DNA of 64,000 bases from Ectocarpus siliculosus (Eukaryota > Sar > Phaeophyceae > Ectocarpales > Ectocarpaceae). The notes under the pieces are model-generated. The model did not search any database and was not told the DNA's origin. It worked only from the letters and a program-made list of their open reading frames with translations. Made by a program: the position numbers and the translations under genes. Location: NCBI GenBank assembly GCA_000310025.1, contig FN649727.1, positions 164,980 to 228,979 on the forward strand, read 5' to 3'. This document shows, piece after piece, positions 1 to 64,000 of the stretch. Positions within the stretch are counted from its first letter, which is position 1; each line of letters opens with the position of its first letter.

Positions 1-383
1 TGCTAGCATTGTATCGCTTCAGTCGAAGAATGCTTGCCACAAACAGACCGGACCAAAAACGAAATTAGGGTCGACGGGCCTACATACACACGAAGCAATC
101 CATCTTATTGATCTCCCACGTGTCTCGTGACAAGAGTACGAATCTCAGTAAATGTCACCGACAAACTAGAACTGCCTTGTAGCGTGTGCACCACTACTCT
201 GCCCCCCTTGTGGACAATGGAGGAGTTTCCCACCAGTGGACTTCCCCTTTTTGGTTCTATCGTGATGTCCCACCGCCTTGTGTGATCACCACGTCACCAT
301 CTCAAGCAGATGCTCCGCCATAAACAGGGTACTTTGAGCATTTTTGATCCCGTGCCCGGTATTCCTGTGGGTAATATCGGCAG
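1..383 (+). other. Intron of the acylaminoacyl-peptidase gene
   Basis: No family-like reading frame is seen before the acceptor at 381-383. The stretch is read as the last intron of the S9C peptidase gene, whose earlier exons lie beyond the left edge. Confidence 0.5.
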
Positions 384-755
384 GTGACCAACATTGCGTC
401 CATGGTTACAGTCAGCGACATCCCCGATTGGTGCTACGTGGAGGCGCTGGGGTGCGGCAAGTACAACTTTGACGCCTTCAAGACCCCCACAGCCGAGGAC
501 TTGCACGAGATGTGGAAGGCCTCGCCGGTGGCGCATATAGATGGTGTGGTGGCGCCAACGCTCGTGGCGCTGGGGGCCAAAGACAGGAGGGTCCCGCATT
601 CGCAAGGTTTGGAGTGGTTCCACGCCCTCAGAAGCAGGGGGGTGAAGACGAAGCTGCTGGTGTACCCGGAGGATGTGCACGCGATAGATATGCCGGCAAG
701 CGAGGCCGATCAATGGCTCAACATCGTCGGCTGGCTGAAGAAACACCTCGCTTGA
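384..755 (+). CDS. Acylaminoacyl-peptidase, last exon (3' partial gene)
   Basis: This is the terminal exon of a serine peptidase of family S9C (acylaminoacyl-peptidase/APEH), which removes N-acylated residues from peptides in the cytosol. The exon opens after a cag acceptor at 381-383 in phase 0 and runs 123 codons to TGA at 753-755. It shows the family's C-terminal alpha/beta-hydrolase pattern: an SDIPDWC segment near residue 11, LGAKDRRVP with the catalytic Asp at residue 67, and YPEDVHAI with the catalytic His at residue 99. The Asp-His spacing of 32 equals that of human APEH as I recall it. The nucleophile Ser and the beta-propeller must lie in exons left of the window. No start codon belongs here, so the listed start is a splice acceptor. 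Confidence 0.9.
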   Translation: MTNIASMVTVSDIPDWCYVEALGCGKYNFDAFKTPTAEDLHEMWKASPVAHIDGVVAPTLVALGAKDRRVPHSQGLEWFHALRSRGVKTKLLVYPEDVHAIDMPASEADQWLNIVGWLKKHLA

Positions 756-2242
756 TGTGGGCGAGGCCGCGCTGTTACGAAATGTTGTTGTCACTGTTCT
801 ATTGGGTGCGGATCGATGTGAGTTAGCGTACTCGGGTAGGAAAGGCTGCAGAGTGGACGGTACAAATAGGCCAGTCGCAGGCCCTGCTGATTTTTCGTGG
901 CGCATCAATTCACAAAGGGAACGCGACACCACTGACAAATCCCCACGGGAAGATCTCCCGTTTTCACAGCATATATTACAGCACCCAATCTGCGGTAGAA
1001 ACGCCATCGTTGTAGTAGACCACACGCTACACATACGTTTACTACATATTAACACCACCATGGGCGCAAATGGCTTTCCCATCCCCCCTCTTTCTATCCA
1101 CACCCCAAGAATGCCGCCCATCTTGGTTGCGTGCGGCACAGCAGTAACATTTACAAGGACACCACGTGCAGAGGCGTGTCCTGCAACCCCGATGGTTTGC
1201 CATCCAAATCTTGCGTTTCGCAACTCCCCACCCACCACTCCCCTCCTTCCTCCGACCCGCACTCAACACCCTCCCCGACACCATCATTGCCGCCACCATT
1301 CCCTGTCAAGAGTTTAATGGCGGCTTCGCCATTACCAGCGCTACGGTCACAATCATCCTCGCTAGGGGCTCGCCGCGGCTGGGGTCGAGGACGTGCGCCT
1401 GCGCGACTGTTGTCCAATCCCTGCGGGCTGCGAGCATGCGCTAGGGGCTGTAGAGATGGCTCCGACCCCACTCGTATGGAACCAACCGCTGGAGACGGCG
1501 ATCGCTGGCCTCCGGGCCCTCTCAAAGACGCCCGCAAGGCTGCGACGGAGACCAGAGGGGGAGGGCGCAACGGCGGTTGCGGGGGCAAGATAGTCGCCGA
1601 CGTTGAAAGGTCATTCCGGTGTCTGCCTCGACTCGTTGCGTGGTCTTGCCACCGGCAATGATCACCCGGTTGGTCTTCGCTGTCTTCGTGTCGCGCCCGG
1701 CCGCCAGGATGGAAAGCATCAGATATCGTGGATGATCGAGCGCCGCTCGTCATCGCAGCCGTGGTGGCAGTACCTCCTGTCGCGTTGCCGCGGCTACCCC
1801 AGGGTTTCCAAGCGTGTTCGGGGGCAGGGGCTTGCCCACCGTCAGCAGGCGCAGAGTGGTAAGGATTGGATTGGGCCAGTCCTATCCTTGTGTGGACGGA
1901 TAGTGCGGCCTTCCTGCCCTCCAGCAACTCATCCATACTGCGTGGAGAGTGTGCGGTGCGCGGCGGTATGTGTGCATTTGAGGGGGCGTGCCGATGGAAC
2001 CAGAGGGGGGATGACTTGCTTCGTTAGAGAGGCCATGCAGAGATGAAACAAAGCTAGTTGCCGAGCGAAGCAGATCGTGACCCTACAGAAAGCCTCATCA
2101 CAAACACGCCACTGAACAGTACTGGTAAACGGTTTCTCACCGAAAGAAAGAAAAGTACGCGACAGGAGCTGGGTTGTTGTCGGCAAGCACCCTTCCACTC
2201 CACACCGCCTACAAACGGGTCTGATGTTTCCCATTGGGTGAA
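756..2242. other. Intergenic region between convergent genes; no supported gene
   Basis: The region separates the 3' ends of the peptidase (+) and the coiled-coil gene (-). From about 1150 to 1940 it is GC-rich and open in several frames on both strands, the longest being 261 codons on the minus strand. Those frames are low in complexity and rich in Arg, Pro, Gly and Ser. I see no domain and no convincing splice pattern. It may hold UTRs or a decayed gene. Confidence 0.4.
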
Positions 2243-5200
2243 TCACAAGCGTGTGTAAAGGGTTGGCGTCAACGTGTACCTTCTCCGCTCCATCTCCTGA
2301 CTACGCCTTGCATCCTCCTCAGCTCCATGTCGCCGCGCCGTTTCTCTCGAGAGCCTCGCCTCCAGCTCTTGCACCCTATCCCAAAGGTACCGCACAACAC
2401 CGCACAACCACATTGCGCAATAACGTCGCACCGAGTTCGGGCGTGGCAGCGGTGAGTGGGAGTGACCCCGTCGGTTGGAGTGAGCATGAGAAGAAAGTTT
2501 CTGGTAGACAGCAACGGCAGGCATACGACGGGAGCTGGAGAGGAACAGCGCCTCACAGCATTCTCTCCTTGAGGAAATGACAAAAGCGACAAAAACGTCC
2601 TTCATCGAAACCCACCTGTATCGAAGCGCGTGCAAATCATCACATTTCTGGTCCAATTCGATCCGTCGCCGCTCGTCCTGTTTAGCTCTCGATCGCTCTG
2701 CCGCACGCCAGCGCTCCTGTTCTGAGCTCATGTGCTTGCGAAGATCTACGTTTTCTTGTGACATGCGCTTGGCCTCCCGCACAAGCCTGGGAGTGGGCGT
2801 CATACAAACGTCGGTGCACAATACAGAGCGAGTTGTTGGGTCCCCGAACCTACTCTCCAAGAGGGCAACGTGACTGAAACGCACAGGTACCTTCTCCGAA
2901 ACCACCACCTCGCTTCCGTTAGATCTTTCGGCGGTGCGCAAGAGCAACCATGACTCTCAAGATATCAAGAACCAGCGCGAACCTCCCATCTTCAAAATGA
3001 ACGGACGAGGAAGACACGCGCATAAAAAGAAACACTCTTACCTTGCGAGTTTCTCCCGCATTTCTTTGACCTCCAGCCCTCGTGCGTCTGCCAATTCTCG
3101 GAGCGCATCCACTTGTCCCCCTACGGTCTTCGCCTGCGCCTCGAGCCTTTCGTTCTCTGCAGTACGTCTGCGGAGATCCTCCAATGCGCCCTCCATCTTA
3201 AGCCGACGTTCGTCCAGCTGCCGCTTGCTCTCGTGCGCCTTATGGTGCCACGGATGGGTCAGCCCAACGGTTCACATGGAAAATGTTCGGTTGGGCCAAT
3301 TCCCGTTGAGTGCATTTCAGGAACATCAATGTAACTCAGTCATAAGCCCTAAGGCCCACGCTTAATGTCGTTACGATATTGCGTTGCTTGAACCAACGTG
3401 TGACCTATTCGAAAACCGGAAGGCCGAGTCTTTAAATCAATGCGTCTATTGTACCGTTCACTCCTTCGGTTAGTAGCCGCCTCCCGCGACAATCACGAAA
3501 CCAATTCCTCAGAAAACTAGGGTCGCTTCCGCCTCGCCGGCTCCTCGGCGATATTAACCCCTTGCAGTGCTACACGCTGCCGTGTAGACTTCAAAGGTAG
3601 CGGTTCACAGGAAAGGGGGCAGCACCAACGAAGCGGTAGCAGCGCACCAAAACGGGAATCCACCTGTCTCTGCCGCATGCTGAAGCACGCCATCCATAGA
3701 CTGTTGTACCACACGATACCGCCATCGTCTTCTCAGTCCATTGAGCTCACCTCTTTCTCTAGGACCTTGCCTCTAGCCTCCAGAGCTCGTCCAGACTCAC
3801 ACGCCCTCCCTAGGACCTCCTCCGCCTGCACCCGGTGCTTTTCCTCTTCCCTCGCCCACTCGAGAAGCCTGGCGAACCGTGCTTCCGCAGCCTTCGTCCG
3901 CCCAACCTCTGCCTTCGCCGCTTCCGACTCTGCGCGGACACTTCTCTCGAGCGCTTCGCAGCGGCCCTCGAGCCTTGAAATCGTTAGCGAAAGGCCATCT
4001 GCGGGGCGCGAGGGGAAGCATGGACGAGGTGACGCGCTCATCCCGGACTAGGGTGAACCCTTTGCAACTGGCACTGGCAGAAAGTACCGTAGGCGAAAGA
4101 AAACACCACACCCCCTGGACCGGTTTTCAAAGCTCCATTACTCCACGAAGAGGGTACCAACGTCAAATGAGAATTCTCAGGGAAGCTCTCGACGAGACGG
4201 ACCCAACGCCGCCAAGTTCGGCACTGTCAATCTTTCTGCTGTGGAGTAGTTGAGAGCTTTGAAGTCGGTGCACGGGGTGTGATATCTTATGCCACCTATC
4301 GTAGGATTGCTGGAACGACAGCAAGGGTTTTCGCTAGGGCCGGAAAAGGCGGGGTTCAGGACAACAACCGTATGTTGTGCCAAGGTACATGTCGTCCAGC
4401 AATCCACCCAAATCGCCCACATGCGTGCATATGTTCATTCAGACTTTGGGATATGTATGCCAAAAGCGGGCGGAGTATGTGCCACAGGTAACGCCGAGAG
4501 AACCCGGTGTCGTGGCATCCAACCATCCGAGCGCCTACAACAGGCCGTTCTTCGCCCCGAAAGAGAGACAGTTGTTTCCTCCCGACGGAGCTCACCGTCT
4601 CGTAGCTTCCAAGCGGCGCGCTCCTGATTCGCAGACGCCACGTCTCTGCGGAGGTCGTCCATCTCCCCGACCGCCTGCCTGCGAATCAAAAGCAGGCGGG
4701 GAAAACACAACGGTGCGCAAGTGTAAAAACGATCCGTAGTTAAGGCGGACGTGTAAACCATCCGCACCATATCAAGCCTCCGCTTTGCCCTGATGACGCT
4801 CACGGTCAGGTGGGTTGCTTTGTTGAAAGCAGACGGCAAATTCAGGAGTCATCGAAGGCATCGAAATAATTCGTTCCATCTCTGGCGACAGAATTTGTGA
4901 CAAGCGGCGAACTGAACTGCTCGTGACTCGTCGATCGCACCGTAGCATCATCAGTAGATGTTTCCGGTCCGATCCGCGTGACACGCCCCTCCTAGTGCCA
5001 GCAACGCCCGCCTCGCGATCATCAGATATACAGGGCCCTTCCGCTGCTCGTTCAGCTCTATATCTGTCTCTGTCTCTGTCTCTTGAGTGCGGGGATTTGA
5101 CTCCGCCGGCGCTCCTGCTCGGAGACACCCTCTCCTTCCGGTGACTCCTGTCTCTCGCTGATTGTGCGCCGGCCTTAACCTGTGAAGACGCTTCTGCTGC

Positions 5201-5329
5201 TTTCGGCACCGGCGGCTTACGCTGCAATCGCTGCGACGCGCCAGAGACCAACCAATCACACACCAAGCGTGGGTTGACAGGACGACAGGGGGGATGCTGA
5301 CCTGTTAAAGATTTGGTGTCTCTACTCAT
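2243..5329 (-). CDS. Coiled-coil protein, six-exon model, unknown function
   Basis: Read from right to left, the model has exons at about 5329-4808, 4678-4596, 3998-3751, 3238-3042, 2786-2616 and 2375-2243. The last five join in phase with good donors (GTGAGC, GTAAGA, GTGGGT). The junction between exons 1 and 2 does not keep phase with the sites I chose, so a small exon is missing or the sites are wrong. Exon 1 begins with ATG at 5327-5329 and encodes a basic Ser/Arg-rich, probably disordered region with an RDRDRD run. Exons 2-6 are almost wholly Glu/Lys/Arg/Ala heptad-like sequence, for example SRLEGRCEALERSVRAE and RQLDERRLKMEGALEDLRRR, so a long coiled coil is expected. The end may be TGA at 2243-2245, or a donor at GAAG|GTACAC may lead further. 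No family is recognised; a cytoskeletal or ciliary scaffold is only a guess. Confidence 0.55.
5035..5093. repeat. TCTGTC hexamer microsatellite inside exon 1 of the coiled-coil gene
   Basis: The + strand carries a short run based on TCTGTC around 5057-5083. On the coding (minus) strand it reads as an Arg-Asp repeat in the basic N-terminal part of the coiled-coil protein, so its length may vary without breaking the frame. Confidence 0.6.
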
Positions 5330-6996
5330 TCCGCATTCTTACCCTAGTCGCAGGGAGGGAAGGTGCAATACCGAACAGAAGCTTCTTTGCTGCCAACACC
5401 TGACCAGCGGTGCGAGCGACGCCCGCCATCAAAAGGGATGCCACACACTGTGCCAACTATTCTGAGGTGGAGACTACGAGGGTCTAAGCTGAAAACATGT
5501 AGCACATCTCCTTTGATTGCTTGTCTAATGTAGAAAAGTTGCCTAAATGTCATGGGGGGACTACCGGCACACTATAACATCGGTAAGGGGCAGGGCATGG
5601 AAGATATGAGCTTTGGACTGCCGAGAAATCAAACGCCCCCCACACCTCACCACTCCCCGCCCCCCCCCCAACACGCAGCACCTTTTGGCCAAATTCGCTA
5701 ACGTTCTTTGGGGCAGCCCTTTGGCCGCTGCTACGCCTCTCTCCGATCGATCGGTTCAATGCTGTACGGAATACCGAGAGGCCTTCGTCGTTTCTTGGCT
5801 GCCTCGAAGACTGCGGAAAGGTCACAGGATTGCAGCATACAGCGGGTGGACAATTACGCCAAGATTGGGGATTAACGTTGGCAAATGCCTATCTGGGGCC
5901 ACGGATGCACATAGCCAGATCTACCATGAAAAAGGGGGCGAGGCAATCTGTAGAGTACAGTAGCGTCGTGAGCAGCATCGACGAACATACAATTAGGGAT
6001 ATGCCCTGGGACTTGGCACTTCGTACCATGATGCGGAAGTACATCAAAGTATTAACTGCACACAGAGTCCCCCATAGGCTACAACGGACCCTTTTGGGCT
6101 TGTCGCCCCTTGCAGTACCGCCGTGGCAGGTTCTACGTGCTTGTCATTCTCTATTCACGAATGCGGTTGACGTGAACGCTGCCACCAGCACATCCACTTG
6201 TAGGTAGTTGTTGCATAAGGCAGCTAGTTCGAGTCGATACAGTATTTAGTATCAGCTTGCTTTGAACAGCTACAGCAGTAGTCGCCCATGACCGAGGACC
6301 CGACGTGAGATCGCCCCCTCTTCGCCTCTCTCTATCTCTCTCCCTCCCTATGTACATAGCCTATTGTACCCTTGTACACAAGCAACATCTGTTAGGGACC
6401 AGGTACTCTGTATAGAGGCATGAGAAGTAAACATGTACTATACGCAAGACGTCAAGATATGAAGTGGGCACAAAGCAAGACGACAAGAGATATGCATAGG
6501 CGGAGATAAGGAACCTGCCCCAAACACGGGAACGAAATACGACAACAGGGCGAACGTATCTACAGCTTACCTTCATGTCCTCCAATGGCAAAAGTAGCAG
6601 TGCCTTGCGGAGGATCTCTCGGTCGCCGTACAGCGTCTACACGCCGTAATTTGATCGGGAAAACGACGTAGTGCCACCAATTGATGTCGAGCTCTCAATA
6701 CCGACGCAGCTGGTGAGCTTGACCTTTCGTTGAACTTGAGAATACAGGCGGCTTGAAGAACTCCATTGCAACGTCCTACATAGAGAGACGCTCTGCTGTG
6801 CACGTGTCTTGCTTGCTTGTGTTCGACAGCCGTCGCGGGCTCAAACTTCAGATGTTGAATAATTTTGTGCATACCGCCTCCTTAACCTTTCTGCGGGCTC
6901 CCCGATCCGGCGCACAAAGCTGGCAGCTGCTTGCTGTACAATCGCGGTGCGTACACATCCTGTATATCCCTGGGGCAAACATCAGGAGGGTCGACT
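5330..6996. other. Shared upstream region of two divergent genes
   Basis: This 1.67-kb stretch lies between the start of the coiled-coil gene (-) and the start of the plastid protein gene (+), so both promoters should be here. A + frame from 5830 to 6207 (about 125 codons) is somewhat protein-like and follows a cag acceptor, but it matches nothing I know and has no partner exons. Homopolymer C runs occur near 5660 and a CT-rich tract near 6325-6350. No core promoter motif could be assigned with confidence. Confidence 0.35.
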
Positions 6997-7065
6997 ATGG
7001 TCGGGCCTCGAGAGGTTGCTGTCTCTGCACTTGCCCTCACGGTGCAGGCCAGCGCCTTTCGCTGT
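6997..7065 (+). other. Bipartite plastid-targeting presequence (signal peptide plus ASAF motif)
   Basis: The first codons encode a short N-region, a hydrophobic core (AVSALALTVQ) and then ASAF, with Phe just after the expected signal-peptidase site. In diatoms and brown algae this motif directs proteins across all four plastid membranes. The residues that follow are rich in Arg, His and Ser and low in acids, as in a transit peptide. Confidence 0.7.
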
Positions 7066-10000
7066 CCCCACGTGTCGGCTGCACTGGTTCTTCGAAATCA
7101 TGCAGCCGGCAACCGTCACAAGGGCAGCAGCAATGCAGAGAGACCGACCTACCGCCGTCCCCGCCGGGCTTCGACGGCCGTCAGGATGGTCTCCGACAGA
7201 GAGCAGGAGCTCAAGGACAAGATTGAGAAGCTGAGGGGGGCGGCGTCCAAAGGGGATACTTACGAGCGCGTGGTTGGCAAGGGTTCGGAGTTGAAAGGTG
7301 GGTGTCACGTGCCTGCTTCGTGTCGTCAGTGACACTTCAAGTCAAGCGCATGTCCTCGAGGCTACCACTACATCCTGCTGTACTGTAGGACATTGTTGTG
7401 CCAGTTCACTGACTGGTTGTGGGTACCACAACAGTATACAGTAAATAACTGCTGTATAGACGACTCAGAGGCGTAGCGCTCATTATCCCAGTCCGTGCCG
7501 GACATTATCCCGTTGTTGCGTGTTTGATAAGCTAACATGTCACACGTTGACAAGAGTATTTCACGTTGTCACAAGATTCACAGCCGTGGGTCGTAATTCG
7601 GGTAGGTGTTTTTGCTCGAGGGCCTGTGTAACGTTGAGAGTGGCGCCTTCACCCATTTAGGAGGACCCCAATGTACTTTTGTATTAACAGGCTTTGCCGT
7701 TTTATCGTTGTCTTGCACAACCCAGATGCTGCAGCAGTATCGAGGTTCCGCAACTCTAAATGCGGCGGAATCGCTGCCGGCCGGTGACGTACTCACCGAG
7801 AAGGCAATGGGATAGACAAGCCGGTCCAGACTTGCTTTGAGTGCACGCACACAGACACCTAAGCCTTACCTCGTTGCATGAACCGTCAGATAAAATGGAG
7901 AAGAGCAAAGGGGAGTTCAATCGAACGGTTGACCGCGAGAGACAGGTGCGTTACGCATACAACCTGCGCTGCGTTGACGGGGTGTTGATGAATGCTGAAA
8001 GTAGGGAGCGATGGCTGTCTTGCGACCTGTCGATGCCACAACGCAGTGTTGTCATTGCACTCTCCGATGGAATCAGAATTATACAGGCCTTGTCGGACGA
8101 AGACTTTATCACTACGATGCCAGCGGATCCTCTGTGTGTGCGCCCTGCAAAACACCTGTTCAAATAGCAAAGGACTCCCCGCTATTCCGCGAGCTATGAA
8201 AGAAGCGAGAAGAGCTATCAAACGCTGCGCCTGTCTGAAACAGAGGATAACAATGTTCAGTCTCGAAGAGGAACGCGTGGAAAATCGTCAAACGACGAGA
8301 GCAAAAACTTAATACCGCCCACCAACCAGACCTTCATTCACTTTTGCGCGTGCTGTGCCCTGAAAAACCAAAACATCCCTCAGGACAAACTCCGCGATAA
8401 CCTAGTCGTCAAGGGTGACAAGGATAAGGCCGTCAGCGAGCTGGAGGCGGGGAGACGGACCATCGTCAGGGACCCCGATGACCCCATGCAGGAGGCAAAC
8501 ATTCTGGATGACCTAATGGTCTCGAGGGATGAAGACCTTGAGGACGAGCTTAGAGCGGCCTACGCTGCGGTGAGGACTTGCGGGGCGGCAGTAGCGAATC
8601 GCTGAGCCGCATGGAAAGACAGCGGCGGTTGCGCGAACGGGTGGTGGCAGGAAAGATCCGGCTTGTATGACTTGTATGGCTACGTTATTGCCGTAGGCAC
8701 TCTTTTTCTATCAGCGGCCCCCAACAACTACGCACTCCTGACGGCACATCCCACGATGCTGCCGCGGATGCCCACGTTGACCACGCTGCTTTACGCGATG
8801 ACTATCTCCTTCTTGACTCCCGTTTTCTACGCTGTATCCTACTCCTGAGCCACCGTTTGCTGTGATATGCATACCGCCTTCATCACAAGTTTGTTAGTAC
8901 ACCGCTGTGACTAAGGCAATGCCGGACATTTTCCTCTGCACTGCTGGTGTCGACGGTGGTTTTGCAGGGCAGCAGCTCCGACGTCGCAGCGGGGGAAAAG
9001 CCCAAGTTCGACGGCGCTTACGGTTCGACCATGCAAGGCGCCGAGGCGTTTTTCAACAAGCCGTCGCCCTTCCAAAAGGCCGCCGAGTACAAAGAAGAGT
9101 CTGCCGCTGCGAGTGCAAGCGCTTCTACTGCGGATGCTGAAGCTACTGCGGCGGGAACTTCCGCGGACGCTCGTGTTCTCGATGCGGTGGAATCTGCCGA
9201 GACTGCCGCAGAGACTACTGGAACAGTTATTGAGGTGGGTACCCCGGGCGTTGAGCAGAAGTTTTTGTAGGACAACGGCGCCAAGATTGCATGCTACCGC
9301 ACACGGCCATGTTGGTATTAGTACTGGTGGACATACCGTCATTCGGGGTTGAAAAGGTGCGGACTTGAAAAAAACTGGTAATGTTGCCATTGCAGTTGGC
9401 GGTAATTATTCGCGATCTGGAGTGTTGTAATGTTGAGGAGCCTCCGTTGGATACGGGCACACACTCGTGTGAAGCTAATAGACACATGCACAGCAAGAAT
9501 CAAGACGCACGCCATCATGCTGATTGGGGTGTGTGATGAGCTGCCTCTACATGATTTTCGTCGATCCACCGAAGATAAGTAGAAAATCTCTGATATAGGT
9601 ACCAGACTTGGAAACGCTTGTAACAACCAGCAACACAAGTATTTCTTTGTTCCCGAGCCCTCTCATCTGAGGGGTGTGGGGGTGTGGATTGTTTCACAAG
9701 TGACTGGCCGACTTATGACCGCTATCTTGCCTACAAGATTGCGTGTAGCTTCAGCGTCTTCATGGCATGCCATTGTTTGCTGTTGTCTTCACATGAATCA
9801 CCGTTCCGGTCTCCACTCAGTACTTTCTAAAGTCCGTCGGTACTGGTCCAACTGACGCGGACGCGTTCCGTGGTCACAAGCCAACTGCCCGAAAAGGGTA
9901 CGGTGCGCATTTCTAGCACTTTTTTTTTTTTCACCTCAAGGGTGGTTGTGCTTGCCGCCGCCATGACGCCGTCGCCCTTTCTCTCCACCAGGACTCGTTT

Positions 10001-13000
10001 GAGAAGGTCACGGGAAGCGTGGGTGGGCGCTGGGAGAAGCCGAAGGAGGGTGCTGATGTGGACACGCACAAGCCGGTGGTGAGCACCTGGGGGGTGTTCG
10101 AGCGCCCGAAGGACATGAGCAAGGCCTTCGGAGGGGGGCGGGATCCTACCCTCAAGAGGCTAGATCCGGAGGAGAAGCGTCGACGAGACGAGGAGACCAA
10201 GGCCATCTTGAACAGGTCAGAATTTGCAGGCTGGTGCCATGCCAAGCTTTGTACAAAGTTGCGGTGTCTTGGAAATGCCAAAAGGTGTCGTTTGTCCCGG
10301 GAAGAATTTAACACAGCGGGAGGGGGCCACGCCAACGCCATTTTGAATAATAGCCAAGGGGCGCGTGCTCCGAGGCTGTTTGGAATAGACGGGACAGGGA
10401 CATAGCGAGTGTTTTTTAATACCTTTGACGAAGGAGAGGATACTAAATATGAAACGGTGAGGCTACTCTATACGGTGGTGAAAATATTACAAGACATTTC
10501 TCTGGATTGCAGGCGTGGGCGGTTTTGTACCACCTTCTCTTCAATACTACCGGTTCGAATTTCAACCTAAACCCTCCATTGCAAATATTTCTTTCGCTCT
10601 CGATGGCGTCCTGTGACGCCATTACTTGTTTTCATCTTTTTCAGCTACCGCGGCTCGACGGGCGAGGACTTAAAGCGAGAGAAGGAGAGTGAGACTGAGA
10701 TTAAGGCAGCGCTCGCACAGTCCAAGAGGGCAATGAAGTTCGGCGATACCTTTGGAGCAGTGTCGGCTCTCGAGGGCGTTAAGCAGGTGACTGACTGAAT
10801 GACTGGCTTTGCGGTTCGGGTAGGATCAGCAAGGCGCACGTGGAGTTTTGATCGGCATTCTGCTCTGTGTGGAGGATTGACACGATCTTCGATCGTTGAG
10901 TCAAACACTGGGTGGCGTTGTCGATAGTCCTCACTGAGGTTGCCGTATTTCGCCTCGGTTGAGCAGGATACGTTACTGCAACCTGCTTCAACGTTTTAAC
11001 CCTAAGGGTTAAACCTAAGGTTTGGATTTGCATCTTTGCATGTTGTTGGACGACATGGGATGAGGGGGCGCGTGAACGGACACCCCTCGGGCCTCAAAGA
11101 AGGCAACCCGCCGCGCGTCCGCTACACCACCCACCCAACCTAAAGCCATCCTCAGCCTACGTGGCGGAATACATTCCTATCTGACAAACTCGGTGCTATT
11201 TGTACCCACTGACACCTGCAGCCGGAGGCGGGTCGTTGTGTCTTTCAATAAGTGCGAGACGCTTGCAAACACGGGGCTCCCCGGCGTCTTGAACCCCACA
11301 TATATTCGGCACCACATGCCACGCTACGCGCCGTTGTTCACCTCCACGGCTGCCGCCATTTGCTTTGCCGCCGCCGCTACAGGAGTGTTCTATTCATGGC
11401 CCGCTTGGAGCCGTCGTGTTCCTCGAGCTCGCCATGGCACTCGAGGCGACGGGGAGGTCCTACCAGGCCCAGGACATCTACAAGGTCCTCAGGCGGTCGA
11501 AGAACCGCGAGATAAAGAGCCAGGCCAAGAGGTGAGATGGGGTGCACTACCTTTGCCGTTGTTTTTCTTGGGTGTTGAGGTTTTGGGATGCTCAGGGCCG
11601 ATTCACGGGGCAGTTCAGCCATGGGGACCAAGATTGCGAGGGTCTCGTGGTGGATGCATGTGACAATTGTTTCAGCCGGCTCGAGGGGTTGAAGCATCTT
11701 GTTGGCCACGCTCGATAATGCCTAGCTTGTTTTTTCGCTCACTCATAGCATGGAACCACGTGGCCTGGATTTAGGAGAGGCACGTGCACCAGGGCGACGC
11801 AGGTACCAGCAACCACCTGATTGAACGCGGTTGATCGCGCATCAAAAGAATCGCGCGTTTGTGGATTTGGTCTAATGGGGGAATGATGTAATTTGTCGCC
11901 CTGCCCATTGATCATTGGCTGCTGGTGCTGTATCTCTCACGTCCTCCCCCCTCGACCTAACCAGCCCGCTGGACTGTTCGGAGTTGCACCCGCGCGCGTG
12001 CACCAGACATGTGCAAGTCATCGCGCAGGGGTTTTACCGCATTCTTTATCCTCCTGCTCTTGTCTTCATCGCACTCCTTGCAACAAATCCCGACCGTGCG
12101 ATGCCTCGCAAACTTGCACCATATCATCTAAAGTATCGACGTCTTAATCATTTGTTGATTCAGGCTGAATGAGGGGTTGGAGGCGATGGACATGCTTAAG
12201 TTCGGTCGTGTAGGAGAGGTTAACGAGGTCTCCGAGGTTACCAAGATGTGGACAGCCTCCTTCACCCCGGTGAGCTCCCCCGCTTCCTTCCTTCCGATGC
12301 TCGTGCCTTGCAGCTTGCCGTATCACCGGCCTTTTGTCGCCAAATTCTTGTGTGTTCTCCGCGCTTCCACCGCCCTGAGCCCTGTAGTGTGTGTCAGGAT
12401 AATTCATTACACTACTCAGTCAGCCACTGCTACTTAGTCAGCCGCTGACTGAGTATTCAAATGGATTTAGCCTTTATCTAGCGGTGTGCTTGCGGCTCTT
12501 GCTGGGAGACGTGCCCTGATTTGTGTTGGCGTGTGTTTTGGCCGTTTCGAGTCGTAAACGCGAAGCTTTGGCGTATCAGAAACAGAGGAGGACTGCGCTT
12601 TGTCTCAAGCCCTTCCTACATGCGTCTGCTTGATGATGTCGTCATTTCTCCACTGTTGTCTATCCTGTTATGGGCTGGGCTAATTTTTGCTAGTTTGATC
12701 GCCTCCACCCTTGCATCCGCTGCTTTTTATATACTGCTGAGTAGATGTCCGGAGACCAGGAGAAGAAGTACAGCCAGGTGTACTACGAGAAGGATGCCGA
12801 CGGAAGGCCTTCCGAGGATGGCGTGTTTGCTGTAGAGGACGCTAAGCAGGTACACCCGCCCAACGACCTTGGGTTGACCTTTCGTGATGTACCCGCCTGG
12901 CTGATTACTGTTTGTTTCTCTCCCTCGTCGACACCGCCTACGGGAGGTTTGTGCGATACATATTTTGAAGAGGAGAGAGAGGGTAACAAGCCGGGTCTTC

Positions 13001-14442
13001 GTCTAGGTTTTGAGGCTGTTTATTCGAAATCGGGCCGCTGTTTTTTCGAACAACAGCGTGTTTGGCAAAAGGGGGGACGAAGAGTAACGCTGCTGGCTAT
13101 CGTGCACACTGGTGCCCGCTTCGTGGTCGCAGGTGCTGACGTTCGCGTCTAAGTACAAGGGAGGGATCTCGAAAAACCGCATCATTGCCGCCTTCGACTT
13201 CTTGAAGCAACGGTCGGAGGAAGCCTCTCTCGCGGCACGACGAGAGGCGTCGTTGATCCGAAAGCAGCAGCAGCAAGCCCAGGACGATGCCGATGCTGCT
13301 GCTGCCGCTGAAAATGAGAATGGAGAGGAAGGTGGCAGCGGCGGGAAGCAAGAAAAGACGGAAGAAGAGATGTTCGCGTTAAAAAAGACCCCATGGGAGA
13401 AGAACGCCGAGAGCACCCTGCCGCAGGGAGGCGCCGGGCTGGTGTCCTTGATGGGGGACATGTCGAATTTAGAGGAGCGGATACAGGGAGGGTGGAAACT
13501 AACGATCAAGGCTGGGGGAAGGTCCGTGATTCGAAATATTGTCGTGTACTTGTGAACAGGACGGAGGTAATGGGCCGGGGTATTGGATGCGGCGGATGTT
13601 CTTTTCAAACCATGCGCCCGCTTGGGAAAGAAAGCGTTGAACGAGAGCTATGTCGAGTTTATCTCGGCCCACTTTATCTGACTTTCCGGTCTTGCACCGT
13701 CCGTGTCGTCTTTGAAACTTGTGCCCCCAAGATTCTCTCAGCTAGTTTGATGACAAAATTAGCTGCATTTGTTTTCTTGCCACGATGTCTTCTCCTTCCC
13801 CGCCGCCCTAACGTCGAAGACGCCCACCCCTTTGTCCGTCTCACAGCTCGGTGGACGTTCTACAGCGAGACAGCCCGTTCGTCTTGAACCCAGGCGGGAA
13901 GCTGACGGCTGTAGAGCCCAGCGGGCCCTTGTTATCCGTGACGAAGGAAGGAGAGTGGAAGCTGGACGCGGACAACCGAGTCATCAAGCTTGATTTCGCA
14001 AGGTAAAATGGCGAAAGACCGCTGTGTTGTTGCTGCCATGTTGTGTTCTCAAGGGTCAGTCATGTGCACACAGTCAGTGGTGAATATGGTAAGCTCGTGG
14101 CTGATGTAGCCGTTGGGCGGGCGTTCGGTTGTTGAAAAAAAATGGTCTGCGTCGAAATGAGTTCCATTTGGTGGTATTCGACGCGGTTTGTGTGTGCTAC
14201 AGTAGTCTAAATACTAAGAGAATCCCTCCTGCTCCCTCCGCGGCCATCGTGCCCGCGCGTGCTGCACCAGCTCCAAGTGGGCCGGGCTTGTGAACACTGG
14301 CGGCGCACAAGAAGGATTGGAGGTCTTGGCGCTAGACGACAAGCTGCTGGTTGCGTTGGAATCACGACCGGGGTCAGGCGGGGAGGCTACTGGGACGAGA
14401 AAGTTCGCGGTCGACAAGTTCCGGTTGCTCGTTCGAGCATGA
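6997..14442 (+). CDS. Plastid-targeted protein of about 750 residues, unknown function (12 exons)
   Basis: Exons are 6997-7297, 7890-7945, 8384-8569, 8968-9234, 9992-10215, 10645-10786, 11383-11531, 12164-12269, 12745-12849, 13133-13521, 13847-14002 and 14271-14442 (TGA at 14440-14442). Every junction keeps phase, and the coding sum is 2253 nt. The N-terminus, starting at ATG 6997, has a hydrophobic stretch followed by ASAF near residue 19, the heterokont bipartite plastid signal; a basic transit-like stretch follows. Residues about 75-260 are charged and helical with a low-complexity Ala/Ser/Thr tract (exon 4). Exon 7 has a helix pair containing MALEATGRSYQAQDIY that resembles a single TPR-like unit in plastid proteins (weak, from memory). 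Exon 10 holds a Gln/Ala-rich linker. The last three exons look beta-rich with repeated Gly-Gly turns. I cannot name the family. Location in the plastid stroma or thylakoid follows from the signal only. Confidence 0.75.
9782..9893 (+). repeat. Intronic short repeat, copy 1
   Basis: This stretch in the fourth intron of the 750-residue plastid gene closely matches 16136-16242, about 80% by eye, including a shared block from GTACTGGTCCAACTGA to CAAGCCAACTGCCC. It begins with a cag acceptor-like site and is open, so it looks like an exon. No GT donor would restore phase with its neighbours, so it was left out of the gene model. Confidence 0.75.
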
Positions 14443-15317
14443 CGTTATTGAAAAAATTGAGGGACTTCGCTCTTCTTTTCAGGCTACTGACATGTCGGGA
14501 TTCGACGTCGCGTATTGTTTGATGACCTTCGAGAGAGGCGTTCCCTGGTTGGTGGATAATAAGTAGATACCCCCGTGTGAATGTGGCGCGCCCCCCTCCT
14601 CCGTTGCAAGTTCAGGCACTTCAGCGCACACCTTGTGGCTTGTGGCGCTTATGCATAAGTCAGTCCACAGGGATGAACCTTTGGGAGGGTACCCCATTGT
14701 CATTGCGGTACTCTGTAGATCGCGTCGCTGGTCGGACAACGGGTAGATCATGTTTATGGCGGTTGGAGCGGGAGAACGGAGCGTGTAAGCCCCCCCGGGG
14801 TGTGTGTCGTGTTCCGGCCTCCTATGTAGTGTTTTTTTCCAAGGGAATGCTGGGTGTTGGAAGTCTCCTGCCTGTACCTCGTTATCAAGTCAATACATCC
14901 CGGCGTGCTTGATTCTAGTGTCCATTGTGGGTAAGGTTTGCGGACCTTCAAGAGGAAATTGTGGATATGGATTTTACGACTGTTTGGCTTGTCAAGACCG
15001 TAGATTTTTTGTACATAACCAGGTTAACATCTGTGTGTACCACTCTTTTGGTTTTTGGCCCTGATGGGATACCGACACCATGGCAAGAACAACACCAGGA
15101 CGGAACTCAACTGCCATGAGAACGAGCGCGCCACACAAGTTTTTGTGTGGTCGATGATCGCCTGAAACCGAATCTGACAGGCGATCGCCGACAAAAAACC
15201 ACAGGTATAACCCTCAATTGTAGCACACGCCCGGGCACTCTGTCGGCCATTGTACTACAGTACCCCATCGAGAATGGAACAACACAATCACCTTGACGAA
15301 TTGTAACGGCCTGCGAT
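14443..15317. other. Intergenic region between convergent gene ends
   Basis: No coding exon is supported. The region lies between the stop of the plastid gene (+) and the stop of the next gene (-) and probably holds both 3' UTRs. Short open frames on both strands carry no recognisable features. Confidence 0.4.
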
Positions 15318-17615
15318 CTAATTTGAGTTCTCGTCGGCCGATGGTGGTGGTGGTGTTTGTGGTGGTGGAGACCTCGGCCCGAAGAGCGGGTCTTGCTCCA
15401 CCGCCACCGTCTCCCTCCGCTCGGTGGCCTTTTCCGCCATCTTGAGCTCCTCTGCACGGATGTATTCGTCGGCGTCCTTCTCCTCCCCCCTGTAGATGAA
15501 CTTGTAACCGCCTTCTGGCGCTTCGAACGTCTTCAGCTGCGGGCTCAGGATCATCACCGGGAACCTAGGGCCCAGTCCAACCGAACGGTGAGGATCGTGT
15601 GCAGGCAGGCAGGCGCGATGCAGGAAAGCACGTGCACGAGGGACGGTGGTGAGAGGCGTGAGGAATTCGGACCTCCCGCAAAGAGCCATGGGTTCATTTC
15701 TCAACAACACCAGGAACGCCACGAGCTGTTGATGTACCTGGTACGCAAAAGCTGATATTGAGTTTCGCTTACACAGTGTCGCCAGCCCTGACAAGTAAAA
15801 CACGGCGACAGCGCGATCTGGACTAAGCATTCTGGTAACAGAACCGCCATGATATTCATTTACAAAAAAAAAAAAGGTTGTGGAAGAAAAGGTATGGGAA
15901 GAAACCATACACGCGGTTGTGTCATTTGGTGTGCAAAAGACTCACTTGAGGTCTTCTCCGGCGTAGATAACCGCCGAGAGCTCAGTCCCCTCTTCCCCGA
16001 ACGGCGACAGCGTTTTTAGAGGCGCCACCAATTTTTCTCTCACGAACTCCCCGAAAACAGCCCGGTCCTTCATGTCGGCGTGGCAGCATCATGTTCAGGG
16101 TGCGGTGTGGTTAGACGTGATTGTTATTGTTGTTGTTGTTGTCTTCGCATTAAAATCCTCTCCGGTTTTCGCTCAGTACCTTCTACTGTCCGTACTGGTC
16201 CAACTGATGCGGGCGCCTTCCGTGGTCACAAGCCAACTGCCCCCTTCCTTCTAATAAATACAAAATGGACACCAGAAAAAAATTCCTCCAAGGCGAGATA
16301 TGTTTTGCTACCCAAACAATAAGATAAAAACTAAGGGGAAAAGGCTACAAAGGCTAACCGGGGGGTACAGACGATCGAACCAGGTCAAAAAAAGGATGAA
16401 AGAACGAAAGACAAAGAAAGAAAGAACAGAAAAACAAAAGAAAAAGGAAAAAAGAAAAAAAGGAAAGAGAGAGGAAAAGACAACGAATTGAAACAAGAGG
16501 GTAGACAGGTCCCCTCCAACGATCCAGTCTACCGGAACAACGAAACAGGCAACTACTAACGTGGGGGGTAATCTCCGCAAAAAACGGGGTGGCAAATCAC
16601 TGTGAGGGGTGCCAGATGCATGTTGATGCTGTGTGCGACTGGTGTCGGCGAATTTGGGGACAGTGTATTGCACGTGTCGCCAAAGCACGGCACAAGAGTG
16701 CAGGGCGTCAGTCCTTCTTGAGACGGCTCTCAACCTGAATGGCGATGTATCCGCCAACATGCGGCGGATTTGATTGACAGATAAGTTGTACGTGACGTGT
16801 GCTTCACTGCGGTCGAGCAACCACCGTCGAGCTATATAGCAGAGAACAGCGGAGCAATCCGGAAACTACCAACAAACGAAAGCCAAACTGTGTGCACGAA
16901 TACGCAACGCCCGTCTCATCAAACAAGGCGCAGGACTGCAGAGCCCTAGTGACTACTACCATACCGGCAACCTCGCGTCGGAAGCCCGCCTAAAGCAAGA
17001 ATTCCACGCACGCTCCGTACAGTGTACCACAGAAACCTCTGGTCGACAATCACTTATGCGATTCTATAAACCAAGCAATGTGCCCCGCATCCGCTTGGCC
17101 CACCTTAAACCTGAACCCAGGGAGCGCCATGAGAACGCTGGCCTCCCTCGGATCGTCGCCCCCGCCAAGCCCAGACTTCTTGAGCACGTCTTCCTCCTCC
17201 TTCTTCTCTTCCGTGTCGACCTCCTTCTCTTTTGTGCTTCCGGTGACTTCCAAACTTTCTGTCTTTGCGTCGTCCGTGTTTTCTGGCCTCTCGGCCTCTT
17301 CCTCTTCGACTTCTGCCGCTGCAACTCTCGCTGTTTCGTCTTCATCCTGTTTCGCCTTCTGTTTCGCCGTTTCTTCGGCATCCTTCTTCTTCTTTTCCGC
17401 GGCCGCTTCTACGCCGTGCTTCGCCAGTGCCGTCGCCTCCTGCCAGAACGCTTGCGATAGTTCAACCTCGGTGGTGGCCTTGACTACGACGTACCTGTGC
17501 ACCGTCAAGAGCTTCCGGCCGAGCTCGACGAAATCCTCTTCCTCGTCGTCCACCATGCCCAGCATCGTGCGCTGCAGCCAGAGAAACACTTCTTCCATCA
17601 CCGCCTTTTTAGACA
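15318..17615 (-). CDS. Unknown acidic protein, three-exon model (C-terminal part at least)
   Basis: Exons read right to left are about 17615-17104, 16067-15946 and 15564-15318, with the stop at 15318-15320. Joined, they keep phase (0, then 2) using donors GTGGGC and GTGAGT. Exon 1 begins either after a cag acceptor at 17616-17618 or at an in-frame ATG at 17596-17598. It encodes a helical segment (EEVFLWLQRTMLGM, then EEEDFVELGRKLL) followed by about 90 residues of Glu/Lys/Ala-rich disordered sequence. Exons 2 and 3 encode a more ordered part with FGEFVREKLVAPL, SAVIYAGEDL and GGYKFIYRGEEKDADEYI, ending in a Pro-rich tail. The acceptor of exon 2 lacks a pyrimidine tract, so that junction is the weakest. 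No family is recognised. The 1-kb intron carries the second copy of the intronic repeat. Confidence 0.5.
16136..16242. repeat. Intronic short repeat, copy 2
   Basis: This matches 9782-9893 in the same orientation on the + strand, with a 3-base gap and scattered substitutions. It is antisense to the surrounding minus-strand gene and lies in that gene's first modelled intron. It starts within a TTG-rich run and includes the same cag-like site. Confidence 0.75.
16380..16490 (+). repeat. A/G-rich simple-sequence tract
   Basis: About 110 bases of almost pure purine (AAAGAAAG, AAAAAGG and similar) lie inside the intron of the minus-strand gene. On the coding strand this is a long polypyrimidine tract. 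The open frames across it are artefacts of composition. Confidence 0.6.
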
Positions 17616-19520
17616 CTGCGTTTGTGGCATTAGGTTCGTTTTTTGAGGTGTTGTCGACGTGGAAGGCATAATCGGCGCGGGAAAGGGTGGCGGGGTGTTG
17701 GGTTCACCCACGACGAAGAGCATCGGTCGTCGAAACAAGCTTCAAAAGATGCTTCAGGCGGTGAAACATCTTCATCCGTTGGGGCACCCAAAATCGGAAG
17801 CTCAAGTTGAGTGGATAGAAGCCGTTATTTACACGTCCGTTTGAGCAGAAGCTCTGAGGCGTCTTCCTCTGAAATGGTTTGGTGAGGTAGTATCTAAGGA
17901 TGCAGCATACGGTGGGCGTTTTCTTCGAGCCAGGACAAACCGATGGAAGCATGTCGCTTTCTCAGGCACAGCCCGCACGTGGCATGTTCTGATACGCAGA
18001 GGCGTCTTCTCGGAAGCTGCTAGCACAGGCACCTCGGATGGTTCGGAACGCACGTGAACCACATGACAGCATGATCTATCAGACAAGTATTCGTAGCACA
18101 AGGTTCAGGACGGGTACCGCAAGAGTCGGAGAGATGGTATCGGGTGCGATCGATTTCTTACTTGTTTTTTCTTCGTGTTTTTCGTCGCAACCCGGTGCGA
18201 TCTCTGCGACCGGTGCGATCTCTCCAACCCCGGTGCGGAAACGCAAATAAACCATCTCATACACGAAGTAGCATTTTCAACGCACCCCGGTGCGATCTCT
18301 CCGACCGGTGCGAAGCCCAATGAAATGCACACAGCGGCCTTCTCACTAGTGCTACGGCGGGACTGTTTGCACGCACCGCGGTGCCATCTCTCCGACTCTT
18401 AAGGTAACAATGAGAAGTCAAATGCTTACATGAGGCGGTTTTCTGCTCCAAATCGTTGCTTGGAGAGAGCTCTTCCGCAGCAACTGGCCCACAGAGATTG
18501 CGTTTCACGACAAGGGGGGGAGGGGGCAGGACAATGCAGCGGTGGCCAGGAAGAACGTGAGACCGCCGTGCAAGCGCACAGTGACCACACCGACTCGTGT
18601 AGTCCTGTCCGTTCGTGAAGCCTCTGCTGGTCGGGAAATCTGGCACGTCTTTCGCCCTACTAACATAGTGGCAGCCGTCTTACGTGGAAATACCAGTGAA
18701 CCTGTCTACCCTAGACACCACACAACAATCACAACTTAGCAATCATGCCAAACGCCGTCCCAAAGCAGCCCCCCACCACTAACACGCACCTCCCTGGTGC
18801 CACAGAGCCAGGTGCGGCGCCTTTCCGCCCAGCCCCTGCTCCACGTCGGGGTGGTAAACTTTGGAGATGCATGAGGAGGAGAGGGCGGCCTCTAACGCCG
18901 TGGTGCACCCACTTTCGATCACGCAAGAGGGTGCCACCTGGAACCACGTGCATGTCATACCAGGGTAGGGACGAAAATGCGGCGTTCTCTTGCGTAAGTG
19001 GGGAACACGTTCGTGTTCATGTTTCGTCGTTGTCGTGTTGTCGTGGGGTTTTGGTGAAGATGCACGTACGTTCTTGCAGGAGGAATTCCAAGGAATGATC
19101 CACGGGGCTGCGGTGAGGCAGGCAAGGTGTACCATGGCGCCTGAATGCGTAAAAGGTACTACTGTTGTAGAGCTACTGTAGTAGACCCCCTGCACATTCG
19201 CTGGGCAACAATCATAATCTCTTGAGCACGTCCTGGGGTGTACAAAAGTATCGGCCCAAGACAAACGGTCCCCCGCCTGCTTCAGATGGCCCCCGAGGAC
19301 ATCCGTTTGACAGCACCGCAGGAACGGGTCTCCGGCTCCATACGACCATCCCTCCCTGGGCAAAACAGTTTGCTGTATGTACCCACCCTCTCTGGGCAGG
19401 CCCCCGGGGGGGGAGGTAGCAGCGCGAACGATGTACAGCAGTAGTGCTTTACCGGCAAGTCTAGAGATGAAGGTGTTGCACTTTATCTGGCCAACTTCGG
19501 TGACAAAGACGTGCGGCAAA
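17616..19520. other. Gene-poor stretch with short repeats; no supported gene
   Basis: Besides the repeat cluster at 18110-18400, the region has several frames of 60-90 codons and a 246-codon minus-strand frame (18779-19519). Parts of that frame look like exons, for example 18933-18790 after a ccag acceptor and ending at GTGCGT. I could not link them in phase to each other or to the small plastid gene upstream. Further 5' exons of the 15.3-17.6 kb gene could also be here. Confidence 0.35.
18110..18400. repeat. Cluster of GGTGCGATCTCTCCGAC-type repeats
   Basis: The core CCGGTGCGATCTCT(G/C)CGAC occurs in at least four direct copies with small changes, at about 18191, 18209, 18287 and 18377 (the last reads GGTGCCATCTCTCCGACTC). 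A reverse-complement copy of its end (GAGTCGGAGAGATGG) occurs at about 18123-18137. The block is therefore bounded by an inverted repeat with direct copies between. It is not coding in any frame I trust. Confidence 0.7.
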
Positions 19521-20386
19521 TTATCCAGATATTCGTAGTCGTCTCGCCTCAGAAAAAAAATACACTTGTCTTACCAGGAGCATCTGCTGCGATTCTCCCT
19601 TCGCCAAGGACTCGTAGTAGCGTGTGAGCACTGCAAGGGCGAGCAGCAGCAGCAGCAGAAGCAGCAGCACACGACAGGACACGCCCCCCCGCGGGAAGAA
19701 ACAGCGGCAAAATGCATACCTCGTCAAGATGCAGAGCAAAATGCTACCGTCTATATTGGTCTAGTGCCGTACGATCGATGTCGCGCTGCTGGCGCTCTGG
19801 CGACCGTTGGAGATGGTGCGCATCAACTTAAGTGTCACACATGATGACCACAGATGAATTTGAAGATGTCGCACCACGTCCGTCTCTATCATAATGCTTC
19901 AACGCACGGACACCGCTCGGAAGTGTCGCAAACCCGCACCCATCCTCCCGCAAAGCATATGGGAGAGGAGATGGAGCTACGGGTCAAAGAAGTCCGCAAA
20001 GCAGAAGTGTGCCGTGGTTGATGTTGCCCGTAAAAAATGCGGTGGAATGTGCAAACGTCACCTTCATGTTCCAACGTCCAGCAACAGGTCACCTGCTTAC
20101 CTGCTGTGGGAGACGACTCCGTCAGAATTTGTATATCGGCCGCCCCAACTCCGTCAACATCTCGCTCTTGCCAGTCTATTAGGCCACTCAGGATCTCCGC
20201 CTTCTCAGCAGGGCCCCACGCCATCGACAAAGCAGTGTTAGCGTTGGATACCCGGTATCGATGCCGTTCATGACGGTTGGCGCTGGACGAGCACGGTGAA
20301 GGGGCGACGAAGGCATGCGATGGGCTTGCTAGAAGGCCGTAGCCGGCTATCAGCACGGCGCTACTGTAGGCTTGTCGGCGCTTCAT
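19521..20386 (-). CDS. Small plastid-targeted protein, two exons, unknown function
   Basis: Exon 1 runs from ATG at 20384-20386 to 20101 (donor GTAAGC, phase 1). Exon 2 runs from 19630 (acceptor ttgcag) to the stop at 19521-19523. Together they encode 131 residues. The N-terminus has a signal-peptide-like core (SSAVLIAGYGLLA) followed by AFVAP near residue 25, a heterokont plastid motif with Phe at the cleavage site. A Ser/Arg/His-rich transit-like stretch comes next. The mature part is short and helical (WGPAEKAEILSGLIDW, then LTRYYESLAKGESQQML). The family is not recognised. The next minus-strand exon-like frames downstream do not keep phase, which supports ending the protein in exon 2. Confidence 0.5.
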
Positions 20387-20889
20387 CCTTACGAGCTATT
20401 GCAGTGCTGCAGTGCTGCAGGGACACGAGCGGTGTAAGAGGGGAGAGGGCGGGGGAGAGGGCGGAGCTCGTCATATATTGGGAGCATGTTTGGAGACCCG
20501 GGGAAGGTAGGCCATTGTCCCCTTACCTCGTGGAGTGAGGGTTGAGATGATCCCCGCGCGTCTCCAATATCGGGTCTTCATCACCTTGCTCCGGGGCGTC
20601 CGACTCTGTGCGGGAACGATTACCCGGGGCGACAACTCGAGTGACCAGTTTGGAGTCAAACAAACCGCGGAGGAGAGTAGTTGGTACTGCTGTACATGCA
20701 AATAAATCCAAAAGTCGGCGCGGAGGGCACATACATGAATGATGATTGATTTGATCCGCGCCACACATTCATCCATTCTGTCTCTCGGTACCATAACACG
20801 CATAGTGCCGATATAGGTGCCTTGGAGGTAACAGTTGTTTTGATCGACGCAGTCATGTGCAGCACTGCTAACTCCACACGACGTATTTG
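20387..20889. other. Upstream region of the small plastid gene, before the retrotransposon
   Basis: About 500 bases with no supported exon. They include a GCAGTGCT repeat near 20400-20420, a GGGAGAGGGCG run near 20440-20462, and the left flank of the LTR element up to its target site. Confidence 0.4.
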
Positions 20890-20894
20890 ATGGG

Positions 20895-21194
20895 TGTTAG
20901 ATATACTCGTAGCATAGTAAATGCGGTTGAATATGGGGCATGGATCTACGGAGATTGCAGTTGGTAGATTGCGGAGGAACAGGGAGTTTCTGCTTGGTTT
21001 CTTCGGAGATTCGATGAGTGATCTGAATTGCGTGACGGATAGGTGTGGTGATGCTCTCTTCGGTTCCTCGCTCTCTTGTGTTCTCTGCTGTTCCCTCTTC
21101 CCTCTAATACAAGACTTTCCCATCTCGGCCCTCACCGGCCGAGTAGCCTTTCCCCACAAACCTACAAGCTTCGGCCTACCCGGTTTATCCAACA
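20895..21194. repeat. 5' LTR of the non-autonomous retrotransposon
   Basis: 300 bp, TGTTAG...CCAACA, preceded by the target duplication ATGGG. It appears identical to the LTR at 23514-23813. The left and right names assume the element reads on the + strand, as the purine tract before 23514 suggests. Confidence 0.93.
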
Positions 21195-21735
21195 CGCTAG
21201 CGTTAACGACTTTGTCGAGGGTGATTGGGTAGCACCGATGGGCAGCCGCATGCGCGGCTGACGACATCCAACCAGACGAAGAGGCCAACAGCGGCGAGGG
21301 CCTGCACAGCAGCAGCACCCACAAGACCTACAGCAGCGCTCCCAAGACCTACAGCAGCGCCATCGTTACCTGAAGCCCGCCGTCTACTGGGCTTGTAGGC
21401 ATGAACAGAATAATCGCGGCAACACGCTGCGCGGTAAAGCCGTCAAACACCAACACTTGCTCAATCAAAACGCGACAATACGTCGTGCGGTACAGCCGTC
21501 AAACTCCACCGCTCGGTCAAAGGCCGACTACCTGTAGCAAATGGGTAGACACAATCCAGGTTACCAGTAATCCTCAAAAACTGATGCCAGTTTCTAAACT
21601 GATGATATTGTGTGTGCGTGTAGCATGGTATTAGAAATAGTATTGTGCGTAATGTAATGCAGTGATTGGCGAAGTTGTGTGCTTTGTCTTCCTGACAGCC
21701 GTGCTGAGACCAACTTTCTCTCGCCGGCAACAGCG

Positions 21736-21868
21736 TGATCAACGTTTTATCTGGGCTCTTATTGGTAGCTACTTTTTGAGCAGCAGGTTTAGCCTGATCA
21801 AAAATTCGTGATCAACGTTTTATCTGGACTTTCTTTCGGTAGCAGGTTTAACCTGATCAAAAACTTTT
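21736..21868. repeat. Imperfect tandem repeat inside the LTR element
   Basis: Two units of about 65-75 bp each carry GTGATCAACGTTTTATCTGG near the start and AGCAGGTTTARCCTGATCAAAAA near the end. The second unit begins near 21809. They lie in the non-coding interior of the retrotransposon. Confidence 0.7.
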
Positions 21869-22599
21869 CATGTCTTGGTTGTGTTAGCGAGTACCACAGA
21901 CGTGTGAAGTCTCAGCGACGTGCAACATTGATTGGTACATCCACCTTGTTGCAGATTAAAAATCCACAATATTGACGAAATAAATGCTGATTTCCGAATA
22001 TTGTTATACGTTGTCTTGAGGTTGCTATTTGTTATGAGATTGCAATTCCAAAGTTGTGAAAGTTTCGACTTAGGATTGATTACCCTTTGTTTGGAACAGG
22101 AGCAGCGGCTGAATTATGATTTTGTGATAGAGGACTAATCAACCTCCGTTTCAGGATGATATTCAGGTATCTATGTATTGAATTGCAATGTCGCAGTGAT
22201 CGGTAATTTCAGACAAACATTGCACAAGTAGGGTCCGACGACTTGAAAGTGTATTTCATTTATTGTTTTTTCTGCTGCAGTCACTACTGTGCAGAACCGG
22301 GGGGAATGTTGGTAGTATGTGATTCTCTTCAGTAGTGCTGGTTTGTTCGGAACTAATCTGCCGCCATCTTCTCCAAACGCGCGACCTGCCCTGCACCACC
22401 GCCGAGTCAATCCTCCGGGAGCGACAAATGTTCTTCCCCCACGTCAGGCGGACGCAAACATCCAAGCTCGAGTCGCGGCCAGCCGGAAAAGATGAAAGAC
22501 GGAAGGCGACCGCGGCGAAGGCGTGCGAAATATCCGCTGGGGGGAGAGAAACAATGGCTTGGGCAATGGGTTAGCGCTGGAGCTTGATGGGCCGGCAAA

Positions 22600-22760
22600 T
22601 GTAGGAGTTTCGAGTGTTATTGTTTTGGTATTGAATTGGAGGATTTTCGAGTGTTGATTGTTTTGGTATTGAATTGAAGGGTTTTCGAATGTTCTGTTTT
22701 GGTACTGGATTGGATTATATGTTTTGGCATTGAATTTGATTTGGTTTTGGTGTTCGTCGG
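22600..22760. repeat. Degenerate TTTTGGTATTGAATTG repeats inside the LTR element
   Basis: At least four variants of a T/G-rich unit (TTTTGGTATTGAATTG, with TTTTCGAGTGTT linkers) follow each other. They are part of the non-coding interior and resemble the noncoding arrays found in other non-autonomous elements. Confidence 0.6.
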
Positions 22761-23513
22761 GATTTATTTGCAGGAGGATTGTTTTTCTTGGGTTTCGACT
22801 GGATGAACATTAAATGTTGTTCTTTTGTTCTATGGTTCAGACTCCAACCCCTTCTAAACTCACGGGGGCGAATCTCCCAGAGCAGGGGGGCGCGTTGTTC
22901 TTTCGGAAGGGATTTACCTGTAGGTGGTACTAGGTTTCTAGAGAGACACAATAGGAATACTCACGTATTTTCTGCGCAAATGATCTTCACGCTGAACGAA
23001 TGTTTGAGGATGGATGTTGTTTGATCGGACATGTGAGAGTAAAAAAGGATCCATACCATACCCAGCTGCGTTTTACCTGCAAATGGGCATGTTCATACTT
23101 ACTTCTATTTTTGCGAAATTTGTGTTGTCTTTGTAGGATTTGTAGACGGATGGATGGATGTACTGGAAGCACAACGAAGGCGAATTTCTACGAATTGATC
23201 CGTGTTTTCGAAAGTGGACGTAATGACGAGTGTCACAGATAGGTTTGGTTCGATGGATTGTTTAATGCTTCGGTTGTGCGGGGGATATTAGTACTTTGCG
23301 GGTGACGTTGTACTGAGAAAGGATGGACCAGAAGAAGAGCGTTTTTCAGAGAAGGAATGAAGGCGATGAGACAAGACGTGGTGAGTTCAGGAAAATTTGC
23401 ATCATCGAGTTCTTGGTTATTTGTGTGTCATGGAGGAGTAGGATCTACGTTTGGGAAGTAAATGGAATTATATTGACTTGCCGTGTCATTACGATGCATA
23501 CGAGCAGGGGGGC

Positions 23514-23813
23514 TGTTAGATATACTCGTAGCATAGTAAATGCGGTTGAATATGGGGCATGGATCTACGGAGATTGCAGTTGGTAGATTGCGGAGGAACA
23601 GGGAGTTTCTGCTTGGTTTCTTCGGAGATTCGATGAGTGATCTGAATTGCGTGACGGATAGGTGTGGTGATGCTCTCTTCGGTTCCTCGCTCTCTTGTGT
23701 TCTCTGCTGTTCCCTCTTCCCTCTAATACAAGACTTTCCCATCTCGGCCCTCACCGGCCGAGTAGCCTTTCCCCACAAACCTACAAGCTTCGGCCTACCC
23801 GGTTTATCCAACA
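23514..23813. repeat. 3' LTR of the non-autonomous retrotransposon
   Basis: 300 bp, appears identical to 20895-21194, followed by the second ATGGG target copy at 23814-23818. Open frames within both LTRs, which give the same peptide twice, are explained by this duplication. Confidence 0.93.
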
Positions 23814-24521
23814 ATGGGTTTCGGCGCAGAAAAAAGGGCAACAGCAACCAGGGCGTCACAACGAGGACGTATGTACAGAGGTAGGGCCTCTCCCTGTGGG
23901 GCTCCTCAACCAAACAACCACGCTTTGATGATTGCATATTTAGATTATGAGTATCTTGGGACGGGGGGGCTGTGCCTACCACAGGGATCATCATTCATAA
24001 TTCACTTCGCGGTCTTTGGACCCCACGTGATGAATGCTGCCATATGCATATCTTGTTCGAGTTACCCTTCTTGCCGACAGCGTCTGAGGATTTCGGAGAA
24101 CTGGCAAAGCGCACTATTTATACTACATATTTCTCACCTGAAAAAATACGAACAATCACGAAACACTCCCGGTGTCAATTCTCGCTAGCCATTCGATCAA
24201 CCGCGCTATTTAGGGAAACGTCACTTCAAACAACCAGTCAAGCAACACGTATCATAAATATACATAACGTCACTACTAAGTACCAGATGAACAACTAACA
24301 TCGTAAAATACATATGCGGATGACCACCAGTTTCTTCGGAAGGATAATCCAGAATGACTTGAGAGTGCGACTCTCCCACAGTACGTACGTACGTGCCCAT
24401 ATAGGTAACAGGAACAGGGAAAAGCCGCCAAGTGAGATACAGAGAATAAACAACATGCCGCACGGAAGGCTGAACCTCTCCAATAACACCACACACGTCT
24501 CATCGTCGGAACACGCGCCTC

Positions 24522-25154
24522 TCACGCCGTCTTCTCTCGCCGGGCCGCTAAAACCGGTCGCGGTGCTTGGTACAGCTGCACGCCCCCTCTCCCCTTTTTG
24601 ATCGTCCGAGGACGGCCACGCGTATCCCTCAACCCCCGCCAACAGCACGCCCATACGGATCCACAAACCAAAACACCTCCCACAACAAGACACACGACAA
24701 GAACTCCCAAGGAAAAGTACTTGCTGTCAACCAAAGCCGCGACCCAGATAGCGTGCCGGAGAACGATGCCTTCCAGCTTGAGCTTGCGGGGGGTGCGGGG
24801 AGGGCCATGTTGTTGAAGGGGTTGTGGCGGCGGCCTCCCTTCTTGCGGCGCCTCAGATGCCTCTGTCGACGGATGTACACCGTTGACGTCGACATTCTCA
24901 ACAACAAATGATGGGGATGATTCCTCTAGCGCCCGCTGCACCACCTGCGGGGATTTGTGGGCGAGCGGAAAGCGTTGGGAAAACACATGATGATGAGCGG
25001 AACGGCCGACAAAGGCTTCCCAGGGGAGACGCACGGCTTGCTTCACTCTGCCGCCTCGGAGTCGTGCCGTGGCATGCCCTTTCCAAGGATCCTTTCCGTT
25101 GGAGAAACCGTGATGATCAATGTGTCGAGCGATTAGGTCTTCGTTTAGCTCCAC
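24522..25154 (-). CDS. Possible exon of an unknown minus-strand gene
   Basis: A 210-codon open frame on the minus strand opens next to a taag acceptor-like site and has no ATG at its start. Its first two thirds are fairly protein-like (Leu/Asp/Arg-rich, then Ser/Glu/Pro-rich). The last third has a hydrophobic stretch (LGVLVVCLVVGGVLVCG) that could be a membrane helix, or intron read-through after a GTACTT donor near codon 144. No partner exon and no known family were found. It may be chance. Confidence 0.22.
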   Translation of the reverse strand: MELNEDLIARHIDHHGFSNGKDPWKGHATARLRGGRVKQAVRLPWEAFVGRSAHHHVFSQRFPLAHKSPQVVQRALEESSPSFVVENVDVNGVHPSTEASEAPQEGRPPPQPLQQHGPPRTPRKLKLEGIVLRHAIWVAALVDSKYFSLGVLVVCLVVGGVLVCGSVWACCWRGLRDTRGRPRTIKKGRGGVQLYQAPRPVLAARREKTA

Positions 25155-25157
25155 TTA

Positions 25158-25246
25158 AGACTCCCAGGCCGCCAAACCAAAAGTAGTCAGAAACTCTTAA
25201 CGTAGACTCCCAGGCCGCCAAACCAAAGTGGTCAGTAACTCTTACC
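25158..25246. repeat. Tandem duplication of a 43-46 bp unit
   Basis: AGACTCCCAGGCCGCCAAAC occurs at 25158 and 25204. Each copy continues as CAAA(A)G(T)GTCAG(A/T)AACTCTTA with few differences. It adjoins the right end of the possible minus-strand exon. Confidence 0.75.
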
Positions 25247-26394
25247 TAATGCATGTCATAGCGACCGTGCCAGAAAGGCAGGCTTATGGCTATGGTCATG
25301 ACACACCAGGCCGAAACACCGGGCTCGTGTTAGAACAATCTATTCGGCTTCCTGTCACCAAAATTCGTTTTTCCGCTCTTCCGTTTTTTTTCGACGTCAA
25401 ATCTTGTTTTGATTTGATACTTAATGGCGGTGTCAACGGCGACCAGTACGGTTACATTCGTGATAGGCTCCAACGGTCGTGTGGCGCGGGACAATCTCTG
25501 CCGCTACTCCAGATGGGCTTCCTTGGTGCAAATGCGTGTTTGCGAGAGAGGTCGCGAAGTGATGAGCCGGTCGAAAACGTGTGTGGAGCCGCTTATGGCT
25601 GAGTGGGGCTAGGTGTTACATTTTGACGGCAGCATGGTTCCTTGTTCGGGAAGCCGCGGTCATCTTGTCCGCCCTCGTGCCGCATTAATTCTCTCGCGCG
25701 TACACGTACAATCTGTTTTGCGTAGTGCGTGCCCTTTACGAGGCACGGGCCACGATTGTGGTTGCTGGGACCTTGCTTTTGTCGAGTAAATCACGATTCC
25801 AATTTGGCTTGAGGCGTCGTTTCTTTGTGTCTGCAGAATAGGCTACAGTTTGTTCTTGCCGGGGTGTCATGCGCTCACCACGGTGTTGCCGCCCGGGAAT
25901 TTGCATATGTGCCATACGCGCTAACGTGTTAACGACCGACGAATTAACACAAAAGAACGCAAACCTGGTACTTCTTATCCGATTGCGAACGCTTGTCCCG
26001 AGCGGGCAGAACAACGTTGCAAATCTGGCGACGATGTGAGCCAAGGACTACCCTAACCCACGAGGGTATGCTTCGTATGCTTACCTGACCTGGTCAGGTT
26101 ATGCCACCGGGGTAAGCAGCATGGAACGTTTTAACTGGAAATAGAGTGCGTATTGTTCGGCATTGTGCAATGGGTGCATATAATATGCAACTGGGCCACC
26201 TGTGTTTTTTTTTGCCATAGGCATTGCGCGAGAGATCTGATACAGCAACAAATACAACATTGCTCCATCATTGCTACACCCATTGTTCCTTCAACTCTCG
26301 GACCTTTGTACATGTTCATCGAATATTGCTAATACTGATCAAGATCCACGTGAACCAAATCCTCATCGAGGAAACCATCAAGAACCTGGGCATA

Positions 26395-29300
26395 TCACCA
26401 CCATACCTTGAAGAATGCAAATGCTTGGTGTCCTAGCTCCTGGCAGGTCTTGGTCCCTGTCACGAGCTCGGTTGCCAGGTCTACAGGACTCATTAACGGT
26501 TCCTCAGCATCGGATAGCGATTGTTTTGTCTGGGGCTGGTCAAACCTGACCTGATCCATCAAGATTTTCTGGAAGAACGCAGCCATGTTTTGAGCAACAT
26601 CCTGGTGGACGAAACGCGATGGCCAGAAGAACGTACAGACGGATTTGGTGTCGATTGTGATCGTGCTGCAGGAACGACATGGTTCGCCGGGATTGCAACA
26701 GGGAAACACCTACCCCACAGTGTCGCACAGGAGGAAGAGGTAGCAGCAAATACTTCAGGCTTAATAAAGGCGTGTGTGTGTGTGTGTTTTCCCAGTGCCG
26801 GTGTAGTAGAAGTACCTCAATAATTGCGCGTTGTCATGCCGTGGATTCATTCCCAAGCGAGCCAACGACAAACACCAAAACTGCTGTATTTGAGCACTAC
26901 AATGTGCTGCAATCAATCGGCTCGAGACAAAAGACCGACGAAGGAGCAATAGGTTCACAATAAGTCGTCGCGTCGGCACAAAATCTCCGTCTGCCTCTCT
27001 TTGGACTGGGGGGCACACATATGACACGATTGCAGCACGGAAGGCGGTGAACTGCAGGAAAGAAGGGTACATTTCTCATGACAAATCGGCACTGGGTTGG
27101 AGTTGGTCCGAACACTCGGCTCCCACACAAGCTGAAAAGCCAAACACGAACAGAAAGAGTATCGTTACCGCTATCTGTCTGCACTGCTCACCTTGGAGAG
27201 GTGTCCTAAGGAGAAGGAGGCGATGAGTGTCAGGAGGAAAGGATCACGAGGATTGAGGCCCAACAACACGCTCGCGGAGACGGTCTGCGTTACCCTGCAG
27301 AAAGAAAAAAAACGGGGGATACCAGACCATCAAAGGCAAACGGACGCTGCATTCGACAAAACAAGGTGCTGTGTGAACCATTTTCTGGCAAATCTTAACC
27401 AGGGTGTGTCTGGGAAGAACGGACCTGCTCGATACTTTTAGCCACATCATGAGGGTTGCGTAGTTCCCATCAGAAAAAAACGATTGCAGCCAAAGCGACG
27501 ATCGGTACTATACCACTGGCGAGGAGCAACCAAAAAGTAAAAAACAACGTTCTTCGGTGCCGGTGGGGGGAGACCTACTCCATCAAGACTCGGGTGTCTG
27601 CATAGGGACAAGAACAGTCGAAACCGTATCGCCTGGAACCGTCAGGTTATTAACTCGTTGGGCTTGGAAACCTCGACATTGACGTGAGTCCCAAAGGTAT
27701 CTCAGGTCACCTGGACAGAGCGTTAGATCTAATCGCTCTCTCGAGCTTTGCGGCGTAGTCCTGGTATCCCAGCAAGGGTAGAGCAAGCACCGCCAAGGGC
27801 CGAAGCTTTTCGGCAGCACCCTTGAAGGATTCCCGCCCGGTTGGGGGTGCATGGAACGGTGGAGGATGGAGAGAAGCACATCGAATCAGCGACGACGACA
27901 CTTGGCTCACTTCCGTATCAAGGAGACACTCCTCCAACTATTTCCCCATCAGCTCTACACAAACGTAGTTGACAGCGTTGAAGGACCCGAAACGACAAGC
28001 CGCTGAGTAATGGGCGGAGACAACCAGCTGAACGTCCAAGACCTGAAAACGAGAAGGCCCTCAAGCTTTCAACACAGAAGCAGAGATCTACATAACTTGG
28101 CCTGGGAATGGCCTGACGCGGCTGTGTGAAGCGCGTCTAGTAGGGACGAGGGGAGTTGGTGCGCGATCAGGCAGGAAAAAAGCAAAGCTGCTCGCACAGC
28201 TTCCGTTGTGAAGCTAAATATCGCGCTTCGCAAGTAGTCTCAGGACCAAGATTTGGGTGTTTGGAGCTGCCGATGAATACGAGATGGATGCGATATTTGT
28301 AATGTTGTGCCGATTTCGACGGCATGCGATAGCTGTGGTTTCGGCAACAGCCTGAGCTAACCATTCGCGCACCTGCAGATGGCAGAGCTTGTGGGACAGC
28401 TCCTCGAACACCTCGTGGTCGCTCTTAGCGGCATTGCGACTCAATCCACTGCACAGACACAACGCGTCGACAAGGATTTGGTTCGAGTTGGTGCTACGCT
28501 CGCAAGAGTGCCGCGACACGCCAGCGCGTTGCGAAAGAAGGCTCGTAAACCATCCTGCAAGTACACCCACTGTCTACAGAACCTTCCGACAGTACCCACT
28601 GATCAAGCAACAGTGGCTGAGTACCCTCGCAACCTTTTCGCGTTTGGGAAGGGCGTTCGAATTTCGGCGCAGTCACACCCATGGGCCCTTTTGCTCATAG
28701 AATGCCCAGAACAGACGAAAGCGATTAAATCATGGTCGACGAGGGAAAGAAGCGGTTGTCTCCTTTTCCAGATAGCAGCGAAGGCAAGCACCAAGACCGA
28801 AGGTGGAGAAAAGAGAAAAAAATATGTAACAGGTTTTTCTGTTTTGGCCTTCATTGCTCCTTCATCACGCCCGCTGATGCGCTCAGACAAAAACCACGGT
28901 AAGGTGCAAAAAAAGTGACGTCCAGACTACATAGGACGACACACACACTCACCACGTGTTCACCACCAACGAGAAGAATGAACTGGGCCGTCAAAAGGTC
29001 AACCAAAGCACCGGCGTACGGATATGGCACGACGCATCGTGGATCCCAAGCACGCCAAATAAACGGACTAAATAGAATTCTTCAACACTGCCGTCATACG
29101 CGCTTACGCAAAGTGTAGTGCGAAGTTCGCCGTGGCGTTGACGGCTCTCTGCGCTTCCTTCGCCGACTTCTCGCTCAAGAAGCCGCTGAGGTACCGCCGC
29201 ACCGCTCTTTCCGCCCCGGCCCACAACCGCCCGTCTTGGGCGAGAAGCTGTACCCCCGGCGTGTCCAGCAGGCGACGCCACAGCTGAGAAGCCGCGCGAA

Positions 29301-30479
29301 CGTTGCCTTCCGACAGGGCCTCTGATAGACGGGTCTCGAAAGATGCCAAGACTTCGTCGGCTGCCTCTCCGAAGACCTTCGATTGTACAATGGTGTCGTT
29401 TCGCGAGTAGTGCTGTGTGTCAGACGAAGCGAAGGCTTCTTGTGTACACGTGACAATGAAACCGCCAGTTGGCTTGTGCGAGCAGTGAGGTGTGTACGGG
29501 AGCGATGTGAGGGTCTCGACAGTGGCAACGGCACGGGCAGCGCTTCACGTAGAGTGTTCTTCTCTGTCCGAGCGCCTCCTGAACTCAGCGTGTAAACGTT
29601 TTAACGTTCTTCTTTACCTCAGCGAAGCGAAAAACATTTTCGGCTACCCACTGCTCCGAAACAGTCTCATTCACACATGCAAAGGACTCTGTAGTTCGCA
29701 CGCTGTTGTGATCCTTTCGTGTGAGGATGGCAATGGCATCGGCCAATGCACCACCTCAAGCAGTCAACCACAAATCCCTCAACGCTCACATCACCGAAGA
29801 CCCCTTTGGCTGCCCTTTCAATGTCCTTCTTGAGGCCCTCCCATCCAACCGTGACAGAACCCCCTTCTTCCCTCTCCAGCGCGAAGGTAGCACTGCTGTC
29901 GGCCGCTGTTCTATCCCTTTCTACCGCCCCTAACCCCGACCAGGCCTCCTTGGCAGCGGACCAGATGCCTCTTGCCTCCGTTCCAGTGGACAAAATTTCT
30001 TCCTTGCTTCTGAGAAGGTCGTCTGCGGCTTGCCGCAAGTCGGGTGCAAGCTCCTGGGGTGAAGGGGATGGCAGAAAGGGTTGCTAAGAAAATGTTGTCT
30101 ATGTACATGGACCATCGCCTGTTGCTTTGGTTTCGTTGGGTAATAGCCGTGTGCGCCGCTCTTTGCAAACGGCGCGTTTAAGATACAGAACGGTTGGGAA
30201 TAAGTGGCCTTTGGTGCAATGGTGTCAAACCACGTCTGGTACGAATGGGATACCAAGCGCCTTGCAATCGGCAGGGCCGAAGATAAAATCGAAATGCATA
30301 CACAATAAAAATTGGCTTGTGTTTTCTTTGTTACAGGCGCCCCTCACTTTCCAAGCCTGCTCCGCGTTGGCCACAGCATCGGGGTCGACGATCTCCCCTA
30401 TGCGCTTTGCTTGTTGGAATGCCCGCCCCAACAACCCGCCCCTCCTCCCCCCCGCCGTATGCTCTTGATCTTGCGGGCC
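26395..30479 (-). CDS. Multi-exon gene for an unknown protein (model incomplete)
   Basis: Exons read right to left are about 30479-30348, 30053-29790, 29376-29108, (gap), 28554-28373, 27937-27711, 27294-27192, possibly 27056-26960, and 26665-26395. Phases agree at 30348/30053, 29790/29376, 28373/27937 and 27711/27294. Phases do not meet between 29108 and 28554, nor into 26665, so at least one small exon is missing in each place. The frames encode helical, Ala/Glu-rich sequence (DPDAVANAEQAWK, then LRQAADDLLRSKEEIL, then ETRLSEALSEGNVRAASQLW), a Cys/Ser-rich segment, and a hydrophobic exon (VSASVLLGLNPRDPFLLTLI) that may be a membrane or core helix. The start is not found; it should lie between 30480 and 31230. 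Whether this is one gene or two is open. No family is recognised. Confidence 0.5.
26774..26790. repeat. GT dinucleotide microsatellite
   Basis: A short (GT)n run lies in a probable intron of the minus-strand gene. Confidence 0.7.
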
Positions 30480-31234
30480 CTAGTATACACGAGCGCGCAC
30501 GGACAAACGGAGCGATATACTGACATCGAAGGTCACAGGTACAGAATAGAACCTTTAACTGTGCTTTGTGTATGCGAAGTGGGATAAAAACCATGCTCAG
30601 TAGTTGTGAACACTGAAAAAAAATCGAAATTCGAATGCAGAGCCGGCGTGGTGTACAGATCCGCGGCGCGGGCACGTGTACACACGGATACTTGTACGAA
30701 TTACGAATGCACGAGTGAACGAAATTCATCCACACCTGGAGATGCGGATGAAGTGCGCACACGTGTCACCCCGAAGAGTCGTGTGGATTTTGAAGTACAG
30801 CGCTGTGGAACAGCCAGTATGTCGACCCTTTGACCAACTACCGACCAATGGTTTGTTTGGGCATCTCTCTCCTGAAGCCCCAAGCCATCAAATCTTTTTG
30901 GGCGAAAGTGCTCTCGCGGTCAGCTGTAAGCAAGGGGCGATTGTTGTCAAGAGGTCATGACATCTATGCATTGTGTGTAGTCTGCAGTCTAAATGTCAGT
31001 GGAGTTGACTTCGCCGCTGTCTCTTTCAAATTTTCAATTTTGTCAAGACGGCCCGCTCAAGCGTAGTTGCCATGTGGCCATCATCTCTATGCCATTTCGG
31101 CACACGTACCGCTTGTCCACCAACGACCGCACAAGTCACGCACAACACAAGTGTGCATAGCCTAGCTCCAGAACGCATGGTGCTGGGCCAAGCCCTCCCT
31201 CCAGCAGGCTGCTCCGCACCGCAAGTGCGGAGAC
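30480..31234. other. Divergent promoter region between the unknown gene (-) and TAM41 (+)
   Basis: No exon is firmly supported in about 750 bases. The start of the minus-strand gene is expected here, as is the TAM41 promoter. Several frames of 60-140 codons exist on both strands with no domain. Confidence 0.35.
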
Positions 31235-34200
31235 ATGCGGAGGAATTACGAGGGGGAATCGCAGAAATATACCCTTGGGGGATGGGGGGGTTCGTGGTAT
31301 CACGCGAGCATCGCGCTCGCAAACAAAGCAGCAACAACCAGGAGGAAGACACGAGTGACCACAGCCGTATGCATATGCCGTCAGAGAGAGAGGGGGAAAC
31401 AGATGGCAAGGCTGACGCAGTTCTTGTCCGACGATGAGCTTGGCGAGCTTATCTCCGCTTTCCCGGAGGCAGAGTTCGCCTTTGCGTACGGCTCTGGCGT
31501 GGTCAAGCAACAGGTGGGTACCGCACAGCCGTTGCTCCATCTGAGCTGCACAGAGAGGCACTGCGAGCAGTGTGCCCTGTCCAAATTGGGGCAATCACGG
31601 GACTGCAGTCAGTGCTCAATTGGTGCGTACTTGTTTTTTGTGGCTCTAGCTGAAGAATCCCACAGCAGAACGATCGAACTGCGGAGCCGTTCGCGGTTGG
31701 GCAAGGCTCAGCACGCGGCGTCCGCAAGAACGTTCCGCGGCCTTTCCGCGGGTCTTCGGCCTTCTGGGCGTTAGAGTTTCCTGTACTATAAATGGCGGGG
31801 TGTTGTCCGCCCAGGAAAGCCAGTGCAATACTTCAAGGTACAGCGAGCCATACGGATTCACCGGCATGCAGTTCACCTGACTTTTTCTGCTCGTGTGTGC
31901 ATATGATGCGGCAGGGTTATGCGGAGAATGTGTCCAACGCTTCAGATCTGCCCATGCTTGACCTCGTTCTGGCCGTCGAAGACTCGGAGGCTTGGCACAA
32001 GGCCAACCTCAAAAGGTGAGCACGTCCTAGAGCAGAAGATAGCGCGCAAGCTCACAGATTAGCACGTGCTTGTGCACTGCGCGACGACAGCAGTAGTTGT
32101 TCCTCGCTTTCAAGGTTTGTTACCGGCGCATGAGAATTGAGAGTTTCATGAGACGTGTCACCGGGGTGTGCACTTGCGTGCGCTTGCAGGAACCGCGATC
32201 ACTACTCTGGACTGGCACGATTGTTTGGTGCAGGTGGAGTCGCTTGGCTACAAGAAGGCTTCGGAGCAAAGGTATGTACTGCTGTAATGTGACTTCCTCG
32301 CTGCGCCAACGGCCGTTGACACGATGCCTGCGTCTGGTCTTTGAATGAAGCGGGTGCCGTGGTTGCTTACACAAGGATGCGTCGTTAGCAGTGACATTTT
32401 AGCCGCAACCACCATGTGGCGATCTGATCTGCTCGCACCATCGAGCAACCTACTTGTGCATGAGCCTGCACCATACCTTCAGCGCCAATCTTTTTCATCC
32501 AATCCCTCTCCGTGCCGAAAACGTTTCACTCATCTGTAGCTGTACTACAACGCCCTAGTGCCGTTGTCGACCACCTCGCACCGAGGTCGTTCGATGAAGT
32601 ACGGCGTCATCAGTACGAAGCATCTGGCCGAGGATCTGACCGACTGGACCTGGCTTTACACCGCCGGCAGGTATGTTATATGGGCCCTCAGGAAACATAT
32701 CTGCAAGGATGGTTGGTTGCGTGTTTACTCCAGTGCTACCGATGACACGGGTGGTTCTGATTCAGTTCAAACTGGACACTGTATTGTGCCATGATCGGTG
32801 TATCATCTTAAATCCCACCTCATTTCTCGCGGGATGAAATTTTGTCTGTTTTCGGCTCGATAAAAATACGTTGATAACTACTTTCCAGCGAAAGCCGCGC
32901 CATCCTTCTCTTGTTCCTGAAATTCGAGCGTACCTTGCTTGCCATAAATATTATAATAGAAGAAGCCACAAGGCACAGCGAGCCGCAGGTGTACAGTCCT
33001 GAATGGTGATCCCAGCGGGGGGTACAATACGGCAGTACCAGGGAGTTCCGACTAGCCAGGATATACGTCTCCAAAAATGACAGTTTCACGTTGCCCCACA
33101 ACTACAACGTAGTATATGCAGTGCGAACGCTAACGTCGGACTGCGCAATGTTTTGTTTCCAGGCTGCAAAAGCCGGTGCGCATCATCCAAGGAAACCATA
33201 AAGCTTCGGCGATCATTGAAGGCAACCTCTCGTCCGCGGCGAAGGCTTCGCTGCTTCTGCTTCCGGAGCGGTTTAGTGCTCAAGAGTTTTACACCACCGT
33301 GGCGGGACTTTCCTATACGGGTGAGCACAGTGTCAACCAAGACCAAGGGTGTCTGTCGATGACATCGAATCAAAGATACCAGCCGTCGCGATCAACACCG
33401 CTACAGAAGCGGAAGGGAGGGGGAGGGTTCGAAACTGAAGAGACGAATAGCACAGTTGAACACCTGTCGCCTTTGATGTATGTTTCCGGCACACCTGGCG
33501 TCACATGAAGATCTGTGAACACGATGGATAACACTGGATGCCCATATCTCTAACGTTTGGTTTCGCTTCCCCTCAGGCGATTTCCGCATGTACTTTGGCG
33601 AGAACCCGGACAAGGTCAAGAACATCGTCAGCGCCACCCTGGGAAGGTTCCAAGACCTGTATGCGCCGGCCCTCAAGGTGAAAAAAGGCCTCCATGCACA
33701 TTTGTGTGCCAAGCTTTTAGCGGTTTGCCTTGCTGCCATACAGTTATACTTCTATGCCCCGTTGATTTGTCCCTTGTGGAAGCCTAACCCTCGAGAGAAT
33801 CGCACCCAACTTTGCTCGTGATTGTCCGTTCAAAGGGGATTCCGGGGATGACCGCAACGGGGTCTGACTGCTCCTCCTATGACCAGGATGTATCGCCTAC
33901 CACCCGACTAGCTTTGGCGAGGTCTCTTCCTGGGGCCGTGCGAGGACTGCTTCCTTTGGGGGAAGGTGGGGCTCCGTGAATCAAACCCCATCCAGTAGGG
34001 CTTTCTTGCTCGCCTCGTATGGCTTGCTATGGCAGACATGCCTGTGATGGGACAGCGTTCGAGCCTAAGCTGGGGTCACAAGCCTCGCTCCATTGGTCCA
34101 GGCGCACCGCCTATTCCTGGTATTGCGGTAATCTTCTGGGTTCGAAGCAACGCCAATTTGTCGTTCTGAATGACCCAAGTTCCCTGCGTTAGCTTCGTTG

Positions 34201-34590
34201 TCTACTTTTTTTTTGTTTTTGTTTGCAATGGCAGAGTTTCACCTTGAACCTGACACACCAGCCGCGGCACACACACGCACAAAGATGGTGCGATTTCGCA
34301 ATTGAGTCGCGCAATGTAGAGAAAGGGGCAATTATCTAAACAACAACGTCACACCACTGCTTTCTATCCAAGGCGGATCAGCTGGAAACAAGCTTGCTAC
34401 CGGTGGAGCTCCGCTGACGGCGGAAGTTTCTCGTGCTCTGGCGACGGTGGTTTCAAGATCTAGCCTGCGGCAAGGAGCGAAAGGTCTCCTGACGGCAGGG
34501 GTGCTCAAGTCGGCGTCGTACTCTCTAGCGAAAGTTACTCAGGCTATCGCGGGGAGAAGGAAACGACAAGAGTCGCCCTCCGGGCAGTAG
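31235..34590 (+). CDS. TAM41: Mitochondrial phosphatidate cytidylyltransferase TAM41 (8 exons)
   Basis: TAM41 makes CDP-diacylglycerol from phosphatidic acid and CTP at the matrix face of the inner mitochondrial membrane, the entry step to cardiolipin. Exons are 31403 (or 31235)-31513, 31915-32015, 32190-32271, 32540-32670, 33163-33320, 33577-33677, 33887-33965 and 34373-34590; all junctions are in phase. From ATG 31403 the product is 326 residues, close to the 316-385 usual for the family. Family motifs occur in order: AFAYGSGV near residue 28, MLDLVLAVED (acidic metal-binding pair), MKYGVIS, WLYTAGRLQKPV, GLSYTGDFRMYFGENP, and a C-terminal RSSLRQGAKGLLTAG. An in-frame ATG at 31235 would add 56 residues rich in Arg and Thr with few acids, plausible as a mitochondrial presequence; the sequence alone does not decide the start. 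Confidence 0.95.
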
Positions 34591-36137
34591 CGCGGAAAGG
34601 GTAGTGAACGGTTTGCGTTGTTTCGGCGTAACGCTTCGTTAGCCATTTGAAGAACTTTTGGCTAGGGTGAGAAAAACAGTTCAACATGTTTAACACAATG
34701 ATGAGGATTTTTAGTAAAATATAATTGCTCGGTGGTGCGTCTGCGGGGCGGCCTCTGGAGTGCACAGGCCAACTCTTGGGACCCTTTGTCGATTGATGGG
34801 CTTGCTTCTATCGGGGTCACGCAGCCAAAGTGCAGCCAAAATTGTGTGGTTCCATCAACGGGGAGTTTGAGGGTCGCCTTGGCTGTCGATGAGGCTCTAG
34901 ACTGTGCACGTTGGAGTCAAGACACACAAGAGTTTCAAGGCTAGAGGCATGGTGGGCCCATGTACCCCATCCAGAGGGAGCCAGCGTCCCAAGATCGACT
35001 TTGAGGGGACGGCGCAACGCCATCGGGGAACAAACGTCTTAAGAGAAGGTCGCGACAGACGAGGCAAGGATAGAGACGCGGCAGCGCGGGGCGCAGGTGT
35101 TTAAGGGCCAACGTCGTGGACGGGAGATGTCGAGTAAATACGCTACATGAGGACTACGGTCAAGATTCTTCAAGCTTTGCTTGTACTCATAGTAGCGTGC
35201 CGGCCGCGAAAGCCGTGTTCTTTCTTGCAAACGAGGCATACCTTCTGTGCCACGTCCTGGGCGGTGATGACCGGGAACTAACGGCGTCCGAGTTCGACGC
35301 CACCTCGAGTAGGACGAGTGATCGACAAAATATCAAGAAAATGCCACACGCCACTCGTGGTACGCGCTTGAACATGAAAAAAGGGGTGTTCTGAAGTCAA
35401 CTTGGTCAATCGAGACCCTCGATCATGCTGTAACTTCGTTAAGCTGTTCGCCGAGGAGACCCGCCTCAAAGTACTGGCGCCCAAAGGAGAATCGTAAAGA
35501 CTTTTGTGGACCGCGCTAAGGTAGAACACACATATGTGCGATTTCCCTCCTGGAACAACTCCAGATCACGAACGAAGGACCACCGTTCGGGGGTTCCGGC
35601 GTACAATCAACGCATTCGTTCGAGGCAAGCCTTCCAAAGCATTTTTTTTGTGGTCCCGACGCGCTCCGTGCCCGACCCTTTGGGCACCGCTTCGCGCGGT
35701 TACTCATTCTCGGATAGCATGCGCGTTGCGGATGAGTTGTGATTGGAGTGCTGGGCATGTCAACGCTAGCTAGCACTCCCACATGCAGGAACTCGAATCA
35801 TGTTTACATCTCTTGCGGCCACCTTCATGCGCTCCCGTTTTCGTTAAATACATATGCGCTTCCTCTGCAACTCGTATGGAGTCGCTCTGGGCCACCGTTT
35901 CAATTTACGCTTGCAGGTTGCCGAACGCGAGCTACCACGGCTAGTGATCATCCCTAAACTTTCCATGCAAATCACAGCACGCGTAAAGAACCTCTACCTT
36001 ATGTAGACTATACCAGGTGGAGTATGTTGTCCCCAAATAGGTGGAATACAGTGATCCTATTGAGTAGAGCTGCGAGGGGGCGTGGCTGGTGGGGTTACCC
36101 GGTTTTCAGCATGATGCAGGTGGTACCAGCTGACCAG
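34591..36137. other. Intergenic region between convergent TAM41 and the CKK gene
   Basis: About 1.5 kb with no supported exon. Open frames here reach only 60-90 codons and lack acceptor/donor pairs in phase. The 3' UTRs of both neighbours are expected at the edges. Confidence 0.4.
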
Positions 36138-37330
36138 TCATTGTGTAACAAAGCCCTTGGGTCGTTTTAATCTCGTCGGCTCCATGCTGATGGCGTCCGT
36201 TGTTTTGCCCAGAGTCTTGCTGTGCACCTCGCGGAACTCTCTTGCCGCCGAGTTGTACTTGTAAAATCCTGAAGCCTACGTGCGAATCGTGTGCAAAGAC
36301 GTTCAAAGGTCCGACAAGTTGATCAATCAACGAATGCAAGAGACGAGGTGCCGGCGCCGGCGTTGCGCGTCAGAAGACATGAGGAGGCCCGGCGCCAAAT
36401 GGATGCTCATGAAAGAAAAAAAGGATAGCCACGCCCCCTCGCCACCCATGAAAGATCGATGGACCCACCCAACTCAGGGTATGCTTGTGGTGGGCTCAAA
36501 ACAGTTCCGAATCCTACAGAAGTAGCTCGCGAATACTCCGCACAGATTCCCGACAACTCTGACGGACTTTTTCCCGATGAATGCGTACATACACTAGCAC
36601 GGATGGAAGGCTGCTCACGCCTGCTATGTCTCACACTCACCATGGTGGCATCCACATGTGGAGGACCAAGGCCAAAGACACGATCCGCGGAACCGTCGTC
36701 CTCCCCGCGGCATGCGTACAGCCCTTTGAACGAGAGGAGCTTGGTGTGGGCTAGCAAGACGATGAAGTTAGACGCCGGATGGGAGTCCAAAGCCTGGTGG
36801 GGAGTATAGCGGAGCATCAGTTAGTATGGAGCAGTAAGAGACCTCACACGCCCCCCCCCCATGATCAAACCCTTCACCTGCACCCATTGTCGTGTTTCCT
36901 TGGAAAGTTTTTTCAGTAGTTCCCCGTGGTTTGTACTGTTTAGTTCAAAAGGTTGTAAAAAATAATTTGGTCGGACGGGGCGTGCGTAGGTACCAAGACC
37001 AGCCAAGAACGGACGATTAACAAGGGGAACCACGCAATGGCGCACCACTTAAAGTACTTGCAAGATGTACGGCACGTCGGGGGAGGAGGAGTCAAAACGT
37101 CTGGAATCTCTCTTCACACCGGGTACGAGATAGCGCGCAGAAAAAAACGACACCCAGAGAGATAGAAAGATGTGTTTTCGTCGCGCCCTAAGGAGACCCC
37201 CGAGATCAACCCAAGTAATGCAGTCTACGTTGTATTGCCCACATGAAGCACAAGCTCCCATACCTCCAACGCTCGCGCCTTCCTCTCCTGGAGATGCCCC
37301 CCGGCCAGGCAAAGAAAATTGATGGCATTT
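36138..37330 (-). other. CKK domain spread over three exons
   Basis: The domain starts in the fifth exon (about 37370-37264), continues through 36793-36641 and ends in 36275-36138. The hydrophobic and aromatic pattern, the central GLGPP-type loop and the Y-K-Y-N-S stretch match the animal CKK consensus from memory. Together with the phase-0 junctions this gives firm support for the 3' half of the gene. Confidence 0.9.
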
Positions 37331-40300
37331 CTCACCAGCTTCCGGTTTGAGCGTCGTGACAGGCCTCGGACAGCGGGCGAGGCAACGCGCCCAGCACCCG
37401 GCGTCGGCAACTTTGCACCACCGCCACCGCCACTACCATTGCTGTCGCCGAGGACGCGGGTGCCCCCTCTGACGGAACCGTCATCGTTTCTTGGCACACT
37501 CGATGAACGGGGTCGCAAAACCGACATTCCTGGGGAAGTCTCTTTTCCTTTATTTCGCAACACCGATGCGTCGACCGCAGCAGACGCGTGGTGTGATGAA
37601 TGTGGTCGCCGCGGGTCGTTGTTCGAAAATTGGTAGTGTTGTTCTCGGTCAGCGCCGGGAGTTGTAGCAGCGACAGCAGCAGCGGTAGCAGCAGCTTCTT
37701 GTCTTCGCTGTTCCTCTCTTGCCGCGACTTGCCGTTCTTTCTGGCCTCGTCTCCGTTCCTATGTCCATAGCAATAACGCACAAAGGTTTCAAGACGAACG
37801 GAGGCCTCCTCGTTGCACGGCAACCCTTAGGTTTTTTCTGGCCTAACCACTCTGGTTTATATCATGTCTCGTACGTACGGCATCAGCTTGGTCGCAAACA
37901 AGTTATGGATCCCACTTACTTTTCGGGAGACCGATCAGAGCCAAGGCTGAAACATCCGTCGAACTTTTTCACACCAGTGCGCTTTCAGGCTGGGCTTGGT
38001 ATAAGTACGGAGGTGAACACTTGCGGCGAACTACACTCACCTCTGCCTGCACCAGTTTCCTCGCGCGCAGGGCTTCGAACCTCTCTTGACGTCGAACCTT
38101 GTCTTGCTCCCTACTCAAGGCTCCATCCAGCCGCTCCGCCCGGCCCCCAAAACCATCAACATCGACATCGAAGCTCACCGAAGGCGGGGTTGGCTCCCTC
38201 TTCGCAGGCCCGTAGCCCTCAAGGTGGGTCTCCTGCTGGCTCACAACTCGTCGCCAGGGGTTTTCGGCTGCGGTCGCCACGCCACGGGCGCCTTCTCGTT
38301 CGGTTGGTGGCGCTGGTGCCAGAACATCAAGAGTTGTCTCTTTGCCGACAACAGCGATGCCCTTTTTAGGCGCAGCGATGTCGGGTCGGATGGCCTTCAC
38401 TGAAGTGACTTCAGTGAGATGGCCCACGACTTCCGGTGGCCGGAATCCCCACGCCTTGACAGACTTTTCAGGGTGGGACGGTGATGCCACAGTTGTACCT
38501 TCTGCACGATCCCCGGGCACTTGCAAGTCACTCATCTGGCCGTTTTCAGCGGAAGGTGCTGACTTGTGGGGGGGCAGTTGTTGCGCTGGGGAGAAACTTG
38601 ACCGGGCCGGGGGGCTTGATGTGCGTCGCTGACAAAGGTGCTTTACTCTCTTGAACACCTCCGCACCTATCCGGGCTCTCCTGAGCCTTCTTTCTTCTTC
38701 CCGTGCCTGAGCGGCTTGCTCAATGATATCTCTCTGGCGTCGGACCTCCATCTGAAGCAACAACCGTGCTTTCGATCGGTGCCGCTGCGGAGAAGAAGAA
38801 GGAGAAGAAGAAGATGAAGAAGAAGGATTCCGACCAGTTTGTTGTGCCACTACCGCCGCCACCGCTCCCGCAGCATTTTCTGCGCTAGCAACTTCAGTTC
38901 CCGTCTCGTCGCCCTCATTAGGCTGTTGCCGTTGAGGGGTGTCCGGCTGCCCAAACCACACAAAGTCCTGGTTTTCCGAAGGGTTCCCTGTTCCACCCAA
39001 TACGTGTCCCTCCGCCGACCCTGCGCCACTTGTTACACCGGTCCCAACACGATCTAACCAATCCGCACCAGTGACGGGAGGCGGTGGTTCTACCGGCGCG
39101 GGTGCCATATCCGACGCGCCACCAGGCACGCTTTCCAAGCACAGCGCAGATACACCATCAGCCTGACTTTGGTGCGTTTCCGCCTTCGGTCGGCCCGAAT
39201 CGGCGGAAGCGAGGGTGGTGATGGGAACGCACCCAGCAACGGTGGTAGACTTACCTTTTGACCGCCCTCCTCCTCCTCCTGATCTTTCCGCTTCGCGGGC
39301 GTTTTCGTCATTTCTAGGCGGGTCTAGAGAAGCACAATTGCCGCTCCGGCTGCCCTTCTCGGTGTCACAACCGACTCGCGCCTCCCGCACGGTGGCAGCA
39401 CCTTCTTTGGGTGCCCTTCTAGGTCCTTTGCTCTTCTTCGCCTGACGGCGGGCTCGACGTTGTCCGTTCGTTCCATCACTAGGTGTCACCGGTTTATTCG
39501 GAGCGGCGCTAGCGCGGTCGGAGTGATCGTCGCCGTTCTCGTCAGTAACGACCCCAGCTGCACCACCGCCTGCTGGTGTACCCGACAAGTCGGGGTCCTG
39601 CCTATCTTCCTCTAAATTCCTATCGTCGTGTTGTTGTACGATCGTTTGTTCTTCTGTCCATGCCTCTCTCGGACGCGAAGGCACAGTAGTGGTGGCCGGA
39701 GGCGGAGGCGGCGACTCACTCCCCCTCATATCGCCACGGAAACCCGTCAGCCGTCCTTCACGGTGGTCGCCGGGAGTACGGCGGGCATCTGAAGAAGTCA
39801 ATCCCAAATTCCGACCGGCTCGCGGGGCGCGAAGTCCTGACCGGAGTCCCTCTGACGGCGGTGTCGTTTTCTCCGATTTGGTGATGTGTGACGCAACATC
39901 GGCGGCCTCACAGACACCGAGGTTTTGGCGATCACTGTCGCTTGTTGCGGCGAAAGCGGTTCTCTTTTCGTCACTTGTTGGAGGCGACCGCCTGCCGGTT
40001 GGCCGGAGGAGTTGTGGAGAAACAGGAGGAGGAGAAAAGGGCGTGACCGGGTCGGAGCGAATATCCATGCCTACTGGACCACTCTCCGTTCCCCGCAATT
40101 CTTTTGTGTCGGCTTCCACTGCAACCGATGCCGTGGTACCCGCTCCGTCTGAATTTTTCTCTGACGACGACGCCATCATGTCTAACTCGTCGGTGGCTGG
40201 CGAAGTGGTCGCTCGGTGGTCGTAGACCTGATTCGCCGACCGTGATAGCTGGTGGAATGATTTAGTCTCGGGTGCCAGGTACTCGTCGGGCTCTGTCCTG

Positions 40301-43274
40301 TCTTGAATGACCCCGTGTGTCCGATAGACGCTGTAGGCGCGCCTGCTGTACTCCGCCAGCCCCTCGCCTTCGATCGACCGAAGGAGGGCACTGGACGACG
40401 ACGACGATGAAAATTAAGGAGCAGGGGGGAGAAGAGGATTCAATGCGCATCATCAGCACGGTACTAGCACACCGCCGCTACACAATGTACTTTCGATCAT
40501 GCCCTTGTGAGGTAGGTACCAAACGCGTTGTCTTACCGGTGCAGGGGGTCGTCGCGGACCGTCGTGGTGCCGGGACGACTCGGCAGGCAGACGCCTTTAT
40601 CAATACTTCTGTCTCTAGGACGCTTGGCCGTTTCGTTGTGTGCGTTCCCGGTCGAAGGCAGTGAGACTTCTTGTTCTCTCTTCGAGGCTGTCGCAGGGGT
40701 CTCTCTCGCTGTCGCAACGCCTAGGCCACGGCTACGTCCGCTGTCGACAGGGAGAATAGTGTCATCCTCCTCGGACCAACGTCGTCGTCGGTCCTCCTCC
40801 CTCTGCGATCTCCGCAAAGAGAGAGGTGGAGAAACGTCCGTTGCCGGAGGACGAAGGTTCCGTCGGCCGGCCGACGAATCGCGAGAGGTCGAGATTACAT
40901 TCCCGTCGTCGGCTGCTCGTCGGTCGTCGAGCCCAGCTTCGAGCGAGATTGAGTGCAACATGTCCGGTGTTACTCCTTCAGCGACATTCCCAGCCACATC
41001 TTCACGGTGTGGGTTTAGAGCTCCTGCGCCACCACCGCCAGGGGGTGATGTTTCGGCAAGAAGGTTGGATCGCTCCGAGATTTCGTCAGGTTGCTCCAGA
41101 TGACGGTAGCTGTGCACGCTTCGTTGAAACAATCGTCCCCCCGTGGATGGATTGTTTCTTTTGTCTACGTTCTCAAGCCCACTTGCCCCATCGGTTGATC
41201 CAAACATGCCAATCGATATAGGCGCGGAGGGAGCCAGGTGCTGTTGTTGCGATGGTTTTCGTAGCGCCTTTCGGAGAGCCTCTACCTCTTGCCGCTTTAT
41301 TTTGATGGCCGCAGCTTTCTCGGCCTTCCGCAAAGCCGTGACTGCCGATGCGAGGAGGAACGTTCAGGTTGTCGTGAACAGCAAGGCGCGACAGATTGGA
41401 CTTTGATGGATCAGCGGGGATACGAGAGAGGTACAGCGCTAGAACACCGGTCTTGCAGCTCGTGAAGTAAAGTAGGTATCACACCTTTCTACATGACCAT
41501 GCCGATGAATTTTCGCTGTTTGAGTGGTCTAGCATACCTGACATGCCAAATGCTCTTGCAACGGCATGCCTGGAGTGCAGCGGAGTACCTCAAAGATGAC
41601 ACGTATCCCATCGACGACACCCTTGTACTCTCATTCAATAGATCATCACTCATATGGCCACAACTGCTGTGTATCCAAGCTAAACCTACCGCTGTCTTCC
41701 AGCATGCGCCTCGCAGCCAAGTCCACCTCGTGCTGTTCTGCTCCCCTCCCTTTCGCTCTCATCACCACCGATAGACCCACCAATTCCTTCTTCAACGCGC
41801 CATCCTCCTGCGACCGGCCGCTGCTTCTCCAGATTTCCCCCAACGCCGACAGGAGATGCAGCTGGAGACCCCTACTCTCGAATTGAAAAGTTCGACAGAA
41901 GAGATGGACACAGCAAGGGTATGGGGTGGTTCGGATATCGGCTTGCCGTTGAATGGCGCGACACGGGGACACTATCTGTCTACGTGAGAGTGTTCTATCC
42001 GCCTTGCATGACGTGCGTACTTTGTTTTGTTGTAGGAAGTAGTTGAATCGGCTTCCTTTATAGTCGTGTATGCAGTTCTCACACCTCCAGCATACAGACT
42101 GGGGTGCCCGGTGGGTGAAAACAAAAAAACCAACACTGAAAACTCTCTCCGGTTTAGTGCGATTCTGTCGCAAGTGGTACTCCTGCCGTACGTAGTCGAG
42201 AGACAAGCTGTGTTTCGTGGTTCTCAATTTCCAAATTAGGAGGGCACGGGGTCAATGTACTTCCTTGTAATTTCTGCGAGCATAGCATATTTCATTTCTG
42301 CCCTACAGCAGTAATGGAATATCCTCGTGCATTACTTTTATTTGCGTTTCGCACCTCGTTTTACGACCAGTGAACTTCGCGTCTTTGCCTCTGTGGAGCA
42401 AGTACTTGACAGACAAAGGGTATTTCTCGTGAATAACAACAAACAACAACACACCCAATTTGCGAAGAGTGCGGCTCGTGTTGCCGTAGTGCAGAGATTG
42501 AGGGCATGTTCACAGCACTGAGGTCGAAGATCTACAGACACACTGTAGGGTGCGTGTACATCAAACGTCCCCATTTTGCGGGAACAGTTACCTGACAGTA
42601 GTGAATTTCACGATGTACGACCCGCGCAACTTCATTGCAGGCCGTGGCCACGGGTCAAATACTAGAAAGTCGCACCCACACGACCCTCCCTCCTCCACCG
42701 CTGGCAGAGGAACAGAGCACACCACTAAGCTCTCCCCACCAGAACTGACGAGAAAACACCACTTCTCGCGGTTGCAAGACTCCAGAGCGGCGTTCTTGAG
42801 GGCGTGTATCTGTCGCAGCAAGAGAGTCTCGTCTTTTTCCGCCTCGGCATTTCGCGACACCCGTATCTCCCGTCCGATGCACGTTAAGCGGTTCCCGAAG
42901 ATCCCCCGAACCTTGGCCAGAAGGTCAGAGACAGGAGCTGTTGCGAGGTCTCTTCGTTTGGATCTAACAGTCCCGGCAAGGGCTGCAGCAAGCCGTCCCC
43001 CGAGCTCAGCGGCACTCCCCATGATGGTTTCGACATCACCGGCAGATATCGCAATCCCGGTGGTAGGCCCAGTACGGCCCAGTAGTATACCACCATCGAC
43101 GACGTCATCGACCGTTGCGTTTCGAGCTATGGGGTAGTGCGATATGAACCGATCTGCGAAGCTCAGACAACATAGCGTTGAGGATGATGCCGGGAGATCG
43201 CCGCGAGGTGGGAAAGTGCCCAAGGTGTCAGGTGCAGTCGCCGACACAACCTTGTCGAACACGGACGAAAACAT
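36138..43274 (-). CDS. CKK-domain (CAMSAP/Patronin-like) microtubule protein, 7 exons, about 1601 residues
   Basis: Exons right to left are 43274-42592, 41871-41690, 41341-40537, 40390-38041, 37758-37264, 36793-36641 and 36275-36138. All six junctions keep phase, and the sum is 4806 nt. The last three exons encode a full CKK domain, which binds microtubule minus ends in CAMSAP/Patronin: SNRKLVRNAINFLCLAGG, then NFIVLL...FKGLYAC, then FGLGPP, then GFYKYNSAAREF, SKTLGKTTDAISM and the stop at 36138-36140. Just before it is a charged segment rich in Arg, Gln and Glu, likely a coiled coil. The 783-codon exon and the exon before it are Ser/Pro/Gly-rich and probably disordered, with a helical patch (RRQRDIIEQAAQAREEE). 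The first exon encodes a folded-looking domain ending in FLVFDPWPRPAMKL and GSYIVKF. It is not the calponin-homology domain of animal CAMSAPs, and I do not recognise it. ATG at 43272-43274 is taken as the start. Confidence 0.9.
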
Positions 43275-43780
43275 GGATGGAAGCTTCGCTCCGGTCCGTC
43301 CTGTGCAACTGAATGGCCCCGAACCCGTTTGCCGCTTCGCCTATGACGGACAGCCGTATCGATGTCGGCAAGCGACCATAGCTCTAAAAGCTTCACCTCG
43401 TACCTCGGAGCACGACAGCTATGCCGCTGCAGACGACGAATTATATTATTTATTCGTATGTACGTCCCTCTGCCTTTGTCCACCTGCAAAGCAACAAACG
43501 CCGGCTACCAGCAGATACGCTCGGCTCCGTGTGACGAAGAGACGTAACCAGTACCTCCACTGCCACTGACCAAGGAGAGACCTAGCCGCCTTAGAATCCG
43601 ATTGCTGATGGGATCGCGGTGTGATCCTTGCCGGTCGGATCTAAAAGGGTTCCGGTGGCTCCGTGGATGCATGGGCGGGGGTGTTTAATTACGCCGCATC
43701 CTCCCCCAGCTGCGGCTGTGGGCTGTGAGCACCACCAACACTTCACCACTCACCACAGGAGATGCGCAGGTCTCGTGCAG

Positions 43781-43927
43781 GCTATGGAGAAAACCAGGGG
43801 ATGGGAACGGCTAGGCGAGCTGTCGCGAATGCTTCAAACGTTCCGACGCATGTACGTCCATCGAGAAGCCGAGGACAACCACCCAGCTTTCCTGCACTGG
43901 AGACAAGAGCTTGTCGACTTTTTGAAG
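43781..43927 (+). CDS. Isolated exon on the + strand, unknown protein
   Basis: After a cgtgcag acceptor this 49-codon frame encodes a clearly protein-like helical stretch (EKTRGWERLGELSRMLQTFR, then HWRQELVDFLK) and ends at AAG|GTGGTG in phase 0. It sits between two minus-strand genes. If it is the first coding exon of the + gene at 45-48.5 kb, that gene's intron would contain the small minus-strand gene at 44.2-44.7 kb. No in-phase junction to the next candidate exon could be shown. Confidence 0.35.
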
Positions 43928-44193
43928 GTGGTGTACGGCGTCCCGCGCGGGACGCATGAGAGGCATATGTTTACCGTTGTTGGGTTTGGCTCTCTAACGC
44001 GTGCAGATGGGTGCTGTTCTTGCTAACCACGCAAATTCGTTCCCCGCAACATTTGTCGTCGAAAACAAATTGATCTGCAAGTCATACGTGCTGCTGAACA
44101 CACAGCATATCTAGACTAAAGCTAAGTTCTGTACAACACGCTCCAACAACACATTATCATTGCGGGCGGCATCCGGTGCCGATTCGACAGGGA

Positions 44194-44684
44194 TTACTGC
44201 TGAGCTGCGAGGTCGGCACACGAGAGGATAGGGACTGGATTCACTTCATCTTCGAGGGGCCTTTTGCGACGGTGTTGGGCCACAGCTGTTGCGACTGGTG
44301 CGCTTTCTGTTGAAAGATCTTTTGTGTTTGTTGTATCATATGCTGACAAGCCCAAACATGCGTTGATGCTGGAGAAGTCGACTTGGACTATGGTTGTAAG
44401 AGTAGATTCCAGTGGAGGAGGAGGAGGTGCACACGAGTCACTAATTGGCGGTCCTTCGCCCTGTAAGTAGCACTGTGGTGGCTTCAGGTCGAAAGTATAC
44501 ACGCTGGTTGTACACAGGATAAAGGTCACCTGATTGGGTCTACTAATACCACCACCGCCACCCTGCTGCTTCTGCTGCCCCTGCTGCTGCTGTAGATACC
44601 GAATGGGGAATAACCGCCGCAACACGTCCATCGCGACAACGGCCGCAGGCACAAAGCGCGATGGATCGTTTGTCCCAAGTTTAC
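44194..44684 (-). CDS. Small Gln/Pro-rich protein, two-exon model
   Basis: Exon 2 (44460-44194, stop at 44194-44196) follows a ttacag acceptor and encodes 88 residues. Exon 1 ends at 44530 (donor GTGACC, phase 0) and starts at ATG 44629-44631, or at an acceptor near 44684 if an earlier exon exists. The sequence is GTNDPSRFVPAAVVAMDVL before the Met, then a Gln/Gly-rich stretch encoded by CAG-type repeats, a Pro run, and an Arg/Lys patch (HRRKRPLEDE) that could be a nuclear signal. No family is recognised. Confidence 0.33.
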
Positions 44685-45046
44685 CTGATTTTTTCTCTAC
44701 GGTGATATGTATACGGTTTCATTCATATATGCAGGTCGTCATCAGATGCTTTCGGATGCGGGTTGATGCCGGAAGTCATACAGGCGCTCCTCCAGGTGAG
44801 CTCTCATCGGGTGGACTCGCCCAAAATAACCCATTTGATGGTAACATGGGGTTGAGGTTTACCAAGCGTTCGGCACAACGCTTACCTTACTTCTAGATGT
44901 ACATCCAAGGCAGAGCTACTATGCTCATTTATGGGTCCTCTGACCGCATAGACTTCATATTATAGCTGCTTGGGCACGGATAGACTTCGACTGCGTAGAT
45001 ACTGAATATCCCTCCTTCCGTGCATGTACAACCGCACACGCCGAGG

Positions 45047-45330
45047 TTTGATGGGGTGGGTAGTACCAAGTCCGTCGGCCACGCGCTTGATTGCATCACC
45101 GTTGTCGCTTACTTTGCCTGCCTGGTGAAGCAGGTTCAGTCAGAGCTACCTGTGTGCACCCCGGTGGTTGTCCATGTCCTTCTCCATCGCCTGGCCGTCG
45201 TCCGTCCCGTCAAGGAGGCGAGTTGTAGATGGGTCATCAATTTAGTGCCTTATGTGGGGTGGGCGGTAGATGTTAAGGCCAGAATTTGTGTGAGGGTGGT
45301 GAAAGCTGTGAGAAACTGGAGACAAAAATG
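45047..45330 (+). CDS. Possible exon upstream of the F-box gene
   Basis: An open + frame after a ccgag acceptor-like site encodes a hydrophobic helical stretch (GHALDCITVVAYFACLVKQ, then VVVHVLLHRLAVV). The 3' end is unclear because several GT sites are possible. It may precede the exon at 45622-45886. The evidence is composition only. Confidence 0.25.
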
Positions 45331-45621
45331 ACGGCTTCCTCAAGGGAGCGCTGTGTGTGTATATATGAAAGTGCATCGAGCTCCACGTTGGGTTGAAGTC
45401 GGGACTGCCATGGTGAACGCATCGGATCGACTCCCCCTCAAGCTGCACGTTAGCGTAGAGTCCCTTCTTGTTTTCTTGCCCAACTCGCGAATGAATAAGT
45501 CTCCCAAATTTGAGCGTGTCATGCAGTTGTCACCTTGTTTGCATCCCCGCACGCTCCTCCCTCACACTTGCTCTTTCCTGTGCCTTGTCGCTGCAACCGA
45601 CTACAATACCCGCACCGTCAG

Positions 45622-45886
45622 ACGAACGGACCATTTTTGGCGCTTGTGTCTGGTCTACAAGGCGCTCTCGATGCTTGTCCTGCCATGCCTACCTTGACCC
45701 TGGAGACGTCAATCGAAGACTGCCTCCGACGGCCCTCTCCTGGTGCCGCGGTTTGGGCTTTCGGCAGCACGCGCATGTTTGTCAGTGGGGTCCTGTCGTT
45801 GGTGTCATCGTCCCCTCGGTCTTTGTGCCAGGCGGTGGTCTCAGTGCTGGTGCGGTTTGTGGCCGGCGATGGGTGCGACACCCTCG
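45622..45886 (+). CDS. Probable exon joined to the F-box gene
   Basis: The frame opens after a cag acceptor in phase 0 and ends at ACCCTCG|GTAAGT in phase 1. It encodes about 88 residues, mainly hydrophobic helices (FLALVSGLQGALDACP, then LCQAVVSVLVRFVAG). A phase-1 acceptor (ccgtag at 46215-46220) opens the large F-box exon in frame, so the two join cleanly. This makes an upstream extension of the F-box protein likely. A nearer acceptor at 46180 leads to an early stop instead. Confidence 0.42.
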
Positions 45887-46220
45887 GTAAGTGTACGGCA
45901 GACTTCCCTAGGGTAGATAGAGACACTTGTGCTTACTCATATTGCGCGTGGGAGGTGCCACGGAGATACTTTCAAGTCAAGACCCATAAGCTCAGGTTTG
46001 TCGCGTTATGGTCGAGTACTGCTACTTGTGAGCGGTGACATTAGTAGTTTCAGTGTGAAGGGCGCTTCAGTTTCCGATACTTGAGCGTTGTGATAACTGC
46101 ACTCTGTCATCGAAGGGATTGCACCCGCTCCCGCATGTTGCTCCTTGGCCGAGGGCATCTTGTGTCCTCTCGGTGTCAGGCAGCCATGCAGACGCTGCTG
46201 CCGTAAAATTCCCTCCGTAG

Positions 46221-48519
46221 AGCTATCTTGCTGCCCAAACAGTACGATGCCCAAACAGTATGATGCCCCATATGGTACGATGTGCCGTCCACCTTACTCA
46301 GATGAGGCATTCGCGACATCGCCTCACTCATTTCTTTGGATTTTCCCCACACCTGAAGACGACTCGCTGGCGCTGGACGCGGAAGGCGAGGAGACGCAAG
46401 ACCGGCGACGACGCTCGAGATGCCTTTCGTGCTCCACTGCTCTGTCGGACAACGCAGCGGGTACCGATGCCTCGGAGACGGAGAGGGCGCGACCACAATG
46501 CTGCAACGCGCAAGAGAAGAGGGACCTAGTGCTGGAGAGCATGCTGCGATGGGCGGTGGATGTTCATTTCAGGCAGTGTTCTCGGCTACTTCAGGCGTCG
46601 GTGAATCGAGCCGTGTGTCACGGCGTTCGGCAGGCGCTCGTGGCCGCGGAACTGTCAAGGAGACAGGCGTCTCCTCCGTCTTTTCCACTCGGGTGTCGGC
46701 TGCTGCTGTCCTTCGTTGGTGGGCTTGCGGGGGACGGCGGTGCTCAGATTGCCGGTTTTCTTCGGGAACGGTGCGGGGCCGAAATGCGGCGGTTTCTCAC
46801 TCGGGGTCGGTGGCGGCCCCCATCGGGAACAGCTAGAGGAAGGAGACATGCCGATGCTTGGACGGCCACGGGCAGGGGGGTGGCACGACGGCAACCGGAG
46901 TTACCCATGCTGGACGCCTACGTGGGCCACCTCTGCCTGTGCCGACATGTCAGCGACCCCTTGTCGGCGACGCATTTGGTGTGGCTGGCTCGGCAAGCTC
47001 TTGCTGTGCTCCGCATGCTGGACATGCCGGAAGAAGGTGCGCCAGGAACGACCGCGGCACCCGAACGGCGACAAAACTCGAACTTCGAGGCTGTTCTGGC
47101 GTCTCTCTCGCACGCTCTCGCCTTGCTGCTGACGCGGCCGAAACGGGGCGGTGTTTGCAGCTCTATCGTGCCTGAAACTGTGGGCAATTTGCTCGAGATC
47201 GTTTTCGACAGCGACCCCCGCCCGTTGTCGTGTGTGCCGCGGCCCCTGGCGGAGGCAGCCATCGACGTGCTCAAAGAGGCGGGCCATCTTCAGCTCGCCC
47301 GATCGGACGAGCTCCTAAGACTGCCATGGGGTTCGCGTCGAGGAGAACCGAACGCGGCGGGTCGCCGCGAAGAGTCAAAGCTAGGACCAGTCGCCGCTAC
47401 CGTTACCGAAGAAGGCGCTTCTTTTGCGAGTGGCATCGATTTTCAGCGGGCGAGTCTCGCCTTTCGAAATAGTTGGTCCCTCGCAGCCGCAGGGGTCGAC
47501 ATGCAGCTTCCCTCGACAAACCACTCAGGCCGAAGCCGGAGGGGGGACGGCGGAGGGGATTCCTCAGACAACACCGATAGCAGCGACGACGACGACGACT
47601 CGGCTGATGGAGACGTAGACGGCGCCAGAGCAATCGCGGGAAACGGCTGGGGCCGCGTGCCGGACGAGGTGACCCTGCGCGTATTTTCGTTCATGACGCC
47701 GAAGCGAGTCTGCCGTCTCGCTTGCGTGGATCGCGCTTGGAGAGAGCTGCTCACCGTGTCCGGTGTGTGGAGGCCCTTCTTCGAGGCACGCTGGCCCTTA
47801 ACGGCGATTGGAAGCGACCTGGATCTGGTGGGAGTGTCGGACAGGCTCTTGGCCGAAGGTTTGGGCTCGGCGAGGAAGAATGCGAAGCGTAGGAGAAGGC
47901 ACGGGAAGATCGGCGTTGTTCACTGGCGAACCTCTGAGGTATGTACTAAGACAGGTTTTTATTGCCGTAGTCATGATCGTGAAAACCTGCTGTGCCGTTT
48001 TTGATACGATTCTACTGTTGCTGTCGTTTTGGCTACGAATGGTCGCAACTTGTTGTCGGCTATCGTCGAGCATCATCACAACGACACTCCGTATTTGTCA
48101 TTGCCGGCTGGGCGTTTTTCCTGCTCCTGTGGAACACCCAATATTGGGCTGACGGCACGGTAGCGCACCACCAGACAGATGTCTCAATGGATTCTCGGTG
48201 CTTGCCATTGTGCTTTTTTTCTCGAAGCGCACGATGTGTCAAACCATAGCTTGTATAATTTTGCGCTGCTCGATACTTAACTCAGTTGGTGATGGCACAA
48301 TTTCGCAAACCCCATTTGGACCAACAGGATACCAGCGGGCAGCAGCAGCCTCTGCTAGAGCGAGATTGGATGGCGCTGTACCGAGATCGGCATAGGGCCG
48401 AAAGGGCGGCAAGAGGAAGGTTCGCCGCTAAGACCGAGTTTCCGTGGCTCGTGTGTCCATTCCTGGGGTGCGTGTCCTCGCTCAAGTCCGAGTTTGCCGT
48501 GAAGGTGCGAAGAGGTTGA
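46221..48519 (+). CDS. F-box protein (substrate receptor of an SCF ubiquitin ligase)
   Basis: The large exon (46221-47938) and a second exon (48286-48519, after an actcag acceptor) join in phase 0 and end at TGA 48517-48519. Counting from ATG 46247, the product is about 641 residues. A standard F-box lies near residues 470-518 (RVPDEVTLRVFSFM, then RLACVDRAWRELL and WRPFFEARWP), which should bind Skp1. The N-terminal 350 residues are helical and rich in Leu, Ala and Arg, without a named repeat; an acidic Asp/Ser run precedes the F-box. The second exon has DWMALYRDRHRAER, then CPFLGCVSSLKSEF, which looks like the first half of a C2H2 zinc finger. The donor-like AAG|GTGCGA just before the stop leaves open a further exon. 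The start may lie in the exon at 45622. Confidence 0.8.
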
Positions 48520-48780
48520 TCACGTGGATGTCGTTGGAGGTAGAGCCCGACCGCTAGTCTCCAACAGCGTCATTTTGACTCCCAAGTAAGTGCGCCAGGA
48601 TAGATGGGAATAAAGCACGAGACACAAGTGCCGAGAGAAGGAGGCCTCGACGCCCTTTGGTTTGGGCTCTTCGATAGGATCAGGGCAGTCAAGCGCTGGC
48701 TTGGTCTCGTTTGCACCGCGTGCCTTGTCTTGTTCAAAGCGAATTTTTATGAGAGTTTTTGAAAGTGCCACGAGAGCCAT
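48520..48780 (-). CDS. Doubtful small ORF convergent with the F-box gene
   Basis: An 86-codon frame starting with ATG at 48778-48780 and ending at 48520-48522. The shared TGATCA gives this ORF and the F-box ORF abutting stops on opposite strands. The first 50 residues are plausible protein (LSKTLIKIRFEQDKARG). The position inside the expected 3' UTR of the F-box gene argues against it. Confidence 0.2.
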   Translation of the reverse strand: MALVALSKTLIKIRFEQDKARGANETKPALDCPDPIEEPKPKGVEASFSRHLCLVLYSHLSWRTYLGVKMTLLETSGRALPPTTST

Positions 48781-50674
48781 GTTCGATCAATAAAATTACG
48801 GCGAAAGTGGGGAAGAACGTAAGACTGCCACACTTCTCTTCCTTTGTACTTGGCAGCTCATATTGCTCGAGGATAGGTTCAGGCTTTATCATTCAGCGGT
48901 AGACCTGCTCAAGCGCGTACTTTTCGTTCCGTCCTGTGTGCATCTTGTTTCATGCTCAGCTGTTGAACTCGAAAGAATGTGCGTGATATTGGTGATACAT
49001 CCATAACACCTGTTGTTTGCATAGACTGCGATTGTCAGCCGTACCGGTCGCCAATGTTGGATCATGAGTCCCTAAATACTTGGAGTCGGAGGTCAAGCGG
49101 CAGCCGATCCACAAAAGGGATAATTCTATTCGTGTTTCCTACCGTTTATCTGTTCTACTGCCTTGACCACGCACACAGACCGTTTAGTTTTAGTTTTTTT
49201 TATTCTTCACTTTCCTGTCTCATTTCGTGTCGCCCACCCCTTTATTTTTTCCTCGCATCCCTCGACAGCGCCACGTTCGGACTCACAAGCGGCCTCGGGA
49301 AAAACGACTGATGGGCAAGAAGAAGGCGTGATTAAACATGCAGAGGGTGAGGAACGATGGCGACGGTTGGAAACCAATGGCGCAGTTCGGCGGAAGGGGG
49401 GCGAAAGATGTCTCACCCATGAGCATCACTACGATGCTCTTGCCCACTCTTTCGCACCCTCCTACAGTATGCAATAGCATCAAATCCTCATGGCAGATAG
49501 TGTCACTGCTTCATGTGCCGTTCCCTCTACAGTAATACAGTATAATAGTGCCACCACCAATGTTTCCTGCCTTCCAGTAGATACTCGAGAGAGATGGGTA
49601 TTACGAGTATGTACGCCACACAGAGGACACCTCTTGCTGTACGTACCTTTGTGCATGTCGTTTCTGTTTTGTTTGTTCTCACCACGCCTCTCTGTAGAGG
49701 CCAGGAACAAAAAAAAACAGGGTCACTGCCGTGTACAGTAAATAGCAGAATCTCTTCGATGATGGATCGTTGGAGACTCTCTCCGCGCGAAGCTCCACTC
49801 ACGCGAAAAACTCCGGATTGTTTGCGAGTATGTAGCATTCTTTGGTGTGAGTCATACTGCTGTGGGGTACGCCTGTCTAAGATACAGAGAACTCTTTAAT
49901 TTGTGGTTTCGGTAGTCGGTTGGTAGTCGGTGGTCCGCATACCTTCAAGGGCAAACATCCACCATAGATATCGAAAGGGAGACCTGTTGACACCTCGAGC
50001 TTGAGAATATTGGGCCTCCAATCGCCAAGATTCGTTTGGTCTACCAGCGCGTCGGTGATGCTCTGCGTTTCTTGTGCCGCCTGGCATGACAGCCATTTTT
50101 TCGATTTTCACCCTTCTTTGTGCCATGCACGAGGTGCCTTGGACGGCACGGTGGTTCAAGAGCAGTGGTGTTTCCGACACACCACAGCCAACGCGCACGC
50201 GAGCACATGATTTGCAACTAGAAATTTAAGTCTTCCTTGGGTGCTGGTCTTGGTTGGGGTCTACATCTACAATACCATGCGAGCCCCGGCTCGGCGTATT
50301 GAACCCATGACGGGTCTCGGCGAGGTGTAAATTCGCGGCACATGCTTTGCGCTTTGCAGTGGTCTATTATTACTGCATTCCTACACCGCGTTGTACTCTT
50401 TGTGTGGTGTGTTTGTGTCATCCCGTCAACGCTGGACGTGAGGTTGACACGTTCCGGTAAGTTAGGGCGCACTGGGCTAATATCACTGCTGTACTACAGG
50501 CTGTTCACAAGAAGATGAGTGCACTCAACGGAAACCGAGCCCCGGTACACACTCAATACAGTAAACCTGACTACATGAAAAGTAGGAGTCAGCTGTATGA
50601 CTCCATAATTGTACTGTTGTGCACATGCAGCTGGGTGCAGACTGCACGATCTCGACCTTCGACGGTTGGCAGGG

Positions 50675-50910
50675 TGTGCACCGTCCGTAGCGTGCAAGCT
50701 CCTTACGTGCAGCGGCTGGCGTTGCTTACGACAGGGATACCGCAGATACATCTTCCTCTTGAATATATGTCTCCTTGTGCTCGTTCGGAATACGCCTCTG
50801 CGTATAATTACTAGGGGAACGATTGGCTCCCCGCCCCCCAATGGGGCGGGCGGCCAGCATGCGTGGGAAGGGTCAGTTTGATAGGCAGAGGAATTAGAGG
50901 CGATGATAAC
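50675..50910. repeat. Repeat block, copy 1 (units A then B)
   Basis: Unit A (50675-50812) has GTGCACCG...CGTGCAAGCTCC and ends CGCCTCTGCGTATAA. Unit B (50813-50910) begins AGGGGAACGATTG and has CCAATGGGGCGG and GATAGGCAGAGGAA. Both units recur at 51719-52088 in the opposite order (B then A), same strand. Confidence 0.75.
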
Positions 50911-51351
50911 ATCTGCACGGAAGAAGGGTAAACGAGGTCTTAGACGATATGAGGTCGACACGTCCGTTGCGAAGATGATTGGTGGAATAAAAAACAAAGT
51001 GAAACCGAAACGAATGTTCATGGAAAGGTCGATGCCCGATCACTCAACGAAAGGCGGACGGATAACGGAGGGATTTCGTGACATTCATTCCGTTATTATA
51101 TGACTGAGGTGCTGTATCACCTCCGCTTTCAAACAACATAATCCGGATTATATAGTCTACAGCGGTAGAACACCTTGTGATTGATGATGAAAGATTGAAA
51201 ACCGGACTTGAGGCCGAAACAACACCACCACCAAACATTTTCAACACCGCGGGTGCAGCGCTACAAGTCTACAGCAGCAGCATTTCACTTTGCCCGGCGG
51301 CCTCGCATTGAAGCATACCAACCACCCTGCACGGAGATCTTTGTTGCTACG

Positions 51352-51677
51352 AGCACGTGCAATGGGACCATCACCGATCCTGACGGAAACGGGGACTGCC
51401 TCACTCCCACATTGTGTTCAAAGGTGACGGAACCACTTTGCATCATTCACTACACTTGCAATATTAGTCGAGCGGCAGATCGTCAATCATGGAAGACGCA
51501 CTGAACCGCTCCCTCGTACGCATCTTGTTCAAAGGTAAACGGAACCACTTTGCACCATTCACTACACTTGCAATCGATTGCAAGTGTAGTGAATGGTGCA
51601 AAGTGGTTCCGTTCATGAGGAAGTGAGGCAGTCCCCTTTTCCGTCAGGATCGGTGATGGTTCCATTGCGCGTGTCGC
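51352..51677. mobile_element. Foldback (MITE-like) element with long inverted arms
   Basis: The left arm (about 51352-51462) and right arm (about 51575-51677) are near-perfect reverse complements. The outer 47 bases match with two differences: GCAATGGGACCATCACCGAT at the left against its complement at 51651-51670. Inside, a partial copy of the arm end recurs just before the right arm, producing the 76-bp palindrome. There is no coding capacity. Such structure fits a miniature inverted-repeat or foldback transposon; a target duplication could not be fixed. Confidence 0.6.
51538..51613. repeat. Perfect 76-bp palindrome
   Basis: The sequence is its own reverse complement over 38 bases on each side of a centre between 51575 and 51576 (ATCGAT core). 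The left arm begins AACGGAACCACTTTGC and the right arm ends GCAAAGTGGTTCCGTT. It can form a spacer-less cruciform or hairpin. Confidence 0.93.
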
Positions 51678-51718
51678 GGCGAACGATGGGGACAGAGAGC
51701 AGAAGTGTCAATAGATTC

Positions 51719-52088
51719 AGGGGGAACGATTGTCCCCCCACCCCCCAATGGGGCGGTCGGCCAGCATGCACATGGCATGGGTGCGGCGGTTCGATAGGCA
51801 GAGGAAGTAGAGGCGATGATAACATATATACGTATCCTCGAGGCGACTCCGTCCTACAATCGAAGCTCGACAAGGGAAGACGTGCGGAACGCATGACACC
51901 CACGCCCGGATGTGCACCGTAGCGTACAAGCTCCCTACGTGCAGCGGCTGGCATTGTTTGCGACAGGGACATACCGGAGATACCTCTCCCTCATGAATAA
52001 TGTGTCTTTTGTGCTCATACTCCTCATATGTCCGCTCCCGGAGAGACTGTCAAGTCAATCCGTTTCGGAGTAACGCCTCTGCGTATAA
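51719..52088. repeat. Repeat block, copy 2 (units B then A)
   Basis: Unit B (51719-51825) and unit A (about 51911-52088) are diverged copies of the units at 50675-50910, in swapped order. Unit A here is longer by an insertion of about 40 bases before CGCCTCTGCGTATAA. The arrangement A-B ... B-A brackets the foldback element. Confidence 0.75.
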
Positions 52089-52128
52089 ATGGAGTCTCGA
52101 AGCGTCCCAGCCCCCCCGCGGTTGCCCC

Positions 52129-52175
52129 GATACCCGATACCCGATACCCGATACCTGACACCCGACACCCGACTC
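52129..52175. repeat. 7-bp tandem repeat (CGATACC and variants)
   Basis: About six units of CGATACC or CGACACC follow each other. It lies about 60 bases before the start codon of the ABCD gene, so in its 5' UTR or promoter. It is not the TTTAGGG telomere repeat. Confidence 0.8.
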
Positions 52176-52236
52176 CTTTGCTCGTATCGACAGCTGAACT
52201 GTCTTCCCCTTTGCATAGGGGCAGCGGGCCGCTGCC

Positions 52237-55200
52237 ATGGCACCGCCGTCTCGACCGAAGGAAGCAGCAGCAGCAGCAGCCTTGCCGTCGACGTGGAGAT
52301 CGAACAGCTCGTCCGCCCTCACGTTGATCGTGACGATCGCCTTGATCAAGCACTTCTCCAAGCCACAGGCAGAGGAGCAGCCGGAGGGCACGTCCTCTTC
52401 GACCGGCAGCAGCGAGCAGAGGGGACGAAAGCGGCCTGCTTCTAGGCCCAAAGTCGATGCGGTAAAGCCTCTATCGAGTTGTCTATAGAACAGCACTGCG
52501 CCGGCGGCAATACGACGCTGGAGCATGCAACAGCACACGCACATCTGAGCCCCGTCTATGTACAACTACCTCAGGCGTACAGAGGGCGGCGGGGTGTACG
52601 TTGTCCCTCCTGTGTAGCTGCACATGTGCACCAGTATAGATGTCCTCTGACCGTTCTAGCATTGCTGCATGTACCTCTGCGTCGTTTTGTGGTATCTTGT
52701 GGAGTGATCGGGTTTTTGCTCCTCGTCGATTTCCCCGCCTATTGTAGTTGACCCACCGCGCGTACTGCAACGGCGGTAACGGTTGGAATTGCGTGCAGAG
52801 ACAGCGTATCAAACTTGAGAGTACCAGCGCGGGAGAGTCCGTAGCCTAGAAGCACTACTGATACTGCTGTTGTGCAGCGCTGGTATTGTTCTACATTCTG
52901 GTATGCATACTCGGGTCCAATCGCTTGATCTTCGGTGTGCTCGAATCACAACTCCATCCCGAGGTCGCAGTGTCCTTCGGCTAACAGACTCCCGCTTTTT
53001 CGCCGGGGTGTTGGGTCTCAGTAGCAGTCTCACGTACCCCGTACGAGCAAGGTGTGTGTTACTCCGGCAGGGACGCGCCCACGTTAGTGATAGCAAAGCT
53101 CACCAGCATCTTGTGTGCTGCTTCGTCCCGCTATCTATGTATCTGCATGCGTCCCGCTATTGTATGGCCCAGGCGTTCCTCCGGCGAATCTCGCGCTTGC
53201 TCAAGGTGATGGTCCCAGGGCCATACTCTGTAGAAGCGGGGTGCTTAGGTGAGCTTTCCTGCATGCCTTGGGGTGGTAACCTTCCCCCAAGACATGTGCA
53301 GCCAGCAAGATTTGTAAGGCAGATATAACTCATTGGAACTGCTGTGTATTTCTCTCCAGCAGGTGTGTGGCCCAGGTGCCGCGGGTTGGTTCTCAAAGGC
53401 GGACCAATCTGTTGTCATTTGTTACGTGTACTATGTATTTTCCAGTCCCTTGGCTTGCTCCGAGATGAGGTCTGTGTGTGACGCGCAGTTGCTTTCCGCC
53501 CTCGTTCCGTGCTGCCGACTGACTGAACACAGTCAAACGCTTCAAGAAATCCTCGGCGTCTGTGCTACAGTACGAGCAGTGTTCTTCGTGCATTTCCCAC
53601 AGATGGTTTGGGCATTATGTCACTTTTCTGCAAGTACCGACGCGATCGACGTTCTCCTGTGGCATGCTCGTCTCGGTGTTGTATAGTGCCTAGCACACGT
53701 TCCCCCAGGGCCTGGTTGGTGCTCGCAAACCCCCTGTTCGTCCAATACCCCTCACTTCGGAACGACAAACGCACGCTTGTCGATCGGGTGGACAAAACAC
53801 GCAGTGGCTGTGGCGGGATTGCTCTTGGCGAGGACATCACTCGACGTGGTGATGCTCAACCTCACCACGACTATCGAACACGCCATCGTGGAGAGAAGCA
53901 AGGAGGGGTTCAAGAGGGGGATGTCTCGCTTCGTTCGGATGTGTGTGCCGATTGCGGTGGTCAACTCGGTGAGAGCGGGAAACGTGAACAGAGAGAGAGA
54001 CAGGAGGGGCATCTACCCCCCCACACACTCCGCAAACTGATCCAACACCCAAACTTTTCTCTTTGCACCTTTTTGAGGAGAAACTAGATAATGCCCGTAC
54101 TCGTTGTCAAACGGCACGCGATGGTCGATCACGAAACAACCGAGGCGAAGAACGAGGGGGTACGCGTATCGTAGATGCTACGAACCCCCCCCCACCCCGG
54201 CTTGTCTCTTTCTTGTGTACAGGTGCTCAAGTACTGCCAGTCTGAGCTCTCGTTGCGGTTTCGCCAGCGCCTCACGGAGCACGTCATGTCCAAGTACATG
54301 GAGGGATTCACCTTCTACGCGGTGTCGAACTTGGACGATCGGATCGCTAACGCGGACCAGGTGCATGAATCATGATGCATGACGCGGGACATCGCTCAAT
54401 GCAGAGCCCTACGTGACTCGTTGCGATGACGATGCAGGTAGTATGCCGTGCTATACTGCGCCGACAACTATACACCGCTGCTGCAAACCCTCGCTTCCGG
54501 CAAGGTACAGTGTCTGAACTATTCTTGCCCTCCGCCATGCCATGGTACGCGGCGCCGTGCTGGTAAACGCTTTCACTACCGGTAGTCCTTGGCCGATCCT
54601 CCAATGCGCGTCATCCATCAATACAACAATGCGTACTCGCTTATCGTTTGTCCTTCTCCCTACATAAACGTGTTGCTGGTGGTCTGGTCAGGCGATTACC
54701 CAGGACGTTGAGCGTTTCGCGGCATCTATGGCGGAGCTGTTCTCCAACATCACCAAGCCGGTGTTAGACATGTTGATCTACGTACGCAGGTTGTCCGACA
54801 AGGTGAGCTGACCGACCACCCCAGGAGGGCTGCGGGCAACCCGCCGGCTCACTGCACGCGTGAAATCAGACCGCAACCCTGTTCATTGCTCGTAGCTTCG
54901 CGGGGTGCATGGTCTACCCGGCCCCCAGCAAACTAGACATGGTTCTATGGATGATGGTGTTTGTGTGCGGTCGTCGTTGCTTGACCTATCTACCGCCGCA
55001 TTCCTGTATCTCCGCCTGTTTCTTATTTTGAGCGGTGGAGCCAACAGCCATTCCGTATCACGAGTGCAGCGGGGTGTACTCATACTCATAGTCGTGCATG
55101 CCGTAGTCGTTAGACCATTGACCTCGCAGCGGGGGCGTGTTAAATAAACGCTTGGAGGGCATGGCATGCGCTTCCGCGGCCGTGTTCGTTGAGCACCACC

Positions 55201-55779
55201 TCTGGTTCCCTCGCCGATTCGTGGCGGTTTTTGCCTTCCTTACTCCCAATTTGCACTGTTGTTCGCACACCTTGCATCCGCTGTTTCCGTGGAACGCTGC
55301 TGGCGATCTAGAAATCCGTATGTTTACCCGTTACCCCAAAAATTTGCTTCCGCTAACATCCCCCACTGTTGACGGGATGGGAACGATATGTTTGGTGTCT
55401 AATAGGTTGATGCCGTGGCGCCGGCGACGATGATAGCCTACCTGCTGCTGTCCGGGGTGGCTCTCAGCGCTCTGAGGTGACTTGGCACACACTCGACTTG
55501 TTGGCAGTGCAGTGCGGTTCCGTTCAAAGTATCACGTGATACATACCATGGCTGGTGGTACGGAGGTCCTGGGCCGGAAAGTGCAATCGCGTCGAGATTT
55601 TTGGGGTGTGGAGTTTGGCGGTAGTTTTGGGCGGCGCGAACGCCTTTATTCGAAGCAAAGGATATCGCTTGGATGGGAGACACAAGCGCGAGACACAAGC
55701 CGATGTCTACTGCTTGCGCCAGCACGAAGGCTGCCGCGGCCGGACCTATTCTGTTGTCAATTGTTAAAGTCTCTCTCTC

Positions 55780-55816
<37 letters not shown>

Positions 55817-58800
55817 TCGTATTTCCTGTCTTGTCAGAAAACCGACAGCGATGTACACCGCACTGGTGGCGCAGCAGGAAGGGGAGTACCGCTACGTTAA
55901 CAGTCGATTACTCACCAACGCGCAAGGTGTGTGCGGAGAATGTTGTCCGATCCGCGAGACCCCTTGAGGTATCGCTAAACCCCGGGAGCAGCGTATCTCT
56001 TGCTTAGCAAGCCGATTTTATGCGAAGCTGCTGAAGTTCGTGCGCTGTTTTGTTGACGTACACGATCATCCCGCGCTTGCACAATGCCACCCCTCAGCCA
56101 TGTCTTTTGTTCTGAATCGTCACAATTTTGTCCGCCCATCCCTCTCCGAGCAGAGATCGCGTTCTACAAGGGCAACACGAAGGAGAAACAGGTGCTGGAA
56201 GGGGTTTTCGACAAGCTGGTGTCCGTCACGAGGCGATCGGAGAGGTTCCGACACTCTCTCGGTGCCCTGGACTCGGTGGTGGCAAAGTACTTCGCTAGCC
56301 TCGTGGGCTGGACGGTGGTGTCCCGTCCCTTCGTCAACAGGGACCACCCGAGACACGCACACAGCACCGCGGCTGAGGTCTACCAAGGTGCGTGCGTGTC
56401 ATACGGAGCACGTGGTACAGTAGCGACGCTCGTTTCTTGAAGGTTCCCTATCCACAACACATGATACGCTGAAGACAATGAAGGACATAATTTGCACAAA
56501 ATCTGGTTTCTCTAAACACAACATATGATACGCTCAAGACAATGAAGGAAATTAAAATGCTCGGTATTTGGATTTTGCGGGAATCATCCTGTAGGTTTTA
56601 TTTTAAATCGGAATACCGGGTCCCCCCTTAATTATTTTTTTTTTCCGATTCTCTGAGAGAAGCCGCCGAACAGATTCTTGCGGCACTCTTGTAAAAGAAA
56701 AAGAAAATTACCTGCTGCGCTAGAAGACGCTTTTTGACACGGTTGCAAGCCAACCCGCCTTTGTCACCTTCACGATAGTGCTGACCATGCGTCAAGAGTG
56801 CAAGTTCTTAGTTGGTGTTTTGAGGAAACTGGCTGCGCCCCGCGTCTCCCATTCTCGCGTGCCTCCAATCTATCCGTCTTTTCTCGCCTGTCGCACCACA
56901 AGACTACCACTCGAGCGGCAGGATGATGCTCAAGCTGGCGGCAGCCCTCGGCCGCCTGGTGCTCTCCGGCCGAGAGCTAGCCCGCCTGTCGGGCTTCAGC
57001 TCTAGGGTCACGGGCCTCATCGACGTGATCGACGACGCCAACAGAGGCGTTTTCAAGAGGGGACAGGTGCCGAACAGCCCCGGTGCCGCTATCCCTGGAG
57101 CGGCGGTGGCGGCGGCGGCGGGAGCCACCGCAGCGGGCGCTGACGGTCCCTCGGCGGCGTCAGTAACAGCGGTCGCAAACGCTACCGCAGCAGCAGAGAT
57201 TGCGGCGGCGCCTGCGGCGCGGGCGGCGGCGAGAATAACGCCTCCTCGACGAAACCCCGGGGTGTCGGGGGTTAACCTCGCCACGGAGGAGGACGGGAAT
57301 TCGCCGAGTTGGGCGGCGGATGAGGGGGGACGAGAAGGTGCGTCCGGGGAACCCGGCCGTATCGGCAACGAGGACGGCGACGTTTCTGGGACGATTCCGC
57401 GGCTGACGTCCTCATTGTCGGAACCTGCTCGCCCATCGTCGATCTCACGTGCACCCGCGGATGGCCATCCCGCGATGATGGCCGGAACGAAGGCGTCGGC
57501 GGTAGGAGTAGCCCTGGGGCAGCCCGAGCTCGAGCCTGAAGCTGCTGGTGCCGCGAGGGCCTCGGAAGCGGGGGCGGGGGCGGGGGCGGGGACGGGGGGG
57601 GTAAGCGGGGGTGGTGGCGGCGGCGGCAGGCCGGGCGCGCCGCCGCTGCAGCGGTCGGGGTCGGTGGTGGTGCAGGAGGACAGCGTCATCGAGTTTGTGG
57701 ACGTGCCTCTCGTGACCCCCACCGGGGAGGTGCTGGTCGAAGCCCTTTCTTTCAAGGTAGGCAGGCATGTTTGGTCTTGACAAGGCCGGTTCTACCTACT
57801 GTATGTATCGCGAAGAGGACGACGGCAGAATACCATTAACTGTACCGCTAGCGAAGAGGACGTCGTGGTGTAAGTGAAAAATAAGTTACTCTCTGGTGCG
57901 GCGCGGCGTAGAACAAGATGGCAAGGGGGTGCGAAGATGTGATCGATAGATGGCTCTAGGCTCCTTCCGGCGTGTTGTACAATAGCCATTTCATGCATCA
58001 TGGCCACTCTCACGGGCACGATCCATGAGCCACCCAGGGCAGAACCACATATTTTTTGCTGTTACATTAGCATGCTGCCCGGCTCGTGGAAGAGGCGAAA
58101 GCGTATGTCCTCCCTAACGCCGACTCGTAGTAGATTAAGCACGCCGACCTCTAAGGAGGGGGGGTCCGCAGATTGGATAATAGGGTCCCCGGGCGATCTG
58201 ACGCGCCAACTCCCACCGAGTTTATGCTTGTTCTCAGAAACTTGCCAGCGTGTTGGTTGTTCCTCATCCCCGTCGACTTTGTCGTGACAAATGAACGAAA
58301 TACCTTCTTGCGCCAGAACTACCTCTCGAGTGATGAAAAACAAAAGCTTTTGTTGTATTGTTGCATTCTCTCGAATGTGTAGAGTATTTCAGTGATTGTA
58401 TGTAAAGTACATTTTCTAACAACTGACTCTGAAAGGATGAAACAATTCGAACTACCCCCCCGGTCATTTTCTGGAAGGAAAGGTTGGCCATCCGTGATCG
58501 GTCCTGTGGGAACAATGCTCCATCCTCTCGAGGTCAATAGTCTAACAACTGAGGCATGCGAAACATGAGTATGCCCCCCCTCCCGCCGGGTCATTTTTCT
58601 CTTGGGATTCCAGGTGGAGGCGGGCATGAACGTGTTAGTGGCGGGGCCGAACGGGTCTGGAAAGTCCAGCCTCTTTCGAGTGCTGGGGGGCCTGTGGCCG
58701 TTGCGGGGAGGAACGCTGTCGAAACCGCCTACATCTCGTCTGTTTTACGTGCCCCAGAGACCCTATTTGGCACTGGGGACCCTGCGGGACCAAGTGATCT

Positions 58801-61084
58801 ACCCGCATACGCGGCAAGAGGTGGGGGGCAGAGTGATCGCTACTTATCTGTACTGCGCACCCTTGGCCGCTGTGTCAAGCGAGGAGATTGTGTTTCTGTG
58901 AGCTCTGGATCGGTGTGTGGTGTTGTCTGCAGGTTCGGATGGGTCGTGTTTGTTCGTGCAGAGCTGCTGGACAGCAGTAGCTTTGTTGTGTGCGAGTTGC
59001 GCCCGGCTTCGAGGAGGGCAGGGCTACGATAGATCCCGCCCATGCTGAGGCCGCCCCAACAATCGGCACATTCTCTCTGTTGTAGTCCGTTGCTCGGCAG
59101 TACAATAGAGTAGCCAGCGAGGCCCTCGATGACTCCCGCTGTTTTGGGTCATTCACGACAACGCGACCAAGTATCCCGACCAGCCCCAATCTCTACGAAC
59201 GCTTGAAGAAATACGTCCAACCTCAGTAGTGAGCCTTCGGGCATGAGAACAAAAATGAGCTGACTTAATCCTGCGCTCTCAGGCAGCCTCAAAGGGAGTC
59301 ACCGACGTCGACCTGCTGTCTGTGTTGGACTCCGTGAGGCTGGGCTACGTGCTGGACAGGGAGGGGGGCTGGGACGCGGTTCGGGATTGGAGCGACGTCC
59401 TGTCCGGCGGCGAGAAGCAGCGGCTGGCTCTCAGCAGGCTCTTCTACCACCGACCGCAGTTCGCCATCCTCGACGAATGCACAAGCGCCGTGAGTGATAC
59501 GGTGGTGCCTTTGTGCTTGGCCATGTGATGTCCGCCTGCACCTCCCTGAAACTTCTTGGTGTTTTATTCTCAAATACGTTTCTGCCGCCGCAGTTCCCTG
59601 ACGAGTGCACAAGCGCCGTGAGTGCTTGGCCATTGACCCTGTCTGCACCTCCCTGAGACTTTTGTGTATTGTTCTCAGTTGCGTTTCTGCCATTTCTTGG
59701 CATTTTTGTTGGTTGCATCAACCGCTGCTTAGTAACGGCGGAGTGACGCAATGTTGTGGCAAGTGTGCCGTATTTGTTGCCGTTGATCCTGCTGGTGTGG
59801 GTCTTAGTGTTGCCAGCGGTGTCGCTGTTGTGGAGCGTTGCTGCTGTTATCATCTGTCGGTTGACGGATCACAGCAGTGTAGCCCTAGTTCCCTGTTACA
59901 CAGCCGTCTTAGGGTTAGCCGTCGTTGTATCATCGGTCACAGCAGTCCAGCCCTCGTTCCCTTTAACACACACCCTCTTCCCCCTGCCAAGCCATGATAC
60001 GGGTCCTGTCACGCTAAATACCGTGATGTTGGTCCCCATGGTCACGCAGGTTAGCGTCGATGTGGAGGGCGACATCTACCGCCTAGCCGCGAGCAGCGGG
60101 ATCACTCTCTTCACGGTGTCCCACCGCAAGAGCCTGTGGAAGCACCACGGCGTGAGTACTGCCGTAGTCTATGCCTTCACCTCCTCGGAGTGTTTCCCAA
60201 ATAACACAGGTAGAATGGCAAGGACAGACAGGCAGAAAAAACTTTGACCGAGAGAGACCCAGGCTCGGTACAATAGAGCTTGGGGAAGCTGTTTTTGCTT
60301 GCACCGATAACCTAGAGGGCTCGTCTTCCCAGTTGATATCCTCGGAACCCCTGTGCTAGAAGTATGTAAGATTGAGGTTCGAACGTCTCCGGGGTGACCA
60401 GCGCTTGATCGCGAGTAAACACGATGAGAAGGAGGTGTCGATTGAAACTTGAAGACAAGCACCACAGGGAGAAAGAATGAGAAAAGAAAATAAACCATAT
60501 TGTTTAACCCTGTCGACTGCTGTTGAGTGAACCAAACCTGTTGCTATTATTATAATGGTTGAGATTTTTCAGGTCTAGTTTTTGGAGCAAGGGGTGTGCT
60601 GCGGTTTGCTCTTCTCAGCAGAGACATCCCCAACTGGCACGCACTATTTAGCGCAGCTGGACACAACAACCCAGCCCGTGCTCGACAGACGTGTTTTGGA
60701 CACAACCCTCCCCCCCCCCCCAAAACGCTCCTGGCTGGCGATCCCCCTCGTGTTCCATCCCGGCCTCACCGAGTTCTATGATCTATGAACAATAGGGTCA
60801 TGAGGACCCACACGAAAAAATCGGCGTTCGTTGTACCATGCTTGTTCGTTTCACTCATGAGTGAACTCGTAGATATCTTTCCTCCCGAAACACTGCTGTA
60901 ACTATTGTTTCCCCACGACCACTTTGTTCCTCTTTCCCACGACCACTTTGTTTGTTGCTCTTTCCCGCGAACAACCCCCGTTCGTGTTTGTTTCGCTCAG
61001 TACCTGCTGCGATTCGACGGGTTGGGCGGGTACGAGTTCAAGGCCATGTCGGACGTCGCCGGCGACGAGCATTTCGGTTCCTGA
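52237..61084 (+). CDS. Peroxisomal half ABC transporter, ABCD (ALDP/PMP70) family, 13 exons
   Basis: ABCD half transporters dimerise in the peroxisome membrane and import fatty acyl-CoA or related acids for beta-oxidation. Exons are 52237-52461, 53173-53248, 53805-53968, 54223-54360, 54692-54802, 55406-55476, 55838-55926, 56154-56391, 56922-57756, 58614-58820, 59283-59489, 60050-60151 and 61001-61084. All junctions are in phase, giving 848 residues. Membrane-domain hallmarks include [11 protein letters not shown], an R-Y-V-N-S-R stretch and the EAA-like EIAFYKGN. The nucleotide-binding domain has Walker [10 protein letters not shown] (about residue 660), VPQRPY, signature LSGGEKQR (about 758), Walker B FAILDE and the switch His in TVSHRKS. 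An Ala/Gly-rich, probably disordered insert of about 190 residues in exon 9 precedes the NBD and explains the extra length over the 650-750 usual. Exon 1 has one hydrophobic segment ([12 protein letters not shown]). The peroxisomal location is by family. Confidence 0.95.
55768..55816. repeat. TC microsatellite in the polypyrimidine tract of ABCD intron 6
   Basis: A (TC)n run of about 45 bases ends about 20 bases before the acceptor of exon 7 (cag at 55835-55837). It forms an extreme pyrimidine tract for that splice site. Confidence 0.85.
59456..59700. repeat. Tandem duplication across the end of ABCD exon 11 and its intron
   Basis: Copy 1 starts in the exon at CCGCAGTTCGCC and runs through the donor into the intron. 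Copy 2 starts at 59588 with CCGCAGTTCCCTGACGAG, repeats ACAAGCGCCGTGAGTG, then TGCACCTCCCTGA and a CGTTTCTGCC tail. Copy 2 thus carries a second GTGAGT donor at 59618 and an in-frame remnant of the Walker B end. Confidence 0.85.
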
Positions 61085-62869
61085 CTTGACTTTACTTGAC
61101 CCGGATAGATGGTCACTACGGGAGGAGCGGTAACTCCGGTTGGACTTGTGCGTAGACCTCGCTCTGTAGATTGTGCGAGTCGTGTGCTTTTGCTCGAGGA
61201 CCGCTATTGCTTTCACTACACTAGGTAGGGTGGCGCTGAGGTTACTACAATAGTATCACCTGATGATAGAATGTTCACGCAGACAGTGTAGTCCTGTAGT
61301 CAGGTTGGAGAAGAAGCGGTGGGTGTCACGTGTTCGTGGGGAAGCCATCTCAGAAGCTGACAATCCGTGGGTGCTCACGGGTGGGAGGGACTCGGGAAGG
61401 AATCTCATCCGACGTTTTCTCGGCAGGTTCTCGAGAAAATCCGCAAGGCTTAAAGAACCGTTGGCGAGGGAGGGGTGGTTGGGGGAGAGGGGCCCTTGAT
61501 GGCATTGGCCGCTGACCGAGATAACCGCCAGTGAGAAGTGAAGGTAGACAAGGAGATGATGGGCTTTGTAGATACCAGCGGATCGGGTCGTGACACGACC
61601 AAGCTTCTTGGAGCAAAATCGTGGCAAGAGGCGGCCACCACCAGGAAAGGGTGGGGTTAGAGACGATCTCGTCGAGAGGTCTCAGAATACGCTTAACAGT
61701 TTTCCTTGCACGTGTGGACGATCGGGTTGGTTTTCCATCGTACCCTCTTGGAGGCGAGGTCGATCGGTCCATCTTGCACAATCATCGCTAGTTAGGACGG
61801 CGCATAGGTGCGTTTGTATGCCCTCGCTGACGAGGATACCCTATCGGGATCCGGGATGATGCTGCCACTTCGCTTTGATGACTTCACACCGAAGGGTTGC
61901 ACTTGCACGTTGGGAGAGGGAGAAAGAAGAACTTCCAAACGTTCTTGGAAAACTGCCACAAGCGGCCCAATCATACAGCAAGCAGTTGTACGTAGTGTGC
62001 GTGGTGGGGTGGGTGGGTGTTTTCCCTGTTATTTGGCCGTGTGGCGGGCTTTGTCTTGGAGAGCAAGCCGAAACGGGCGCTCTTCCGCCGAAAAACCTTT
62101 GATGATGATCATCTCTATGGTACATAAAACACACAGCCTCTACCGAAAAACACAAATCGAGAGCGATGGCCTGCCAACATCCCCCCCCAGACTACAATAC
62201 TGTGTGGCAACAAACGAAAACCAAAATAGCAAGTTTTAGTAAAACCAACATAGCAAGCTCCGAAATACACATCGCCAATCCACACTAGCGCGAAAGGAGT
62301 GAGACATCCCAACGCCAGGCGGCGGGCCCGTTGCCTTAAGAAAGGACACACTCCATTAGACAGACCACGGCAATCAATCAACCTGCCTCCGTGGAAACAG
62401 TGCGATTGCTCTCGCTCTCCAAGCAGCGGTGGCACTGTACCAGTCTGCCAACCAAAACCAACTCCACCATAGGCCTTGCCTTTGGCGCGGTGAAACGCCT
62501 GTCTATTATTTCAGCAAAAAGACGCCCGCTCAGTCAGCAACACCCAGCCGTCCGTTCAGCAAAAGACACCTGCCCAATTCGAAAAAACACGAATAAAATC
62601 ACCGCCCATATACGTGTTCTTGGAACGTCGCAGCCGCGCAACACCAACGCCGCGCCCGCGGACGTGACAAGCAAAGTCCCGCCCCGCAACCACCCCCCCC
62701 CCCTAAGAACTGATACAGCGGAACCTCCCCCCATCTTGGCGTAATCAATACCTGCCATGTGTCAACAACCGGACGCTGGCCCAGATGTCGACAGCTCAAG
62801 CGGATAAAATACACATGTTCCGAACCGAAAAAAAAATGCAATAAATGCCCCCCCCGCCACAGCCCGTGG
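61085..62869. other. Intergenic region between convergent ABCD and cullin genes
   Basis: No exon is supported over 1.8 kb. Frames of 60-145 codons exist on both strands but without family features or splice partners. It should contain both 3' UTRs. Confidence 0.4.
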
Positions 62870-63810
62870 TCATGCGAGGTACCGGTAGTCCCCGGGCTTG
62901 TTGGGGTCTCTCTCGAGGTAGTCCCGCTCTATCAGGGACTCTATCCTCTTCTTGAGGTCCACAGGCGTGGCAGGGAACTTGACCTGGGAAAAGAGCTCGC
63001 TCATGAGCATCGTGTGCGCCAGGTTCTTGCGCGCCTTCATGATGCGCACGATCGCAGCGTCCACCTGCGCAACGAAGTAATTTCGGATGGGGACAAGGAG
63101 CGAGACTCAGAAAAGTTACGACGAAACTGATTGGTCAATTGGGGGAACCGGGATGATGCTGATGGGATGGAATGGTCGTACGGGTGGTATGGTGAGAGCA
63201 CCATACCGTATCAGGTGACGCTTAGAACGGGAAAAAAGCATCCATCACACCCGATCAACTGTCAGGTGGGAGAGAGCGAGTGGAGTCCGCCATCGGTGAA
63301 CCGATACAGCAGTAACCGAAACTAGAGATGTTATGAATCAATTCGTACGGTGCTCAGGCATGGAGAGCATTTAAGCCTCCACCATGACACCCCCTCACGG
63401 GGTCCCAGATCATGGTAGCCTTCATAAACGCTCTCTGTATTCAGCCGCACTGAGACTGGCGTGTTTTCATTGGTCAGCCGGCTAGCGCGGTCGGTGCAAA
63501 CAATAAAAAAAACACGCATGTCCGTGTCCTGACACGTCAAAATACACCGAAAGATGTCATATGATAGCGTGGCGCCCAAAACGGACACACACAATTGTCA
63601 TTATCCTTATCCCCGTGTCCCTGTCCTGACCTGGTACTGCCGGTCTCTGAATACGGCCTCGTGGGTCTTTTCATTCTCCTCCGAGGTCTCCTTGAGCTGG
63701 ATGCTGTTGATCCTGATGCGGTGCAGCTTCGCCGTGAAGTCTTTGTTGAACAGAAAATTATCGCCGTCGTTAACCTCTCGCCCCCTCGGCTCCTTGTGAA
63801 GCACCCTCAC
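62870..63810 (-). CDS. Cullin, C-terminal two exons (5' part beyond the window); CUL4-like
   Basis: Cullins scaffold RING ubiquitin ligases. Exons 63810-63631 and 63064-62870 join in phase 0 and end at TGA 62870-62872. The first encodes [22 protein letters not shown] and VFRDRQYQ, and the second [31 protein letters not shown] and a final YRYLA. This is the winged-helix Nedd8 domain; the Lys of RIMKARK is the expected neddylation site. The [15 protein letters not shown] pattern and the ending fit cullin 4 best from memory, though cullin 3 cannot be ruled out. The exon at 63810 starts after an atag acceptor, so the gene runs off the right edge. Confidence 0.95.
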
Positions 63811-64000
63811 CTATGCGCACACGCACGGGGGCCAAACAAGATGAAAACCGCAATGAGTTTCCCAACTAGCAACGCGACACGAAATAAACTCTGAAACACA
63901 ACAGAAAAAAAGCAGAAGGTTCCCTGTTGTACATGTACCACAACGTTATCGCCGGCGTCGATATCTCGGGGGGGGGGGGGGGGGGGGGGTATTCCTTTTT
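63811..64000. other. Intron of the cullin gene and window end with a poly-G run
   Basis: No coding sequence is seen. A G homopolymer of about 21-22 bases lies near 63969-63990, followed by TATTCCTTTTT. It could be a real G tract or a sequencing or assembly artefact at a contig end. Confidence 0.5.

Follow-up and report, generated by a model that had tools for sequence, protein, structure and literature searches.

A probable gene of seven exons lies on the minus strand of a 64-kb stretch of Ectocarpus siliculosus DNA (64,000 nucleotides, the window hereafter), running from position 43274 to 36138 (Table 1). Splicing of its exons gives 4806 nt, which translate into 1601 residues and a stop codon with no internal stop. 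The six introns all start with GT and end with AG, and the reading phase is consistent at all six junctions; in gene order, the exon coordinates give intron lengths of 720, 348, 146, 282, 470 and 365 nt. The splice sites and the open translation bear out the claim of an earlier note on this DNA that seven exons join in phase into 1601 codons, and the stretches that it quoted for the first exon (REKWCFLVS, SLVVC and FDPWPRP...GSYIVKF) are all present in the exon 1 translation.

Table 1. Exons of the CKK gene and other open frames and matches in the window.
Feature	Position	Strand	Content	Basis
Exon 1	42592..43274	-	Residues 1-227; N-terminal domain with C35/C36, V58-V59-D60-G61-G62 and F206-D207-P208-W209	Translation; no Pfam cut-off reached
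Exon 2	41690..41871	-	Residues 228-288; GLQLHLLSALGEIW and start of charged helix-prone stretch 272-325	Translation, composition
Exon 3	40537..41341	-	Residues 289-556; remainder of stretch 272-325, then probable disorder	No Pfam family up to E 0.1
Exon 4	38041..40390	-	2350 nt; residues 557-1340; mostly hydrophobic-poor, probably disordered	No Pfam family up to E 0.1
Exon 5	37264..37758	-	Residues 1341-1505; remainder of stretch 1307-1374, then start of CKK (residue 1474)
Exon 6	36641..36793	-	Residues 1506-1556; middle of CKK, including loop 3
Exon 7	36138..36275	-	Residues 1557-1601 and stop; end of CKK (residue 1586) and tail
Antisense frame over exon 1	42502-43137	+	Open frame of 211 codons
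F-box-like frame	46097-48001	+	Open frame of 635 residues, with an F-box-like domain towards the end	E 1.1e-7, 31.9 bits (cut-off 24.3)
CENP-H profile match	2246-2956	-	Weak match, probably a mere coiled coil	E 0.0023, 18.3 bits (cut-off 29.9)
Further open frame	56824-57777	+	318 codons	No Pfam match up to E 0.1

The F-box-like frame lies 5' of the CKK gene, on the opposite strand. The end of the 318-codon frame resembles the beginning of an ABC transporter nucleotide-binding domain. Scans of the 64-kb window for tRNAs and Rfam families both returned 0 matches, and in a search of the window for a paralogue of the CKK gene only the gene itself was matched (E up to 1).

The C-terminal part of the protein is readily identified. 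The CAMSAP_CKK family (PF08683) matches residues 1474-1586 with 91.9 bits against a cut-off of 27 (E 3.9e-26), covering profile positions 8-118 of 119, and is the sole Pfam family above cut-off in the whole protein; the domain is clear and complete, as had been claimed. At E ≤1, matches to this part in the PDB comprise seven distinct sequences, namely chains of CAMSAP3 and CAMSAP1, the CKK of Naegleria (6quy), and 1ugj, an entry under a RIKEN name. The CAMSAP3 and CAMSAP1 CKKs are matched at E 4e-17 to 3e-11, with CAMSAP3 at 4e-17, and the alignments give 34% identity to CAMSAP3 and 29% to CAMSAP1. The gene thus very probably encodes a CKK-family protein, predicted to bind microtubules.

Whether this domain also selects microtubule minus ends is a separate matter. 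With human CAMSAP1 positions assigned by hand in the alignment, N1492 is conserved (N1484 here), R1528 is replaced by Ala and R1535 by Lys, and loop 3 exceeds that of human CAMSAP1 by one residue. According to PMC6868217, mutation of N1492 to Ala in the human CKK raises microtubule affinity and lowers the choice of minus ends, and the CKK of Naegleria, whose loop 3 is likewise one residue longer, binds the lattice without preference for minus ends; that of Phytophthora infestans, named beside Naegleria, appears to behave in the same way. The protein had been proposed to be a lineage-specific minus-end regulator. Given the residue changes, the length of loop 3 and the behaviour of the Naegleria CKK, minus-end regulation should not be assumed here.

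Ahead of the CKK domain, a simple composition rule (rather than a coiled-coil predictor) picks out charged helix-prone stretches at residues 272-325, 1089-1147 and 1307-1374, the second lying in exon 4 and the third beginning there. The first and last span the exon 2/3 (residue 288) and exon 4/5 (residue 1340) junctions, as expected if both junctions are real, and so favour a single protein. The alternative is that the model fuses two adjacent genes, with exons 1-2 (perhaps 1-3) separate and a CKK protein that begins in exon 3 or 4. The length of intron 1, which exceeds that of every other intron, would suit such a boundary, as would the weak coding signal of exon 1 in the codon-use test described below. 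This reading is nevertheless unlikely, given phases that fit throughout, GT-AG borders at all six introns, and a helix-prone stretch that runs on across exons 2 and 3.

The codon-use test itself is a weak one. In exon 1 the sense frame has a better score than either of the other forward frames, a result matched by 2 of 1000 base shuffles, and one reverse frame outscores the sense frame; in exon 6, which lies inside the CKK domain, a reverse frame likewise comes out on top, and in exon 2 another forward frame ties with the sense frame. The open frame antisense to exon 1 is probably a shadow of the sense frame. Since the window holds 24 stop-to-stop frames of at least 200 codons, the length of an open frame is in itself little proof of coding. 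Taken from the sequence, exons 1-7 are likely to form one gene, with exon 1 being coding.

The N-terminal region (residues 1-288) differs in composition from what follows. Its share of hydrophobic residues is 33%, twice the 17% found in residues 289-1100, and it therefore looks folded, in agreement with the impression recorded earlier; GLQLHLLSALGEIW in exon 2 is the probable end of the domain. No Pfam family reaches its cut-off in residues 1-288, NCBIfam gave no match for a 213-residue core, and a PDB sequence search with the 288 residues gave none either. Two shorter N-terminal pieces had no Pfam match up to E 10. Two stray matches were judged to be due to chance, namely Phage_holin_7_1, which stayed below cut-off (E 0.036 to 0.081 with exon 1, the 288 residues, the 213-residue core and the whole protein), and a lactate dehydrogenase (E 0.76), the lone PDB phmmer match of the strand region.

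In animal CAMSAPs, a calponin-homology (CH) domain occupies this position. None of the Pfam lists up to E 10, in which the HMMER filters drop most matches above about 0.1, contains a CH family, whether the query was exon 1, residues 1-288, any of three sub-pieces or the full-length protein. The gene therefore encodes a CKK protein without a detectable CH domain, and the earlier statement that none is present stands to that extent.

AlphaFold2 was run twice on exon 1 without an alignment, and both models are of low confidence (mean pLDDT 36.7 and 39.2). Both place helices at 115-129 and 148-165 and strands at 172-178, 181-189, 201-206 and 220-224; over residues 81-224 the order of elements in both is helix, helix, strand, helix and four strands, with F206 ending the third of these four. 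As both models come from the same program, their agreement is not independent. In Foldseek searches with the two models, 0 of 468 and 0 of 540 matches reached E 0.001 or better. SseL, PopP2 and an OTU deubiquitinase appear in these lists at E 0.25 or worse and were set aside at such model confidence. Structure prediction followed by a fold search had been proposed as a check on the N-terminus; run on exon 1, it yielded an alpha/beta pattern, at the low pLDDT values given, but no match at E 0.001.

On these models, the N-terminal domain is predicted to be of alpha/beta type; it is not recognisably CH. It could instead be a CH domain that has diverged beyond recognition and carries a small alpha/beta extension, as the position of the CH domain in animal CAMSAPs might suggest, together with VDDVVDGGILLGRTGP, which bears a faint likeness to the D-L-x-D-G-x-x-L stretch found in CH and HOOK domains. 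We consider this improbable: CH domains are all helix, whereas strands are predicted within residues 131-224 (at low confidence), and the profile lists described above hold no CH family.

A different lead comes from the viral-tegument-like deubiquitinases (VTDs). As described in PMC9741609, VTDs are papain-like and have a Cys and an Asp-x-His pair; in the helitron VTD, the Cys (C322), the Asp (D451) and the His are each required. Insect VTDs missing active-site residues are also described there, and K6-specific VTDs are proposed to have entered the precursor of alveolates and stramenopiles (PMC9741609). The helitron VTD structure 8ADD contains VLQKGD and FDSHSR...SGTAVMLTF; the N-terminus here contains VVDGG and FDPWPRP...RGSYIVKF, which follow a Cys pair in the same order. 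By hand count, 22-23 residues separate the Cys from the first V, compared with 26 in 8ADD. The Cys to Asp distance is 171-172 residues as opposed to 129 in the helitron VTD, about 42 more. A pattern that fits both 8ADD and the N-terminus, a loose one written by eye after the sequence had been seen, occurs in 76 of 20000 shuffled versions of residues 1-288, and 870 of 20000 contain its second half by itself.

Direct comparisons do not add to this lead. Local alignment to two 8ADD stretches scored no better than chance, with 866 and 1771 of 2000 shuffles scoring as high, and left the motifs unpaired. Pfam lists up to E 10 contain no VTD-type family, no VTD chain in the PDB was matched by sequence, and no VTD is found among the best 50 of the 468 or the best 50 of the 540 Foldseek matches. 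The VTD catalytic motif is itself absent; the counterpart of Asp-x-His is D207-P208-W209, and for this reason the domain is not filed as a VTD. The vague likeness to papain-like or OTU-like folds that had been remarked upon thus agrees with the motif lead, which is of the VTD type, but is confirmed by no sequence or fold comparison.

If the domain is of VTD type, the change of Asp-x-His to Asp-Pro-Trp would suggest binding without cutting. From these motifs it can be suggested tentatively that the fold is a papain-like one of VTD type in which the catalytic His has been lost, and that the domain binds ubiquitin or a relative but does not cleave it. The enzymatic activity once suggested for this module would, in a VTD-type domain, meet a broken Asp-x-His. 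That the domain is an active cysteine protease or deubiquitinase with substrates on microtubules is accordingly very improbable; Cys 35/36 sits at the start of a helix (34-46) in one of the two low-confidence models, which would suit a protease, and the other model has only a helix at 40-43, while the helitron enzyme needs all three residues and the His residues otherwise closest to D207-P208-W209 are at 157 and 233.

Relatives of both halves were sought in viral contigs and in bacterial and archaeal genomes, collections in which the absence of a eukaryotic gene means little. For the N-terminus, none of eight pattern stretches in the viral contigs and one of 172 in the prokaryote genomes was confirmed. 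The latter (L030, 33% identity, with an E of 3e-6 that is counted against the candidate stretches only) was judged to be chance; it is one short gapped stretch antisense to a 782-codon frame that looks lon-like by eye, and it also contains DFLVFDPW, a pattern used to select candidates. As no relative was accepted, the reading of the N-terminal domain rests on one sequence. CKK relatives were found in 0 of 55 stretches in the viral contigs and 0 of 50 in the bacterial and archaeal genomes. Searched as a DNA pattern in the viral contigs, FDSHPRP occurs at 29 loci, and inspection by eye of all 29 showed no VTD-like surroundings. Thirteen of them share a short frame, ...FARNRGFDSHPRPMLH... (L005, L007, L010, L011, L014, L016, L017, L021, L023, L024, L025, L026 and L028), which may be a single-frame reading of a tRNA-like stretch.

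CAMSAP/Patronin proteins of animals combine a CH domain, coiled coils and a CKK domain, and their N-terminal half probably acts in docking to a partner. The protein described here shares with them the C-terminal CKK, at the identities given above, and a layout with a long low-complexity middle and charged helices ahead of the CKK. It differs in having no detectable CH domain, in the Ala and Lys at the R1528 and R1535 positions, and in its loop 3. With the proteins of Naegleria gruberi and Phytophthora infestans it shares the occurrence of a CKK outside animals, which has already been published (PMC6868217), and with Naegleria also the longer loop. Its N-terminus resembles VTDs (PDB 8ADD, 8ADC and 2J7Q) in the order of Cys, V-[VL]-x-x-G, F-D-x-x-x-R and G-[ST]...F, as read from the 8ADD stretches, and departs from them in the Trp at the position of the catalytic His, the additional residues between Cys and Asp, and the lack of a significant sequence or fold match. 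In a partial survey of the literature, no published link was found between CKK proteins and either a deubiquitinase-like domain or brown algae; a CKK domain with a non-CH N-terminus is possibly a new domain arrangement.

The reading that we prefer, and regard as reasonably probable, is that of one gene that encodes both a CKK domain and a non-CH docking domain. By analogy with its family (PMC6868217), the C-terminal CKK would bind the microtubule wall, and the charged helices before it would probably serve in dimerisation or strengthen the binding. Between these helices and the N-terminal domain there would be a linker of some 750 residues, probably disordered. The N-terminal domain, by analogy with animal CAMSAPs, would most likely serve in docking, connecting microtubules with a partner. 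The likeliest candidate for its fold may be the VTD-type papain-like one minus the catalytic His, reading ubiquitin or a relative that is left uncut. The fullest version of this proposal, in which a VTD domain without its catalytic His is fused to the CKK and replaces the CH half of animal CAMSAPs, making a microtubule-associated pseudo-deubiquitinase that reads a ubiquitin or ubiquitin-like tag, is more doubtful.

A different N-terminal module on a CKK protein would show which half is ancient and which has been exchanged, and would offer a fresh way to study the anchoring of microtubules in such cells. Should it be true that this module reads ubiquitin, the protein would form a direct link from ubiquitin signals to microtubules.
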